This document shows, one piece after another, positions 1-64,000 of a DNA stretch of 64,000 nt. A model generated the notes under the pieces. That model did not search any database and was not told the origin of the DNA. It worked only from the letters and a program-made list of their open reading frames with translations. The position numbers were made by a program, and so were the translations under genes. Position 1 is the stretch's first letter. Each line of letters starts with the position of its first letter. The DNA is from Rhodobacter sp. Har01 (lineage in GTDB: Bacteria; Pseudomonadota; Alphaproteobacteria; Rhodobacterales; Rhodobacteraceae): positions 1-64,000 of the forward strand of contig NZ_JAJCTD010000001.1 in assembly GCF_020564565.1 (NCBI RefSeq), written 5' to 3'.

Positions 1-1
1 G

Positions 2-178
2 GCCGATGCGCTGGGGCTGAGTGCGGTGCACGTCAACCGGGTGCTGCGCGAGCTGCGCGAAGACGGGCTGGTGACGTTCCAGAAGGGCCGGGTGGTGTTC
101 GACGACTACGAAGCCCTGGTCGAGTTCGCCGCCTTCGACCGCGCCTATCTTGACCACGAAGGGCCGCTCCTGGCCTGA
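2..178 (+). CDS. Crp/Fnr-family transcriptional regulator, C-terminal end (partial)
   Basis: Only the last 58 residues are in the window; the 5' part lies to the left. The visible piece is a winged-helix DNA-binding end: an ALGLSAVHVNRVLREL recognition-helix pattern followed by an EDGLVTFQKGRVVF wing, the usual layout of the Crp/Fnr C-terminal domain. The sensory cyclic-nucleotide-binding-like domain is not visible, so ligand and targets cannot be inferred. It ends in TGA at 176-178. The next roughly 1 kb holds no convincing intact gene, so it does not appear to be followed by an operon partner. Confidence 0.8.
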   Translation, partial: ADALGLSAVHVNRVLRELREDGLVTFQKGRVVFDDYEALVEFAAFDRAYLDHEGPLLA

Positions 179-1148
179 GCCAGGGGTCCGCCCTTCCGGG
201 ACCGCATGCCCCGGAAAGGCAAGCTCGGGCCTACGCCAGCGCTTGGGTGGCCGCGTTCAGCGACGGCAGATGCGGTAATGGGGCGACCTCCCGGCGCTGA
301 GTCGGATCCCGGGCTTTTCCCGTTGGGTAACGCGCACCCGGTCCGTCCGTTTCGAGACGGGTCGGCTTGGTGGGTCGGGGTTGTGCAGGGGGGCTGTCGC
401 GGACGGAGTCGGCGGGTTTCCGCAGACCCGAGGTCACCTTGGCGCAACCCCGCCGACCGCCAGATCGAGCCGAGAAGGGAGCATCGCCGCGGTGGATGAG
501 CAGGTGCGAACGACGGCAGCAGTCACCGACCCGGCACAGCAGGACACGATCGACGAAGGCTCGCCCGTCGTGGCGGGCGCGTGAACGGCCGTCCCGTTGC
601 CACGCGCAAGGTGCAGCGGGGCAACGGGATTTCGGCCTGGTCCACCAGCGCGGTCAGCCGGGCCATCTTTTCGGCCGCCCGCTCAGCGCCGGTTTTGCGT
701 CTTCCCGTCAGGACCGGGCGACCTGGGCGCCCAGGTCGCGGTCACGGCCATAGACCGCCGTGGCCCGGGCCGGCAGGATCAGGCCTCGTTGCGGGGCCGA
801 ATTGGCCTGCTGCACGATGGCCTCTTGCTGGACGGCCGGGTTTTCTGGCCAGCCCCGCCCGCGCCCCTGCGGGGCGACGTTCTGGCACCATTGGCGCTTG
901 TCCCGGGCTTTGCCGTGGCTCGGGGATTTCTGCGGCGGCTTGCCGCCGCGGGTCAGCGCCAGACTGCACCTTGACGCCCTGTCCCCGCACCGGGGGCAGG
1001 GCGCCTGCTTCCCGCATGACCCGGCCCGGCAAGGCCGACCGCCGCACTAACCCCGATCAGCCCGCCGCAGGCCTTTGCCCTGTAGGATCGTCGCATCGCC
1101 TGACGGCGAAGGCGCCGCCGTGCCGGCTTGGCCAGAGGAAACGCGACG
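179..1148. other. Gene-poor stretch, probably decayed DNA
   Basis: Nearly 1 kb between the regulator end and the next credible gene. Several overlapping open frames exist on both strands, but they are Arg/Pro/Gly-rich translations typical of chance frames in high-GC DNA, with no ribosome-binding sites or domains. The one segment with coding-like third-position GC bias is on the minus strand between about 708 and 1046 and is listed separately. No tRNA, terminator or known repeat was recognised. Confidence 0.5.
708..1046 (-). pseudogene. Possible remnant of a zinc-ribbon protein, unidentified
   Basis: A minus-strand frame is open from a TAG at 1047-1049 to a TGA at 708-710 with strong G/C preference at codon third positions. 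It has no ATG, GTG or TTG start. Its translation begins with a Cys-rich block containing CPRCG, then a basic stretch ending KRQWCQN, then WPENPAVQQEAIVQQ and AVYGRDRDLGAQVARS. A Cys-pair ribbon before a basic linker resembles the N-termini of some transposases and DNA-binding proteins, but I cannot name a family. Just past the stop, a shifted frame continues with AAEKMARLTALVDQAEI, which would fit a frameshifted gene. The pseudogene call is an inference. Confidence 0.25.
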
Positions 1149-1448
1149 ATGGAATCCAGATCCTCCCGCACGACCGTCGCTTTCCGGCACCCGTTCGCCT
1201 TGTCGCATGCGGGCGAAGCCCTGCCCGCCGGCGATTATGAGGTCGTCATCGAAGAAGAGCGTCTGCAAGGCCTGAGCTTCGACGCCTTCCGGCGCACCGC
1301 CACTTTCCTTGTGGTCAACGCCGGCGGGTCCGGTCGAACCGAAATGCACCCGGTCACCGAGCAGGACCTGCAACGCGCCATCGACCGGGACCGCGCGCTG
1401 TCCGAGGCGGCACCAGACGGCGCGGCACCTGCGGGCGATCTGCGATGA
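1149..1448 (+). CDS. Conserved-looking hypothetical protein, 99 aa
   Basis: Not recognised. The start was set at ATG 1149 because GAGGAAA lies about 7 bases upstream; an in-frame TTG at 1128 has no such site. The sequence is mixed, with a strand-rich first half (DYEVVIEEERLQGLSFDAF, then TATFLVV) and a charged helical tail (EQDLQRAIDRDRAL), followed by an Ala/Pro-rich end. There is no signal peptide or membrane segment. The strand-strand-helix pattern suggests a small soluble folded domain. It lies in the same direction as the small zinc-ribbon gene and the transglutaminase downstream, but the 142-base gap makes an operon uncertain. Confidence 0.7.
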   Translation: MESRSSRTTVAFRHPFALSHAGEALPAGDYEVVIEEERLQGLSFDAFRRTATFLVVNAGGSGRTEMHPVTEQDLQRAIDRDRALSEAAPDGAAPAGDLR

Positions 1449-1590
1449 AGCCGGTGGTGGCAGCGCCGCTCGCGGCCCCCAGGGCGCCCCGACGGCGCCC
1501 CCGACCGCCACCAGACGCATGCCCCCGAACCCTGGTCGCGCGGCAGCTTTTCCGGCGCCGCGCGGCCGATCAAGCGCAAGGAGCGCCGCC

Positions 1591-1785
1591 ATGACCCCGC
1601 CGCACCCTGAGCTGGAACACATTGCCCCCGCCCGCAAGGATGTTCCGGCCGACCGCGTTTGCATGCGCTGCAAGGTCACCTTCCGAAGCGAGGGCTTCGG
1701 TGAACGCATCTGCCCGCGCTGCAAGTCCTCGGTCTCGTGGCGAACCTTCGTCTCGGTCAGCGACGGACGCGCGCGGCGCGGATAG
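1591..1785 (+). CDS. Small zinc-ribbon protein, 64 aa
   Basis: ATG 1591 is preceded by AAGGAG at good spacing; the longer frame upstream is non-coding in character. The protein has two Cys pairs, CMRC and CPRC, about 20 residues apart in its middle, the classic arrangement of a four-cysteine zinc ribbon. The rest is short and polar, ending SDGRARRG. Such single-ribbon proteins may bind nucleic acid or a protein partner; nothing here decides which. It is followed after 49 bases by the transglutaminase gene on the same strand, so co-transcription is plausible. Confidence 0.75.
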   Translation: MTPPHPELEHIAPARKDVPADRVCMRCKVTFRSEGFGERICPRCKSSVSWRTFVSVSDGRARRG

Positions 1786-1834
1786 GCCGCCCCGGCCCGA
1801 CGCATGACGGCCCCCAACCGATCGGCCCGACACA

Positions 1835-2728
1835 GTGCCCCTGCTCAGCATCGTTCACGAGACCCTCTATAACTACCGGACGCCGGTCCTTCTGGGGCCG
1901 CACCGGATGATGCTTCGGCCGCGCGAAACCCCGGAGTTGAAGCTGATGTCCCACGACCTGATCCTGACACCCGAGGCCAGCCTGACCTGGGCGCATGACG
2001 TGGCCGGCAACACGGTCGCCACCGCGACCTTCACCGACCTGACCGACACCCTGGCCATCGAAAGCCGGACCATCCTTGACCTCAGCGCGCCAGCCTGGCC
2101 GGTCTTTGCGATTGCCGCTTCGGCCATCGACTATCCCTTCCGCTATTCCGCCGACGACGGTCTGGACCTTGGCCCGCTGGCATGGCCGCAATACGCCGAT
2201 TCGGCCGGGCGGCTGTCGGCCTGGGCAGAAAGCTTCGTGATGCAGCACCCGACCGACACCTTGTCGCTGTTGAAGGATGTCAGCATCGGCGTTTCGTCCC
2301 GGATCGCCTATCAAAGCCGCGAGGTCGAAGGCACCCAGGGCCCGCTTGAGACGCTGGATCGGGGCTGGGGAACCTGCCGGGATTTCGCGGTGCTGTTCGC
2401 CGAGGCCGTCAGGACGCTTGGCTTCGGGGCGCGGATCGTCTCGGGCTACCTGTTCGACCCGGACGGAGAGCGCACCGGCTCGGCCGGCCCGGGGTCCACC
2501 CACGCCTGGGTCGAAGTCTTCCTGCCCGGAGCCGGCTGGATCGCCATCGACCCGACGAACCGGTCCGTGGGATCGGCAAACCTGATCCCTGTCGCAGTGG
2601 CCCGGCACATCGCCCAGGTCGTGCCGGTTTCGGGCAGCTTTCAGGGGCAGGAATCCGGCCCCGTCGAGATGACGGTGAAAGTCAGCGTCCAGCCCGCCGG
2701 GCCGATGGCCCGGCCGACCGAGGCCTGA
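1835..2728 (+). CDS. Transglutaminase-like protease/ligase family protein
   Basis: A 297-residue protein with a GTG start. Residues 1-80 match the N-terminal domain of bacterial transglutaminase-like proteins ([20 protein letters not shown]). The transglutaminase core follows, with the catalytic triad visible: Cys181 in GWGTCRDF, His223 in STHAWVEV and Asp239 in IAIDPTN. Family members cleave or cross-link peptide bonds through a Cys thioester; in proteobacteria they often sit with alpha-E and circularly permuted ATP-grasp genes, which are not nearby here. No signal peptide is seen, so a cytoplasmic location is likely. The substrate is unknown. Confidence 0.9.
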
Positions 2729-2889
2729 CCCTCACCGGTGTCCGGGAAACGCAACGGCCAGCCGGGCGGTCAATGGCACGGCCGATGCGCCGGAGCGGCA
2801 CACCCATCCTGCCCGGGCCAAGGCGAAGGCGCGCGCCGGACGGCATCCACAGGGTCGCAGGGCAAAGCGGCAGGCGGGCTGGCGACGGC

Positions 2890-3129
2890 TCAGTGCAACT
2901 CGACCCGGTAGCTTTCGATCACCGTGTTGGCGAGCAGCTTTTCGCACATTGCCTTGACCGCCGTCTCGGCGGCCACCGCATCGGTCTCGGCCAGGTCAAG
3001 CTCGATCACCTTGCCTTGCCGCACGCCATTCACGCCGGCAAAGCCAAGCGAGCCAAGGGCATGGCGGATCGCCTCGCCCTGCGGGTCCAGCACGCCGGTC
3101 TTCAACATGACGGTGACGCGGGCTTTCAT
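2890..3129 (-). CDS. purS: Phosphoribosylformylglycinamidine synthase subunit PurS
   Basis: A 79-residue protein beginning MKARVTVMLKTGVLDPQG and containing GVNGVRQGKVIELDL, the conserved PurS pattern. PurS is the small structural subunit of the three-part PurL/PurQ/PurS enzyme that uses ATP and glutamine to convert FGAR to FGAM in purine synthesis; it bridges the amidotransferase PurQ to PurL. ATG 3129 is chosen because GGAGG lies 6 bases upstream; a TTG at 3135 overlaps that site. purQ, usually adjacent, is at 58.9 kb here. The gene is divergent from pepN and stands alone. Confidence 0.93.
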   Translation of the reverse strand: MKARVTVMLKTGVLDPQGEAIRHALGSLGFAGVNGVRQGKVIELDLAETDAVAAETAVKAMCEKLLANTVIESYRVELH

Positions 3130-3272
3130 CGGCAACCTCCGGGCAGGGATGGCGTCCCCTTACCGCCGCCGGGGGCGCGGGGCAAGGGCCGGCGGTGCGG
3201 CCGGCCGGCAAACACCGCCCTTGCGCCCGAAGCCGCATCGCCCGATCCTGCCGCCCGAACCCGGAGCCCGCG

Positions 3273-5843
3273 ATGACCGATCCACGCACTGTCTATCTGT
3301 CCGACTACCGCCCCTACAGTCATCTGGTCGATCAGGTCGACCTGACCTTCCGCCTGGCGCCGAAGGCGACCCGCGTCGAGGCGCGGCTGCACCTGCGCCC
3401 GAACCCCGCTGCGCCAGGCCGGCATGTGCTGCGGCTGGATGGCGAGGGGCTGCGGCTGGTCTCGGTCCGCCTCGATGGCGCCTTGCTGGACCTGACGCCC
3501 GACGCCACCGGTCTGACGGTGCCGGCCGATCTGTTGCCCGAAGCGCCCTTCGTGCTGGAAACCCTGGTCGAGATCGACCCCGAGGCGAACACCGCGCTGG
3601 AGGGGCTGTACATGTCGAAAGGCATGTATTGCACCCAGTGCGAGGCCGAGGGCTTTCGCAAGATCACCTTCTACCCCGACCGGCCCGACGTGATGGCGCC
3701 GTTCCGGGTGCGCATCGAAGCCGACCTGCCGGTGCTGTTGTCGAACGGCAACCCGGTGGCGCAAGGCGCGGCCTGGGCCGAATGGCACGACCCCTGGCCC
3801 AAGCCCGCCTACCTGTTCGCGCTGGTGGCGGGCGATCTGGTGGCGCACCGCGACCGCTTCACCACCCGCTCGGGCCGCGCGGTGGACCTGGGCGTGTGGG
3901 TCCGCCCCGGCGACCAGGACCGCTGCGGCTATGCCATGGACAGCCTGATCCGGTCGATGAAATGGGACGAAGACGCCTATGGCCGCGAATACGATCTGGA
4001 CGTGTTCAACATCGTCGCGGTCGATGACTTCAACATGGGCGCGATGGAAAACAAGGGGCTGAACATCTTCAACTCCAAGCTTGTCCTCGCCAGCCCCGAG
4101 ACCGCCACCGACGACGACTATGCCCGCATCGAGGCGGTCATCGCGCATGAGTATTTCCACAACTGGACCGGCAACCGCATCACCTGCCGCGACTGGTTCC
4201 AGCTGTGCCTGAAAGAGGGTCTGACCGTCTTTCGCGACCAGCAGTTCAGCGGCGACATGCGGTCCCATGCCGTCAAGCGCATTGAGGACGTGCTGATGCT
4301 GCGCGGCCGGCAGTTCCGTGAGGATCAGGGGCCGCTGGCGCACCCGGTGCGGCCGGACAGCTTCATCGAAATCAACAACTTCTACACCGCCACCGTCTAT
4401 GAAAAGGGCGCCGAGGTGATCGGGATGCTGAAGCGCCTGGTTGGCGATGACGGCTATGCCCGGGCGCTGGACCTGTATTTCGACCGCCACGACGGCGAGG
4501 CGGCCACAATCGAAGACTGGCTCAAGGTCTTCGAGGAGGCGACGGGGCGCGATCTGGCGCAGTTCAAGCGCTGGTATACCCAGGCCGGCACACCGCGGCT
4601 GAAGGTTCACGAGGCCTGGAACCCGGGGACCGAGGGCGGCACCTACACCCTGACCTTCACCCAGGTGAACCCGCCCACGCCCGGCCAGCCGAAGAAGGAC
4701 CCGCGTGTCATTCCCATCGCGGTGGGCCTGTTGAACCCCAACGGCGACGAGGTGGTGCCGACCACGGTGCTGGAGATGACGAAGGGCACCCAGAGCTTCC
4801 GCTTCGACGGCCTGGCCAGCCGCCCCATCCCGTCGATCCTGCGCGGGTTTTCGGCGCCGGTGGTGCTGGACCACCAGACCGACGCGATCGAGCGCGCCTT
4901 CCTGCTGGCGCATGACACCGACCCCTTCAACAAATGGGAGGCCGGGCGCGCGCTGGCCAAGGACATGCTGGTCAGCATGGTGGCCAAGGGCACCGGCGTG
5001 TCGAAGGCCTGGACCGAGGCCCTGGCGCAGGTGGCGCTGGACGACAGCCTTGATCCGGCGTTCCGGGCGCTGGCCCTGCGGCTGCCGGGCGAGGATGACC
5101 TGGCGCAGACGCTGCACGACCGCGGCACGGTGCCCGACCCCGAGGCGATCCGCACCGCCCGCCGCCGCGCCGGGCAGGCGCTGGCGGAACGGCTTGCGCC
5201 GCAGTTGCCGGGCCTGCTTGCGGCTCTGACCGACGACGGCGCGTTCTCGGCCGATGCCGGGGCGGCGGGGCGGCGGGCGCTCAAGGGGGCGGCGCTGGGG
5301 CTGATCGCGCGGCTTGACGGTGGCGCGGTGGCGAAGGCGGCCTATGCCGCGGCCAGCACCATGACCGAAACGGTGGCCGCGCTGGCGGCTCTGCTGGATA
5401 TCGGCGAGGGGGCCGGGGAACTGGCGCAGTTCCAGGCCCGCTGGGCCGCGGCGCCGCTGGTGATGGACAAGTGGTATGCCCTGCAGATCGCGCTGGCCCC
5501 GCCCGAACACGCAGCGGCGCTGACCGAACGGCTGACCGCGCGGCCGGATTTCGACTGGAAGAACCCCAACCGCTTCCGCAGCGTGATTGGCGCGCTGGCG
5601 GGCAATCATGCCGGCTTCCACCACGCCAGCGGGGCGGGCTACCGGGTGGTGGCGGACTGGCTGCTCAAGCTTGACCCGCTGAACCCGCAGACCGCCGCGC
5701 GCATGTCCACCGCCTTCGAGACCTGGCGGCGCTACGATCCGGCGCGGCAGGCACAGGCCCGGGCGGCGCTGGACCGCATCGCGGACACGCCCGGCCTCAG
5801 CCGGGACCTGTCGGAAATGGCAGGGCGGATGCTGGGGGCCTAG
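3273..5843 (+). CDS. pepN: Aminopeptidase N (M1 family zinc metallopeptidase)
   Basis: An 856-residue protein, close to E. coli PepN (about 870). Start ATG 3273 begins MTDPRTVYLSDYRPY, the usual PepN N-terminus. The exopeptidase signature GAMEN is at residues 256-260, binding the substrate N-terminus. The zinc site is HEYFH at 292-296 with the third ligand Glu315 exactly 18 residues later. Beta-sandwich and helical C-terminal domains complete the fold. It removes N-terminal residues from peptides in the cytoplasm during protein turnover. The TAG stop overlaps the stop of the convergent lipoprotein gene by two bases. Confidence 0.97.
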   Translation: MTDPRTVYLSDYRPYSHLVDQVDLTFRLAPKATRVEARLHLRPNPAAPGRHVLRLDGEGLRLVSVRLDGALLDLTPDATGLTVPADLLPEAPFVLETLVEIDPEANTALEGLYMSKGMYCTQCEAEGFRKITFYPDRPDVMAPFRVRIEADLPVLLSNGNPVAQGAAWAEWHDPWPKPAYLFALVAGDLVAHRDRFTTRSGRAVDLGVWVRPGDQDRCGYAMDSLIRSMKWDEDAYGREYDLDVFNIVAVDDFNMGAMENKGLNIFNSKLVLASPETATDDDYARIEAVIAHEYFHNWTGNRITCRDWFQLCLKEGLTVFRDQQFSGDMRSHAVKRIEDVLMLRGRQFREDQGPLAHPVRPDSFIEINNFYTATVYEKGAEVIGMLKRLVGDDGYARALDLYFDRHDGEAATIEDWLKVFEEATGRDLAQFKRWYTQAGTPRLKVHEAWNPGTEGGTYTLTFTQVNPPTPGQPKKDPRVIPIAVGLLNPNGDEVVPTTVLEMTKGTQSFRFDGLASRPIPSILRGFSAPVVLDHQTDAIERAFLLAHDTDPFNKWEAGRALAKDMLVSMVAKGTGVSKAWTEALAQVALDDSLDPAFRALALRLPGEDDLAQTLHDRGTVPDPEAIRTARRRAGQALAERLAPQLPGLLAALTDDGAFSADAGAAGRRALKGAALGLIARLDGGAVAKAAYAAASTMTETVAALAALLDIGEGAGELAQFQARWAAAPLVMDKWYALQIALAPPEHAAALTERLTARPDFDWKNPNRFRSVIGALAGNHAGFHHASGAGYRVVADWLLKLDPLNPQTAARMSTAFETWRRYDPARQAQARAALDRIADTPGLSRDLSEMAGRMLGA

Positions 5844-6475
5844 CCCGCCTGGCACCAGGGCTGGGCGCTGGTCCAGCCCGCCATGTCGGCGCGCTTGTCG
5901 GCCTTGCGGAACGGCATCCAGTCGCGCCCAAGGCCGCGGTTGCCCTTGCCGGCGACCACTCCGTCGCGCGCCACGTCTTCGGCAAAGATCGACACCGCAC
6001 AGGTCAGGTTTGCCGCGCCATCCTTCAGCGCCGCCGCCGATGGCGCGGCGCAGCCATGCCCGCGTGCCGTCTTGGGCGAGATCTGCATCAGCCCGATCCA
6101 GCGCCCGCCGCCGCCTGCCGCCGCCGGGTTCCAGCCGCTTTCGTGCTTGGCGACCGCGCTCATCAACCCCACCCAGAAGGCGCGGCGTTCGGCCAGGCCG
6201 GCCTTGGCATAGCCCGGGCACCAGGCCGCAATGTCGGCCGGCACGCGGCTGGCCAGGGCCTGGTCCTGCGCCGCCACCGCCAGCAGGGCCGCCCGTGTCC
6301 AGTCCGCTGCCTCGGGCCGGTGATCCCAGCGCATCGGCGGCGTCGCACCGGAAAGGTCGGCGTCGATTGCGGGTCCCAGCGGCACGCAGCCAGCCAGGGC
6401 CAGCGCGACTGTGGCGGCCCGGACACAACCTGAGGTTCGTGCGAAAGATTGTTTCGGGATCCCGCCGGCAACCAT
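5840..6475 (-). CDS. Lytic transglycosylase-like (SLT-domain) lipoprotein
   Basis: A 211-residue protein. The N-terminus has a basic stretch, a short hydrophobic run VALALAG and Cys30, giving an LAGC-type lipobox for lipid anchoring in the envelope. The C-terminal half carries the soluble-lytic-transglycosylase pattern: HESGWNP with the presumed catalytic Glu112, then WIGLMQISPKTA. Such enzymes cleave the MurNAc-GlcNAc bond of peptidoglycan, forming 1,6-anhydro ends. Start ATG 6475 was chosen because it puts the hydrophobic segment near the N-terminus and leaves room for the promoter of the divergent gene. Cys86 and a few later cysteines may form disulfides. Confidence 0.8.
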   Translation of the reverse strand: MVAGGIPKQSFARTSGCVRAATVALALAGCVPLGPAIDADLSGATPPMRWDHRPEAADWTRAALLAVAAQDQALASRVPADIAAWCPGYAKAGLAERRAFWVGLMSAVAKHESGWNPAAAGGGGRWIGLMQISPKTARGHGCAAPSAAALKDGAANLTCAVSIFAEDVARDGVVAGKGNRGLGRDWMPFRKADKRADMAGWTSAQPWCQAG

Positions 6476-6534
6476 TTTTCTGCCCTTATTTGCAGTGAAT
6501 TGTAGCAACGAGACTCCAAAACGGCAGTTCAGAC

Positions 6535-7752
6535 ATGGCCGATATACAATCCGACGAGCAGGTGAACAGCCGTTTGGGTCAGACTGCGCGGGAAATTGCC
6601 GCACGCCTGGGCCGCGTCTTGCGCCGGTCAGACCGGGCCGAGGCCCGCCGCCTGCGCGCCGCCGAAGCCGATCGCCCCCTCGCCGAACGCCTGCATGTGC
6701 CGATCGTCGAGGTATCGCCCGAAAGCCGGTACTGTGCCGAAATCGTCCAGACCCATGCGGCGCTGGCGCAGGCGGACCGCTGGGCCGAATTGCTGGCCGA
6801 AGTCCGTCGTGCCGATCAGGCGCGGGCGGGCGCACCGGCCGGCCGGCGGCTGGCCGTGCTGGCGTCGGACGGCGCGCGCGCCGCCCTGACGGCGGCCATC
6901 GCCAGCCGGGACTGGGCCGCCGCGGACGAGGCGCTGGATCGGCTGGACGCGATGCAGGCCGTCCACCATGACGACTATGCCGCCGCGCAGATTCTGGCGC
7001 AGGCCCATCTTGATCTTGGCTGGGCCCGGCGGGGCACCGCCTGCGAAGCCGGGCCGGGCGGTGCGGGCCGGCAAGGCTTTCTAAGCCATACCGCCGAGGC
7101 AGAGCGCGTGCTCGACCAGTTCGATCCGATCGAGGAGAACTCGCCCCTGCTGGCCGGCACCCGCTATCGGCTGGTGCAGGGCATCGACGAGGGCGAGGCG
7201 CTGGTCCGCGACTGGTATCAGGACTGGTCCGACCTGGACCCGACCTGCCCCGAGCCGCATGCCGCCCATGCCGTGCACCTGCTGCCGCCCTGGTATGGCC
7301 GGCCCGAGGGCTTCGAGGCCGAGGCCCGTGCCGCGGTCAAGCGCACCTCGGACGTGTCGGGCGCCGCGGCCTATGCGGTGTTCTATCTCAGCGCGGCCCA
7401 GGCGCAGGGCGACTACCCCCCCGGCATGGACCTGGGCCTGTTCGTGCGCGGTCTGATCGACCATCACCGCGCCACCGGCTGCCAGTATCGCGCCAACATC
7501 GTGGCCGGCGCGCTGACCGAACTGGCGCATTCGCAGGGATACGATACGACGCTGGCCTCGATGCGGGCCAAGGTGGTGATGGAGACGCTGGACGACCACG
7601 TCCGCGACAACCTGCGCGAGTTCCACCTGCCGGCCTGGGAAAATGGTCTGGACTGCATTCACTGGGCCATGGGCCAGTTGTTCCACGACGATCTGCTGCG
7701 CGGCGCTCATATCTATCCCGGCGTCGCCGGCCTGGAAGCACGGATGCCCTGA
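6535..7752 (+). CDS. Hypothetical protein, 405 aa, helical and Ala/Arg-rich
   Basis: Not recognised. Residues 1-140 are almost all amphipathic helix with many Ala, Arg and Glu. The middle and C-terminal part is Trp/His/Asp-rich: RDWYQDWSDLDPTCPEPHAA, LLPPWYGRPEGFEAEA and ENGLDCIHWAMGQLFHDD. Helical hairpins and repeated Trp positions recall TPR-like solenoids, but no repeat consensus was confirmed. No signal peptide or membrane segment is seen. It is transcribed away from the lipoprotein gene, with 59 bases between starts, and is followed 12 bases past its stop by a twin-hairpin repeat. Confidence 0.8.
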   Translation: MADIQSDEQVNSRLGQTAREIAARLGRVLRRSDRAEARRLRAAEADRPLAERLHVPIVEVSPESRYCAEIVQTHAALAQADRWAELLAEVRRADQARAGAPAGRRLAVLASDGARAALTAAIASRDWAAADEALDRLDAMQAVHHDDYAAAQILAQAHLDLGWARRGTACEAGPGGAGRQGFLSHTAEAERVLDQFDPIEENSPLLAGTRYRLVQGIDEGEALVRDWYQDWSDLDPTCPEPHAAHAVHLLPPWYGRPEGFEAEARAAVKRTSDVSGAAAYAVFYLSAAQAQGDYPPGMDLGLFVRGLIDHHRATGCQYRANIVAGALTELAHSQGYDTTLASMRAKVVMETLDDHVRDNLREFHLPAWENGLDCIHWAMGQLFHDDLLRGAHIYPGVAGLEARMP

Positions 7753-7764
7753 ACCCCGGGCAGT

Positions 7765-7812
7765 CGATTTCCGAAGCCGGAAATCGTGCCCGGAATTCGA
7801 AGTCGAATTCCG
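7765..7812. repeat. Twin-hairpin intergenic repeat, copy 1
   Basis: Two perfect 9-bp inverted repeats in tandem: CGATTTCCG-4-CGGAAATCG, a TGCC linker, then CGGAATTCG-4-CGAATTCCG. It starts 12 bases after the preceding stop codon. The same element recurs at 11059, 44980 and 56716. It could form two RNA hairpins at the 3' end of the upstream mRNA. Confidence 0.9.
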
Positions 7813-7910
7813 GCGCCGGGGCTGGCGTCAGGTCGTGCGCGGGGCTTGCGCCGCGCCGGAGCGCATCCTAAAGGCAAGCGCAGATGCGCCGGATTGCCGG
7901 AGGGGATGCC

Positions 7911-9422
7911 ATGCTCGACCTGATCACTACCTCGCCCAAGCCCAAGGTCATTCAGGGTGCCAAGGCCGATTGGGAACTGGTGATCGGGATGGAGATCCAT
8001 GCCCAGGTTGCCTCGAACGCCAAGCTGTTCTCGGGTGCGTCCACCACCTTCGGGGCGGAACCCAACACCAACGTCTCCTTCGTCGATTGCGCGATGCCGG
8101 GAATGCTGCCGGTGCTGAACGAATTCTGCGTGGAACAGGCGGTGCGCACCGGCCTTGGGCTGAAGGCGCAGATCAACCTGGTCTCGGCCTTTGACCGCAA
8201 GAACTACTTCTACCCCGACCTGCCGCAGGGCTATCAGATCAGCCAGCTTTATCACCCCATCGTCGGCGAGGGCGAGGTGATCGTCGAGATGGGTCCGGGC
8301 ATCGCCCGCCGGGTGCGGATCGAGCGCATCCACCTGGAGCAGGACGCCGGCAAGTCGATCCATGACATCGATCCGAACCTGTCGTTCGTCGACTACAACC
8401 GCACCGGCGTGGCGCTGATGGAAATCGTCAGCCGGCCTGATCTGCGCGGCCCGGAAGAGGCTGCCGCCTATGTCGCCAAGCTGCGCCAGATCCTGCGCTA
8501 CCTGGGCACCTGCGACGGCAACATGCAGAACGGCAACCTGCGGGCCGACGTGAACGTCTCGGTCTGCCGGCCGGGGCAGTACGAGAAGTATCAGGAAACC
8601 CAGGACTTCAGCCACCTCGGCACCCGCTGCGAGATCAAGAACATGAACTCGATGCGGTTCATCATGGCCGCCATCGAATACGAGGCTCGCCGCCAGATCG
8701 CCATCGTCGAGGACGGCGGCAAGATCGTGCAGGAAACCCGGCTGTATGACCCCGACAAGGGCGAGACCCGCAGCATGCGGTCCAAGGAAGAGGCGCACGA
8801 TTACCGCTACTTCCCCGACCCCGACCTGCTGCCGCTTGAAATCGAGCAGCCCTGGGTCGATGCCATCGCCGCGTCGATGCCCGAACTGCCTGATGCCAAA
8901 AAGGCCCGCTTCATGGCCGATTTCGGCCTGACCGACTATGACGCCTCGGTGCTGACCGCCGAACTGGACAGCGCCCGTTTCTTCGAAGCCGTGGCGCTGG
9001 GACGCGACGGCAAGCTGGCCGCCAACTGGGTCATCAACGAGCTGTTCGGGCGGCTGAAGAAGGAAGGCCACGACATCACCGAAAGCCCGGTCTCTGCGGC
9101 GCAACTGGGCGGGATCATCGACCTGATTTCCGCCGGCACCATTTCCGGCAAGATCGCCAAGGACTTGTTCGAGATCGTCTATACCGAAGACGGCGATCCG
9201 GCGCAGATCGTGGAAGACCGCGGCATGAAGCAGGTCACCGACACCGGCGCGATCGAGGCGGCGGTGGATGCGATCATCGCCGAAAACCCCGCCCAGGTGG
9301 AAAAGGCCAAGGCCAACGCCAAGCTTGCGGGCTGGTTCGTCGGCCAGGTGATGAAGGCCACCGGCGGCAAGGCCAACCCGGCGGCGGTGAACGATCTGGT
9401 GATGAAGAAGCTGGGGTTGTAA
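7911..9422 (+). CDS. gatB: Aspartyl/glutamyl-tRNA amidotransferase subunit B
   Basis: A 503-residue protein, the normal GatB length. ATG 7911 has GGAGGGG upstream. It contains the N-terminal VIGMEIHAQ strand, the family signature [10 protein letters not shown], Zn-site cysteines in the catalytic lobe and the C-terminal YqeY-like helical domain ([12 protein letters not shown] ... [14 protein letters not shown]). GatCAB converts misacylated Glu-tRNAGln (and Asp-tRNAAsn) to Gln-tRNAGln using ATP and ammonia; GatB is the kinase/tRNA-binding subunit. gatC and gatA are not in this window, so the operon is split, as is common in alphaproteobacteria. Confidence 0.97.
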
Positions 9423-9516
9423 GGCCCCGGCCGTCGTCCGCCGACTGGACAGGCTCTTCATTTGCCCTTTGCGGGTGTTGCCCCTATCCTGAGCCTGGTC
9501 CGGTGGGAGACAGCCG

Positions 9517-9915
9517 ATGCAGCTTTACGAATACAAGGTCGTTCCCGCACCGCGCCGAGGGGAAAAGGCCCGCGGCGTGAAATCGACGGAAGAGCGTTTC
9601 GCCCTGACCCTGACCATGCTGATGAACGATCTGGCGCGCGACGGCTGGGACTATGTCCGCGCCGATGCGCTGCCCTGTGATGAACGGGTCGGGCTGACCG
9701 GGTCGAAGACCACATTCCAGAACATGCTGGTATTCCGCCGGTCGCTGGGTGCCGCGGCCCCGGCCGAACCCGTGAGCAGTCCGCTGGTGGCCATTCCCTT
9801 CCTGCGGGCGGACCCCGACGACACCGGCGCGCCGGTGCGGCTGGGCACGCCCGAGGCGCGAGAGGGCAAGGCCCCGGCGCTGGGGCCGGCCAAGTCGGAC
9901 CTGGCGGCCGAGTGA
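9517..9915 (+). CDS. DUF4177-type small protein
   Basis: A 132-residue protein. The first 75 residues (MQLYEYKVVPAP ... LARDGWDYVRADALPCDE ... NMLVFRR) match the DUF4177 pattern: a strand beginning YEYKVV, a helix carrying LNxLaxDGWEyV, and a closing strand. The remaining 55 residues are Pro/Ala-rich and probably disordered. Function is unknown for the family. It converges on the aminotransferase gene, and the two stop codons are immediately adjacent (TGA ends at 9915, the opposing stop begins at 9916). Confidence 0.8.
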   Translation: MQLYEYKVVPAPRRGEKARGVKSTEERFALTLTMLMNDLARDGWDYVRADALPCDERVGLTGSKTTFQNMLVFRRSLGAAAPAEPVSSPLVAIPFLRADPDDTGAPVRLGTPEAREGKAPALGPAKSDLAAE

Positions 9916-11019
9916 TCAGTCCGCCGCGGCGCGCAGCGCCTGCGGCAGCACCTCTTCCACCACGTCCATCGCCGGGTCCGGCCCCAGGCTGACCCGCAGG
10001 CAGCGGTCCAGCGGCGCCACGCCGGGCATGCGGATGAACAGGCCGCGGGCCTGGCATTCGGCCAGCACGCGACGGGCGAAATCGCCGTCACGGCCCAGGT
10101 CGAGGGCAACGAAGTTGGTGGCCGAGGGCAGCGGCGCCAGACCGTTCGCACTTGCGATCCGACCCATCCGGGCGCGGGCGGCGGCGACGGCCAGCCGGAC
10201 ATGGGCCAGCCAGTCCTGGTCCCGCAGCGCCTGCAAGGCGCCGATCTGGCTGATGCGGCACATGCCGAAATGGTCACGCACCTTGTCGAAGGCGCGGGCC
10301 AGGGCGGGTTCGGCTATGGCATAGCCGACCCGCGCGCCGGCCATGCCATAGCCCTTGGAAAAGGTTCGAAAGCGGATCACCTGCGGGTGGTCGGCCGGGA
10401 TCGAAGGAATCGCCTCGGGCGGGGCGAGGTCGGCATAGGCCTCGTCCAGCACCAGCAGCGTGTCGGCGGGCAGGTTGGCGGCAAGGTCCTCGATCACCGC
10501 GCCGGGGTGGTGGCTGCCCATCGGGTTGTCCGGATTGGCGAGGTAGAGCAGCCGCGCGGTCTGCCCCGTGGCGGCGGCAAGCAGCGCGTGCAGGTCTTCG
10601 TGGTTGTCCCGGTAAGGCACGCGGGCCAGCGCCCCGCCATAGCCCGCAACGTGGAAGGCGAAGGTCGGATAGGCGCCCAGGCTGGTGACGACCGGGGTAC
10701 CGGGGGCCAGCGTCAGGCGGCACAACAGGCCGAGAAGGGTATCGACGCCGGGGCCGACGACGATGTTGTCGGGGCCGCAGCCGTGGTGGGCGGCAAGGGC
10801 GTGCTTGAGGTCGTGGTTTTCCGGGTCGGCGTATTTCCAGACCTCGGCCGCGGCGGCCTGCATCGCGGCCAGGGCCTTGGGCGAGGGGCCGAACAGGCTT
10901 TCGTTGGCGCCAAGCCGGGCGCGGAAGGGCGTGCCGGTCCGGCGTTCCAGGGTCTCGGGGCCGGTGAAGGGCACCGTCGAGGGCAGGGCGGCGGCGTGGA
11001 GGGTCAGGAAGCGGCTCAT
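9916..11019 (-). CDS. hisC: Histidinol-phosphate / aromatic aminotransferase, PLP class I/II
   Basis: A 367-residue protein of fold-type-I aminotransferase design. Recognisable points are ARLGANESLFGPSP at the N-terminus, YANPDNP-like LANPDNPMG, the DEAYADL strand contacting PLP, and FSKGYGMAGARVGY with PLP-binding Lys222. HisC moves an amino group from glutamate to imidazole-acetol phosphate in histidine synthesis; related alphaproteobacterial enzymes act on aromatic amino acids or cobalamin precursors. Start ATG 11019 gives the usual short N-terminus. The gene stands alone, so histidine versus aromatic specificity cannot be settled from context. Confidence 0.85.
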   Translation of the reverse strand: MSRFLTLHAAALPSTVPFTGPETLERRTGTPFRARLGANESLFGPSPKALAAMQAAAAEVWKYADPENHDLKHALAAHHGCGPDNIVVGPGVDTLLGLLCRLTLAPGTPVVTSLGAYPTFAFHVAGYGGALARVPYRDNHEDLHALLAAATGQTARLLYLANPDNPMGSHHPGAVIEDLAANLPADTLLVLDEAYADLAPPEAIPSIPADHPQVIRFRTFSKGYGMAGARVGYAIAEPALARAFDKVRDHFGMCRISQIGALQALRDQDWLAHVRLAVAAARARMGRIASANGLAPLPSATNFVALDLGRDGDFARRVLAECQARGLFIRMPGVAPLDRCLRVSLGPDPAMDVVEEVLPQALRAAAD

Positions 11020-11058
11020 GGGCCGGGAGTTTGGCGGCGCGCGTGGTGCGCCGCAAGA

Positions 11059-11106
11059 CGATTTCCGACTTCGGAAATCGTGCACGGAATTCGACTTCGA
11101 ATTCCG
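11059..11106. repeat. Twin-hairpin intergenic repeat, copy 2
   Basis: The same element as at 7765: CGATTTCCG-4-CGGAAATCG, TGCA, CGGAATTCG-4-CGAATTCCG. It lies 22 bases past the stop of the minus-strand DUF1992 gene and 39 bases upstream of the hisC start. Read along those genes it is in the reverse orientation relative to copy 1. The loop bases (ACTT) differ from copy 1 (AAGC) while the stems are unchanged. Confidence 0.9.
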
Positions 11107-11128
11107 GCGCCCGTTCCGCCAACCGATG

Positions 11129-11458
11129 TCAGCGCAGGAATTTGCGGCGGGCGTCCTCGGCGATGCCCTGCAGCATCTCCAGCCGGGCGAGCTCGGCCAT
11201 GGCGGCCTTGCGCTCGGCCTCGTCGGTCAGGGTGGCCAAGTAGGCCCGTTGCGCCGCGGCCCGTTTCTTCAGGACGATTTCCTCGGGCAAGACACCGGCT
11301 TCGGCCATGATGCGAAAGCCAAGGGCATCGCCGTGGCTGACGAAGGCGTCGCCCGGGCGGTCGGGCAGGGGTTTGCCCTCGCCCTCAAGGCCCTGAAGCT
11401 GGCCCTTCAGGCGGGCGGCCTGGATGCGGCGTTCGGCAAGGCGCGAGAGCCAAGACAT
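11129..11458 (-). CDS. DUF1992 (DnaJ-associated domain) protein
   Basis: A 109-residue protein. The pattern LAERRIQAA near the N-terminus, GEGKPLPD, then FRIMAEAGVLPEEI and a long charged helix is that of DUF1992, the conserved domain also found in eukaryotic DNAJC28. The function is not established. ATG 11458 is preferred over ATG 11464 because the AAGGGG site is then 8 bases away rather than 2. It is downstream of valS in the same direction, separated by a hairpin and a GGGTATTT-type repeat, so it probably has its own promoter. Confidence 0.85.
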   Translation of the reverse strand: MSWLSRLAERRIQAARLKGQLQGLEGEGKPLPDRPGDAFVSHGDALGFRIMAEAGVLPEEIVLKKRAAAQRAYLATLTDEAERKAAMAELARLEMLQGIAEDARRKFLR

Positions 11459-11507
11459 GGGCATACCCCTTTTCCGGTGCAGTCTGCGCCTATGGCCGGC
11501 CCAGGAA

Positions 11508-11580
11508 AAGGGGGGCTTTGCGCCCCCCCTCGGACCTGCGGTCCTTCACCCCCCCGCAGGGTATTTTCGCCAAGATGAAG
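11508..11580. repeat. GGGTATTT/CCAAGATGAAG intergenic palindromic element
   Basis: It begins with a strong hairpin (GGGGGGCTTTGCGCCCCCC), followed by a C-run, CGCAGGGTATTTTCGCCAAGATGAAG and, directly, the valS stop codon. It is one member of a family seen repeatedly in this window (about 19.9, 28.2, 30.8, 38.1, 39.9 and 41.0 kb). On the valS mRNA the hairpin could serve as a 3' end structure. Confidence 0.7.
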
Positions 11581-14500
11581 TCAGCCGAGGTCGGCCAGGC
11601 GCTTGAGGGCGGCTTCGATCTTGCCGGCCTCGTCCTCGCGGGCCTCAAGGTTGGACCTGGCTTCTTCCACCACGTCCTCGGGGGCGGATTTCACGAAGTT
11701 GGGGTTGTCGAGCCGGCCCTTGAGGCCGCCGATTTCCTTGGCCAACTTGTCCAGGGCCTTGGAGAGGCGGGATTTTTCTTCCGCGATGTCGATCAGGCCT
11801 TGCAGCGGGATAGCGAAGGACGCGCCTTCCAGCGCAACCGCGATCGAGCCCTTGGGGGCGGTGCCTTCGGCGAAGCTGTCAATCCGGGCGAGGCGGCGGA
11901 TGATCGTCTCGTTCCTGTCCCAGGCGGCACGGGCGGCGGGCGAAAGTTCGGTCGCCACGAGGTCGATCTTCAGACCCACCGGGACATGCACCTGCGCCCG
12001 GGCCGAGCGGATTTCGTCGATCAGCCCGGTGACGAAGCCCATTTCCGCCTCGGCATCCCTTTGCACCAGTTCGGCGCCGTAGGCGGGCCAGTCGGTGTGG
12101 ACCATCAGCCTGGCGCGTTTGCCCGTGGTGGCCCAGAGGTCTTCGGTCAGGAAGGGCATGAAGGGGTGCAAGAGGATCATCGTCTGGTCCAGCACCCAGG
12201 CCATGGTTGCGCGGGTTTCGGCGGCGTCGGGGCCGTCGAAGAGGGGCTTGGCAAACTCGACATACCAGTCGCAAACCTTGCCCCAGACGAACTTGTACAG
12301 CGCATCCGCCGCCTGGTCGAAGCGGAAGTCCTGCAAGCTTGCGTTGACCTCGGCCAGCGCCTTGGCGGTTTCGCCGATGATCCAGCGATTGGCGGTGGCC
12401 GACGGCGTGGGGGGCGTGGCTTGGGTCGCGTGGCCTTCCCAGACCCCGTTCATCTCGGCAAAGCGGCAGGCGTTCCACAGCTTGGTGCCGAAGTTGCGGT
12501 AACCGGCGATGCGGCTTGTGTCCAGCTTCAGCACCCCGCCAAGCGAGGCCATGGCCGCATTGGCAAAGCGCAGCGCATCGGCGCCGTATTCGTCGATGAT
12601 CTCCAAGGGATCGATGACGTTGCCGAGGGATTTCGACATCTTCTTGCCCTTGGCGTCGCGGACAAGCCCGTGCAGATAGACGGTGTGGAACGGGATATCG
12701 TTTACCACCGCCAGCTGCATCATCATCATCCGGGCGACCCAGAAGAACAGGATGTCCTGCCCGGTCACCAGGACCGAGGTCGGGAAGTAGCGGTCCAGTT
12801 CCGGGGTGGTCTCCGGCCAGCCGAGCGTGCCGATGGGCCAGAGGCCGGAGGAGAACCAGGTGTCAAGAACGTCGGGGTCGCGCCAGACCGGGTAGGTCAG
12901 CCTTGTCGGGTCCTGGTCCACCTCATAGGTGGCCAATGAGGCCGCAAGCGACTCCACCGCCGCGGCGCGATCGGCGACTGCCACGACGCGGGCATGGTTC
13001 AACGGGTGGGGCAAGGCGGCCAAGGCATCGCGGAAGCGGTCCGCGACGCCGTCGAAGGTCGCGGCGCACTGGTAGGTCGCCTCGCGCGTGGCATAGCCGC
13101 CGTCACCCAGCACGCGCAGCATCTCGACCTGGTCCAGCGCTTCGTCACCCTCATCGTCGCTGAAGTCCGGGGCGGAAAGGTCAAGACCATACCACACCGG
13201 AATCTGGTGCCCCCACCAGAGCTGGCGGGAGATGCACCAGGGCTCGATGTTTTCCAGCCAGTGGAAATAGGTCTTCTCGCCGCTTGGCGGGATGATCCTG
13301 GTGCGGCCCGTCCGCACCGCCTCCAGCGCCGGTTCGACGATCCTGGCGGTGTCGACGAACCACTGGTCGGTCAGCATCGGCTCGATCACCACCTTCGAGC
13401 GGTCGCCGAACGGTTGCATGATCGGCTTGCTTTCGACGAAGGGCACCCGTTCCAGGTGTTCCGCGCCGGTTTCCTTGTCGATGCTCTTCTGCAGAACCGT
13501 CACGGCCAGGCCCTCGGCGGTGATCTGCTCGACCACGCGCTTGCGGGCCTCGTACCGGTCAAGGCCGCGCAGGTCGTCGGGCACCAGGTTCAGCGCGTCG
13601 ATCTCGGTTTCAGACAGTTCGATCGGCCGTTCCGCGATGCCGGGGGTGGCATAGCCGCGGTCCAAGAGCCAGGCGCGCGACATCTGCTGCGCGATCAGCG
13701 CGGCTTCGGCATAGGGCGCGCCGTCGTCGCGCATCCGCGCCTTGGTGTCCATCAGGCGGTACAGCGGAATGCCCCCGCGCTGCGCCACGGCATAGTCGTT
13801 GAAGTCATGCGCGCCGGTGATCTTGACGGCGCCCGAGCCGAAGGTCGGGTCGGGGTATTCGTCGGTGATGATCGGGATCAGGCGGCGGTGTTCCTTCGGG
13901 CCTACCGGGATTTCGCAAAGTCTGCCGACGATGGGCGCATAGCGTTCATCCGAAGGGTGAACCGCCACAGCGCCGTCGCCCAGCATGGTTTCGGGCCGGG
14001 TGGTGGCGATGCTGATGTAATCCCGCGTCTCGCGCAGGGTCACGCGGCCGGTCTCGTCTTTCTCGACGTATTCGTAGGTCTGGCCCCCGGCGAGCGGGTA
14101 CTTGAAGTGCCACATGTGGCCGGGGGTCTCGAGGTTCTCGACCTCGAGATCGGAAATCGCCGTCTCGAAGTGGGGGTCCCAGTTCACCAGCCGCTTGCCG
14201 CGGTAGATCAGGCCCTTGGTGTAAAGGTCGACGAAAACCTTGATCACGGCGTCGTGGAAGTTGCCCTCTTCCCCCGCCGGCGCACCCGGGGCGCCCGACA
14301 TGGTGAAGGCCTCGCGGTCCCAGTCGCAGCTGGCGCCAAGGCGTTCCAGCTGGCCGCGGATATTGCCGCGCGACTTCTGCTTTTGCTGCCAGACCCGGGC
14401 AAGGAACGCCTCGCGTCCCATGCTGCGACGGTCCGGCTCCTGGTTCAGGGCCATCTCGCGTTCGGTCACCATCTGCGTCGCGATTCCGGCGTGGTCGGTG

Positions 14501-14745
14501 CCGGGCTGCCACAGCGTGTCGTGCCCCTGCATGCGGTGCCAGCGGGTCAGGATGTCCTGCAACGTGTTGTTGAAGGCATGGCCCATGTGCAGGCTGCCGG
14601 TGACGTTCGGCGGCGGGATCATGATGGAAAAGGCGGGCGCCCCCGGCCGGGCATTGGCCCCGGCGCGGAACGCCTTGGCGTCCAGCCACAGCTTCGAGAT
14701 CCGGGCCTCGGCCTCGGCGGCGTTGAAGGTCTTTTCCATCGGCAT
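11581..14745 (-). CDS. valS: Valyl-tRNA synthetase
   Basis: A 1054-residue class I synthetase that charges tRNAVal with valine. The HIGH-type motif is in [16 protein letters not shown] near residue 50; KMSKS spans about 702-706 in [13 protein letters not shown]. The CP1 editing domain, the anticodon-binding domain and a C-terminal coiled-coil arm ([20 protein letters not shown]) are all present, so the protein looks complete and somewhat longer than the roughly 950 residues of E. coli ValS. Start ATG 14745 has AAAGGA 8 bases upstream; ATG 14739 is an alternative. Confidence 0.97.
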
Positions 14746-14812
14746 GGCTATGGTCCTTTGCGGCTGCCGAGGGGATACCCAATGCAGCGGCAAAGGCCAA
14801 GGGGGCAGGGCC

Positions 14813-14856
14813 GGAATCAGGCCGGGATCAGGCTGCGATCAGGCTGGGATCAGGCT
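14813..14856. repeat. Four tandem copies of an 11-bp unit
   Basis: Consecutive units GGAATCAGGCC, GGGATCAGGCT, GCGATCAGGCT and GGGATCAGGCT, period exactly 11. The last unit contains the stop codon of the minus-strand VOC gene. The array lies between the valS start and that stop. Its 11-bp period, close to one helical turn, may reflect slippage rather than function. Confidence 0.9.
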
Positions 14857-15602
14857 GGGCCGACCACCGCGAAGACGGCGCCCTGCGGGTCCTGGAAATA
14901 GGCGATGAAGGCGGGGCCGGGAACCTCTTGCGGCCCGTGCAGGATCGTGCCGCCGGCGGCGCGGACGCGGTCGATGGCGGCATTGGTGCCGTTCACGCCG
15001 AAGAACGGCGTCCAGTTCGGCGGGATGCCCGGCTGCGGCAGGCGCATGATGCCGCCGATGTCGGCCTCGCCCCGGCGGATGATCTGGTAGGTGCCCATCG
15101 GCCCCATGTCCATCGCCTGGCCTGTGCCCCAGCCCAGCAGATCGCGGTAGAAGGCCAGCGCGCCGGCGGAGTCGCTGGTTTGCAACTCGTGCCAGTTGCC
15201 GTGGCCCTCCTTGCGTTGGTCGAAGGCGCTGCCCTCCTGGCCGGGCAGCGGTTGCAGCACCCCGAAGGCGGCGCCCTGCGGGTCGGCCACGACGGCAAAG
15301 CGGCCGGTGCCGGGAATGTCCTCGGGCGCGCGGTGGACGGTGCCGCCCAGCGCGGCGACTCGGGCAGTGGCGGCGTCGCAGTCGTCAACGGCGAAGTAGA
15401 CCATCCAGAAACAGGGCATCGGGGCATCGGGCTGCATCAGCCCGGCGACCATGGCGCCGGTCTTCATGGCCAGCATGTAGGAAAAGCCGGGCATTCCGGC
15501 ATCCTGAAACTCCCAGCCCAGCACCGGGCCATAGAAGGCCTGCGCCTGTGCCGCGTCAGGGGTGACCAGTTCGTACCAGCAGGGGGACCCATGCGCGCTC
15601 AT
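14850..15602 (-). CDS. VOC-superfamily protein with two glyoxalase-like domains
   Basis: A 250-residue protein made of two similar halves. Each begins with a WYEL/WHEL strand (HGSPCWYELVTPDA; GHGNWHELQTSDS), continues with FYxxxLGW and ends with a DPQGAxFxV strand. This duplicated beta-alpha-beta-beta-beta module is the vicinal-oxygen-chelate fold used by glyoxalases, dioxygenases and resistance proteins. The usual metal ligands are only partly conserved, so catalysis is uncertain. It is followed within 1 base upstream by the DUF1428 gene, and both diverge from an HxlR regulator. Confidence 0.85.
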   Translation of the reverse strand: MSAHGSPCWYELVTPDAAQAQAFYGPVLGWEFQDAGMPGFSYMLAMKTGAMVAGLMQPDAPMPCFWMVYFAVDDCDAATARVAALGGTVHRAPEDIPGTGRFAVVADPQGAAFGVLQPLPGQEGSAFDQRKEGHGNWHELQTSDSAGALAFYRDLLGWGTGQAMDMGPMGTYQIIRRGEADIGGIMRLPQPGIPPNWTPFFGVNGTNAAIDRVRAAGGTILHGPQEVPGPAFIAYFQDPQGAVFAVVGPA

Positions 15603-15603
15603 C

Positions 15604-15951
15604 TCAGGCCTCCGCCGTCAGGATCGGGGTGAAGCCGCCAAAGATCATGCGGCGACCGTCGAAAGGCATCTCCACGCCTTCGACTGTGTCCATCATCGTC
15701 TTGTAGGCTGCATCGCGGGTGGCCTTGTCGGGCCAGGTCATCCAGGCAAAGACCACCGTCTCATCCGGCTGCGCTGCAACCGCGCGCAGGAAATCGGTCT
15801 GTTTGCCGGGCGGAACTTCGTCGCCCCAGCCGACGACCAGCGTCAGCGCGCCCATGTCGCGAAAGCTGGGCCACCACTTTTCCTCATGGGCGCGATAGAT
15901 CTCGCGGCTTGCCGTCGGAACCGGAATCACGAAACCGTCGATATAAGCCAT
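15604..15951 (-). CDS. DUF1428 family protein
   Basis: A 115-residue protein starting MAYIDGFVIPVP and containing MGALTLVVGWGDEVPPGK, FAWMTWPDKATRD and MPFDGRRMIFGGF, the fingerprint of DUF1428 (E. coli YbaA-like), a small ferredoxin-like alpha+beta barrel of unknown activity. The VOC gene begins 2 bases after its stop, so the two form a unit. The pair is divergent from an HxlR-type regulator 74 bases away, which suggests that regulator controls them. Confidence 0.9.
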   Translation of the reverse strand: MAYIDGFVIPVPTASREIYRAHEEKWWPSFRDMGALTLVVGWGDEVPPGKQTDFLRAVAAQPDETVVFAWMTWPDKATRDAAYKTMMDTVEGVEMPFDGRRMIFGGFTPILTAEA

Positions 15952-16007
15952 CCCACCCTCCCTTGGCGCTTGTATCGGACAGGGTGGCGGCTATAGTCAT
16001 AAAAAGC

Positions 16008-16018
16008 AACTGAAAGTT
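16008..16018. promoter_or_regulatory. Inverted repeat AACT-GAA-AGTT, possible HxlR operator
   Basis: A short perfect inverted repeat in an unusually AT-rich patch (TATAGTCATAAAAAGCAACTGAAAG is the surrounding character) just before the HxlR start codon and between divergent genes. HxlR proteins bind such symmetric sites as dimers. The site assignment is inference. Confidence 0.4.
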
Positions 16019-16025
16019 ATCTAAT

Positions 16026-16679
16026 ATGACCAAAGAGGACAGGCGATCCTATGACGAAGGCTGCATCGCTGCCCATGCGCTGGACCTGATCGGGGATCGC
16101 TGGGCGCTGTTGGTTGTGCGCGAACTGCTGCTTGGCCCGCGCCGGTTTGGTGCCCTGCGCGCCGGGATGCCGGGGCTCAGCGCCAATGTGCTGACGCAGC
16201 GGCTGGAGGACCTGTCCATGGCCGGGATCCTGCGGCGCGAAGACCTGCCCGCGCCGGAACAGGTGACGCTCTACCGCCTGACCGCTGCGGGCGAGGCGCT
16301 TTGGCCGGTGATTCGGGAACTGTGCCGCTGGGGCGCGACGATGCCGGGCCACGACGCGCGGCTGTTAATCAGCCCCGCGGCGCTGATGCTGTCGATGCGG
16401 GCGATGTGTGACCGCGACCGGGCCGGGCCGCACCGTGCGGTGTTCCGGTTGGGCCGCGAGGCCTTTACCGTGGAAACCGCCCCCGGCGCCTTTCGCGTCA
16501 CCCGTGGGGCCGACCCGGCCGCCGGTCTGCAGTTCGAGGGCGGCACCAACGCCATGGCCCGCGCGGTCTATGCGCCGCAGCCGCTGGCCGACAGCGCCCG
16601 GGGCCTGATTGCCTTTGCCGGCGATCCGGCCGAGGGCCAGGCCTTCGTCGATCTCTTCGCGCTGCGCCGGGACAGCTAG
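16026..16679 (+). CDS. HxlR-family winged-helix transcriptional regulator
   Basis: A 217-residue protein. The N-terminal 100 residues are a standard HxlR winged helix: CIAAHALDLIGDRWALLVVREL, then RRFGALRAGMPGLSANVLTQ and the wing RREDLPAPEQVTLYRLTAAG. The C-terminal half (MLSMRAMCDRDRAGPHRAVF, then GREAFTVETAPGAFRV) is an extension seen in longer members of the family and probably a sensing domain of SCP2-like character. Its position opposite the DUF1428-VOC pair suggests local control of those genes. Confidence 0.9.
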   Translation: MTKEDRRSYDEGCIAAHALDLIGDRWALLVVRELLLGPRRFGALRAGMPGLSANVLTQRLEDLSMAGILRREDLPAPEQVTLYRLTAAGEALWPVIRELCRWGATMPGHDARLLISPAALMLSMRAMCDRDRAGPHRAVFRLGREAFTVETAPGAFRVTRGADPAAGLQFEGGTNAMARAVYAPQPLADSARGLIAFAGDPAEGQAFVDLFALRRDS

Positions 16680-16714
16680 ACCGCCCAGTCACACGTCCCA
16701 TTCAGACTGCCCAG

Positions 16715-17146
16715 TCAGACTGCCCGGTCGATCTTGGTTGACAGGTGGATCAGGCTTTCCGACGACCGCACCCCGGTCATCGCGCCGATCTGGTCCAGCA
16801 CCTGGTCCAGCACCTGGGTGTTGGGGCAGGCGATCTGCAGCAGCAGGTCCACCCGGCCCGAGGTGGTGAACACCCGCTCGACCTCATGGATCGACTTCAG
16901 CCGCGTCAGGACCGCCGCCTGCGCCCGCGGCTCGATTGTCAGCAGCACCGAGGCCCGCAGCCGCCCCTCGCGCGCGGTTTCGCCCAGCTTCAGCGTGTAG
17001 CCGACGATCACGCCGCCGGTCTCCAGTCGCTCAAGCCGGGCCTGGATGGTGCTGCGCGCCACCTTCAGCCGACGCGCAAGCATGGCCACCGACATGCGCG
17101 CATCGGCCCCCAGCAGTCCGACGATGTTGCGATCCAGCTCATCCAT
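16715..17146 (-). CDS. Lrp/AsnC-family transcriptional regulator
   Basis: A 143-residue protein, normal Lrp length. Residues 1-55 are the helix-turn-helix (MDELDRNIVGLLGADARMSV, LARRLKVARSTIQARLERLE); residues 65-140 form the RAM effector-binding ferredoxin-like domain. Lrp family members sense amino acids or related compounds. It is divergent from the decarboxylase gene, so a role as its regulator, responding to ornithine, lysine or a polyamine, is a reasonable inference. The C-terminus repeats VLDQVLDQ, a small internal duplication. Confidence 0.92.
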   Translation of the reverse strand: MDELDRNIVGLLGADARMSVAMLARRLKVARSTIQARLERLETGGVIVGYTLKLGETAREGRLRASVLLTIEPRAQAAVLTRLKSIHEVERVFTTSGRVDLLLQIACPNTQVLDQVLDQIGAMTGVRSSESLIHLSTKIDRAV

Positions 17147-17165
17147 GCAATATGCCCAGGTGTTT

Positions 17166-17178
17166 CGTCATTCTGACG
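17166..17178. promoter_or_regulatory. Inverted repeat CGTCA-TTC-TGACG, candidate Lrp operator
   Basis: A perfect 5-bp-arm inverted repeat located 20 bases upstream of the Lrp-type gene and 188 bases upstream of the decarboxylase. It overlaps the region expected to hold both promoters. Assignment to the divergent regulator is inference from position. Confidence 0.4.
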
Positions 17179-17365
17179 ACGATTCGATGCGGATTTATAG
17201 TTTCGCCCGGTGAAGATGTCACCCATATCGCGCATCCTCACTGCAGGAAAAGGGCGGCTCATACGCACCTGGCCTGGTTCCGAAGGAAACCACGCTGGGC
17301 CCGGCCCCCCAAGCTGCACGGGGATCAAGGGCGACGCGTCTTCATTGGCCGAAAGGATCACGCCG
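17179..17365 (+). promoter_or_regulatory. Leader region of the decarboxylase gene, possible structured RNA
   Basis: About 190 bases separate the operator-like site from the decarboxylase start. The stretch is rich in complementary runs (GGGCCCGGCCCCCC, GGTTCCGAAGGAAACC). Alphaproteobacterial ornithine decarboxylase genes are known to carry a conserved leader RNA called the speF element. I cannot match the consensus by eye, so this is only a candidate location. Confidence 0.25.
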
Positions 17366-18511
17366 ATGGGACTGTCCAAGACAATCTGGACCAACCCGAC
17401 CGAATACCTCCGCACCGAAGCGCCGGAGACCCCCGTGCTGTTCTTCGCCCCCGCCGTTGTGCAGGCGGCAGCGCGCCGCTTCATCGACGGCTTTCCCGGC
17501 ATGGTGACCTATGCGGTCAAGTCCAACCCGGGCGAAGAGATGGTCGAGAACCTCGCCGCCGCCGGCGTGCGCGGCTATGACTGCGCCTCGGCCTTCGAGA
17601 TCGACCTGATCCGCCGCCTCGCCCCGGATGCCGCGATCCACTACAACAACCCGGTCCGCTCGCGGGCGGAAATCGCCCACGCGGTGGCCAAGGGAGTCAA
17701 GTCCTACAGCGTGGATTCGAAATCCGAACTGGCCAAGCTGATCGAACTGGTCCCGGCCGAGGGCACCGAGATCAGCGTGCGCTTCAAGCTGCCGGTCGCC
17801 GGGGCCGCCTACAACTTCGGTGCCAAGTTCGGCGCGACCGAAGAATTGGCGGCCGAGCTTCTGAAGATCGTCGCCGCGGCGGGCTTCATCCCCTCGCTGA
17901 CCTTCCACCCGGGCACGCAATGCACCGACCCGCACGCCTGGGACACCTACATCCGCGAGGCCGCCCGCATCGCCGCTGACGCCGGCGTGACCATCGCCCG
18001 GCTGAACGTGGGCGGCGGCTTCCCCAGCCACCGGCTGACCGCCGTGGTGCCGCAGCTTGAGGAAACCTTCGCCCTGATCGACCGCGCCGCGACCGAGGCC
18101 TTCGGCGACAACCGCCCGCTGCTGGTCTGCGAGCCGGGCCGGGCGCTGTGCGGCGACGCCTTCACCCTGGCGGCCCGCGTCAAGGCGGTGCGCGACAATC
18201 AGCACGTCTTCCTGAACGACGGCGTCTACGGCACCCTGACCGAACTGCCGCTGATCGGCGTGATCGACCGCATCCAGGTGGTCGATTCCGAAGGCCGCCC
18301 GCGCAAGGGCAAGCTGAAGCCGCGCATCGTCTTCGGTCCGACCTGCGATTCGGTCGACCGGCTGCCGGGCGACATCCCGCTGCCTGCCGACCTGGCCGAG
18401 GGCGACTATGTGATCTGGCACGGCATGGGGTCGTATTCGGTGGTCACCAACAGCCGCTTCAACGGCTTTGGCGATTTGCACATGGCGACCGTCCTGTCGC
18501 TGACCGTGTGA
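17366..18511 (+). CDS. Type III PLP-dependent ornithine/lysine/diaminopimelate-family decarboxylase
   Basis: A 381-residue alanine-racemase-fold decarboxylase. Lys52 in YAVKSNP binds PLP; HPGTQCTDPHAW, NVGGGFPSH and CEPGRAL bind phosphate and substrate; Cys327 in GPTCDSVDRL is the C-terminal active-site Cys contributed across the dimer, typical of ornithine decarboxylases. The missing long insertions and the length favour ornithine or ornithine/lysine over diaminopimelate. The product would be putrescine or cadaverine. ATG 17366 follows AAAGGA. An N-carbamoylputrescine amidase gene 1.4 kb downstream supports a polyamine role. Confidence 0.88.
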   Translation: MGLSKTIWTNPTEYLRTEAPETPVLFFAPAVVQAAARRFIDGFPGMVTYAVKSNPGEEMVENLAAAGVRGYDCASAFEIDLIRRLAPDAAIHYNNPVRSRAEIAHAVAKGVKSYSVDSKSELAKLIELVPAEGTEISVRFKLPVAGAAYNFGAKFGATEELAAELLKIVAAAGFIPSLTFHPGTQCTDPHAWDTYIREAARIAADAGVTIARLNVGGGFPSHRLTAVVPQLEETFALIDRAATEAFGDNRPLLVCEPGRALCGDAFTLAARVKAVRDNQHVFLNDGVYGTLTELPLIGVIDRIQVVDSEGRPRKGKLKPRIVFGPTCDSVDRLPGDIPLPADLAEGDYVIWHGMGSYSVVTNSRFNGFGDLHMATVLSLTV

Positions 18512-18530
18512 ACGCATTCGCGCGACCTTC

Positions 18531-18566
18531 AACCCCCCGGCTGGACAAACCCGGCCGGGGGTTTAG
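18531..18566 (+). terminator. Rho-independent-like terminator after the decarboxylase
   Basis: AACCCCCCGGC and GCCGGGGGTTT pair across a short loop, followed by AGCTTT. It lies 19 bases after the decarboxylase stop, so that gene is probably transcribed separately from the DUF2235 gene. Confidence 0.65.
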
Positions 18567-18790
18567 CTTTGCCGTCAGGAGCATGGCGGAAAAAGGATGG
18601 ATCGTGGCGCAGTCCGCTTCGCGACCGATGTGGCCGGCGGGCACCGCTTCCGCGGCCCAAGTCCCGCGCGAACCCGGCGTTAACCTCGTGGAGGGGCGCG
18701 CGGCCTACGATTCCGGTTGCGACCCGGCGACCGGGGGGGCCAACCGGGCGCCCGGTCGCCGCGGTCCGCCGCAACACAGGGAGGCCTGCC

Positions 18791-19870
18791 ACGTCCCGGA
18801 TTGAGAACCTGCGCCGCTGGCTGGGCTACACCCGGCCGGTGGTCGAGACCGAGCCCGCCGCCCCGCCGCCGCGCGGCCAGCGGCGCGGCCGGGTCGACCA
18901 TGTGGTGATCCTGGACGGCACCCTGTCGACGCTGGACCCGGGGATGGAAACCAACGCCGGCCTGGCCTTCCGGCTGATCGCCGAAGGCCCGTTGCGCCCC
19001 GACCGCACGGTCTATTACGAACCCGGCATGCAGTGGCAGGGCTGGCGCCGGCTCAGCGACCTGGCCCAGGGCCGCGGCCTGAACCGCCAGATCAAGCGCG
19101 CCTATGGCTACCTGGCCAGCCACTACCGGGCCGGCGACCGCATCTTCCTGTTGGGCTATTCCCGCGGCGCCTTCGCGGTGCGCAGCCTGGCCGGGGTGAT
19201 CGACCAGGTTGGCCTGCTGCGCGCCGACGCCGCCACCGAACGCAACGTGCAACTGGTCTACCGCCACTACCGGCTGAACCCGGAAGGCGAGGCCGCCCGC
19301 GCTTTCGCCCGCCTCTACTGCCACCCGCAGGCGCCGATCCAGATGGTCGGGGTCTGGGATACGGTCAAGGCGCTGGGCCTGCGGCTGCCGCTCTTGTGGA
19401 AGTTGACCGAAAAGGCCCATGCCTTCCACAGCCACCATCTGGGCGCCTCGGTCCGCCACGGCTTTCATGCGCTGGCGCTGAACGAAACCCGCGCGGCCTT
19501 TGCGCCGGTGCTCTGGGATTGCCCGCCCGGCTGGGACGGCAACGTCGAGCAGGTCTGGTTCCGCGGCGCGCATGGCGACATCGGCGGCCAGATCGGCACC
19601 TTCCCGACCGCCCGGCCACTGTCGAACATCCCGCTGGTCTGGATGCTGGATCGGGCCGAAGCCTGCGGCCTGACCCTGCCACCCGACTGGCGCGCGCGCT
19701 TCCCCTGCGACCCAGAGGCGCCGATGGTCGGCACTTGGAAAAGCTGGGGCAAGCTGTTCCTGTTGCGCCACCGCCGCGACATCGGCCGCGACCGCTCGGA
19801 ACGCCTGCACGACACCGTCGTCGGCTCCGCCCGGGACCTCTGGCCGCCCGCCGCCCTGCCGGCGGAATAG
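18791..19870 (+). CDS. DUF2235 alpha/beta-hydrolase-like protein, probable ACG start
   Basis: A 359-residue protein. The conserved DUF2235 blocks are present: VDHVVILDGTLS near the N-terminus, the nucleophile elbow LLGYSRGAFAVRSLAG with Ser124, VGVWDTVKALG and WFRGAHGDIGG. The family includes phospholipase-like type VI effectors but also many cytoplasmic proteins; no effector genes are nearby. No ATG, GTG or TTG lies between the ribosome-binding-like GGGAGG (about 18779-18784) and the conserved domain, whereas ACG at 18791 is well spaced and would give MSRIENLRRWLGY. The non-standard start is an inference; ATT 18800 is an alternative. Confidence 0.8.
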   Translation, partial: TSRIENLRRWLGYTRPVVETEPAAPPPRGQRRGRVDHVVILDGTLSTLDPGMETNAGLAFRLIAEGPLRPDRTVYYEPGMQWQGWRRLSDLAQGRGLNRQIKRAYGYLASHYRAGDRIFLLGYSRGAFAVRSLAGVIDQVGLLRADAATERNVQLVYRHYRLNPEGEAARAFARLYCHPQAPIQMVGVWDTVKALGLRLPLLWKLTEKAHAFHSHHLGASVRHGFHALALNETRAAFAPVLWDCPPGWDGNVEQVWFRGAHGDIGGQIGTFPTARPLSNIPLVWMLDRAEACGLTLPPDWRARFPCDPEAPMVGTWKSWGKLFLLRHRRDIGRDRSERLHDTVVGSARDLWPPAALPAE

Positions 19871-19888
19871 GTCTTCTGCCTTCCTCTC

Positions 19889-19945
19889 TGTGGAAATATC
19901 CTCCGGGGGTCCGGGGGTGGAAAACCCCCGGCCTGCCCGCAAAAG
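19889..19945. repeat. Intergenic palindromic element, TATCCTCCGGGGGT type
   Basis: GGAAATATCCTCCGGGGGTC then GGGGGTGGAAAACCCCC. It belongs to the GGGTATTT/AAATATCC family listed at 11508. It lies between the DUF2235 stop and the aguB start and can fold into a GGGGG-CCCCC hairpin. Confidence 0.55.
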
Positions 19946-19954
19946 GAACGCCTC

Positions 19955-20827
19955 ATGCGCTTGCTCACCCTCGCCGCCACCCAGTTCGCCTGCAGCTGGG
20001 ACCTGCCCACCAATGCCGACCGGGCCGAGGCTCTGGTCCGGCAGGCCGCTTCCCAGGGCGCGCAAGTGGTGCTGGTGCAGGAATTGTTCGCCACCCCCTA
20101 TTTCTGCATCACCCAGGACCCCGCGCATTTCGACCTGGCCCAGCCGATGCAGGGCCACCCGCTGATCGCGCGGTTTGCCGACCTGGCCCGCGAGCTGGGC
20201 ATCGTGCTGCCCTGTTCGTATTTCGAGCGGGCGGGCCAGGCGTTCTTCAATTCGGTGGCGATGATCGACGCGGATGGCCGGATTCTGGGCAATTACCGCA
20301 AGAGCCACATCCCGCAGGGGCCGGGCTATGAGGAAAAGTTCTACTTCTCGCCCGGCGATACCGGCTTTCGGGTCTGGGACACCCGGTTTGGCCGGATCGG
20401 GGTCGGCATTTGCTGGGACCAATGGTTCCCCGAGGCGGCCCGCGCGATGGCGCTGATGGGGGCCGAGGTCCTGCTGTATCCGACGGCGATCGGATCAGAA
20501 CCCTGTCGCCCCGACTATGACAGCCAGTCGCATTGGCAGATGACCATGCGCGGCCATGCAGCAGCGAACATCCTGCCGGTGGTCGCCTCGAACCGCATCG
20601 GAGTGGAGCGGTCGCCCGACGGGCGCGAACTGACGTTCTATGGTTCAAGCTTCATCGCGGGGCCGCAAGGCGAGGTTCTGGCACAGGCCGACCGGGGCAC
20701 CACGGCGGTGATCACCGCCGAGGTCGATCTCAAGGCCGTGGCACAGATGCGGGCGGCCTGGGGCCTGTTCCGCGACCGCCGGCCCGACACCTACCACGCG
20801 CTCGGCTCGCTCGACGGCCGGGGCTGA
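19955..20827 (+). CDS. aguB: N-carbamoylputrescine amidase
   Basis: A 290-residue nitrilase-superfamily enzyme. The catalytic triad is Glu43 (LVQELFATPYFC), Lys116 (YRKSHIPQGPGYEEKFYF) and Cys153 (GICWDQWFPEAAR); the KSHIP and DQWFPE contexts are specific to N-carbamoylputrescine amidases. It hydrolyses N-carbamoylputrescine to putrescine, CO2 and ammonia, the last step of the agmatine route. agmatine deiminase (aguA) is not in the window. The presence of a decarboxylase nearby means two routes to putrescine may meet here. It converges on the alternative oxidase gene with 6 bases between stops. Confidence 0.93.
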   Translation: MRLLTLAATQFACSWDLPTNADRAEALVRQAASQGAQVVLVQELFATPYFCITQDPAHFDLAQPMQGHPLIARFADLARELGIVLPCSYFERAGQAFFNSVAMIDADGRILGNYRKSHIPQGPGYEEKFYFSPGDTGFRVWDTRFGRIGVGICWDQWFPEAARAMALMGAEVLLYPTAIGSEPCRPDYDSQSHWQMTMRGHAAANILPVVASNRIGVERSPDGRELTFYGSSFIAGPQGEVLAQADRGTTAVITAEVDLKAVAQMRAAWGLFRDRRPDTYHALGSLDGRG

Positions 20828-20833
20828 TCGCCC

Positions 20834-21463
20834 TCAGCCTGCCGCCAGGCTGTCTGCCATCTGGTGGTTGCGGTCGCGGTGGCCGGCTTCGTCGGCCCGC
20901 ACCGCGATGACCACGTCGCGCAGCCGCGCTTCGGGTGCGAGATGCCAGTAAGCGATCGCGATCTGCGGCGCCGGCGGGTTTTCTGTCCGCCCGGCGTCGA
21001 TCTCGTCCAGAAACTGCGAATAGCTGACCACTGCCTCTTCCTCAAGATAGCCGACGATCCGGTGAGCGATCCGCGGGGCGAACAGATACAGCCAGAAGTA
21101 GGCGTTGTAGAACACCGCCTGGCCCAGCAGGATGATCGTCCGTTCCAGCCGGGTGGGCTGGGCGATCTGGACAAAGGTCATCAGGTGCATCCGCTCGTTC
21201 TCGGCTTCGTCCAGAAGCTCGCGGATCCAGCCCTGATCGTCGCGGATATGGCGCAGCGCCTTGAGATGCTGCAACAGCCCGCCCACCATGCCGGGCACGG
21301 CGGCGACGGTCTCCAGCACCACCGCGCGGTGACCGTAGCGTTTGGAAAAGAAGGCATCGGCGAACCGGCGCATCAGCTTGACCGTGCGCAGGGCGATGCG
21401 GTCGCCCCAGGTTCGGGGGGCGTGGCGCAGCGACAGGTCCGTCGCCTGAAGTCGGTTCGTCAT
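20834..21463 (-). CDS. aox: Ubiquinol alternative oxidase
   Basis: A 209-residue diiron membrane oxidase. All four ligand motifs are present: LET with Glu51, NERMHL with Glu90 and His93, LEEEAV with Glu142, and RADEAGH with Glu192 and His195. AOX passes electrons from ubiquinol straight to oxygen without pumping protons, giving cyanide- and NO-resistant respiration. Two hydrophobic helices (about 53-66 and 109-130) dip into the membrane. Length is normal for bacterial AOX. A CATTC-CT-GAATG inverted repeat lies 11-22 bases before the start and could be an operator. Only part of the family's hosts are bacteria, so its presence is notable. Confidence 0.95.
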   Translation of the reverse strand: MTNRLQATDLSLRHAPRTWGDRIALRTVKLMRRFADAFFSKRYGHRAVVLETVAAVPGMVGGLLQHLKALRHIRDDQGWIRELLDEAENERMHLMTFVQIAQPTRLERTIILLGQAVFYNAYFWLYLFAPRIAHRIVGYLEEEAVVSYSQFLDEIDAGRTENPPAPQIAIAYWHLAPEARLRDVVIAVRADEAGHRDRNHQMADSLAAG

Positions 21464-21543
21464 GGTCCTGGTCCATTCCTGAATGTCACATGCAAGATAT
21501 GGGCTGTTCCGGCGCCCTGACATCGGGTGCCCCCTGCGGCAGG

Positions 21544-22263
21544 CTAGCGCAGCAGCCAGCTGGCGCCCAGGACCAGTCCGATCAGCACCGGCTGGTGAAT
21601 GAGGTAGATCGCCAGCGAATGCCGCCCCGGCCAGGCCAGACGGCGCAGCAGCGGCGTCTCGGACCAGGTGAGGTGCCGCCAGAGGTCGAAGCGGCTGAGC
21701 AGCCGGCCGCTGGCCAGCCCGGCAAGGAAGGGGGCGAACCAGGGGAAGAACGGCTCGAAATCGGCGGTCAGCGGCCGGGTCGAGGACAGGCCGGCCCAGA
21801 CCGGCCAGCCGCTCTGGGCCGGCAGTGTCCACAGATAGGGCAGGGCAAAGACCGCAACCGCGACGGCAAGGGTCACCACGGCGGGCAGGCGCAGGAACAC
21901 CAGGCCCGCAACCGAAGACACGGCGATCGAATGCAGGATGCCGTAATAGGTCGTCAACTGCCCCTTGAAGGCGAAATGGGTGGCGACGCTCACCAGCGCC
22001 GCCGCCGCCGCGATCTTCAGCAGCCGCCGCGCGAAAGCGCCCCAGCGCAGACGCTGGCCATGCGCCATCCAAAGCGACAGCCCGGCCAGGAAGATGAACC
22101 CGCCGGCCACGATCCGCGCGTGATACCAGAACCAGCCGGTAACGGCGGTGCCAGGGGCGATCCAGCGGAACGCCTCAAGGTCATAGGTGATGTGAAACAC
22201 CACCATTCCCGCCAGCGCCGCGGTTCGCGCCAGGTCGACCGCCAGAACCCGTTCTCCCGTCAC
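21544..22263 (-). CDS. DUF1624 / heparan-alpha-glucosaminide acetyltransferase-like membrane protein
   Basis: A 239-residue polytopic membrane protein with a GTG start at 22263. The N-terminus RVLAVDLARTAALAGMVVFH followed by a Tyr-Asp-Leu segment and FIFLAGLSLWMAHG matches the DUF1624 acyltransferase pattern, with about seven membrane helices and a C-terminal HSLAIYLIHQPVLIGL. Relatives acetylate sugars across the membrane using cytoplasmic acetyl-CoA. The substrate is unknown. It lies 80 bases upstream of the AOX gene in the same direction and might be co-transcribed with it. Confidence 0.82.
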   Translation of the reverse strand: MTGERVLAVDLARTAALAGMVVFHITYDLEAFRWIAPGTAVTGWFWYHARIVAGGFIFLAGLSLWMAHGQRLRWGAFARRLLKIAAAAALVSVATHFAFKGQLTTYYGILHSIAVSSVAGLVFLRLPAVVTLAVAVAVFALPYLWTLPAQSGWPVWAGLSSTRPLTADFEPFFPWFAPFLAGLASGRLLSRFDLWRHLTWSETPLLRRLAWPGRHSLAIYLIHQPVLIGLVLGASWLLR

Positions 22264-22328
22264 GCGCGCCCTCCGGATGCCCCGGCCATCCTGCCCGCCC
22301 CGCTGCCGGCCGCAAGCGCCAAGTGAAA

Positions 22329-22352
22329 GGGGCGGCTCTGCTGAGCCGCCCC
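22329..22352 (-). terminator. Rho-independent-like terminator after gltA
   Basis: GGGGCGGCTC-TGCT-GAGCCGCCCC, a perfect 10-bp stem; on the gltA strand it is followed by TTTCACTT. It lies 29 bases past the gltA stop. Confidence 0.75.
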
Positions 22353-22380
22353 CCTCGTTTGCGCCGGTTCCCTTCGCGCC

Positions 22381-23682
22381 TTAGCGGTGGCGCACGTCGA
22401 CATAATCCCGCCGCTTGGGCCCGATGTAGAGCTGCCGCGGTCTGCCGATCTTCTGGTTCTTGTCGCCGATCATTTCCTTCCACTGCGAAATCCAGCCGAC
22501 GGTCCGCGAAATCGCGAAGATCGGCGTGAACATCGAGGTCGGGAACCCCATCGCCTCGAGGATGATCCCCGAGTAGAAGTCGACGTTCGGGTAAAGCTTC
22601 TTCGACACGAAGTAATCGTCCGACAGGGCGATCCGCTCCAGCTCCTTGGCGACCTGGAGGATCGGGTTGTCCTCGATGCCCAGCAGGCCCAGCACCTCGT
22701 CGGCCGATTCCTTCATCACCTTGGCGCGCGGGTCGAAGTTCTTGTAGACCCGGTGGCCAAAGCCCATCAGCCGGAAGCCCGAATTCTTGTCCTTGGCCTT
22801 CGCGATGTATTCCGGGATGCGGTCGACGCTGCCGATCTCCTTGAGCATCTCCAGGCAGGCCTGGTTCGCCCCGCCATGGGCCGGTCCCCAGAGGCAGGCG
22901 ATGCCGGCGGCGATGCAGGCAAACGGGTTGGCGCCGGACGAGCCGGCCAGCCGGACGGTCGAGGTCGAGGCGTTCTGCTCATGGTCCGCATGCAGCATCA
23001 TGATGCGGTCCATCGCCTTTTCCAGCACCGGCGAAACCACATAATCCTCGGCCGGGATGGCAAAGCACATGTGCAGGAAGTTGCCGGCGTAAGAGAGCGA
23101 GTTCTTCGGATAGACGAAAGGTTGGCCCAGCGAATACTTGTAGGCCATCGCGGCGATGGTCGGCAGCTTGGCGATCATCCGGATCGCGGCAACCTCGCGC
23201 TGCCAGGGATCGTTGATGTCAAGCGAGTCATGGTAGAACGCCGACATCGCCCCCACCACGCCCACCATGGTGGCCATCGGGTGGCTGTCCCGGCGGAAGC
23301 CGCGGAAGAAATAGTGCATCTGTTCATGCACCATGGTGTGTCGCGTCACCCGGGCATTGAAGTCGGCCAGTTGGCCGGCGGTCGGCAGGTCTCCGTAAAG
23401 CAAGAGGTAGCACACCTCGAGGTGGGTCGACTTGTCGGCCAGCTGCTCGATCGGGTAGCCGCGATACAGAAGTTCGCCCAGGTCGCCGTCGATGTAGGTG
23501 ATGGTGCTCTCGCACGACGCGGTCGAGGTGAAGCCCGGATCATAGGTGAAGATGTCCGCCTCGCCATAGAGCTTGCGGATGTCCACCACGTCGGGGCCAA
23601 GCGTGGGATGCAGGACCGGAAGATCGTAGTCCTTGCCGTCCAGCGTCAGCGTCGCTTTTCTGTTGGTTGTCGTTGTCGTCAC
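22381..23682 (-). CDS. gltA: Citrate synthase (type II)
   Basis: A 433-residue protein with GTG start 23682 preceded by GGGGGACGAAC. It contains the citrate synthase signature [15 protein letters not shown] with His310, an earlier catalytic His in [13 protein letters not shown], and the C-terminal [19 protein letters not shown] including the catalytic Asp region. The N-terminal extra beta domain and length fit the hexameric, NADH-sensitive type II enzyme of proteobacteria. It condenses acetyl-CoA with oxaloacetate to open the TCA cycle. The gene is downstream of gltX on the same strand, separated by a GC palindrome. Confidence 0.97.
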
Positions 23683-23742
23683 GTTCGTCCCCCGTCTCGG
23701 GCCCGATGCCGCAAGGCAGGCGGCGGGCCGGTGTCCATGCTC

Positions 23743-23760
23743 CGCCCCCCGCGGGGGGCG
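23743..23760 (-). terminator. Perfect GC palindrome between gltX and gltA
   Basis: CGCCCCCCGCGGGGGGCG, an 18-base perfect palindrome 27 bases after the gltX stop. It is not followed by a T-run on either strand, so it is a weak terminator or a pause/3'-stability hairpin. Confidence 0.4.
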
Positions 23761-23787
23761 CATCAAGGTCAGGCGGCGTCTGTGGCC

Positions 23788-25188
23788 TCAGGCCGCAGCA
23801 TCCGCAAGCCTTGCAATCGTCTCGTCCCGACCGATGGCAAGCATCATGTCATAGACCGAGGGCGTCACACTGCAACCCGCCAATGCGGCCCGAAGCGGGG
23901 CCGCGAGCTTGCCGAATCCGATGCCGTTTTGCGCGGCGATCTCGTTCAGGATGGTCTCCAGCGAGTCTTTCGTCCAGCTAACATTTTGCAGGCGCGGCGT
24001 CAATGATTTCAGTATACCACGGGATACCGCATCCAGCGCCGCCGCCGCCTTCTCGTCCGGCGCCACAGGCCGGTCGATCAGCGCAAACTTCGCTTTTTCA
24101 AGCAGTTCCGGAAAGGTCTTCGCACGTTCTTTCAACGCCGCCATGGCCGCAAGAATTCTGTCGCGCTGCACCGCTGTCAGCGCGGGCCGTCCAGCGGCGG
24201 CCAGGTAGCCCGTCAGTTCATGCAGCAGCGCGGCATCTTCGGTCATCGCGACATGATGGCCGCAAGTGTTTTCCAATTTCTTGAAATCCAGCCGGGCAGG
24301 CGCGCGGCCAATGCCTTCCAGCGTGAAAACCTTCATCGCTTCGGCGCTGGTGAACACCTCCATGTCGCCATGCGCCCAGCCCAGCCGGGTCAGATAGTTG
24401 CGCATCCCGGCGGCCGGGTAGCCCATCGCCTGGTATTCCTCCAGCCCGGTCGCGCCGTGGCGTTTCGACAGCTTCTTGCCGTCGGGGCCGTGAATCAGCG
24501 GGATGTGCGCCCAGACCGGCACCGCCCAGCCCATCGCGTCATAGACCATCTGCTGGCGGGCGGCGTTGTTCAGGTGATCATCGCCGCGGATCACATGGGT
24601 CACGCCCATGTCGTGATCGTCCACCACCACGGCCAGCATGTAGGTGGGCGTGTTGTCGCTGCGCAGCACGATCATGTCGTCCAGCGTCTCGTTGCGGATC
24701 ACCACGCGGCCCTGCACCTTGTCGTCGATCACCGTCTCGCCCATGCGCGGGGCCTTCATGCGGATGGCAAAGGGCGCGTCGGGCCAGGTCGCCGGGTCGG
24801 CATCGCGCCAGGGGCTTTGGAACACCGCATAGCTGCCGCGGGCTTCTGCTTCGGCGCGGAAGGCGGCAATTTCCTGCGGCGTGGAAAAGCAGCGATAGGC
24901 GGTGCCGCGGGCCAGCATCTCATGCGCCACCTCGGCGTGGCGGGCCTTGCGGGCGAACTGGCTGACCACCTCGCCGTCCCAGTCCAGACCCAGCCAGGTC
25001 AGGCCCTTGAGGATGGCCTCGGTCGCCTCGGGGGTTGACCGCTCGCGGTCGGTATCCTCGATCCGCAGCAGGAACTTGCCGCCGCGCCCGCGGGCGTAGA
25101 GCCAGTTGAACAGCGCCGTCCGTGCGCCGCCGATATGCAGATAGCCGGTGGGCGAGGGCGCAAAGCGGGTGACCACGTCGGATGCCAT
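23788..25188 (-). CDS. gltX: Glutamyl-tRNA synthetase
   Basis: A 466-residue class I synthetase. The HIGH motif is in [18 protein letters not shown] (about 9-25) and the KMSKS equivalent is KLSKR at 239-243 in [12 protein letters not shown]. The all-helical C-terminal anticodon-binding domain is present. It charges tRNAGlu and, since gatB is in the window, very likely also tRNAGln to feed the transamidation route. Start ATG 25188 gives [15 protein letters not shown], the usual N-terminus. It is divergent from comEC, with 94 bases between starts. Confidence 0.96.
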
Positions 25189-25282
25189 GGGCGCGTTAAC
25201 CTTTCGGAAACCAAGTTCAAGGAAGAGTGAAAGCCGGGCCGGCAACGGCGGCATTTAGACGGGATGGGAGGGCAAGGGCAAG

Positions 25283-27412
25283 GTGGCGGTCACGGCGTCC
25301 TGGGCCGACCGGTGGCTGCTTTGGCCGCTGCGTGCGCTGGTCGAGGCGCGGGGGCACCTGTTCCCGCTGGCCGCGGTGCTGATCGGCTGCGGCGTCGGTG
25401 CCTGGTTCGTCTGGCCGTGGGAACCCGGGCGCCTGCTCTACGCCGGCGTTGCGGGTCTGGCCCTGACGGGGGCGCTGGTCCTTGTCCGCGCGCCAGACCT
25501 GTTGCGCCCGTTGGGGGCGGCCCTCCTGGCCCTGGCACTGGGCTTCCTGGCGGCCGGCCTGCGCGCGCAACTGGTGCAGGCGCCGATGCTGACCTTCCGC
25601 TACTACGGTCCGGTCGAGGGCCGCATCGTCGAGATCGACCGCTCGGCCTCCGATGCGCTGCGGGTGACGCTGGACCGGGTGGTGCTGGAGGATCTGCCGC
25701 CGGACCGCACGCCCGACAAGGTGCGGGTCTCGCTGCAGGGCGACCAGCCCTTCCTGACGCCGCAACCGGGGCAGACCATCATCGTCACCGCCAGCCTGGC
25801 CGCCCCCGACGGCGCGGTCGAGCCGGGCGGCTTCGACTTCCGCCGGATGGCCTATTTCGAAGGCCTGGGCGCGGTGGGCTATACCCGCAAACCCGCGCTG
25901 CTGCTGGAAGACCCCGGCCCAGGGGAAGAGAAGGTGGGGCGGCTGCGCGCCTATCTCTCGGCCGCGATGCGGGCGCGGATTCCGGGCGATGCCGGGGCCT
26001 TCGCCTCGGGGTCGATGACCGGGGACCGCTCGGGCATCAGCCACGACACCGTGGTGGCGTTGCGCGACAGCTCGCTGGCGCACCTCCTGGCGATCTCGGG
26101 GATGAACCTGGCCTTCCTGGTGGGCTTTGTCTTCCTGCTGATCCGCAACGCCATTGCGCTGGTGCCGCCGCTGGCCGTGCGGGTCAACGGCAAGAAGGTG
26201 GCGGCGGTGCTGTCCTTCGGGGTGGCCTGGTTCTATCTGCTGCTGTCCGGCTCGAACGTGGCCACCGAGCGGGCCTTTGTCATGGTGGCGGTGATGCTGG
26301 GCGCGGTGATGCTGGATCGCCGGGCGATCACCCTGCGCTCGGCCGCGGTGGCGGCGGCGGTGCTGCTGCTGATGCAGCCCGAAAGCCTGCTGTCGCCCGG
26401 CTTCCAGATGTCCTTTGCGGCGACGCTGGCTTTGATCTGGGGGTTTTCGGTGCTGGACCACAAGGTCCTGCTGGGGGAATGGCCGCGCTGGGCGGTGCCG
26501 GTGTTCACCCTGGTCGCCAGTTCGGCGATCGGCGGCATCGCCACGGCGCCCTTTGCCGCGGCGCATTTCAACCGCTTCACCGATTACGGCTTTTTTGCCA
26601 ACCTGTTGACCGTGCCGGTGATGGGCGCGGTGGTGATGCCGATGGGCGCGCTGGCCGCGCTGCTGGCGCCCCTTGGCCTCGCCGGGCTGCCGCTGTGGCT
26701 GATGGGTCTGGGCTGCGAATGGATCCTGCTGGTGGCGCACAAGGTGGCATCTTTCGAGGGCGCGGTGACGGCGATTCCATCGCCGGGGGCGGTGGTGGTG
26801 CCGCTGATCTCGTTGGGGGCGCTTTGGGTGATCCTGTGGCCCGGGCGGGCGCGCTGGCTGGGGCTGGTGGCGGTGCTGGGCGCACTGGCGCAGTGGCCGA
26901 TGGCCGGGCGGCCCGATCTGCTCATATCCGGCGACGGCCGGCTGGTGGGGCTGATGGGGCCCGAGGGCCGGGCGCTGTCGTCGCCCAAGGGCGGCGGCTT
27001 TGCGGCGCAGAACTGGCTTGAGAACGACGGCGATCTGGTCGCGCAGGACCAGGCCGCGACACGCCCCGGCTTCGACGGCCCGAAAGAGGCGCGCAGCTTC
27101 ACCTTCGCGGGACTGCGCGGCGTGGCGCTGTCGGGCAAGAAGGGCCTGGCCCGGCTGGCCGAGGCCTGTGCCGGGGCCGACCTCGTGGTGCTGTCGGCCA
27201 AGGCCGAGGCGGTGCCGCAGGGTTGCCGGCTGATTGATCAGAATGTGCTGGAACAGACCGGGCCGCTGGCGCTGACGCTGGGCGCCGACGGCGCGGTCAC
27301 CTTGCGCGCCAGCCGCGCCGGCGGCCGGGTCTGGAGCGGCGAGCCGCTGGACGAAAGCCTGCTGGCCGGGCTGCTGCCGCCGGCAAAGCAGATCGCCAGC
27401 GCCGATCAGTAG
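25283..27412 (+). CDS. comEC: ComEC/Rec2-family competence membrane protein
   Basis: A 709-residue polytopic membrane protein with a GTG start. Residues 20-80 are hydrophobic helices, followed by the DUF4131 region (GRIVEIDRSASDALRVTLDR ...). The Competence domain follows, with the signature HLLAISGMNLAF and about eight further helices. Unlike full-length ComEC, the C-terminal part after about residue 560 does not show the HxHxDH metallo-beta-lactamase motif, as in many alphaproteobacterial members. ComEC forms the inner-membrane channel for single-stranded DNA in natural uptake. No other competence genes are in the window. It converges on lexA. Confidence 0.9.
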   Translation: MAVTASWADRWLLWPLRALVEARGHLFPLAAVLIGCGVGAWFVWPWEPGRLLYAGVAGLALTGALVLVRAPDLLRPLGAALLALALGFLAAGLRAQLVQAPMLTFRYYGPVEGRIVEIDRSASDALRVTLDRVVLEDLPPDRTPDKVRVSLQGDQPFLTPQPGQTIIVTASLAAPDGAVEPGGFDFRRMAYFEGLGAVGYTRKPALLLEDPGPGEEKVGRLRAYLSAAMRARIPGDAGAFASGSMTGDRSGISHDTVVALRDSSLAHLLAISGMNLAFLVGFVFLLIRNAIALVPPLAVRVNGKKVAAVLSFGVAWFYLLLSGSNVATERAFVMVAVMLGAVMLDRRAITLRSAAVAAAVLLLMQPESLLSPGFQMSFAATLALIWGFSVLDHKVLLGEWPRWAVPVFTLVASSAIGGIATAPFAAAHFNRFTDYGFFANLLTVPVMGAVVMPMGALAALLAPLGLAGLPLWLMGLGCEWILLVAHKVASFEGAVTAIPSPGAVVVPLISLGALWVILWPGRARWLGLVAVLGALAQWPMAGRPDLLISGDGRLVGLMGPEGRALSSPKGGGFAAQNWLENDGDLVAQDQAATRPGFDGPKEARSFTFAGLRGVALSGKKGLARLAEACAGADLVVLSAKAEAVPQGCRLIDQNVLEQTGPLALTLGADGAVTLRASRAGGRVWSGEPLDESLLAGLLPPAKQIASADQ

Positions 27413-27419
27413 GCGCGGG

Positions 27420-28136
27420 TCAGTAGTTGCGGATCAGGCCGACCAGGCGGCCCTGCACCTTGACCAGGTGGTCGGGGAAGACGCGGGTCTCATAGGCCGG
27501 GTTGGCAGCTTCCAGCGCGATCATGCCGCCGCGGCGGCGAAAGCGCTTGAGCGTGGCCTCGCTGTCTTCGACCAGAGCCACCACGATATCGCCGTTCTCG
27601 GCCGTGGTCTGTTCGCGGATCACCACGATGTCGCCGTCGTTGATGCCGGCCTCGATCATCGAATCGCCCTTGACCTCAAGGGCATAGTGACTGCCGTGGC
27701 CTGACAGCATGCTGCCCGGCACGGCGACGTGGTGGCTGACCTCGCTGATCGCCTCGATCGGCACACCGGCGGCGATGCGGCCCATCACCGGCAGCTCCAT
27801 CGCATGCACGGCCTCGACCGGCATAGCGCCCCGTGGCGGGTCGGTGCGGTCGCCCTTGATGACCTTGGGATCGAACCGGGGGGGGCTTGAGCGCGAGGGG
27901 GTGAAGCCCGGCTTCTCCATCGCTTCGGGCAGCTTGATGATTTCCAGCGCCCGGGCGCGGTGGGCCAGGCGGCGGATGAAGCCGCGTTCTTCCAGTGCGG
28001 TGATCAGCCGGTGGATGCCGGATTTCGAGCGCAGGTCGAGCGCCTCCTTCATCTCGTCGAACGAGGGCGGCACGCCGTCCTGGTCCATCCGGGTCTTGAT
28101 GAAGTTCAGTAGTTCAAGCTGCTTGCGCGTGAGCAT
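27420..28136 (-). CDS. lexA: SOS-response repressor LexA
   Basis: A 238-residue repressor-protease. Residues 1-65 form the winged helix ([37 protein letters not shown]). The self-cleavage bond is Ala123-Gly124 in RIAAGVPIE; the catalytic dyad is Ser159 (GDSMIEAG) and Lys197 (EATLKRF). A roughly 50-residue Pro-rich linker makes it longer than E. coli LexA, typical of alphaproteobacteria. Start ATG 28136 has GGAGGG upstream. Its own SOS box lies 34 bases upstream, indicating autoregulation. It is convergent with comEC and separate from the moeA unit. Confidence 0.97.
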
Positions 28137-28169
28137 CCGGCCACCCTCCGGGGAAATCGTTAACACAAT

Positions 28170-28184
28170 GTTCTGCCCGTGTTC
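28170..28184. promoter_or_regulatory. SOS box GTTC-N7-GTTC upstream of lexA
   Basis: GTTCTGCCCGTGTTC, a direct-repeat SOS box of the type known for alphaproteobacterial LexA, located 34 bases upstream of the lexA start and next to the AT-rich TTAACACAATG tract. It implies LexA represses its own gene until DNA damage. Confidence 0.9.
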
Positions 28185-28231
28185 CCGGTTTGTGTCAAGC
28201 CGTTTGCGAATCGTCTGGGGGTGGCCGGACA

Positions 28232-28280
28232 GCGGGGGCGCTTCGCCCCCCGCACCCCCAGAGGATATTTTTGCAGAGAG
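28232..28280. repeat. GC hairpin plus AGGATATTTTTGCAGAGAGG element after moeA
   Basis: GCGGGGGCG-CTT-CGCCCCCCGC hairpin, then GAGGATATTTTTGCAGAGAG, ending 6 bases from the moeA stop. It is a diverged member of the GGGTATTT family and is placed to end moeA transcription before the lexA promoter. Confidence 0.6.
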
Positions 28281-28286
28281 GAAGGC

Positions 28287-29453
28287 TCAGATCGGCAGGA
28301 AGGGGACAAGGTCGCCGGCCAGGCGGGGGCCGTCCGAGGCCGGGCGGATCAGCAGGGCATTGGCCTGGGTGAGGATGGTCAGCAGCGCGCTGTCCTGGGC
28401 CTCGAAGGGGGCGATACGGTCGCCGTGCAGGCGGGCGCGCATGTAGTGGGTGCGCGGGCCGTTGGCGGGCAGGGCCTCGGCCAGGCGGGCGCTGTGGGGG
28501 TGCGGCAGCGGGTCGGGGTCGCCTTGCAGGGCGCGGATCAGTGGCAACAGGAAGAGGTGGCCGCAGATGATGGCCGAGACCGGGTTGCCGGGCAGGCCCA
28601 GCATCGCAGCCGGGCCCATGCGGCCGGCCATCAGCGGCTTGCCGGGGCGCATGGCGATCTTCCAGAACGCCGGTTGCATCCCCAGGTCGCGGGCGACCTT
28701 GCCGACCAGGTCATGGTCGCCGACCGAGGCGCCGCCGATGGTGACGATGACGTCGACGCCTTGCGCCAGCCCGAAGCAGGCGCGCAGGGCGTCCTCGCTG
28801 TCGCGGGCGATGGGCAGAAGGCGGGTTTCGGCGCCCTCGGCCCGGGCCATGGCGTCCAGCGCGAAGGCGTTGGAGGCGATGATCTGGTCGGGGCCGGGAT
28901 CTTCGCCCGGCATCACCAACTCGTCGCCGGTGGCCATGAAGGCCACCACCGGGCGGCGGGCGACGGGGGCCTGGGCGATGTTCATTGCGGCCAGCAGCGC
29001 CAGGTCGGCGGGGCGCAGGCGGCGCGGGGACAGTGTGGCGCCGGCCGGGAAGTCGGACCCTTGGGCGCGGATGTGGCGGGCGGCGTCGGCGTTGGCCCGC
29101 AGGGTGATGCGGTCGCCGTCGCGGTCGACGTCTTCCTGCAGGATGACGCGGGTCGCCCCTTGCGGCACCGGGGCGCCGGTGAAGATGCGGATCGCGTCGC
29201 CGGCGGCCACTCGGCCCGGGTAGGCGTGGCCGGCGCCGGCCTCGCCGGTGACCTGCAGGCTGTCGCCCGACCTGGGGTCGCCCGCGACCGCATAGCCATC
29301 CATCGCCGAGGCCGCAAACGGCGGCTGGTCGCGGCGGGCGGCGACCGGGGCGGCCAGCCAGCGACCGGCGGCCTGGCGCAGCGGCACGGTTTCCGCCGGC
29401 AGGGCGGCGCAAAGCGCCAGGACGCGGGCCTGGGCTTCTTCGACCGAAATCAT
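28287..29453 (-). CDS. moeA: Molybdopterin molybdenumtransferase MoeA
   Basis: A 388-residue protein with the MoeA layout: SAMDGYAV in domain [17 protein letters not shown] in domain II, the MoaB/Mog-like domain III with [10 protein letters not shown] and [19 protein letters not shown] and GLPGNPVSA, and a beta-barrel C-terminal domain. It inserts molybdenum into adenylated molybdopterin to make the cofactor used by oxidoreductases such as nitrate reductase or formate dehydrogenase. Its start overlaps the moaC stop by 4 bases, so it is translated in one unit with trpC and moaC. Confidence 0.96.
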
Positions 29454-29929
29454 GGGCCCGCCTCGTAACGTCCTGATTTGCCGCCGTCTTTCAGCAAGAG
29501 CCGGATGCCCTCGATGCGCATGGATTTCTCGACCGCCTTGACCATATCGTAGACCGTCAGGCAGGCGATCGAGACCGCGGTCAGCGCCTCCATCTCGACG
29601 CCGGTCTGGCCGCCGGTCTTGACCGTGGCCTCGACGCGGATCGCCGACCGGGCGGGGTCGGCGGTCAGCTCGACCGCGACCCTGGTGATCGGCAGCGGGT
29701 GGCAGAGCGGGATCAGATCGGCGGTGCGCTTGGCGGCCATGATGCCGGCCAGCCGGGCGACCGACAGCACGTCGCCCTTTTGCGCCCGGCCTTCGCTGAC
29801 CAGGGCCAGGGTTTCGGGCGACATCACGACAAAACCCTCGGCGGTGGCCAGGCGGTCGGTCACCGGCTTGCCCGAGACATCGACCATATGCGCCTGACCT
29901 TGCGCGTCGAAGTGGGTGAGGCCGGTCAT
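29450..29929 (-). CDS. moaC: Cyclic pyranopterin monophosphate synthase MoaC
   Basis: A 159-residue protein, normal length. It contains [18 protein letters not shown] at the N-terminus, [18 protein letters not shown], and [19 protein letters not shown] with the KDGGKSG end, all MoaC signatures. It converts the MoaA product to cyclic pyranopterin monophosphate, the first step of molybdenum cofactor synthesis. It overlaps trpC upstream and moeA downstream by 4 bases each, giving the trpC-moaC-moeA coupling characteristic of Rhodobacteraceae. Confidence 0.97.
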
Positions 29930-30741
29930 GCCGTGCCGCCTTGTGCCGTCAGCGGGCGGGCCAGGATCGCGCGGGTGGCTGCGGCGACATCGGCCTGGCG
30001 CATCAGGCTTTCGCCGATCAGGAAGCAGCGCGCGCCGTAGCGGGCCAGGTCGGCCAGGTCTTCGGGGGTGTAGAGGCCGCTTTCGGCGACGATCAGGCGA
30101 TCCTCCGGCACCAGCCGGGCCAGTTGCCGGGTGGTGTCGAGCGAGACTTCGAAGGTGTGCAGGTTACGGTTGTTGATGCCGATCAGCGGCGATTTCAGCG
30201 CCTGGGCGCGCTCAAGCTCGGAGCGGTCGTGGACCTCGATCAGCACGTCCATGCCCCAGTGGATCGCGGCGGCTTCCAGGTCGGCGGCCTGGTCGTCGGA
30301 CACCGAGGCCATGACGATCAGGATGCAGTCGGCCGACAGCGCGCGGGATTCGGCGACCTGCCAGGGGTCGTAGAGGAAATCCTTGCGCAGGCAGGGCAGG
30401 GTGGTGGCGTCATGCGCCTGGGTCAGGAACTCGTCCGCGCCCTGGAAAGAGGGGCCGTCGGTCAGCACCGACAGGCAGGTGGCGCCGCCGTCCTCGTAGG
30501 CTTTCGCGAGGGCCGGCGGGTCGAAGTCGGGGCGGATCAGGCCCTTCGAGGGCGAGGCCTTCTTGATCTCGGCGATCAGGCCGTAGCCTTGCGTGGCCGC
30601 TTCGCGCAGGGCGCGGGCAAAGCCGCGCGGCTGGGGCGCGGCACGGGCGGCGTCTTCGACATCGGCCAGCGGGCGGGCGGCCTTGCGGGCGGCGACCTCT
30701 TCCAGCTTGTAGGCCTTGATGCGGTCGAGAATGGTGCTCAT
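29926..30741 (-). CDS. trpC: Indole-3-glycerol-phosphate synthase
   Basis: A 271-residue TIM barrel. Signature segments are [59 protein letters not shown] and [12 protein letters not shown]. It closes the indole ring from CdRP in tryptophan synthesis. The gene heads the trpC-moaC-moeA unit. In relatives trpG, trpD and trpC are contiguous; here ung and an unknown gene plus a repeat element lie between trpD and trpC. Confidence 0.97.
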
Positions 30742-30765
30742 GCCGATCTCCTGGCCCCGGCCGCC

Positions 30766-30825
30766 CCGGGGGTTTCACACCCCCGGACCCCCGTGGAGTA
30801 TTTCGCAAAGGGCAAGCCGGAAGGG
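30766..30825. repeat. Intergenic palindromic element, GTGGAGTATTTCGCAAAGG type
   Basis: CGGGGGTTTCACACCCCCGG hairpin followed by ACCCCCGTGGAGTATTTCGC and an AAGG-rich tail. It is a member of the GGGTATTT family at the boundary between ung and trpC. Confidence 0.6.
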
Positions 30826-30867
30826 GTTTGTTCCGAGGCTTAGCGAAGGACGGGGACGAAGGGAAGC

Positions 30868-31578
30868 CTAGAGAGACCAGTCGATGGGGGTGTCGCCCCG
30901 GGCGGCGAGCCAGCGGTTGATGGCGGTGAAGGGGCGCGAGCCGAGGAACCCCCGGTAGGCCGAGAGCGGCGAGGGGTGGGGGCTTTGCAGGAAAAGGTGG
31001 CCGTCGCGGGGAAGGCTTGCGCAGAGGTCTTGCGCGGGCTTGCCCCACAGCAGGAAAGCGCGAGGACCGTCTGCGGCGGTGGCCGTGAGGACTTGCGCCG
31101 CCAGGCTTTCCCAGCCCCAACCCTTGTGGCCGTTGGCGTTTCCGACCGGGACGGTGAGGGCGGTGTTGAGGAGGAGCACGCCCTGGTCGGCCCAGGCCGC
31201 GAGGTCGGCGTCGGGTTTGGGCTGGCCGGTGTCGGTGGCGACTTCCGCCAGGATGTTGCGCAGGCTGTCGCGCGGGGGCGTGCCGGGCGGGAAGCCGAAG
31301 GCGAGGCCTGTGGCGCGGTCGGGGGTGGGGTAGGGGTCCTGGCCGAGGATGACCACGCGCACGGAAGCGCGCGGGGTGAGGGCGAGGGCGCGGAAGATGG
31401 ATTGCGGTTCGGGTTGCCAGGCGGGGGCGGTGGCGAGGCGGGTCCAGAGGGCGGGCCAGCTGTCGGTGAAGAACGGGAGCGAGGCCCAAGAGGCGGGCGG
31501 AGTGGGGGGCGGGGCCATGGGTCCGGTTGCGGTCTGCGCCAGCTTGCTGGAAGAGGGTGAGTGGGGGCTGGCTGTCAT
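30868..31578 (-). CDS. ung: Uracil-DNA glycosylase (family 1)
   Basis: A 236-residue protein. The water-activating motif is VVILGQDPYPTP with Asp81, the uracil-binding strand is LLLNTALTV with Asn138, and the DNA-intercalating loop is HPSPLSAYRG with His201. It removes uracil from DNA to start base-excision repair. Start ATG 31578 follows AGAGGACAGG and overlaps the stop of the upstream unknown gene by 4 bases, so the two are translationally coupled. The first 30 residues are Ser/Pro-rich and probably flexible. Confidence 0.96.
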   Translation of the reverse strand: MTASPHSPSSSKLAQTATGPMAPPPTPPASWASLPFFTDSWPALWTRLATAPAWQPEPQSIFRALALTPRASVRVVILGQDPYPTPDRATGLAFGFPPGTPPRDSLRNILAEVATDTGQPKPDADLAAWADQGVLLLNTALTVPVGNANGHKGWGWESLAAQVLTATAADGPRAFLLWGKPAQDLCASLPRDGHLFLQSPHPSPLSAYRGFLGSRPFTAINRWLAARGDTPIDWSL

Positions 31579-32195
31579 CCTGTCCTCTGATCGAAGGTCT
31601 CGGCGCGCGCCAGGTCTGCACGGGCAAGATTGGGCGCGACCGGGGCTGCGGACCACAGGATGTTGGGGTGGATGATTTCTTCTTTTTTCAAGCCCCACAG
31701 GCGCCACTGGTGCACCACGACCATGCGGTCTCCGACTAGAGCGGATGGGATCAGGTTCTGGCGAAGCCATCTGCGGTGGAGAAAGGTGCTGGGAAGGTGT
31801 TCAGCGAGTGCCCGGTTCTCCGGAGCATCCTTGAACTTGCGCGACCGATAGGCGACCGCATTGACCAGAGCGAGGCGACCGCTGGCGATCAGGGGGGCGT
31901 AGTTCGCGGCGGCATAGTACGGCGACACGTCCCCTGGCTGGACGGGCCGAGGGTCGTGCAGCCGGTCGAGGTAGCGCTGGATTGAGGCTTGGTCCGGGAA
32001 TTCGACCGCCATGAGGGCAGGGTCGTAACCCCCATGGGCCATCAGCAGGATGACCGGTGCCCGGTCCACGTCGCCGACATAGGCCGGCGGCGGAAAGTCG
32101 AGATGAAAGCTGTGGTCTGTGTTTGCGAACACCGGCGCGTCGTCGGGGTGGACCGGGCCGGTCAGGCGGCGCCAGTGATCCACAAGAAGGCTCAT
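31575..32195 (-). CDS. Unknown protein coupled to ung, possible UDG-fold relative
   Basis: A 206-residue protein; ATG 32195 has GGAGG 6 bases upstream. Not assigned to a family. It has a hydrophobic strand followed by a Gly-rich turn (PVILLMAHGGYDPALM), a middle helix-rich part (SIQRYLDRL, YYAAANYAPLI), LVNAVAYRSRKFKD, LPSTFLHRRWLRQNLIP, and a late strand-helix GDRMVVVHQWRLWGL. A strand-GxxxP-type loop near the start and a late strand recall the uracil-glycosylase fold only loosely. There is no signal peptide. Its 4-base overlap with ung argues for a shared task in nucleic-acid maintenance, but this is inference. Confidence 0.75.
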   Translation of the reverse strand: MSLLVDHWRRLTGPVHPDDAPVFANTDHSFHLDFPPPAYVGDVDRAPVILLMAHGGYDPALMAVEFPDQASIQRYLDRLHDPRPVQPGDVSPYYAAANYAPLIASGRLALVNAVAYRSRKFKDAPENRALAEHLPSTFLHRRWLRQNLIPSALVGDRMVVVHQWRLWGLKKEEIIHPNILWSAAPVAPNLARADLARAETFDQRTG

Positions 32196-32245
32196 GCGGT
32201 CCTCCGTCGTGCAGTGCGGGGCTGGCAGGGGGGAGATGCCCGACC

Positions 32246-33259
32246 TCAGCCGCTGGTGATGCGCGCCACCGCCGCAAGGCGGGCCTTGGCGGCGCCGCTG
32301 TCCAGGCTGGCGCGGGCCATCTCGACGCCTTGCTTCAGGTCGGCGGCCTTTTCGGCCACCACCAGGGCGGCGGCGGCGTTCAAGAGCACGGCGTCGCGGT
32401 AGGCGCCGGGGGCGCCGTCGAGGAGGGCGCGGAAGGCGATGGCGTTTTCCGCCGGCGTGCCGCCCAGCACCTTTTCGAACGGGTGGTAGGGCAGGCCGGC
32501 ATCCTCGGGGTGCAGGGTGAATTCGCGGATCGCCGCGTGTTCCACGGCAGCCACCCTGGTCGGCGCGGCGATCGAGATTTCGTCGGTGCCGTCGCCGCCA
32601 TGCACCAGCCAGGCCTTGACCGTGCCCAGCTTGAGCAGGGTTTCCGCCATCGGCCGGATCAGCGCGTCGGAAAACGCGCCGGTCAGCTGGCGTTTCACCC
32701 CGGCGGGGTTGGTCAGGGGCCCGAGGATGTTGAAGATCGTCCGGGTGCCCAGTTCGGCGCGCACCGGGCCGACGTGGCGCATCGCCGGGTGGTGCATCGG
32801 CGCCATCATGAAGCCGATGCCGGCCTCGGCCAGGCAGCGCTCCACCACCTCGGGGCCGACCATGACGTTGACGCCCATCTCGGTCAGCGCATCGGCCGCG
32901 CCGGATTTCGACGACAGGTTGCGGTTGCCATGCTTGGCGACCACGACGCCGCAGCCTGCCACCACGAAGGCTGTGGCGGTCGAGATGTTCAGCGTGCCCT
33001 TGCCGTCGCCACCGGTGCCGACGATGTCCATCGCGCCCTCGGGTGCCTGCACCCGGTGGCATTTCGACCGCATCACCGATGCCGCGGCGGCGTATTCGTC
33101 CACCGTCTCGCCGCGGGTGCGCAGCGCCATCAGAAAGCCGCCCATCTGCGCCGGGGTGGCGGCGCCATCGAACAGGGTCTCGAAGGCGGCCTCGGCCTCG
33201 GCCGGGGTCAGCGGGCGCGTGGCGGCAATGCCGATCAGGGGTTTCAGCACCTCGCTCAT
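32246..33259 (-). CDS. trpD: Anthranilate phosphoribosyltransferase
   Basis: A 337-residue protein with [20 protein letters not shown] (PRPP loop), [20 protein letters not shown] and [16 protein letters not shown], all standard TrpD motifs. It joins anthranilate to PRPP. Start ATG 33259 overlaps the trpG stop by 4 bases, so trpG-trpD are coupled. The Ala-rich C-terminal helix is complete. Confidence 0.97.
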
Positions 33260-33843
33260 GCCGTCACCTTCACGCCGGCGTCTTCCAGGAAATTCCGCAG
33301 CATCTGGTGGCCGTGTTCGCTGGCGATGGATTCGGGGTGGAACTGCACGCCCTCGATCGGCTTTTCGCGGTGGCGCAAGCCCATGATGGTGCCGTCTTCC
33401 AGCCAGGCCGTCACCTCCAGGCAGTCCGGCAGCGAGGCGCGCTCGACGATCAGCGAATGGTAGCGGGTGGCCTGGAACGGTGAGGGCAGGCCACGGAACA
33501 TGGCCTTTCCCTGGTGATGGATGCTGCCCATCTTGCCATGCACGATCTCGTGGCAGCGCACCACCTTGCCGCCGAACGCCTCGCCGATGGTCTGATGGCC
33601 CAGGCAGACGCCCAAGAGCGGCAGGTTGGCGGCGGCGGCGGCCTTGGTCAGCGGAATGCAGATGCCGGCCTGTGCCGGATCGCAAGGCCCGGGCGACAGA
33701 ACGATGGCCTGCGGACCCATCGCCAGCGCCTCCTGCACCTCCAGCGCGTCATTGCGGCGAACCACCACGTCGGCCCCCAGTTCCCCGAAATAATGCACCA
33801 GATTCCAGGTGAAGCTGTCGTAATTGTCGATCAGAAGCAGCAT
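33256..33843 (-). CDS. trpG: Anthranilate synthase glutamine amidotransferase subunit
   Basis: A 195-residue class I glutaminase. The nucleophile is Cys80 in [17 protein letters not shown], with the His-Glu pair in [15 protein letters not shown]. It passes ammonia from glutamine to TrpE to make anthranilate; it may also serve PabB. trpE is not in the window and is presumably to the right on the minus strand or elsewhere. The N-terminus [19 protein letters not shown] is diagnostic. Confidence 0.97.
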
Positions 33844-34027
33844 CTCGCTTGGGTCCGTGGGAAAGTGGGTGAAGGCGAAGAAAGGTCGCGCTATACATGG
33901 TCAGGTCGAACGACCGAGGTCAAGGGCAAGGCCCTGCGATCCGGGTGTCAGATCAGGCGGGATCAACCCGCCGGACCCGGGTCCGCGGGACTGTGTCGGG
34001 CAGCGTGAGGCAAGGACGGAGGCGGAC

Positions 34028-35908
34028 GTGATCGGCAGGTTCCTTCTGGGCGCGGGGCTTGGTGGCCTTGTGGGCACCGGTCTGTTGGCGCTTGCGTCGC
34101 TGACCACGCCGCTGCAAAGCCCGCTGCCCAAGCCGGCAGCGGCGGTGCCCGAGGTAGCCACACTGATGCCCCCCGAGGCCCCTGCGGCAACACCGGAGGC
34201 GCCGGCCTCCGGCGACAGCGCCGAGGCCCGGCCCGAACCGGTCGCAGAACCTGCCGTGGAACCGGCCGCAAGTGCGACCCTTGAAGCGATTGAAGACGCG
34301 CCCGCCGCGGCGGGCGACGAACTGGCCTCCGCCGCCGACACCGCGCCCGAGACTGCGCCCGAGACTGCGCCCGAGGCGGACCCGGCCGCCGCGCCGTCCA
34401 AGCCGGCGATGTCCGCGCCCGAACCCCAACCCACCCCCGAACCCGCCGCCGAACTCACCCCGGAACCCGCTCCTGCGGCGGTGACCGAGACGGCGCCCGC
34501 CGCTGAAACCGCGCCACCGGCGGCGCCCGACGTTCCGGTTGCCGAAGGTGCCGCCGCCGCGCCGGCGGCCACGGCTGCTCTGGATGCGGTGCCGGCGGCG
34601 CCCGAGACGCTGGCTGTTCCGGGCGCCGAGGTGGTGCCCTCCGCGCCGGAAACCCCCGCAGCCGCGCCCGATCTTGCCGGGGCCGAGGCACCCGAGGCGC
34701 CGACCGCACCGCTGCCGCTGACCGACACGCCCGCCACCGTGCCGCAGACCGCAGACACCGCAGACGCCGCACGGGCCGCCACGGCGCCCGCCGCCCCGGC
34801 CGCACCGCAGGCCGAGATGGCGCCGCCGGCCCCTGACCTGCCGGCTCCGCCGCCGCTGACGCCCGAGGAAGAGGCGCTGCTGGCCGACGCGGTCCCCGAG
34901 GCCGCGGGTCAGCCGCCCCAGGCGCTGCCCGAGGCCGGGGCCGGGGTCGCCCCGGAAGCCAGCGGCGAGGCCGGTCCCGTTCCGCCGGACGGGTCCGTGG
35001 CGGCGCCGGCGGCAGAGGCGACCCAGCCGGCGCTGCCCGAGGTGACGCCGCTGCCGGGCGAAGGCGTGGTCGACGACGACGCGTCGCGCCGCATCGCGGT
35101 GGGCGACGACGGGCAAAGCACGCTGCCCTCGGCGCCTTCGCTGGGTGGCAGCGACGGCGTCGCCACCGACCGGTTGCCGCGGATCGGCGATGCCCCGGCC
35201 CCCGCTAGCGAGGCGGCAGCAGAGCCGGATCAGGATGCGCCGGTGGTGGCCTTCGCGCGGCCCTTTGAAAACCCGGCCGGCAAGCCGGCGCTGGCGCTGA
35301 TCCTGATCGACAGCGGCGAGCCGGGGCTGGACCGGGCGGCGCTGGCGGCGCTGCCCTTCCCGGTGACCTTCGCGCTGGACCCGATGGCCGAAGGTGCGGC
35401 CGCGCGCGCCGCGGTCTATCGCGCGGCGGGGCAAGAGGTGGTGATGCTGGCCACCGCGCTGCCCAAGGGGGCGGCGGCGGCGGATGTCGAGCAGGCGTTC
35501 CAGGTGATGGCCCAGAACCTGCCCGAGGCCGTGGCGGTGATGGACCTGCCCGAGCGCAGTTTCCAGGGCGACCGGCTGCTGGCCAGTGCCGTGGTGCCGG
35601 TGGTGGGGGCGCAGGGGCGCGGGCTGGTGACCTGGGACGAGGGGCTGAACGCCGCCGACCAGGTGGCCCGGCGCGAGGACGTGCCGGCCGCCGTGGTGTT
35701 CCGCAGCCTCGATGCCGAATCCGAGGCGACGCCGGTGATCCGCCGCTATCTCGACCGGGCGGCGTTCAAGGCCGCACAAGAGGGCCGGGTGGCGGTGGTC
35801 GGGCATACCCGTCCCGAAACCGTGGCGGCCCTTCTGGAATGGACGGTCGAAGGCCGCGCCGCGACGGTGGCCCTGGCCCCGGTGACGGCGGTGCTCTCGA
35901 CCGACTGA
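34028..35908 (+). CDS. Divergent polysaccharide deacetylase family protein (YibQ-like) with long Pro/Ala/Glu linker
   Basis: A 626-residue protein with GTG start 34028, preceded by GGAGG at 6 bases. Residues 4-25 are a single hydrophobic helix (FLLGAGLGGLVGTGLLAL), a membrane anchor. Residues about 35-405 are an extraordinary Ala/Pro/Glu-rich region (APEAPAATPE-type, with ETAPETAPEA repeats), surely disordered and able to span periplasm or peptidoglycan. Residues about 410-626 are the deacetylase-like barrel (ALALILIDSGEPG, FPVTFALDP, EVVMLATALPKG, GLVTWDEGL, VVGHTRPETVAAL). Family members are thought to act on envelope polysaccharides, but catalysis is unproven. It is divergent from trpG. 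Confidence 0.85.
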   Translation: MIGRFLLGAGLGGLVGTGLLALASLTTPLQSPLPKPAAAVPEVATLMPPEAPAATPEAPASGDSAEARPEPVAEPAVEPAASATLEAIEDAPAAAGDELASAADTAPETAPETAPEADPAAAPSKPAMSAPEPQPTPEPAAELTPEPAPAAVTETAPAAETAPPAAPDVPVAEGAAAAPAATAALDAVPAAPETLAVPGAEVVPSAPETPAAAPDLAGAEAPEAPTAPLPLTDTPATVPQTADTADAARAATAPAAPAAPQAEMAPPAPDLPAPPPLTPEEEALLADAVPEAAGQPPQALPEAGAGVAPEASGEAGPVPPDGSVAAPAAEATQPALPEVTPLPGEGVVDDDASRRIAVGDDGQSTLPSAPSLGGSDGVATDRLPRIGDAPAPASEAAAEPDQDAPVVAFARPFENPAGKPALALILIDSGEPGLDRAALAALPFPVTFALDPMAEGAAARAAVYRAAGQEVVMLATALPKGAAAADVEQAFQVMAQNLPEAVAVMDLPERSFQGDRLLASAVVPVVGAQGRGLVTWDEGLNAADQVARREDVPAAVVFRSLDAESEATPVIRRYLDRAAFKAAQEGRVAVVGHTRPETVAALLEWTVEGRAATVALAPVTAVLSTD

Positions 35909-36186
35909 CCGACTGACCGGACTGTCCGGACAGACCGCGAACCGGTAGCCCCCGGGGCTGGCTGTCCCAGGGCTGGCTGTCGCGTGACTGGCTGGCATCT
36001 GGCTCGCGTCCGGTCGGCCATCCTTGCGGCTGCGCGGGCGATCTGCCGCCCGTCCTTTCGTGGCGCTGAGCTGGCGTCCCGGCAGACCAGGCGTTTGCAG
36101 GGGCAGTCAAGCCAACCGCGGCGGGCGCAGAGATGGCCGCGCGAAGTCGCGCCTTGCCAGCCGCGCCGCCGCGGCCATCTGGGCGG

Positions 36187-36807
36187 TCAGCCCAGCGGGG
36201 CCAGCAAGGCCCTCAGCGCCGCCACCGGATCTTCGGCGGACCATATTTCTTCGCCGATTCCAAAGAAATCGGTCACCGGCCCGAAGGCCGCAACCAGTTC
36301 GGCCGTCAGCCCGCCTTCGGCGATGACCGGCACCTCGATCATCTCGGACCACCACTGGAAAAGATCGTGCCCGGCCTGTTCGCCCTGGCCCAGTCCGCTG
36401 GCGCCGACCGGCCCGAAGGCGACGTAGTCCGCCCCCGCGTCGCCGGCCGAAATCCCTTCGTGCCGGGTGGTGCCGCAGAAGGCGCCGATGATCGCATCGG
36501 CGCCCAGATCCTTGCGCGCGGCCCGGACCGAGCGCGCGCCGTCGGTCAGGTGCACCCCGTCCAGCCCATGCCGCTCGGCCAGCAAGAGGTGGGTCTCGAT
36601 CACCACCGCCACGTCGCGGGCATGCGCCACCTCGCGGCAGGCATCGGCCGCGCGGCCCAGCGTGTCGGCATCCCGGGTGGCCAGCGCCAGCCGCAGGCAG
36701 GCGATCTCGACCGCGTCCATCACCCGGGCAAGCCGGTCGGGAAAGGTGTCAAGGTCCAGCGCGGGCGGCGTGATCAGGGTGATCTGCGGGCGGTCGGCTT
36801 CGGCCAT
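36187..36807 (-). CDS. thiE: Thiamine-phosphate synthase family protein (ThiE/TenI-like)
   Basis: A 206-residue TIM barrel. ITLITPPALDL at the start, LAERHGLDGVHLTDGARSVR, IIGAFCGTTRHEGISAGDAGADYVAFGPV and VIAEGGLTAEL are ThiE-family segments. ThiE couples HMP-PP and thiazole phosphate to thiamine phosphate. Compared with canonical ThiE the strands are recognisable, but the pyrophosphate-binding residues are less typical and the thiD/thiM neighbours are absent, so a TenI-like or paralogous role is possible. Start ATG 36807. Confidence 0.8.
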   Translation of the reverse strand: MAEADRPQITLITPPALDLDTFPDRLARVMDAVEIACLRLALATRDADTLGRAADACREVAHARDVAVVIETHLLLAERHGLDGVHLTDGARSVRAARKDLGADAIIGAFCGTTRHEGISAGDAGADYVAFGPVGASGLGQGEQAGHDLFQWWSEMIEVPVIAEGGLTAELVAAFGPVTDFFGIGEEIWSAEDPVAALRALLAPLG

Positions 36808-36854
36808 GGGCTGCGGCTCCGGGAGCGGGTTTGGGAACGGGTTTTGCGCCCGTC

Positions 36855-37202
36855 CTAGCAGCCTTTCCGCGGCTTGGCCACCTTGGGCGGCAGCGCCTGC
36901 ACGGCGTGCAGGGCCAGCGCCAGCAGCGCCGCACGGCGGGCGTCGTCGGCCGCCCCGGGCGGCAGCGCCACCATCCCCGCCATCGGCCGCACGCCCATCA
37001 TCGGCGCAAAGACTCCGGGCAATGCCAGCGCCGCGGCCCGGTCGGCCCTGGCCACCCGGTACAAGAGGCCGCCGCGATGCACGCCGGCCAGCATGTGCCC
37101 CGCGGACAGGAAAGCCAGCCCGCCGAACATCGGCTGCTCGGTCACCGCCTTGCCGGCAAGGTCGCGCCGCAGCAGGTCTGCCAGCGCCGGATCGAAAGCC
37201 AT
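36855..37202 (-). CDS. TfoX N-terminal domain protein
   Basis: A 115-residue protein with ATG 37202 after AAGGAGA. The pattern VTEQPMFGGLAFLSAGHMLA followed by YRVARADRAAALALPG and MMGVRPMAGMVALPP is that of the stand-alone TfoX_N domain. In Haemophilus, TfoX is a competence activator, but single-domain members are of unknown function. A comEC gene is present in the window 10 kb away, not adjacent. It is divergent from trmJ by 68 bases. Confidence 0.85.
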   Translation of the reverse strand: MAFDPALADLLRRDLAGKAVTEQPMFGGLAFLSAGHMLAGVHRGGLLYRVARADRAAALALPGVFAPMMGVRPMAGMVALPPGAADDARRAALLALALHAVQALPPKVAKPRKGC

Positions 37203-37270
37203 GGCGCTCTCCTTGTCCGCCGCGCCCGGGCAGTCTATCACCCGGCCCGGCGCTTACCAAAGGGGAAGCC

Positions 37271-38017
37271 ATGATCGACCCGGTCTTCATCCTGGTCCGG
37301 CCGCAGCTGGGCGAGAACATCGGCGGGGCGGCGCGGGCGATGCTGAACTTCGGCCTCGACCGGATGCGCCTGGTCGATCCGCGTGACGGCTGGCCCAACC
37401 CCAGGGCCGCCGCCATGGCCAGCGGCGCCGGCCAGGTGCTGGACCGCGCGGGCCTCTTTGCCGACGTCGCCGGCGCGGTGGCCGACTGCGACTTCGTCTT
37501 CGCCACCACCGCGCGCGGCCGCGAGATGGTGAAAGAGATCGTCACCCCCGAACGCGCCATGGCGATGACCCGCGCCCTGGTGGCCGAGGGCCGCAAGGTC
37601 GGCTTTCTGTTCGGCCCCGAGCGCGCCGGGCTGGAGAACGAGGATCTCGTCCATGCCAACGCCCTGGTCACCGTGCCGGTGAACCCGCAGTTCTATTCCC
37701 TGAACCTGGCGCAATGCGTGCTGCTGCTGGCCTATGAGTGGCGTCGGCAGGGGGTCGAGGTTCCGGCCTCGGTGATGGACCTGGCGCGCACCGAGATGGC
37801 GAACCGGACCGAGGTCAAACGGCTTGGCGACCATTTCGAGGATCGGCTGGAGGCGGCCGGCTTCTTCTTCCCGCCCGACAAGGCACCGGGCATGAAGCTG
37901 AACCTGCGCAACATGTGGGGACGGCTGGGGCTGACCCGGGCCGAGGTGCAGACCCTGCACGGCATGCTGCGCCAGATCGCCTGGAAGCTGAAGCGGCAGG
38001 ACGAAGACGAGCGCTGA
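37271..38017 (+). CDS. trmJ: tRNA (cytidine/uridine-2'-O-)-methyltransferase TrmJ-like
   Basis: A 248-residue SPOUT-class methyltransferase. Motif I is PVFILVRPQLGENIGGAARA, motif II GFLFGPERAGLENEDL, and motif III NPQFYSLNLAQCVLLLAYE, which forms the trefoil knot and binds S-adenosylmethionine. TrmJ methylates the ribose at position 32 of tRNA. The C-terminal extension (about 175-248) matches the dimer-stabilising helices of TrmJ. The start ATG 37271 has GGGGAAG upstream. A conserved inverted-repeat element begins 39 bases past its stop. Confidence 0.93.
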   Translation: MIDPVFILVRPQLGENIGGAARAMLNFGLDRMRLVDPRDGWPNPRAAAMASGAGQVLDRAGLFADVAGAVADCDFVFATTARGREMVKEIVTPERAMAMTRALVAEGRKVGFLFGPERAGLENEDLVHANALVTVPVNPQFYSLNLAQCVLLLAYEWRRQGVEVPASVMDLARTEMANRTEVKRLGDHFEDRLEAAGFFFPPDKAPGMKLNLRNMWGRLGLTRAEVQTLHGMLRQIAWKLKRQDEDER

Positions 38018-38056
38018 TCCAGCGGAGCGCCCGCAAGCGGGCGCAAGTCACCGGCC

Positions 38057-38192
38057 TCGTCGTCGCCTATCAGGCTCCTCCTCGAAGCGGGGGGCGCTGC
38101 CCCCGTCTTCGCGTGCCGCGAAGACTCCCCCGGGGTATTTGGACCAAGATGAAGACCTTGCCGCTTCATCTTGGCTTAAATACCCCCGCCGG
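38057..38192. repeat. Long inverted-repeat element, copy A (left of murD)
   Basis: About 136 bp starting TCGTCGTCGCC and ending AAATACCCCCGCCGG. Its reverse complement occurs at 40993-41129 with only about a dozen mismatches and one single-base gap. The central 40-plus bases (CTGCCCCCGTCTTCGCGTGC then CGCGAAGACTCCCCCGGGG) are identical. Inside are three hairpins: GGGGGGCGCTGCCCCC, GTCTTCGCG-TGC-CGCGAAGAC, and the outward pair CCAAGATGAAG/CTTCATCTTGG. The whole 38018-38388 gap holds this element and GC-rich hairpins (GCGGCCGCGCTTGCGGCCGC) but no gene. Confidence 0.9.
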
Positions 38193-38388
38193 AGGCATAC
38201 CCGGCTGATGCCGGGAGCCCCGCCCCAGCAGAAGCGTCGCGGTGCGGCGGGGCGGCCGAGCCGGTTGCGCGCTTGCGCGCAGAGGCGAGAGGAAAGGCGT
38301 GCGGCCGCGCTTGCGGCCGCTCCGGTCTTTCCCTTTTCCGCGCGCTCGCCTATCCCTGTGCCGAAGTCTGGACAGAAAAGGGCGCGGC

Positions 38389-39789
38389 ATGATCCCGGTC
38401 GTCGGCTATCAGGGACAGAAGGTGGCCGTGCTGGGTCTTGGCCGCTCGGGCCTGGCCACGGCGCGCGCGCTGGTTGCCGGGGGGGCGGTGCCGCTGTTGT
38501 GGGACGACAGCCCAGAGGCCCGCGCCGCGGCCGAGGCCGAGGGTTTCGCGTTGACCGACCTCAGTCGCAGCGCGGCGCTTGAGGGCGTCGCCGCGCTGGT
38601 CACCAGCCCCGGCATCCCGCATCTCTACCCCGCACCGCACCGCGTGATCGCCCGCGCACTGGAGCTGGGGGTGCCGGTCGACAACGACATCGGCCTGTTC
38701 TTCCGCAGTTGGGCCACCTCCGACTGGGACAGCTTCGAGCAGACCCCGCGCGCCGTCACCGTCACCGGCTCGAACGGCAAGTCCACCACCACGGCCTTGA
38801 TCCACCACATCCTGCAGGTTGCCGGTCGCCCGACCCAGATGGCCGGCAATATCGGCAAGGGGGTGCTGTCGATCGATCCCGCGCAGGACGGCGAGGTGGT
38901 GGTCTTGGAACTCAGCAGCTACCAGACCGAGCTTGCCCGCGCGCTGACCCCCGATGTCGCCGTCTTCACCAACCTCTCGCCCGACCACCTGGATCGCCAC
39001 GCCGGCATGGGCGGCTATTTCGCCGCCAAGCGCAGGTTGTTCGCCGAGGGCGGGCCGGACCGCTGCGTGGTGGGCGTGGACGAGGTCGAGGGCCGGTTCC
39101 TGGCCAACCAGATGGGGCAGGGGCCGGGCGATGATCGGGTGATCCGCATCTCCTCGGGGCAAAAGCTGGAAGGCTTCGGCTGGGCCGTCTTCGCCCGCAA
39201 GGGGTTTCTCTCGGAATGGCGCAAGGGCCGCCAGGCGGCCAGCATCGACCTGCGCGAGGTGAAGGGTCTGCCCGGTGCCCACAACCACCAGAACGCCTGC
39301 GCGGCCTATGCCGCCTGCCGGTCCCTGGGCCTGGCACCGAAACTGATCGAGCAGGCCTTGCGGTCCTTTGCCGGCCTGCCCCACCGCAGCCAGCTGGTCG
39401 CCGAGCGGGGCGGCGTGCGCTTCGTAAACGACAGCAAGGCGACCAATGTCGACAGTGCCGCCAAGGCGCTGCAGGCCTTCCCGCGCATCCGCTGGATCGC
39501 CGGCGGCCTGGGCAAGGACGGCGGCATCGCCGCGCTGGCGCCGCACCTCGTCTCGGTGGTGAAGGCCTATCTCATCGGCCACTCCGCCCGAGACTTCGCG
39601 CTGCAAGTCGGCGAGACTCCGCACGAAATCTGCGAGACGATGGAGCGCGCCGTGGTCCGGGCCGCCGAGGAAGCGCAGCCGGGCGAGGTGGTCCTCCTGG
39701 CCCCTGCCGCGGCCAGCTTCGACCAGTATCCGAACTTCGAGAAACGCGGCGAGGACTTCGCCGCCCGCGTCAAGGCCCTGATCGGCTGA
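38389..39789 (+). CDS. murD: UDP-N-acetylmuramoyl-L-alanine:D-glutamate ligase
   Basis: A 466-residue Mur ligase. The Rossmann start [18 protein letters not shown] binds UDP; the ATP loop is [10 protein letters not shown] at 127-134; [12 protein letters not shown] and NQNAC-like HNHQNACAA carry magnesium and carbamylated-Lys functions; [17 protein letters not shown] is the third-domain signature. It adds D-glutamate to UDP-MurNAc-L-Ala in the cytoplasm. No mraY or murF precedes it, unlike the usual dcw order. It lies inside the segment bounded by inverted copies A and B. Confidence 0.97.
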
Positions 39790-39807
39790 CCCGGCCGCCA
39801 GCGCAAG

Positions 39808-39826
39808 AGCCCGCGTGCCGCGGGCT
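39808..39826 (+). terminator. Hairpin after murD
   Basis: AGCCCGCG-TGC-CGCGGGCT, an 8-bp perfect stem 18 bases past the murD stop. There is no T-run, so it may be a weak or Rho-assisted terminator. Confidence 0.45.
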
Positions 39827-39896
39827 GCCCCCTCGGCCCGGCTCCCGCCCACCCACCCCGCCGGCCCGAGGGGGCGGGCCTGCCTGCCGGCTTGCC

Positions 39897-39950
39897 TTTC
39901 CCGGAAGTACCCCCCCGGGGGTTCGGGGGCAGGATGCCCCCGGCGACGGC
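39897..39950. repeat. Intergenic GC-palindromic element near ldh stop
   Basis: GGAAGTACCCCCCCGGGGGTTC followed by GGGGGCAGGATGCCCCC. It resembles the other GGGTATTT-family elements (here AAGTACCCC) and lies 13 bases from the ldh stop codon, where it could end ldh transcription. Confidence 0.55.
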
Positions 39951-39962
39951 CACCGCCCGGGC

Positions 39963-41168
<1,206 letters not shown>

Positions 41169-41278
41169 TCACCACCCGGATTCGCGCTTTCCACGTCGAC
41201 CGAATGCCGCTAAACTTCGCGCCACGGACCCGGGGGACACATCCGGGCCAGAGGCAGACATTCGAGGCGGTGCTTTCC

Positions 41279-42442
41279 ATGACTGAGATGGTCTATGGCT
41301 CTTCTCCGGCCGCGGTACGCGAGCCGGTGTTGCCGCGCTGGTGGCGCACCATCGACAAATGGTCGATGACGTCGGTCTTCGTGCTGTTCGGCATCGGCCT
41401 TCTCCTCGGCCTCGCCGCCTCGGTTCCGCTGGCCAGCCGCAACGGGCTGGAGCCGTTCTTCTATGTCCAGAAACAGGCGATCTTCGGCGGCCTCGGCCTG
41501 GCCGCAATGCTGGCCGTATCGATGCTCTCGCCCGCCCATGTCCGCCGCCTCGGCATCCTCGGCTTCATCGGCGCCTTCGTGCTGGTCGCGCTGCTGCCAC
41601 TGATCGGCCAGGACCACGGCAAGGGCGCCGTGCGCTGGCTGTCGCTGGGCGGCTTCTCGCTGCAACCCTCGGAATTCCTGAAACCCGGCTTCGTCATCGT
41701 CACCGCCTGGCTGATCGCCGCCGCGCAAGACCTGAACGGACCGCCCGGGCGGCTGATCTCGTTCGGCCTGCTGGCGGCGGTCGTCGGCTTCCTCGCGCTG
41801 CAGCCCGACTTCGGCCAGTCCGCCCTGGTGGTCTTCGCCTGGGGCGTGATCTATTTCGTCGGCGGCGCCTCGATCCTGCTCATTGCCGGCATCGCCGGCC
41901 TGGTCGGGGCCGCGGGGGTCCTGGCCTATGGCGCCTCGGACCACTTCGCCCGCCGGATCGACGGCTTCCTGTCCCCCGACGTCGACCCCCGCACCCAGCT
42001 TGGCTATGCCACCAATGCCATCCAGGAAGGCGGCTTCTTCGGCGTCGGCGTCGGCGAGGGCCAGGTGAAATGGTCGCTGCCCGATGCCCATACCGACTTC
42101 ATCATCGCGGTGGCGGCCGAGGAATACGGGCTGATCCTCGTCCTGCTCATCCTTGGCCTCTTCGGCGTCATCGTCGTGCGCTCGCTGATCCGCCTGCGCG
42201 AGGAACGCGACCCCTTCGCCCGTCTGGCCGGGGCCGGTCTGGCCTGCATCTTCGGCGTGCAGGCGATGATCAACATGGGCGTCGCGGTGCGCTTGCTGCC
42301 AGCCAAGGGCATGACGCTGCCCTTCGTCTCCTACGGCGGCTCGTCGCTGATCGCGGCGGGGCTGACCGTCGGCATGCTGCTGGCGCTGACCCGCACCCGT
42401 CCACGCGACCGCATGGCGGACCTGTTCGGAAAGCGCCGGTGA
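41279..42442 (+). CDS. ftsW: Peptidoglycan glycosyltransferase / division protein FtsW
   Basis: A 387-residue SEDS-family membrane protein with about ten helices. Signature segments are [71 protein letters not shown] and [16 protein letters not shown]. It polymerises lipid II glycan strands at the septum with FtsI. Start ATG 41279. Its TGA shares bases with the murG ATG, so the two are tightly coupled. Confidence 0.96.
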
Positions 42443-43542
42443 TGCCCGGCCCCGGCCCGCTCCTGCTGATCGCCGCCGGCGGCACCGGTGGGCACATGTT
42501 CCCGGCCCAGGCCTTGGCCGAGGCGATGCTGGCCCGCGGCTGGCGGGTGAAGCTCTCGACGGACGACCGCGGCGCACGCTACGCCGGCGGCTTCCCGCCG
42601 GCGGTGCAGATCGAGACCGCGGCCTCGGCCACCTTCGCCCGCGGCGGGGTGGCGGCGAAACTCGCGGTGCCGTTCCGCATCGCGGGCGGTGTCATCGGGG
42701 CAGCGCTGGCCATGCTGCGCGACCGGCCCGCCGTTGTGGTGGGCTTTGGCGGCTATCCGACCATTCCGGCGCTCTCGGCGGCCACCCTGCTGCGGCGGCC
42801 GCGGATGATCCATGAACAGAACGGCATTCTCGGCCGGGTCAACCAGGTCTTCGCGCGGCGGGTCGACCGCATCGCCTGCGGTACCTGGCCGACCGCCCTG
42901 CCGGACGGGGTCCAGGGCATCCCCACCGGCAACCCGGTCCGCGCCGCCGTGCGCGAACGGGCCGCGGCCCCCTACATCCCGCCGGGCGACTATCCGATGT
43001 CGGTGGTGGTGATCGGCGGCAGCCAGGGCGCGCGCATCCTGTCGGAGATTGTGCCCGCCGCCTTTGCCCTGCTGCCCGAAGCCTTGCGCGACAACCTGCG
43101 CGTGGCGCACCAGGCCCGCGACGAAGACGCCGAACGTGCCGCCGCTGCCTATGATGCCGCCGGCATCCGGGCCGAGATCGCGCCCTTCTTCGGCGACATT
43201 CCCCGCCGCCTGTCCGAAGCGCAGCTGGTGGTCTCGCGCTCGGGCGCCTCGTCGGTGGCCGACATTTCGGTGATCGGCCGCCCGTCCATCCTGGTGCCCT
43301 ATGCCGCCGCCACCGGCGACCACCAGACCGCCAACGCCCGCGGCCTGGTGCAGGCCGGCGCCGCGATCCTGATCCCCGAAAACGCGCTTGACGCCCCGAC
43401 GCTGGCACGCCAAATCGCCACCGTCCTGGAACACCCCGAGGCGGCCGAGACCATGGCACAGAACGCGCTTGCGCAAAGCCGCCCGGACGCCACCGAGCGC
43501 CTCGTCGCCCTTGTTGAAGAGTTGGCCGGAGAAACCCGATGA
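42442..43542 (+). CDS. murG: UDP-GlcNAc:lipid I transferase MurG
   Basis: A 366-residue GT-B glycosyltransferase. [20 protein letters not shown] is the G-loop; [17 protein letters not shown] and [12 protein letters not shown] form the acceptor side; [12 protein letters not shown] and [15 protein letters not shown] bind UDP-GlcNAc. It attaches GlcNAc to lipid I on the inner membrane face to form lipid II. It overlaps ftsW and murC by 1 and 4 bases. Confidence 0.97.
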
Positions 43543-44966
43543 ATGCCGCCGCCACCAAGCTGCCCCTGGAACTGGGCCCCATCCACTTCGTCGGCATCGG
43601 CGGCATCGGCATGTCGGGCATCGCCGAGGTGCTGATCACCCTTGGCTACCGGGTGCAGGGCTCGGACGCGAAAGCCTCGAAGATCACCGACCGGCTGGTG
43701 CGCCTGGGCGCCACCTTCTTCGAAGGGCAAAGGGCCGAGAACATCGGCGAGGCGGCGGTGGTGGTGATCTCGTCCGCGATCAAGAAGGGCAACCCCGAGC
43801 TTGAGGAAGCCCGCCGCAAGAAGCTGCCGGTGGTGCGCCGGGCCGAGATGCTGGCCGAACTGATGCGGCTGCGCTCGAACATCGCCGTGGCCGGCACCCA
43901 TGGCAAGACCACCACCACGACCATGGTGGCGACGCTGCTGGACAAGGGCGGGTTTGATCCGACCGTGATCAACGGCGGCGTGATCCATGCCTATGGCAGC
44001 AACGCCCGCGCCGGCGCCGGCGAATGGATGGTGGTCGAGGCCGACGAAAGCGACGGCAGCTTCAACCGCCTGCCCGCCACCATCGCCATCGTCACCAACA
44101 TCGACCCCGAGCACATGGAGCACTGGGGCACCATCGAGAATCTCCGCAAGGGCTTCTTCGACTTCGTCTCGAACATCCCGTTCTACGGCCTTGCCGTCTG
44201 CTGCACCGACCACCCCGAGGTGCAGGCCCTCGTCGGCCGCATCACCGACCGCCGGGTGGTGACCTTCGGCTTCAACGCCCAGGCCGACGTGCGGGCGGTG
44301 AACCTGACCTATGACGGCAGCACCTCGAAGTTCGACATCCTGTTGCAGAACGAAGGGCCGGACGTGCGGATCGAGGGCTGCAGCCTGCCGATGCCAGGCA
44401 ACCACAACATCTCGAACGCGCTGGCCGCGGTGGCGGTGGCGCGCCACCTGGGCATGAAGAAGGACGAGATCCGCGAGGCCCTGGCCGGCTTTGCCGGGGT
44501 CAACCGGCGCTTCACCAAGGTGGCCGAGGTAAACGGCGTCACCATCATCGACGACTACGGCCACCACCCGGTCGAGATCGCCGCCGTGCTGAAGGCCGCC
44601 CGACAAGCCGTCTCGGGCACGCCGGCTGCGCGGGTGATCGCGGTGCACCAGCCGCACCGCTACAGTCGCCTCTCCAGCCTGTTCGACGACTTCTGCACCT
44701 GCTTCAACGAAGCCGACGTGGTGGCCATCGCCGAGGTTTACGCCGCCGGCGAAGACCCCATCCCCGGCGCCAGCCGCGACGATCTGGTCGCCGGCCTGAT
44801 CGCCCACGGCCACCGCCACGCGCGGGCCTGCCTCGACGAGGCCGACCTCGCGCGCCTTTTCCGCGAACAGGCCAGGCCGGGCGACATCTTCGTCTGCCTC
44901 GGTGCCGGCACCATCAGCGCCTGGGCCAATGCGCTGCCCGCCAAGCTGATCGGGCAGGCCGCCTGA
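43539..44966 (+). CDS. murC: UDP-N-acetylmuramate:L-alanine ligase
   Basis: A 475-residue Mur ligase. [18 protein letters not shown] binds UDP; the ATP loop is [13 protein letters not shown] at about 117-128; EADESDGSF and [16 protein letters not shown] are MurC-specific; HQPHRYSRL is in domain three. It adds L-alanine to UDP-MurNAc. It overlaps murG by 4 bases. Copy 3 of the twin-hairpin repeat lies 13 bases past its stop, separating it from the DUF2484 pair. Confidence 0.97.
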
Positions 44967-44979
44967 TGCGCCGGCCAGG

Positions 44980-45027
44980 CGATTTCCGAAGCCGGAAATC
45001 GTGCACGGAATTCGAAGCCGAATTCCG
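44980..45027. repeat. Twin-hairpin intergenic repeat, copy 3
   Basis: CGATTTCCG-AAGC-CGGAAATCG, TGCA, CGGAATTCG-AAGC-CGAATTCCG. It has the same orientation relative to the upstream gene as copy 1 and lies inside the dcw operon between murC and the DUF2484 genes. Confidence 0.9.
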
Positions 45028-45057
45028 TGCCCCGGCCCGGTCGGAGCACCCCGCAGG

Positions 45058-45330
45058 ATGACCCCCGCGCTTGCCGCCGTGCTTTGGGTTCTGGGCGCCA
45101 CCGCCACCGCCTTTCTGCCGATGCGGCGGCAACTCGTCCCCGGCCTGGCGCTGCTTCTGTCCGCCCCGGCGCTGCTGCTCTGGATCGGTGCCGTGCACGG
45201 CTGGCTCTGGACGCTTCCCGCCCTGCTGGCCCTGGTCTCGATGTTCCGCCGCCCCTTCGGCCATCTTCTCGCCCGCCTGAGCGGCCGCCCCGCCGGCCCG
45301 CCGGCCAACCCGGAGGACCGCCCCAAGTGA
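45058..45330 (+). CDS. DUF2484 family membrane protein (first of pair)
   Basis: A 90-residue protein with ATG 45058 after GCAGG. It has three short hydrophobic segments (ALAAVLWVLGATATAFLP, LVPGLALLLSAPALLLWIG, LWTLPALLALVSMF) and a polar Pro-rich tail. This size, and its location between murC and murB in two tandem copies, is the DUF2484 pattern of Rhodobacterales. The function is unknown; position suggests an inner-membrane role in wall synthesis or division. Confidence 0.85.
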   Translation: MTPALAAVLWVLGATATAFLPMRRQLVPGLALLLSAPALLLWIGAVHGWLWTLPALLALVSMFRRPFGHLLARLSGRPAGPPANPEDRPK

Positions 45331-45584
45331 CGGCCCCGCTGGCCCTTGCCTGCCTCTGGCTGATCGCCGCCAACGGCATCGCCATGCTGCCCTCGCGCGA
45401 CCACCACTGGCGCGCCGCCTATGTGCTGATCGCGCTGGGCATCCCGCTGCTCGGCTGGCTGACCTGGAAAGCCGGACCGCTCTGGGCCCTTTTGTTCCTC
45501 GCCGCCGGCGCCAGCCTCCTGCGCTGGCCGCTGGTCTACCTCTGGCGCTGGGCAAGGCGACGGGGCGAGGGCCCGGCCGAGTAG
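45327..45584 (+). CDS. DUF2484 family membrane protein (second of pair)
   Basis: An 85-residue protein with a GTG start whose bases overlap the first DUF2484 stop (4-base overlap). It has three hydrophobic segments (ALACLWLIAANGIAMLP, AAYVLIALGIPLLGWLTW, LWALLFLAAGASLLRWPLVYL) and an Arg-rich C-terminus (WARRRGEG) that should be cytoplasmic. It is clearly related to the preceding protein in size and layout, probably an old tandem duplication. Function unknown. Confidence 0.85.
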   Translation: MTAPLALACLWLIAANGIAMLPSRDHHWRAAYVLIALGIPLLGWLTWKAGPLWALLFLAAGASLLRWPLVYLWRWARRRGEGPAE

Positions 45585-45649
45585 GGCGGCCCCGGCCTTC
45601 GCCCCGGCTTCCCCCTGCAAATCAACGGCCCGCCCCCGATGGTTGCGCC

Positions 45650-46756
45650 ATGAAACCGTCCGACATCCGCGACGAAAACTCCCTGCGCGTCTGGCTGAAG
45701 TCCCGCCCCGAAGCCACGCGCCCGTCCGACACAGTAGTCATCGCCCAGCGCGGCGCCCTGCGGGTCTTCCCGCTGTGGTCGGGTGCCATGGGCGGGGCCT
45801 GGGCACGGATAGCTGATTTGACAGCCCTGCCGATTCTCCGCGTCACTCTGACCTTGGGGGTTGCGCGCATCTATCCAACCCCCGAGGTCAAGGCCGCCGA
45901 CGCCGCCTCTGCCGCCGCCGCCACCTTCGCCGCCGACGCCGCCACCTTCGCCGACGCCGCCACCATCGCCGCCCGCGTCGCCCGCGTCGCCTTCGCCGCC
46001 GCCGACGCCGCCGCCGCCTTCTGGGCCAGCATCCGGGCAGACGCCGCCGCATTGGAGACTGGCACAGACTCGGCGGCACTGCCGCTTTGGCCCGACGCGG
46101 TGCCCGACTGGTTCGCCACGCGCGACACCCGTGCCCGCGCCCTCTGGGCCGAGCAGCCCGAGGTCTGGTTGTTCTGGGCCCGCTGGTGGGACGGGGTGCT
46201 GTCCGGCCATACCCTCGACGCGGAGCTCCAGAAACAGGTCGCCCTGATCCCCGATGCCGTCTGGCAACAAGGCCCCGCCGCCGTGGCCGAGGCGATCCGG
46301 CTGATCGAAGACCGTCTCGATCTCTTGCAGCAAGTCTCGACCATGAAGGCGGAGCTTGCCGGCTTGCAGGCCGCGCTCGCCCGGCAGGCCAGCGCGGCGC
46401 ATCGGGCGCACAACCACCCGCCAGACCTGATCGACGCTCCCGCGCCTATCGTGGTGCAGGTCAATACCCTCGTCGCTGCCTTGAACGAAGCCGAGGCGGA
46501 ACTGGCGAAGCCGGCTCCGGAACCCGGTGCCTTGCGGCGGATCGGCGCGCTGATCGTGGACGCCACCCTGACCGCCCTTCGCTATTGCGGTGGTCTCGCG
46601 GACACGATGCTGCAGAAGGCGGCGGAAGAGATCGGCAGCACCGGCGCGAAGGTGGCAATCGGGATCGGCGGGCTGTCCATCGTCTCCCATCTTGAACCTT
46701 TGAAGGACCTGGGCAAGGCGCTGATCGCCTTCGCGGCGCGCCTGCTCGGCGTCTGA
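45650..46756 (+). CDS. Ala-rich, Trp-rich protein of unknown function inside the dcw cluster
   Basis: A 368-residue protein; ATG 45650 has no strong ribosome-binding site. Residues about 1-75 form a compact N-terminal region ([32 protein letters not shown]). Residues about 80-125 are a low-complexity Ala/Asp/Phe helix built from AAxxAA units. Then come the Trp-rich blocks [28 protein letters not shown] and [20 protein letters not shown], a coiled-coil region, and a hydrophobic C-terminal segment [15 protein letters not shown] followed by an amphipathic helix. I recall similar Ala-repeat plus LWP.../WWDG blocks in accessory proteins of alphaproteobacteria, none with known function. It interrupts the DUF2484-murB junction. 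Confidence 0.8.
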
Positions 46757-46850
46757 CAGGCCCTTGCCTGAACCGCAGGCGGCTTGCCGTGTCGGCTCCG
46801 CCGGGCGAAGCCCTTGCACCTCCGGCGTCTTCCCGGCTACCACCCCTTGC

Positions 46851-47774
46851 ATGACAGACCTCCCCACCCCCCGCGGCACGCTGACCCCGCACCGGTCGCT
46901 CGCCGATCTCACCTGGCTGCGCGTCGGCGGGCCGGCGGACTGGCTGTTCCAGCCGGCGGACGAGGCCGACCTGGCAGAGTTCCTGGCCGACCTCGACCCG
47001 GCCATCGCGGTTTTCCCGATGGGCGTGGGCTCGAACCTGATCGTCCGCGACGGCGGCATCCGGGCGGTGGTGGTCCGGCTCGGGCGCGGCTTCAACGGCA
47101 TCGAAATCGACGGCACGACGGTCACCGCCGGGGCCGCCGCGCTGGACAGCCACGTCGCGCGCAAGGCGGCCGAGGCGGGGCTGGACCTGACATTCCTGCG
47201 CACCATCCCCGGCAGCATCGGCGGGGCGGTGCGGATGAACGCAGGCTGCTACGGGCAGTATGTGGCCGACGTGCTGCAAGAGGTCCGCATCGTCACCCGG
47301 CAGGGCAGGGTGGAAACCCTGTCGGCGGCGGCGCTGGCCTTGCGCTACCGCCAGTCCGACCTGCCGCAAGGCGCGGTGATCGTCGCCGCCAGCTTCCGCG
47401 CGCCGCCGGGCGAACCGGCAGAACTGGCCGCAAGGATGCAGGCGCAGATCGCCAAGCGCGACGCCAGCCAGCCGACCAAGGACCGCTCGGCCGGCAGCAC
47501 CTTCCGCAATCCCTCGGGGCAATCCTCGACCGGGCGGGCCGACGACACGCATGATCTCAAGGCCTGGAAGGTGATCGACCAGGCCGGGATGCGCGGCGCG
47601 ACCCTGGGCGGCGCGCAGATGTCGCCGCAGCATGCCAATTTCCTGATCAACACCGGCACCGCCACCGCCGCCGATCTGGAAGATCTGGGCGAGGAAGTGC
47701 GAAAAAAGGTTTTCCAAGACAGCGGCATCACGTTAGAGTGGGAAATCATGCGCGTCGGAGAACGCGCGGAATAA
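46851..47774 (+). CDS. murB: UDP-N-acetylenolpyruvoylglucosamine reductase
   Basis: A 307-residue flavoprotein. [18 protein letters not shown] and [19 protein letters not shown] bind [21 protein letters not shown] and [12 protein letters not shown] hold the active-site Ser; LEWEIMRVG carries the C-terminal Glu. It reduces enolpyruvyl-UDP-GlcNAc to UDP-MurNAc with NADPH. The short loop arrangement and NAGCYGQ fit the type II enzyme. ATG 46851. It is followed by ddl after 30 bases. Confidence 0.96.
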
Positions 47775-47804
47775 CAAGGGGCGAAACGCCCTGTGAGGCA
47801 GTGA

Positions 47805-48722
47805 ATGGCGGCGGGATCGGGCAGATTCCCTCGCGTGGCGGTTCTGATGGGCGGCATGTCTGCCGAACGGGAGGTCTCTCTCGTTTCCGGGCGTGAATGT
47901 GCCAAGGCGCTGCGCGAGGCGGGGTATCAGGTGGTCGAGGTCGATGCCGGCCCCGATCTGGTCGTGCAACTGTCTGAAATCAAACCCGATGTCGTCTTCA
48001 ACGCGCTGCATGGCCGGTGGGGAGAGGATGGCTGCGTGCAGGGCATCCTGGAATGGCTGCGGCTGCCCTACACCAACTCGGGCGTGCTGGCCTCGGCGCT
48101 GGCGATGGACAAGGCCCGTGCCAAGGAGGCCTATCGCGCGGCGGGCCTGCCGATCGTCGACAGCGTGATCGTGGCGCGTGAGGACGTGGAAAAGGGCCAT
48201 GTCCTGCCGCCGCCCTATGTGGTCAAGCCGAACAACGAAGGCTCGTCGGTCGGCGTCTATATCGTTCACCCCGGCTCGAACGCGCCGCGGCTGGCCGACA
48301 GCATGCCGGCGCGGGTGATGGTGGAGACCTACGCTCCGGGCCGCGAGTTGAGCGTCTCGGTGATGGGCGACCGCGCGCTGGCGGTCACCGACATTCTTAC
48401 CGAGGGCTGGTATGACTACGACGCGAAATACAAGCCGGGCGGCAGCCGCCACGTACTTCCCGCGGCGATGCCCGCCGAGATCACCGCGGCCTGCCTCGAC
48501 CATGCGCTGCGCGCGCACCGGGCGCTGGGCTGCCGCGGCCTCAGCCGCACCGACATCCGCTGGGACGAAAGCCGCGGCCTGGACGGGCTGATCCTGCTGG
48601 AGACCAACACCCAGCCCGGCATGACGCCCACCTCGCTGGCGCCCGAACAGGCCGCCTTCTGCGGCATCCGGTTCCCGCAGCTTTGCGACTGGATGGTAAG
48701 GGACGCCTCATGCGACCGCTGA
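47805..48722 (+). CDS. ddl: D-alanine:D-alanine ligase
   Basis: A 305-residue ATP-grasp ligase. [19 protein letters not shown] at the N-terminus, [31 protein letters not shown], and [16 protein letters not shown] with the magnesium-binding Glu/Asn are all standard. It makes the D-Ala-D-Ala dipeptide for murein precursors. Its 3' end overlaps ftsQ by 13 bases. Confidence 0.97.
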
Positions 48723-49606
48723 TTGCGCCGCGCCGCGCCGCCGTTCCTCGCCGCGACCCCGCGCCCAGCCGCTGGGCCTACCGGCTGCAGCGCTTCATGC
48801 TGACCCCGCACCTGCGCGCGGCGCTGCGGGTCGGCCTGCCGACCTTTGCCCTGTTCGCGGCGGCCCTGCTGTATCTTGCCGACGACGCCCGCCGTGGCGC
48901 GCTGGTCCAGGTCTTCACCGACCTGCGCCAGAAATTCGAACAGCGCCCCGAATTCATGGTGACCCTCGCCTCGGTCGAGGGCTGCTCGAAGGACCTGGCC
49001 GAGGCCGTCCGCGCCCGCCTCGGCGTGACCCTGCCGCAATCCTCGTTCGATCTGGACCTTGATGCCGTCCGGGCCCGGGTCGAGGAACTGGACGCGGTGA
49101 AGTCGGCCGAACTGCGGGTCCGCTCGGGCGGCGTGCTGCAGGTGCTGGTGACCGAACGCGATCCCGTCGCCGTCTGGCGCACCGACGACGGCCTGACCCT
49201 GGTCGATGACACCGGTCACCGTGTCGCCGGTCTGCACACCCGCTCCGACCGCCCCGACCTGCCGCTGATCGCCGGCCCCGGCGCCGACGCGGCCACTGCC
49301 GAGGCGCTGGACATCCTGGCCGCCGCCGGCCCGCTGGCGCCGCGCATCCGCGGCCTGGTCCGCATCGGCGAACGCCGCTGGGACATCGTGCTGGACCGCG
49401 ACCAGCGCATCCTGCTGCCCGCCTCCAACCCGATCCGGGCGCTGGAACGCCTGCTGGCGCTGGACCATGCCCAAAGCATCCTGCAGCGCGACCTCCTGAC
49501 CGTCGATCTGCGCCTCGACGCCCGTCCGACCCTTCGCCTCACCCCCTTCGCGCTGACCGAACTGCGCCGCGCCAAGGGCATCGACACCGTGGAGACCGAC
49601 CTGTGA
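48710..49606 (+). CDS. ftsQ: Cell division protein FtsQ
   Basis: A 298-residue bitopic membrane protein. There is a basic Pro/Arg cytoplasmic tail (1-37), one membrane helix at about 38-58 ([19 protein letters not shown]), and a periplasmic part with a POTRA-like region and the FtsQ domain ([39 protein letters not shown]). FtsQ recruits FtsB/FtsL to the septum. It overlaps both ddl (13 bases) and ftsA (4 bases). The extra Cys in EGCSKD is not common. Confidence 0.93.
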
Positions 49607-50937
49607 CCGACCTCTACCAGACCCAACGCGCCATGCGGAACATGCGCCGGGCCGCGATGCAGCGGGGCGTCATCGCCATCCTCGACGTGGGCACCTCCAA
49701 GATCGCCTGCCTGATCCTGCGCTTTGACGGCGAGGCCAGGCTGCGCGAGACCGACGGCGTCGGCCCGATGGCGGGGCAAAGCCAGTTCCGCATCATCGGC
49801 GCCGCCACCACCCGGTCGCGCGGGGTTCGCTTCGGCGAAATCACCCAGATGAACGAAACCGAACGCGCCATCCGAACCGCCGTGCAGGCGGCGCAGAAGA
49901 TGGCCAATGTCCGCGTCGATCACGTCATCGCCAGCTTTTCGGGGGCCGAACCCCGCAGCTACGGCCTGGCCGGCGACATTGACCTTGCCGACAGCGTGGT
50001 GACGGAACAGGACGTCGCCCGCGTGCTGGCCGCCTGCGACGTGCCCGACCTGGGCCACGACCGCGAGGTGCTGCACGCCCAGCCGGTCAACTTCGCGCTG
50101 GACCACCGCACCGGCCTGGGCGACCCGCGCGGCCAGATCGGCAATCGGCTGGCCTGCGACATGCACCTGGTCTCGGTTGACGGCTCGGTGATCCAGAACC
50201 TGCTCTACGCCATCCGCCGCTGCGACCTGGAACTCGCCGGCATCGCCTCGTCGGCCTATGTCTCGGCGATCTCCTCGCTGGTCGAGGACGAACAGGAACT
50301 CGGCGCCGCCTGCATCGACATGGGCGGCGGCTCGACCGGCGTGTCGATCTTCATGAAAAAGCACATGATCTTTGCCGATTCGGTGCGCATGGGCGGCGAC
50401 CACGTCACCTCCGACATCTCCAAGGGCCTGCAGATTCCGCTGACCACGGCCGAACGGATCAAGTCCCGCCACGGCGGCCTGATCGCCACCGGCATGGATG
50501 ACCGCGAGATGATCGAGATCGGCGGGGACAGCGGCGACTGGGAAAAGGACCGCCGCCGCATCAGCCGGACCGAGCTGATCGGCATCATGCGCCCGCGGGT
50601 CGAGGAGATTCTTGAGGAAACCCGTGCCCGGCTGGATGCCGCGGGCTTCGACAGCCTGCCCAGCCAGCAGATCGTGCTGACCGGCGGCGCCAGCCAGATT
50701 CCCGGCCTGGACGGGTTGGCCGCCCGCATCCTGGGCCAGCGCGTTCGGCTGGGCCGGCCGCTGCGCGTGCAGGGCCTGCCGCAGGCCGCCACCGGCCCTG
50801 CCTTTGCCAGCGCCGTGGGCCTGTGCCTGTTCGCCGCCCACCCGCAAGACGAATGGTGGGATTTCGAGATTCCGGCCGAACGCTATCCGGCCCGGTCGCT
50901 GCGCAGGGCCATCCGATGGTTCAAGGACAACTGGTAA
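49603..50937 (+). CDS. ftsA: Cell division protein FtsA
   Basis: A 444-residue actin-like ATPase with a GTG start overlapping the ftsQ stop. IAILDVGTSKIACLILRF is phosphate loop 1; the inserted 1C subdomain follows; CIDMGGGSTGVSIF is phosphate loop 2; VLTGGASQIPGLDGL is the adenosine motif. The C-terminus ends in an amphipathic helix (SLRRAIRWFKDNW) for membrane binding. FtsA tethers FtsZ to the membrane at midcell. Confidence 0.96.
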   Translation: MTDLYQTQRAMRNMRRAAMQRGVIAILDVGTSKIACLILRFDGEARLRETDGVGPMAGQSQFRIIGAATTRSRGVRFGEITQMNETERAIRTAVQAAQKMANVRVDHVIASFSGAEPRSYGLAGDIDLADSVVTEQDVARVLAACDVPDLGHDREVLHAQPVNFALDHRTGLGDPRGQIGNRLACDMHLVSVDGSVIQNLLYAIRRCDLELAGIASSAYVSAISSLVEDEQELGAACIDMGGGSTGVSIFMKKHMIFADSVRMGGDHVTSDISKGLQIPLTTAERIKSRHGGLIATGMDDREMIEIGGDSGDWEKDRRRISRTELIGIMRPRVEEILEETRARLDAAGFDSLPSQQIVLTGGASQIPGLDGLAARILGQRVRLGRPLRVQGLPQAATGPAFASAVGLCLFAAHPQDEWWDFEIPAERYPARSLRRAIRWFKDNW

Positions 50938-51039
50938 CCCCCACATCCTGTGGCGCCACGCGAGATCCCGCCGATCCGCGGGCACAATCGCCCATATTTT
51001 GTGGGTTTTTGCGTTTTTCTCGTGACCTGCAGGGGCATT

Positions 51040-51048
51040 TGTGGATAG
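51040..51048. promoter_or_regulatory. DnaA-box-like site upstream of ftsZ
   Basis: TGTGGATAG, 8 of 9 matches to the reverse complement of TTATCCACA, within the 219-base ftsA-ftsZ gap and close to an AT-rich tract (CCATATTTTGTGGGTTTTTG) likely to contain the promoter. In Caulobacter DnaA activates ftsZ; that role here is inference. Confidence 0.35.
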
Positions 51049-51156
51049 AATCGACGATAACTGGGGATTCAGGGCGCGGGACAGGTCTGGCCCCCAAGAC
51101 AATAGCGGGACCAGCGGCGAATTAGCGGCGCATAAGAAACGGACAGGCGGAACACC

Positions 51157-52836
51157 ATGGCACTCAATCTGACGATGGCTTCAAACCAGCGCGAAGAGCT
51201 GAAGCCGCGCATCACCGTCTTCGGTGTGGGCGGTGCGGGCGGCAACGCGGTCAACAACATGATCGACAAACAGCTTGAAGGCGTCGAGTTCGTGGTCGCG
51301 AACACCGATGCCCAGGCGCTGCAGCAGTCCAAGGCGCATTCCCGCATCCAGATGGGCGTGAAGGTGACCGAGGGCCTCGGGGCAGGGGCCCGCCCCTCGG
51401 TCGGCGCCGCCGCGGCCGAGGAAACCATCGAGGAAATCGTCGACCACCTGGCCGGCGCACACATGTGCTTCATCACCGCCGGCATGGGCGGCGGCACCGG
51501 CACTGGGGCTGCCCCGATCATCGCCCAGGCGGCGCGGGAACTGGGCGTGCTGACCGTCGGCGTGGTGACCAAGCCGTTCCAGTTCGAAGGCGGCAAGCGG
51601 ATGAAGCAGGCCGAAGACGGGATCGAGGCGCTGCAGAAGGTGGTCGATACCCTCATCATCATTCCCAACCAGAACCTGTTCCGGCTGGCCAACGAACGCA
51701 CCACCTTCACCGAGGCCTTCGCGCTGGCCGATGACGTGCTGTATCAGGGCGTCAAGGGTGTGACCGACCTGATGGTGCGGCCGGGCCTGATCAACCTCGA
51801 TTTCGCCGACGTCCGCGCGGTGATGGACGAGATGGGCAAGGCGATGATGGGCACTGGCGAATCCGATGGCGAAGATCGCGCCGTCCAGGCCGCCGAGAAG
51901 GCCATCGCCAACCCGCTGCTGGACGAGATCAGCCTGCATGGCGCCAAGGGCGTGCTGATCAACATCACCGGCGGCTACGACCTGACCCTGTTCGAGTTGG
52001 ACGAGGCGGCGAACATCATCCGCGAAAAGGTCGATGCCGACGCCAACATCATCGTCGGCTCGACCCTCGATCCGACGATGGAAGGCCGCATGCGCGTGTC
52101 GGTCGTGGCGACCGGCATCGACGCCTCGGCCCAGTCCAAGCCGGAAACGCCGGTGGCGCGCCGGCCGATGTCGGCGCCGCTGACCCTGCATCCGGCGCCG
52201 TCCGCCGCCCGTCCGGCGCCCGCTGCGGCGCCGGCCTATGCGCCGGCCCAGGCTGCGCCTGTTGCGGTTGCGGCCGCCGCTGCGGCCTCGGTCGAGGCCG
52301 ACCTGTTCGAGACCGCCGAAGAGATCGTGGCCGAGTTCGCGCATGAATTCGAGGCGATCCCCGAGCCGGAAGACATCCTTGACAGCGACCTGCCGCCGCC
52401 GGCCTATCGTCCGCAGGCTGCCGCCGCCATGGCGGCGCCGGTCGCCGGCCGTCCGATGCCTTCGGCGATCGACGCCGATGCCGGCAGCTTCGTCGCGCCG
52501 CGCCCGCGCGCGCCCGGTCAGCCCTCGCCCGAGGCGCTGGAACGGTTGCGCAGCGCCGTTGCGCGCAACCCGGGCCTGACCGCGCAGCGTCCGGCCGCCG
52601 CGCCGCAGCCCGCGCCTTCCCCGACCCCGACCCCGGCCGCCGCCAAGCCGCGGTTCGGCATCGGCACGCTGATCAACCGCATGGCCGGCCACCTGGAAAC
52701 CGCCACCGACCGCCCGGCCAGCGCCACACCGGCCCGCCAGACGCCGCCGGTGACCGCCTACGACGACGAGCCCGAGCATGGCTCGGATCACGACCGGATC
52801 GAAATTCCGGCCTTCCTGCGCCGCCAGGCGAACTGA
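51157..52836 (+). CDS. ftsZ: Cell division protein FtsZ
   Basis: A 559-residue tubulin homologue. [15 protein letters not shown] starts the GTPase; [13 protein letters not shown] at 109-121 is the tubulin signature; [14 protein letters not shown] and [18 protein letters not shown] follow. After about residue 320 there is a long Ala/Pro-rich linker, common in alphaproteobacteria, ending in the FtsA-binding tail [13 protein letters not shown]. FtsZ polymerises into the division ring. A terminator follows, so lpxC probably has its own promoter. Confidence 0.98.
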
Positions 52837-52864
52837 AACAGGCCTTCGGCGCATGCCTTCGAGG

Positions 52865-52887
52865 GGCCCGGGAAACCGGGCCTTTTT
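52865..52887 (+). terminator. Rho-independent terminator after ftsZ
   Basis: GGCCCGG-GAAA-CCGGGCC followed by TTTTTCTTT, 28 bases past the ftsZ stop: a textbook stem and T-run. Confidence 0.9.
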
Positions 52888-52999
52888 CTTTACGAAACAA
52901 TGGCTTGCTCTCGATGTGCCGGATGTCACAAACGGTTGCAAAAGGTGAATTGAGATCGCGGGTCGGCTTGATTACCTACAATACGAAAGATCGGGCGGC

Positions 53000-53977
53000 A
53001 TGGTCCGCGCGACAGATGAGGTCGATAGGCTCGTGCAGAACACGCTCAAATCCGCGGTCACCTTCACCGGTGTGGGCCTGCATACCGGCGCGCCGGTCCG
53101 CATGACCGTCCGCCCGGCCGCCGCCAACCAGGGCATCTGGTTCCGCCGCACCGACGTGCCCGCCCGCGACGCGATGGTGCCTGCGGTCTGGTCCGCCGTC
53201 ACCCCCTCGCGGCTGTGCACCGTGGTCGAGAACCCCGCCGGCGTTTCGGTCGCCACCATCGAACACCTGATGGCCGCGCTGGCCGGCTGCGCCCTGCACA
53301 ACGTGCTGATCGAGATCGACGGCCCCGAAGTTCCCATCCTGGACGGCTCGGCCGAACCCTTCGTCGCGGCCTTCCTGGCCCGTGGCCTGCAGACCCAGGA
53401 CGCCGAGGTCCGCGCCATCCGCGTGCTGAAACCGATCGAGGTGCGCGACGGCGAGGCGGTGGCCCGGCTCGACCCTGCCGACATGCTTGAGATCGATTTC
53501 CACATCGACTTCGAGGACGCAGCCATCGGCGTGCAGACCCGCAAGCTGAGCATGGCCAACGGCGCCTTCGTGCGCGAACTTTCCGACAGCCGCACCTTCT
53601 GCCGCCAGGCCGACGTGGACGCGATGCGCGAAAAGGGCCTTGCCCTGGGCGGCACGCTCGACAACGCCGTGGTCTTCGACGGCGACCGGGTGCTGTCGCC
53701 CGGCGGCCTGCGCCATTCCGACGAGCCGGTACGCCACAAGATGCTGGACGCGCTGGGCGATCTGGCGCTGGCGGGTGCGCCGCTTCTGGCGCGCTACACC
53801 GGCCACCGGGCCGGCCACGCGCTGACCAACCGCCTGCTGCGCGCGCTGTTCGCCGATCCGGACGCCTTCCGCATGGAAGGCTGCGCCGCCTGGGTCGGCG
53901 CCAAGCTGCCCGGCGTGGGCGTCCACCGCGGCGATCTGCCCTCGGCCCGCCGCCGCGCCGCCGCCGCGGCGGCCTGA
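53000..53977 (+). CDS. lpxC: UDP-3-O-acyl-N-acetylglucosamine deacetylase
   Basis: A 325-residue zinc hydrolase. TLKSAVTFTGVGLHTGAPV begins the fold; zinc ligands are His89 (ATIEHLMAALAG), His246 and Asp250 (RHKMLDALGDL); His273 in GHRAGHAL is the catalytic acid. It removes acetate from UDP-acyl-GlcNAc, the first committed step of lipid A synthesis, in the cytoplasm. ATG 53000 is the first in-frame ATG; the roughly 15-residue N-terminal lead is normal. The C-terminus is an Ala run. Confidence 0.96.
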   Translation: MVRATDEVDRLVQNTLKSAVTFTGVGLHTGAPVRMTVRPAAANQGIWFRRTDVPARDAMVPAVWSAVTPSRLCTVVENPAGVSVATIEHLMAALAGCALHNVLIEIDGPEVPILDGSAEPFVAAFLARGLQTQDAEVRAIRVLKPIEVRDGEAVARLDPADMLEIDFHIDFEDAAIGVQTRKLSMANGAFVRELSDSRTFCRQADVDAMREKGLALGGTLDNAVVFDGDRVLSPGGLRHSDEPVRHKMLDALGDLALAGAPLLARYTGHRAGHALTNRLLRALFADPDAFRMEGCAAWVGAKLPGVGVHRGDLPSARRRAAAAAA

Positions 53978-54125
53978 ACCCGGCGTCCCCCTCTCGAAGC
54001 CGTGAAAGGCGTTTTGCGCCCCGGATTTTTCTATGCTAGGACAGCGCAAAAGCCGGGGCAAATCACTCGGGGCGGGGTCCTTCCCGGGGCGCCGGACAAG
54101 GACGACAGGTTTGGATAGGCAACAG

Positions 54126-54965
54126 ATGGCGGGCAAGACTTCGGGGTGGCAGCTTGCGGCGGCGCTGGCGCTTGCGGCGGCGCTGTCGGCCTGCGGATCG
54201 CGCTCCGAGGACGTTTCGCTTGACAGCTACTCGGCCGAAGAACTGTACGGCCAGGGCGAACTGGCGCTGGAAACCGGCAGACGCCCCGAGGAATCGCTGC
54301 GCTACTTCCAGGAAATCGAGCGGCTCTATCCCTATACCGAATATTCCAAGCGCGCGCTCATCATGCAGGCCTTCGTCCTGCACAAGTCGAAGAAATACGA
54401 AGAGGCCCGCGGTGCCGCGCAACGCTTTCTCGACTTCTACCCCGATGACGAAGACGCGGCCTATGCGCAATACCTGATGGCGCTGTCCTATTACGACCAG
54501 ATCGACGATGTCGGCCGCGACCAGGGCCTGACCTTCCAGGCCTTGCAGTCGATGCGCGAACTGATCGAGAAATACCCCGACAGCGAATATGCCGCCTCGG
54601 CGATCCTGAAGTTCGACCTTGCCTTCGACCATCTCGCCGCGAAGGAAATGGAGATCGGGCGCTACTACCTCAAGCGCCGGCACTATTCCGCGGCGCTGAA
54701 CCGGTTCCGCACCGTGGTGCAGGATTTCCAGACCACCGCCCACACGGCCGAGGCGCTGCACCGGCTGGTGGAATGCTACCTCGCGCTTGGGTTCGAGGAC
54801 GAGGCGCAGACCGCCGCGGCGATCCTGGGCTACAACTACCAGTCCTCGCCGTTCTACCAGGACAGCTTCAACCTCCTCAAGGGCAGGGGCCTGGCGCCCG
54901 AAGCCAAGGGCGACAACTGGCTGACCAAGATCTATCGCCAGATGATCCGTGGCGAATGGTTGTGA
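54126..54965 (+). CDS. bamD: Outer membrane assembly lipoprotein BamD
   Basis: A 279-residue lipoprotein. The signal peptide is Ala/Leu-rich, with lipobox LSAC and Cys23. Five TPR-like helical pairs follow (YGQGELALETGRRPEESLRY, SKRALIMQAFVLHKSKKYEE, AYAQYLMALSYYDQIDDVGR, YLKRRHYSAALNRFRTVVQD, HTAEALHRLVECYLALGF). BamD works with BamA to insert beta-barrel proteins in the outer membrane. Start ATG 54126 after GGATAGG. The gene is followed at once by a set of three palindromes before recN. Confidence 0.95.
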   Translation: MAGKTSGWQLAAALALAAALSACGSRSEDVSLDSYSAEELYGQGELALETGRRPEESLRYFQEIERLYPYTEYSKRALIMQAFVLHKSKKYEEARGAAQRFLDFYPDDEDAAYAQYLMALSYYDQIDDVGRDQGLTFQALQSMRELIEKYPDSEYAASAILKFDLAFDHLAAKEMEIGRYYLKRRHYSAALNRFRTVVQDFQTTAHTAEALHRLVECYLALGFEDEAQTAAAILGYNYQSSPFYQDSFNLLKGRGLAPEAKGDNWLTKIYRQMIRGEWL

Positions 54966-54970
54966 CCCCC

Positions 54971-55048
54971 GTGCGTGCTTGCACGCACCTCACTGCCTGG
55001 GTGCGTGCTTGCACGCACCTCGCTGCTTGGGTGCGTGCAGGCACGCAC
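54971..55048. repeat. Three 18-bp palindromes at exact 30-bp period between bamD and recN
   Basis: Perfect palindromes GTGCGTGCTTGCACGCAC at 54971-54988 and 55001-55018, and a variant GTGCGTGCAGGCACGCAC at 55031-55048 with changed centre only. The 12-base spacers (CTCACTGCCTGG, CTCGCTGCTTGG) are also similar. Each unit can form a strong 8-bp hairpin. The array occupies nearly the whole 99-base gap before recN and is open in the recN reading frame. Confidence 0.95.
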
Positions 55049-55064
55049 CCGATCGCTTGAACCG

Positions 55065-56708
55065 ATGCTCCGCGCCCTGGACATCCGCGATGTGCTGATC
55101 ATCGACCGGCTGGGCATCGAGCTTGGCCCGGGCCTCAACGTGCTGACCGGCGAAACCGGCGCCGGCAAGTCGATCCTGCTGGATGCGCTGGGCATGGTGC
55201 TGGGCTGGAAGGGCCGGGCCGATGTGGTCCGCGCCGGGGCCGAGCGGGCCGAGGTCACCGCCGCCTTCGACCTGCCGCCGGGCCATCCGGCCGAACCGAT
55301 CCTGGCCGAAGCCGGCATCGAGGCCACGGGCGAGTTGATCCTGCGCCGCGTCGCCCATGCCGATGGCCGCCGCCAGGCCTTCGCCAACGATCGCCGGGTC
55401 AGTGGCGAGGTCCTGCGCGACCTGTCGGAAACCCTGGTCGAACTGCATGGCCAGCATGATGACCGCGGCCTTCTCAACCCGCGCGGCCACCGTGCCTTGC
55501 TGGACAGCTTCGCCGGGCTGGACCTTGCCCCCCTGCGCGCCCTCTGGGCCGCCCAGCGGCAGGCCCGCGACGCGCTGTTCCAGGCCGAGGCGCAGATCGC
55601 CCGCGCCCGCACCGAAGAGGACTACCTGCGCCACGCCGTGGCCGAACTGGCCAAGCTCAACCCGCAGCCCGGCGAGGAGGCCGACCTTGACGCCCGCCGC
55701 CGCCTGATGCAGGGCGCCGCCCGCATCCGCGACGACGTCGCCCGCGCGCTGGCCGCCCTGTCCGACGACGGAGCCGAAGGCCGCATGCGCGACGCCCAGC
55801 GCTGGCTGGACGGCGTGGCCGACCGCGCCGAGGGCCGGCTGGACGAACCGCTTGCCGCGCTGTCGCGCGCCAGCATCGAACTGGCCGAGGCGCAGGCCGG
55901 GGTCGAATCCTGCCTTGAGGCGCTGGACTTCAACCCGTCAGACCTGGAAACCACCGAAGAGCGCCTGTTCGCCATCCGGGCGCTGGCCCGCAAGCACTCG
56001 GTCGCCCCCGATGCGCTGGCCGACCATGCCGCAACGCTGGCAGCGCGGCTTGCGGCGCTGGACGCGGGCGAGGCGGGGTTGTCCCGGTTGTCCCGTGCGG
56101 TGACTGCCGCCGAGGCGGCCTATGCCGATGAAGCGCGCCGCCTGCGCGCCTTGCGGCGGGCGGCGGCGGCCCGGCTGGATGCCGCCATGGCCGGAGAACT
56201 GGCGCCCCTCAAGATGGAGCGGGCGCTTTTCGCCACCCGGATGGAGGAGGCCGAGCCCGGCCCTGACGGCATGGATGCCGTGACCTTCACGGTGACCACC
56301 AACCCCGGCGCGCCGCCGGGGGCGTTGAACCGCATCGCCAGCGGCGGCGAACTCAGCCGCTTTCTGCTGGCGTTGAAGGTCTGCCTCACCGGCCAGTCGC
56401 GTGGGCTGACGCTGATCTTCGACGAAATCGACCGCGGCGTCGGCGGGGCCACCGCCGATGCCGTGGGCCGTCGGCTGCAGGCCCTTGCGGCGGGCGCGCA
56501 GATTCTGGTGGTGACGCATTCGCCGCAGGTGGCGGCCCTGGGCGCGCATCACTGGCGGGTCGAAAAGACCGTGACCGGTGAGGTGACCCGCTCCAGCGTC
56601 ACCGCGCTGGACGCCACCGCCCGGGTCGAGGAAATCGCCCGCATGCTGGCCGGCGATACCGTCACCGATGCCGCCCGCGCCGCTGCCCGCGCCCTGCTGG
56701 TGGCCTGA
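55065..56708 (+). CDS. recN: DNA repair protein RecN
   Basis: A 547-residue SMC-like ATPase. The Walker A loop is TGETGAGKSILLDAL (28-42), a coiled-coil middle (about 150-360) follows, then ASGGELSRFLLAL (signature) and LTLIFDEIDRGVGG (Walker B). RecN acts in double-strand-break repair. ATG 55065 fits the conserved start MLRALDIRDVLIIDRL; there is no good ribosome-binding site, only the preceding palindrome array. No GTTC-N7-GTTC SOS box is visible upstream. Confidence 0.96.
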   Translation: MLRALDIRDVLIIDRLGIELGPGLNVLTGETGAGKSILLDALGMVLGWKGRADVVRAGAERAEVTAAFDLPPGHPAEPILAEAGIEATGELILRRVAHADGRRQAFANDRRVSGEVLRDLSETLVELHGQHDDRGLLNPRGHRALLDSFAGLDLAPLRALWAAQRQARDALFQAEAQIARARTEEDYLRHAVAELAKLNPQPGEEADLDARRRLMQGAARIRDDVARALAALSDDGAEGRMRDAQRWLDGVADRAEGRLDEPLAALSRASIELAEAQAGVESCLEALDFNPSDLETTEERLFAIRALARKHSVAPDALADHAATLAARLAALDAGEAGLSRLSRAVTAAEAAYADEARRLRALRRAAAARLDAAMAGELAPLKMERALFATRMEEAEPGPDGMDAVTFTVTTNPGAPPGALNRIASGGELSRFLLALKVCLTGQSRGLTLIFDEIDRGVGGATADAVGRRLQALAAGAQILVVTHSPQVAALGAHHWRVEKTVTGEVTRSSVTALDATARVEEIARMLAGDTVTDAARAAARALLVA

Positions 56709-56715
56709 AAGAAAC

Positions 56716-56771
56716 CGGAATTCGCGCGAATTCCGTGCACGATTTCCGTGCGGAAATCGGTTTTTCTCTTT
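56716..56771 (+). terminator. Twin-hairpin repeat, copy 4, acting as recN terminator
   Basis: CGGAATTCG-CG-CGAATTCCG, TGCA, CGATTTCCG-TG-CGGAAATCG, then G and TTTTTCTCTTTC. The orientation is reversed relative to copies 1 and 3, and the loops are two bases rather than four. It starts 7 bases past the recN stop; the following T-run makes it a convincing intrinsic terminator. Confidence 0.9.
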
Positions 56772-56792
56772 CTTTTCATGGGTAAATGGGAA

Positions 56793-56811
56793 CCATGCAA
56801 TCCTTGCATGG
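56793..56811. promoter_or_regulatory. Inverted repeat CCATGCAA-TCC-TTGCATGG upstream of DUF3563 gene
   Basis: A perfect 8-bp-arm inverted repeat about 95 bases upstream of the DUF3563 start, in the only promoter-sized gap there. A second inverted repeat, GCTGCA-G-TGCAGC, is at 56839-56851, just before TTTTATAT. Both are operator-like; the binding proteins are unknown. Confidence 0.5.
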
Positions 56812-56905
56812 CGGCCTTGGTGAACGCATGCCTACTCTGCTGCAGTGCAGCGTTTTATATGCCTGTCGTGAACCGAAAGACCGATGAAAAGAGAGAGGGT
56901 CCGCG

Positions 56906-57067
56906 ATGTTCGACCGTCTGAGAAACGCCCTGAAGACCTTGCACGTGCCGTCTGTCGAAGAGATGGAATTGCGCTACCTCGAAGGCTCTGTTTCGCGCGT
57001 CGATCTGGAACGCCGCCAGCGCGAGATTGATGGCGGGATGTTCCGCCGCTCCAGCCGCTACTACTGA
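56906..57067 (+). CDS. DUF3563 family micro-protein, 53 aa
   Basis: A 53-residue protein, with ATG 56906 preceded by GAGAGAGGG. The sequence MFDRLRNALKTLHVPSVEEM, then ELRYLEGSVSRVDLERRQRE and the end RRSSRYY, is the DUF3563 pattern: an amphipathic N-terminal helix, then a charged helix. In relatives such proteins are often stress- or light-induced; the function is unknown. It stands alone behind a region with two operator-like inverted repeats, suggesting tight control. A damaged second copy of its 3' part lies about 160 bases downstream. Confidence 0.85.
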   Translation: MFDRLRNALKTLHVPSVEEMELRYLEGSVSRVDLERRQREIDGGMFRRSSRYY

Positions 57068-57226
57068 TACCCTTGGCCTGACCCGTGCCGGGCCAGGGGT
57101 TGCCCGGCGGCGCGGACCTCCGCCGGTGAAGCGGCAAGCCCAGGCGCCGGCAAGACCGGCAATTCTCCCTCGACCGGCAAGCTGGATCGGCACGGCCCAA
57201 AGGGCCATGGGTGCCGCACCGACCCC

Positions 57227-57274
57227 GACCGCCGCCAGCGCAAGATCGACGGCGGCATCCTCCGCCGTTCCAGT
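57227..57274 (+). pseudogene. Fossil partial duplicate of the DUF3563 gene
   Basis: Reading from 57227 gives DRRQRKIDGGILRRSS, against ERRQREIDGGMFRRSS in the intact gene at 57018-57065; most differences are third-base or conservative. No start or upstream match remains in this frame, so it is a 3' fragment left by duplication and decay. The rest of the 57068-57412 gap holds no gene. Confidence 0.75.
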
Positions 57275-57377
57275 GGCTGCCGCCGAGCCGAAGGTTTGCC
57301 TGCCACCATGTCGGGCCAGAAGTTAACAAGACCTGAAAACGCGCGTGCAAGGGCTTGAATTCCTTGGGCCCGGATGA

Positions 57378-57394
57378 TGTCCCATCATGGGACA
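57378..57394. promoter_or_regulatory. Inverted repeat TGTCCCAT-C-ATGGGACA
   Basis: A perfect 8-bp-arm inverted repeat with a 1-base centre, 18 bases from the stop of the minus-strand flavoprotein gene. The short centre suits a protein-binding site or cruciform rather than an RNA hairpin; an outer CCCGG/CCGGG pair encloses it. Confidence 0.45.
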
Positions 57395-57412
57395 CTTCTC
57401 CCGGGCTGGGCC

Positions 57413-58801
57413 TCAGGGCACCAGTTTGCCGGGGTTCATCAGCCCCTTCGGATCCAGCGCCGCCTTGATCCGCCCCATCGCGGCCCATCCCCCCGCGCCA
57501 TGCTCGGCCGCCATCAGCCCGCGCTTGCCCAGGCCGATGCCGTGCTCGCCGGTGATCGTCCCCCCCAGCCGCAGCGCCCGCTCGGCCATCCGGTGGGCCA
57601 GTGCCTTGGCCGTGGCGGCCTCGCCCGCGTCGCCGTCGCGGACCATCAGGATGGCGTGGAAGTTGCCGTCGCCCACATGCCCCAGGATCGGCCCCGGCAG
57701 CCCCGAGGCCGCGATGTCGGCCGCCGTCTCCTCGACCGCCGCGGCCAGCGCCGAGATCGGCACGCAGGCATCGGTCACGATGGCGCGCGAGCCGGGGCGC
57801 GAGGCGAGGATCGCCCGATAGGCGGCGTGGCGGGCGGCCCAGAGCCGCTTGCGGTCCTCCGGCGCCTTGGCCCATTGAAAGCCGGTCGCCCCGAAGCCCT
57901 CGGCGATCTCGCCGAAACGGGCGGCCTGCTCGGCCACGCCTTCGGGCGAGCCGTGGAATTCGACCAGCAACTGCGGGGCAGGGGGCAGTGACAGCCCAGA
58001 AAAGGCGTTGACCGCCGCCACCGTGGCGGCATCGAGGAACTCGATCCGTGCCATCGGAAGGCCGGTCTGGATGGTGGCGATCACGCAATCCACCGCCGCG
58101 ACCATGGCCGGAAAGGCGCAGGCGGCGGCCGAGACCGCCTCGGGCTGGCCATGCAGGCGCAGGGTCAGTTCGGTGATCAGGCCCAGCGTGCCCTCGGACC
58201 CGACCATCAGTGCCGTCAGGTCATAGCCGGCCGAGGACTTCGGCGCCGCCGTTCCGGTGCGGATCACCTCGCCGCCCGCCAGCACCACCTCCAGCCCCAG
58301 GACGTTGCCGCGCATGGTGCCGTAGCGCACCGCCGCCGTGCCCGAGGCGCGCGTGGCCGCTATGCCGCCCAGGCTGGCGTTGGCACCGGGATCGACCGGA
58401 AAGAACAGGCCGGTGGCCCGCAACTCCTCGTTCAGGCGCTCGCGGGTGATGCCGGGCTGCACCACGGCGACCATGTCCTCGGGGCGCACCTCAAGCACCC
58501 GGTCCATCCGGGCGAAATCCACCGTCACCCCGCCGAGAACCGCCAGCGCGTGGCCTTCCAGGGACGTCCCCGCACCCCAGCCCACCAGCGCAAATCCGTG
58601 CCGGTCCGACAGCCGCGCCAGTTCGGCCACTTCGGCGGTGGTTTCGGGAAAGACCACGGCCTCGGGCGGGGGGCCGCTGACCAGGCTTTCGCTCTGGGCA
58701 TGGGCGTCCCGCACGGCGTGGCCGACGGAGAGGCGTGGCCCGAAGGCAGCGCGCAGATCGGCAAGGGCGGCATCGGTCAGCATGACCGCAGGGTTCTTCA
58801 T
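57413..58801 (-). CDS. FAD-linked D-lactate dehydrogenase / glycolate oxidase GlcD-type oxidoreductase
   Basis: A 462-residue protein of the FAD-PCMH plus FAD-oxidase C-terminal type. Evidence: VVFPETTAEVAELARLSDRH and VGWGAGTSLEGHALAVLGGV (FAD loop), FPVDPGANASLGGIAATRAS, KSSAGYDLTALMVGSEGTLG, and the C-terminal HVGDGNFHAI and GEHGIGLGKRG. Such enzymes oxidise D-lactate, glycolate or other 2-hydroxyacids and pass electrons to cytochrome c or quinone. Lack of glcE/glcF neighbours favours a single-subunit D-lactate dehydrogenase. It is divergent from purQ with 91 bases between starts; no strong ribosome-binding site was seen. Confidence 0.88.
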   Translation of the reverse strand: MKNPAVMLTDAALADLRAAFGPRLSVGHAVRDAHAQSESLVSGPPPEAVVFPETTAEVAELARLSDRHGFALVGWGAGTSLEGHALAVLGGVTVDFARMDRVLEVRPEDMVAVVQPGITRERLNEELRATGLFFPVDPGANASLGGIAATRASGTAAVRYGTMRGNVLGLEVVLAGGEVIRTGTAAPKSSAGYDLTALMVGSEGTLGLITELTLRLHGQPEAVSAAACAFPAMVAAVDCVIATIQTGLPMARIEFLDAATVAAVNAFSGLSLPPAPQLLVEFHGSPEGVAEQAARFGEIAEGFGATGFQWAKAPEDRKRLWAARHAAYRAILASRPGSRAIVTDACVPISALAAAVEETAADIAASGLPGPILGHVGDGNFHAILMVRDGDAGEAATAKALAHRMAERALRLGGTITGEHGIGLGKRGLMAAEHGAGGWAAMGRIKAALDPKGLMNPGKLVP

Positions 58802-58892
58802 CACGGCCCCGCGCGCAAGACCTGGCGGGGGTGGAAAGCCTGCGACCTTTGCGCTAGGACCAAGGCACCCCTTCGCAGCGACGAGTCCCGCC

Positions 58893-59561
58893 ATGAAAGC
58901 CGCCGTCATCACCTTCCCCGGATCGAACTGCGACCGCGACCTGGCGGTGGCCTTCGAGCAGGCGGGCTTCCAGGTTGCCCGGGTCTGGCACAAGGACGCC
59001 GTGCTGCCCGCCGGCGTCGACGTGGTCGGCGTGCCGGGCGGCTTTTCCTACGGCGACTACCTGCGCTGCGGCGCCATCGCCGCGCAATCGCCCGTCGGTG
59101 CTGCGATCCGGGCCCATGCCGACCGGGGCGGCTATGTGCTGGGCATCTGCAACGGGTTCCAGGTCATCACCGAGATGGGTCTGCTGCCCGGCGCGCTGAT
59201 GCGCAACGCCACGCTGCGCTTTGTCTGCCGGACGGTGACGCTGAAGGTCGCCAGCACCGCATCCGCCTTCACCTCAGGCTATGCCAAGGGACAGCTGATC
59301 CGCGTCCCCGTCGCCCATCACGACGGAAATTTCACCATTGACGAGGCCGGGCTGAAGCGGCTGCAGGACCAGGACCGGATCGCCTTCACCTATGCCCAGA
59401 ACCCCAACGGCAGCATGGCCGACATCGCCGGCATCCTGTCGGAAAACCGCCGTGTGCTGGGGATGATGCCGCACCCCGAGCGCGCCGCCGAGGCGCTGCA
59501 CGGGTCGACCGACGGGGCGGCGCTGTTCGCCGGGCTGATGGGCGGGATGGCGCTGGCCTGA
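58893..59561 (+). CDS. purQ: Phosphoribosylformylglycinamidine synthase glutaminase subunit PurQ
   Basis: A 222-residue class I amidotransferase. AAVITFPGSNCDRDLAVAFE is the PurQ N-terminus; VPGGFSYGDYLRCGAIAA follows; the nucleophile is Cys86 in VLGICNGFQVI, with His/Glu in MMPHPERAAE. It supplies ammonia to PurL with PurS as adapter. purS is 55.7 kb to the left and in the other direction, so the usual purS-purQ pairing is broken. dctB starts 47 bases downstream. Confidence 0.97.
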   Translation: MKAAVITFPGSNCDRDLAVAFEQAGFQVARVWHKDAVLPAGVDVVGVPGGFSYGDYLRCGAIAAQSPVGAAIRAHADRGGYVLGICNGFQVITEMGLLPGALMRNATLRFVCRTVTLKVASTASAFTSGYAKGQLIRVPVAHHDGNFTIDEAGLKRLQDQDRIAFTYAQNPNGSMADIAGILSENRRVLGMMPHPERAAEALHGSTDGAALFAGLMGGMALA

Positions 59562-59608
59562 CTGCCCTTGCCTTGAGACAGACCGCCGCGGCCCCTAGAC
59601 TTCGGGCC

Positions 59609-61369
59609 ATGACCTCCGACAGCGATCTTCCTGTGGCCGATACCTCTGCGGGCCTGCCCTGGCGGGTCAAGCTGGTTGTGGCCGCGCTGATCCTGCTGGC
59701 GCTGGGCGTCGTGGTGGTGTCGAACCGCTGGCTGTCCGACCGTTTCGTCGATTCCACCCGCAATCGGGCCGAGGTCCGGCTGGCGCTGTACACCGGCAAC
59801 CTGATGTCGGAACTGCAGCGCACCTCGGTGGTGCCGCTTCTGCTGGCGCGCGACCCCGAACTGATCACCGCCCTGCGCGAGGGCAACTTCTCGGCCACCT
59901 CGGCCAAGCTGATCGCCCTGCAGGCCGAGATCGGCGTGGCCTCGATCCGGCTGCTGGACATGGACGGCCGCGTCGTGGGGGCGACCAACCGCAACCTGCT
60001 GGGCATCAGCCACCGCAACGATCCCTATTTCGTCGATGCCCAACGCGCCAAGGGCACGCTGTTCACCGCCGCCCGGCGTGAAACCGGGGGCTTCGACTTT
60101 TCCTATTCCCGGGCAGTCATTGCCGATGGCAAGACGCTTGGGGTGATCGTCGTCTCGGTCGACCTGGTCAAATACGAACGCGCCTGGTCGGGGTTGCAGG
60201 ACGCCGTGCTGGTGACCGACAGCGAGAACACGGTGATCCTGGCCACCGAGCCGGCCTGGCGCGGCAAGCCGATGGCAGAGGCCTTGCAGGCGCGCGATCC
60301 GCCCTCGGCCCTGGCGCGGGCCTTCCAGGCCACCACCGACTGGGCGCAGTCGCCGCCCGACGCCTATGTCCGGGGCGAGGCGGTGATGCGCACCGAAACC
60401 AAGGTGCCGTTCCGCGGCTGGCGCATCTACACCTTCACCGCCTACGATTCGGTGCGCGAAAAGGTCAACGGCATCCTGGCGCTGGAAATCATGGGCTTTG
60501 CCATCCTGATGGCGCTGACCTTCTACATGCTCAGCCGCCGGGCCTGGTCGCGCTCGGCCTCGCTGCAGCGAGAGTCGGCGGAACTGCGGATGCTGAACGC
60601 CCGCCTGCAACGCGAAATCGCCGAACGCGAGAAGGTGCAGAAGGACCTTGAGGTGGCCGAACAGACCCTGGCGCAATCGTCCAAGCTGGCCGCCCTGGGC
60701 GAGATGTCGGCGGCGGTGAGCCACGAGTTGAACCAGCCCCTCGCCGCGATGAAGACCTATCTCGCCGGGGCGCGGCTGTTGTTGCAGCGCAAGCGGCCGG
60801 AAGAGGCCCTGTCCAGCTTCCAGCGCATCGACGACCTGATCGAGCGGATGGGCGCGATCACCCGGCAGCTCAAGTCCTATGCCAGGAAGGGCGGCGAAGC
60901 CTTTGAACCGGTTGATCTTCGCGCCTGCATCTCTTCGGCCTTGTCGATGATGGAGCCGCAGCTGAAGGCCCGCGTGGTCAAGATCACCCGCACCCTGCCG
61001 CGGCAGCCGGTCATGGTGATGGCCGACCGCATCCGGCTTGAGCAGGTGATCATCAACCTTCTGCGCAACGCGCTGGATGCGATCAAGGGCGTGAAGGCGC
61101 CGCAGATCGACCTGCTGCTGGCGGAAGGCGAGACCGCGACCTTGACGGTGCGCGACAACGGGCACGGGATTGCCGATTTGGACAATCTGTTTGAGCCGTT
61201 TTACACCACCAAGAAGCCGGGCGAGGGGGTGGGGCTTGGCCTTGCCATCTCGTCGGGCATTGTCAGCGATCTGGGCGGGCGGCTGACGGCCCGCAACAGC
61301 GAGGACGGCGGCGCCGTCTTCGAGGTGCAGCTGCCGATCCTCGGCAAGGAACAAGAAGCAGCGGAGTAG
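59609..61369 (+). CDS. dctB: Sensor histidine kinase, DctB-like
   Basis: A 586-residue membrane kinase. Helix 1 is at about 20-38, a double-PDC periplasmic sensor fills 45-285 (SIRLLDMDGRVVGATNRN, FDFSYSRAVIADGKTLG), and helix 2 is at about 288-308. A coiled coil leads to the H-box AAVSHELNQPLAAMKTYL with His372 and the ATPase domain (LLRNALDAI, DNGHGIADLDNLFEPF, GVGLGLAISSGIV). DctB senses C4-dicarboxylates in relatives and phosphorylates DctD; the dctPQM transporter is not in the window. dctD follows after 7 bases. Confidence 0.92.
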   Translation: MTSDSDLPVADTSAGLPWRVKLVVAALILLALGVVVVSNRWLSDRFVDSTRNRAEVRLALYTGNLMSELQRTSVVPLLLARDPELITALREGNFSATSAKLIALQAEIGVASIRLLDMDGRVVGATNRNLLGISHRNDPYFVDAQRAKGTLFTAARRETGGFDFSYSRAVIADGKTLGVIVVSVDLVKYERAWSGLQDAVLVTDSENTVILATEPAWRGKPMAEALQARDPPSALARAFQATTDWAQSPPDAYVRGEAVMRTETKVPFRGWRIYTFTAYDSVREKVNGILALEIMGFAILMALTFYMLSRRAWSRSASLQRESAELRMLNARLQREIAEREKVQKDLEVAEQTLAQSSKLAALGEMSAAVSHELNQPLAAMKTYLAGARLLLQRKRPEEALSSFQRIDDLIERMGAITRQLKSYARKGGEAFEPVDLRACISSALSMMEPQLKARVVKITRTLPRQPVMVMADRIRLEQVIINLLRNALDAIKGVKAPQIDLLLAEGETATLTVRDNGHGIADLDNLFEPFYTTKKPGEGVGLGLAISSGIVSDLGGRLTARNSEDGGAVFEVQLPILGKEQEAAE

Positions 61370-61376
61370 GGCGGGC

Positions 61377-62705
61377 ATGGTACGGGCGATGAAAGTGGCG
61401 ATCGTCGATGACGAGGCGGACATGCGGGCCTCGATCAGCCAATGGCTGGCGCTGAGCGGGTTCGACACCGAGACCTATGCCAGCGCCGAGGATGCGCTGA
61501 AGGCGATCGGGGCGGATTTTCAAGGCGTCGTGGTCAGCGACATCAAGATGCCGGGGATGGACGGGATGACCTTCCTGCGTCGCCTGATGAGCCAGGACAG
61601 CGGCCTGCCGGTGATCATGATCACCGGCCACGGCGATGTGCCCATGGCGGTCGAGGCGATGCGGGTCGGCGCCTTCGATTTCCTGGAAAAGCCGTTCAAC
61701 CCCGACCGGATGACCGAACTGGCCAAGAAGGCCACCCAGGCCCGGCGGATGACGCTGGACAACCGCGCGCTGCGTAAGGAGCTGTCGGACGGGACCACCA
61801 TCATGAAGAAGCTGGTGGGGTCGTCTCCGGCGATGGAACGGCTGCGCGAGGACATCCTCGACCTGGGCCAGGCCGACAGCCATGTGCTGATCGACGGCGA
61901 GACCGGCACCGGCAAGACCCTGGTCGCGCACGCCCTGCATGCGGTGGGGCCGCGGGGGTCGAAGAAGTTCGTCACCATTTCCTGTGCCGCCTGGTCCGAG
62001 GACCAGCTGGCGGCCAAGCTGTTCGGGCCGGGCGAGGACGGGGTGATCCCGCTGGTGGAAGAGGCGCGCGGCGGCACGCTGTGCCTGGAAGACATCGAGG
62101 CCCTGCCGAACCCGCTGCAGGCCCGGCTGCTGACCTTCATCAACGACCAGGGCCTGCCGCCGGAAACCCGGATCATCGCGATCTGCAACCAGCACGCGCC
62201 CGACATGACACTGGAACAGACGCTGCGGCCCGACCTCTATTACCGCCTCGGCGCGATGACCATCCTGCTGCCGCCGCTGCGGACGCGCGGCGAGGACATC
62301 CTGCAGCTGTTCACCCGCCTTTCCGAGCAGTTCGCCGAGGAATACGGCTGCGACGCGCCCCAGGTCACCGCGCAAGAGGCGGCCCAGCTGTTGCAGGCGC
62401 CCTGGCCGGGCAATGTGCGGCAACTGGTGAACATCGCCGAACGCGCGGTCTTGCAGAACCGCCGCGGCTCTGGCTCGATCGCCAGCCTGCTGATGGCCGA
62501 CAACGAGGCCTCGGGTCCGGCGATGACCACCGAAGGCAAGCCGCTGAAGGAATACGTCGAGGCCTTCGAGCGAATGCTGATCGACAACACCATGCGCCGC
62601 CACAAGGGCAGCATCGTCGCGGTGATGGAAGAATTGTGCCTGCCGCGGCGGACGCTGAACGAGAAGATGGCGAAATACAGTCTGACGCGGTCAGACTACG
62701 TGTGA
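61377..62705 (+). CDS. dctD: NtrC-family response regulator, DctD-like, lacking the GAFTGA loop
   Basis: A 442-residue regulator. The receiver domain has Asp11/12, phospho-acceptor Asp55 (VVVSDIKMPGMDG), and Thr/Lys in MITGHGDV and FLEKPF. The AAA+ domain has Walker A GETGTGKT at 174-181, and the C-terminal Fis-like helix-turn-helix is present (LCLPRRTLNEKMAKYSL). In bacterial enhancer-binding proteins the GAFTGA loop after LFG contacts sigma-54; here LFG is followed by PGEDGVIPLVEEARGG instead, so the motif is absent. Walker B also reads LCLEDIE rather than LFLDEI. Action on another sigma factor is therefore likely. It is paired with dctB. Confidence 0.9.
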   Translation: MVRAMKVAIVDDEADMRASISQWLALSGFDTETYASAEDALKAIGADFQGVVVSDIKMPGMDGMTFLRRLMSQDSGLPVIMITGHGDVPMAVEAMRVGAFDFLEKPFNPDRMTELAKKATQARRMTLDNRALRKELSDGTTIMKKLVGSSPAMERLREDILDLGQADSHVLIDGETGTGKTLVAHALHAVGPRGSKKFVTISCAAWSEDQLAAKLFGPGEDGVIPLVEEARGGTLCLEDIEALPNPLQARLLTFINDQGLPPETRIIAICNQHAPDMTLEQTLRPDLYYRLGAMTILLPPLRTRGEDILQLFTRLSEQFAEEYGCDAPQVTAQEAAQLLQAPWPGNVRQLVNIAERAVLQNRRGSGSIASLLMADNEASGPAMTTEGKPLKEYVEAFERMLIDNTMRRHKGSIVAVMEELCLPRRTLNEKMAKYSLTRSDYV

Positions 62706-62787
62706 CGGCCGGCACGTCGGATGCGCGGGGTCCGGTCCAGAAGCCCGGCCCCGCGGTCTGGACGGGCCACGCTTGGCAGATGCAGTG

Positions 62788-63564
62788 CTAGCTGAACCGC
62801 AGGCGCCGCAGACCAAGAGCGGCAAGTCCCGCCAGCAGCAGGGCCGCCGTTGCGGGCAGCGGAACCGGAGCGGGAATCGGGCCGCCCAGCCCCAGCCCTT
62901 CCACGGTCAGATTGTCGACCGCGGCAAAGCGGTTGCGGACCTCGAAGCTCCAGATATCGGCGGTCGGTCTGGCGATGCCGCGGAAGCCGCCCTCGCGCTC
63001 AAGCACCGGGTGAAACGGCAAGTCTGCGGTAATGTTCAGAATTTCAAGCTCGGCGCCATCCTGCCCCAGCGCGACGATCAGCATGTCATGTTGCGGCCCC
63101 AAAGGCGCGCTGGTGTTCAGAAAGGCCCCGACCTTGGTCACCGGTTCGGAAAACCCGAACCTTAGATACCCGGTGCCACCGTGCAGAAAGGCATAGCCGT
63201 TGCGGTCCGGGCCCCATGTTCCGTAGTCGAAGGTCCGGCTGTCATAGGTGCGGAAATACGGCCAGTTGCCCTCGGCGGCGTAGGCGCCGGAATCAGCCTC
63301 GAAGGTGACGGACAGCGACCCCAGCGCAAACACCGGCCCCGGCGAGGTCGGGTATCCGGGGGTCGTGGTATCGGTTCCCGGCGCAATCACCCGGTCACCC
63401 AGGACCCGCAACTCCGGTCCGTCGTCAAAGCCGTAGATCAGTGGCGTCGAGAATTCCTCAAGGGCAACCGACGCCGCCAAGGCAGTGCCGGGCGCAAGCC
63501 AGGCCGCCGCCAGAAATCCAACAAGGGAAAGCCGCCCCAAGGACGCAAGACCATATGAATTCAA
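62788..63564 (-). CDS. VPLPA-CTERM sorting-domain exported protein
   Basis: A 258-residue protein with a TTG start at 63564 after AAAGGGG. Residues 1-31 are a signal peptide (LVGFLAAAWLAPGTALA). The mature part is strand-rich with many Gly, Pro, Thr and Tyr, likely a jelly-roll or lectin-like fold. The C-terminus has VPLPATAALLLAGLAALGLR and a final Arg cluster, the VPLPA-CTERM signal that directs proteins to an exosortase-like system and the surface. The function is unknown. No exosortase gene is nearby, as is usual. Confidence 0.88.
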   Translation of the reverse strand: MNSYGLASLGRLSLVGFLAAAWLAPGTALAASVALEEFSTPLIYGFDDGPELRVLGDRVIAPGTDTTTPGYPTSPGPVFALGSLSVTFEADSGAYAAEGNWPYFRTYDSRTFDYGTWGPDRNGYAFLHGGTGYLRFGFSEPVTKVGAFLNTSAPLGPQHDMLIVALGQDGAELEILNITADLPFHPVLEREGGFRGIARPTADIWSFEVRNRFAAVDNLTVEGLGLGGPIPAPVPLPATAALLLAGLAALGLRRLRFS

Positions 63565-64000
63565 TGTCAGAACCCCTTTGCAGCAATGCCCTTCATTTCC
63601 TCGCCAAACTCGATTCGAGTCAATGATCGCGTGACGGACAGGGGCGGGCCGGGCGAAGCTGTCGCGTCGGTCGGAAATCGCCCATTGTCATTCGTCCTGC
63701 TTTGCCGCTAGGGTTGAGCCAAGGCAGGCATCTCCTGCCCGAGGAATTCTCTCCCTTGTCTGAAGATCGCTTGCTGCGCCGAGATGCGCCGCGGCGCCGG
63801 ACGGGGGAGCCGGATCGGCCGCAAGGCCGTGCACATTGCCCAAGGGGTGCTTTGCGTGCCCTGGAAGGCTGACCAAGGCGGGGGGTCCGCAAGGCCCCCT
63901 TGACGTGAACCGCGATGAGGCGCGCGAGCATTGCAGCGACTGGCGAGGTCTGCCCACCGGGCAGCGGCCGCACGCGCATGACCGCCGCCCGCGCCCAGAC
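63565..64000. other. Right-end region with no supported gene
   Basis: The region upstream of the VPLPA-CTERM gene and the window edge. Only Arg/Ser/Pro-rich chance frames are open. There is a small hairpin GGCAGG-CATCT-CCTGCC at about 63722-63738 and a GGGGGTCCGCAAGGCCCCC hairpin near 63880. An ATG at 63978 starts a frame running off the edge (ATGACCGCCGCCCGC), without a ribosome-binding site. Nothing else was seen. Confidence 0.5.

Follow-up and report, generated by a model that had tools for sequence, protein, structure and literature searches.

The 99-nt gap between bamD and recN of Rhodobacter sp. Har01 holds three hairpin-forming palindromes in tandem, and we give about an even chance to the explanation, drawn from the sequence and from analogy with measured systems, that they form an intercistronic stem-loop on a bamD-recN mRNA, which would act there as an mRNA boundary. 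The array is real and specific to this locus; comparison of the relatives' sequences indicates that the structure is conserved in many Rhodobacteraceae, though it is not universal in the family. Elements of this kind are known already; the array adds one more example, unusual in its tandem triplication.

The window, that is, the whole stretch of 64,000 nucleotides that was analysed, carries ftsZ, lpxC, bamD and recN on the + strand (Pfam), gene identities having been assigned from Pfam domains together with the ORF list. Around the array it is laid out as follows:

54126..54965, + strand: bamD, encoding a YfiO-type outer membrane lipoprotein (Pfam PF13525 YfiO, E = 8e-45; ORF list; start codon approximate), with its TGA stop at 54963-54965
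54966..55064, + strand: bamD-recN intercistronic gap, 99 nt
54971..55060, + strand: tandem array of three 30-bp units (TRF), with identities to unit 1 of 100%, 93% and 73%
54971..54988, + strand: hairpin 1, GTGCGTGC-TT-GCACGCAC, 5 nt past the bamD stop
54999..55020, + strand: hairpin 2, with the core of hairpin 1 and a stem lengthened by one G-C and one G-U pair
55029..55050, + strand: hairpin 3, with a 10-bp stem and an AG centre, 14 nt ahead of the recN ATG
55065..56708, + strand: recN (Pfam SMC_N/RecN), with its ATG at 55065 and without a Shine-Dalgarno sequence

The units start at 54971, 55001 and 55031, and each of them opens with GTGCGTGC-NN-GCACGCAC. Their palindromic cores (54971-54988, 55001-55018 and 55031-55048) follow one another in steps of exactly 30 nt, just as a sequence-only reading of this DNA had reported; the array also lies in the gap, as described there, without filling it (the array core occupies 78 of the 99 nt). 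The cores are not the perfect 18-bp palindromes of that description: in each copy, 8-bp arms flank a 2-nt centre (TT, TT and AG) lacking self-complementarity. One or two extra pairs lengthen the arms of copies 2 and 3, and copy 3 reaches 10 bp. Copies 1 and 2 differ solely at two linker positions; copies 2 and 3 differ at none of the 16 stem bases, at both centre bases and at six of the 12 linker positions (stem versus linker, Fisher p = 0.0025). As the sequence-only reading stated, the palindromes are identical except for the centre of the third; the linkers differ as well. The third copy does not keep its symmetry through changes, there being no compensatory change among its 16 unchanged stem bases. 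As an alternative to selection, exchange between the palindromes could have caused the identity of the stems.

The array region folded with a z-score of -6.6. Single hairpins 1, 2 and 3 have predicted energies of -9.9, -14.8 and -16.5 kcal/mol respectively, and hairpins 2 and 3 are jointly predicted to form a 22-bp helix of -46.9 kcal/mol, which is a possible candidate substrate of RNase III. In this predicted helix the two centres, AG in copy 3 and TT in copy 2, lie opposite each other and pair; this is no evidence of selection, because a random centre would pair in about one case in four.

A palindrome scattered through the genome as a simple repeat would, according to the sequence-only reading, count against its own interpretation. 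A search for GTGCGTGC-N2-GCACGCAC gave only three matches in the 3.9-Mb genome, all of them in the bamD-recN gap (reversed control pattern, 0), and among the TRF tandem repeats of a 400-kb genome sample, inspected by eye, an inverted-repeat unit was found only here. The palindrome was absent from all 13 congeners searched, whose gaps carry sequences of their own. BLAST of the gap against plasmids returned no match, and an Rfam scan of the region yielded sub-threshold microRNA matches only, which we took as chance. A literature search on recN with bamD, operon and Rhodobacter found no paper, and neither recN nor bamD is mentioned in the main text of a PNPase/RNase study of R. sphaeroides (PMC7866481).

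The relatives came from genome collections with one genome per species. In loci from about 200 Rhodobacteraceae genomes, bamD lies directly upstream of recN on the same strand in nearly all cases, and the comparison set held 199 distinct bamD-recN gaps, which fall into two classes, short (< 30 nt) and 30-47 nt. No hairpin was seen in any of the 61 short gaps. Most of the 110 gaps of 30-47 nt carry just one hairpin: 71 have a stem of at least 6 bp (shuffle mean 29.7, maximum 44 in 100 rounds), and 48 have a stem of at least 7 bp (mean 10.6, maximum 20), although these shuffle-based counts overstate independence because the sequences share ancestry. The excess is smaller yet present in a set with one genome per genus (stem of at least 7 bp in 15/55, against 5.5 expected and a maximum of 12). 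Since approximately one-third of the 30-47-nt gaps lack a clear hairpin, as do all the short ones, the hairpin is dispensable in some lineages. At the lpxC-bamD junction, used as a control, the 45 nt past lpxC showed no excess of hairpins (5/78 versus 5.5 expected), whereas the 45 nt past bamD in the same loci had them in 31/56 cases versus 4.2 expected.

The comparison of this gap in relatives, which the sequence-only reading had proposed as a check, revealed a conserved hairpin position and conserved pairing; the palindrome sequence varies among the relatives, and none of them showed the 30-bp period. The hairpin starts 4 nt past the bamD stop in 30 of the 71 gaps and 4-6 nt past it in 42 (about 14% in shuffles), and it mostly ends 12-16 nt ahead of the recN start. 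Its sequence varies widely from one relative to another (GGTGCGC..GCGCACC, GGCGGGG..CCCCGCC, GATGGGC..GCCCATC and others). Covariation was followed in 33 gaps of exactly 36 nt, chosen regardless of pairing and read in a fixed 7-bp register. Here, 61.9% of the pairs were standard, compared with 48.1% when the 3' bases were re-dealt (maximum 55.8% in 2000 rounds) and with 42-52% at slid registers, and double-sided changes occurred at all 7 of the 7 stem pairs.

The nearest relative, whose RecN is 88% identical, has a 39-nt gap with the single hairpin GGGGCGTGCCGGCACGCTTC. By position and flanking sequence, it is hairpin 3 of the array that corresponds most closely to the one hairpin carried by relatives. 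Because the outer spacings of the array (5 nt and 14 nt) are the usual ones, it has the appearance of one ancestral hairpin triplicated internally; among the gaps compared, such a triplication with a 30-bp period, apparently a tandem duplication, was seen in Rhodobacter sp. Har01 only. The gap of Fertoeibacter niger contains two copies of the array palindrome in opposite orientation, as a BIME-like pair (L070 2922-2984), and in that of one MAG (L037) a hairpin is present with its 3' arm (GGCCCATCC) repeated in tandem behind it. As these two gaps are enlarged as well, gap enlargement occurred more than once.

The array shares the hallmarks of a protective intercistronic stem-loop: a stable stem-loop next to the upstream stop and between co-directional genes, absence of a U-tract, and evolutionary conservation of the structure. 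Its position 5 nt past the bamD stop seems to fit a role at the bamD 3' end, or as a boundary, at least as well as control of recN. If it acts as an mRNA boundary, cleavage by RNase E, or termination, within the weakly translated recN portion of the mRNA would expose a 3' end from which 3'-to-5' exonucleases (PNPase) would proceed until they halt at the hairpins; the bamD mRNA would stay stable and the recN mRNA would decay. The hairpin would, in addition, stop ribosomes finishing bamD from feeding recN, and additional hairpin copies would strengthen the block. Two earlier remarks on recN proved right: no Shine-Dalgarno sequence lies ahead of the gene, and there is no visible SOS box, the single LexA-type match (GTTC-N7-GTTC) in the window being at 28170, far from recN. 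Across the relatives, a Shine-Dalgarno sequence precedes recN in 5/48 hairpin gaps versus 23/61 short gaps (p = 0.0017, kinship ignored).

Such a boundary would have known counterparts. Among E. coli gene pairs whose upstream gene is stabilized, 26 of 34 bore a stable 3'-end hairpin without a U-tract, and differentially decaying operons have fewer ribosomes on the unstable gene (PMC5927463). Structures of the malE-malF type in such operons (PMC5927463) resemble the bamD-recN case in having a U-tract-free hairpin at the 3' boundary of the upstream gene and a downstream gene that looks poorly translated. From the same bacterial family, Rhodobacter capsulatus offers the intercistronic puf stem-loop (Chen et al. 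1988, cited in PMC5927463), a GC-rich hairpin between co-transcribed genes; the title of that paper calls it an mRNA decay terminator that puf mRNA needs for its stability. It belongs to another operon, and going by this citation its function was measured, whereas we infer that of the bamD-recN hairpin, which is usually single and short and is tripled in Rhodobacter sp. Har01. Many RNA 3' ends of R. sphaeroides are removed by PNPase, an enzyme that structure can halt (PMC7866481). Furthermore, translational coupling tends to be weaker where structure directly follows the stop codon (PMC12548453).

The main null is that the array is a functionless REP relic, i.e. that a GTAG-type REP landed after bamD, or was inherited there, lost its tag and gave rise to tandem copies by replication slippage, with no selected function at the junction. 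We regard this as possible, if somewhat unlikely. The array palindrome is dispersed in 44 of 395 genomes of the family, with up to 23 copies (reversed control, 0) and in other genera usually in the form GTAGGGTGCGTGC..GCACGCACC, and CTAC, which is the tag read from the opposite strand, follows the hairpin in 11 of 48 hairpin gaps. A REP origin is plausible because the core is a dispersed GTAG-class repeat in the family and because CTAC follows these hairpins. Moreover, this genome has a tagged REP copy behind a different gene, and GTAG REPs supply TAG stop codons and cluster in tandem (PMC3733652). The array has the imperfect palindromes of 20-40 bp that are expected of REPs, and its core, GGTGCGTGC..GCACGCACC, is that of the GTAG-tagged repeat dispersed in other genera of the family; it differs from GTAG-class REPs and BIMEs (PMC3733652) in having no GTAG tag, no dispersal and no transposase found. 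Neither GTAG nor CTAC was present in the flanks of any of the three copies, and the exact core exists in three copies only (relaxed pattern, 18 matches versus 8 in the control). The REP-associated Y1 tyrosine transposase (PF01797) had no match in this genome or in the 13 congeners, the control being matched in E. coli. Some REP-bearing genomes need no REP transposase, which makes the transposase a weak criterion. Against a functionless relic stands the fixed 4-nt offset together with paired changes over many genera, which would be unexpected from random insertion and drift. A lone GTAG-tagged REP in this genome, GTAGGGTGCGTGATCGCACGCACC, is located at C4:273401-273424 (L153 1497-1520), and its TAG seems to provide the stop codon for a gene resembling pyrG by eye.

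Translational coupling is the main functional rival of an mRNA boundary. As a translational device, the hairpin would either gate recN initiation or take up, by folding, the surplus length that separates the recN start from the bamD stop, and recN translation would depend on bamD translation. Once the hairpin is subtracted, the gap has a median length of 18 nt, not far from that of gaps without a hairpin (21.5 nt), the recN Shine-Dalgarno is weak where a hairpin is present, and a ribosome terminating at the bamD stop would presumably cover the base of the hairpin. This rival is weakened, however, by the loss of coupling at about 20 nt, a spacing of ~20 nt having almost abolished termination-reinitiation in six E. 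coli and Haloferax pairs that were tested (PMC10666635), and also by the negative correlation of post-stop structure with coupling noted above (PMC12548453). In addition, the linkers outside the three hairpins total about 37 nt in Rhodobacter sp. Har01. On balance, we consider a translational device unlikely.

Near-symmetric sites at a regular 30-bp step might also seat a DNA-binding protein as a lattice along one helix face, repressing or activating recN, but this is very improbable: 30 bp corresponds to about 2.9 helical turns, not to exactly three turns as first stated, and the bamD-recN gap yielded no sigma-70-like promoter on which such a lattice could act. The sequence-only reading had left the choice between such a lattice and a row of RNA hairpins controlling recN. 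The hairpins gain from a position that is kept in relatives of differing sequence and from the paired changes; the lattice loses, as the palindrome is absent from the 13 congeners and its sequence changes freely, being unconserved even within the genus, whereas the pairing is conserved. Selection on RNA structure is likewise favoured, and a sequence-reading lattice disfavoured, because the outer spacings were kept and the stems are identical. An intrinsic terminator or attenuator between bamD and recN is scarcely credible, since the hairpins, though strong and GC-rich, have no U-tract, no T-run lying behind any copy and a terminator scan reporting none of them; Rho-dependent termination with subsequent trimming is possible and merges with the boundary explanation.

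A REP origin and a present function are compatible, and a more speculative proposal, which we think quite unlikely as a whole, combines the two. A REP-type hairpin would have been captured early in the Rhodobacteraceae and would now be selectively maintained for its structure and its precise distance from the bamD stop, dividing an essential envelope gene from a DNA-repair gene; triplication would then have created the 22-bp helix, by which RNase III cleavage would replace the exonuclease block on the mRNA, with copy number as the tuning factor. If the boundary explanation is right, the bamD-recN junction would be a family-wide case at a single locus in which the hairpin sequence turns over while position and pairing persist. 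The natural variants with zero, one, two and three copies would make it testable how hairpin dose relates to the ratio of two co-transcribed genes, and would open a test of the recruitment of selfish palindromes as mRNA boundaries. A further suggestion would then be that these bacteria adjust their RecN level through the mRNA and not through an SOS operator at the locus.

A hairpin shortly after a stop codon is not an unusual kind of feature in this genome, because post-stop hairpins are generally enriched in the 400-kb sample (45/371 versus 17 expected). The excess in this sample is strongest at convergent gene pairs (17/56 versus 2.6). Other repeated palindromes are found soon after stops in the same 400-kb sample of contig C1, namely CCGGGGGCCAGCCCCCGG-ACCCCCGGGGTA, TGTCCCATGATGGGACA and CGAATTTTCGACGAAAATTCG; the genes that bear them include those ending near C1 142208, 189398, 151219 and 154529, outside the window. 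A dispersed twin palindrome, CGATTTCCG..CGGAAATCG-TGCAC-GGAATTCG..CGAATTCC, has 69 genome copies at ≤ 2 mismatches (reversed control, 0), and copies in the window lie at 7756-7825, 11050-11119, 44971-45040 and 56716-56759. T-runs flank the copy just 3' of recN on either strand, and it has the look of a bidirectional terminator.
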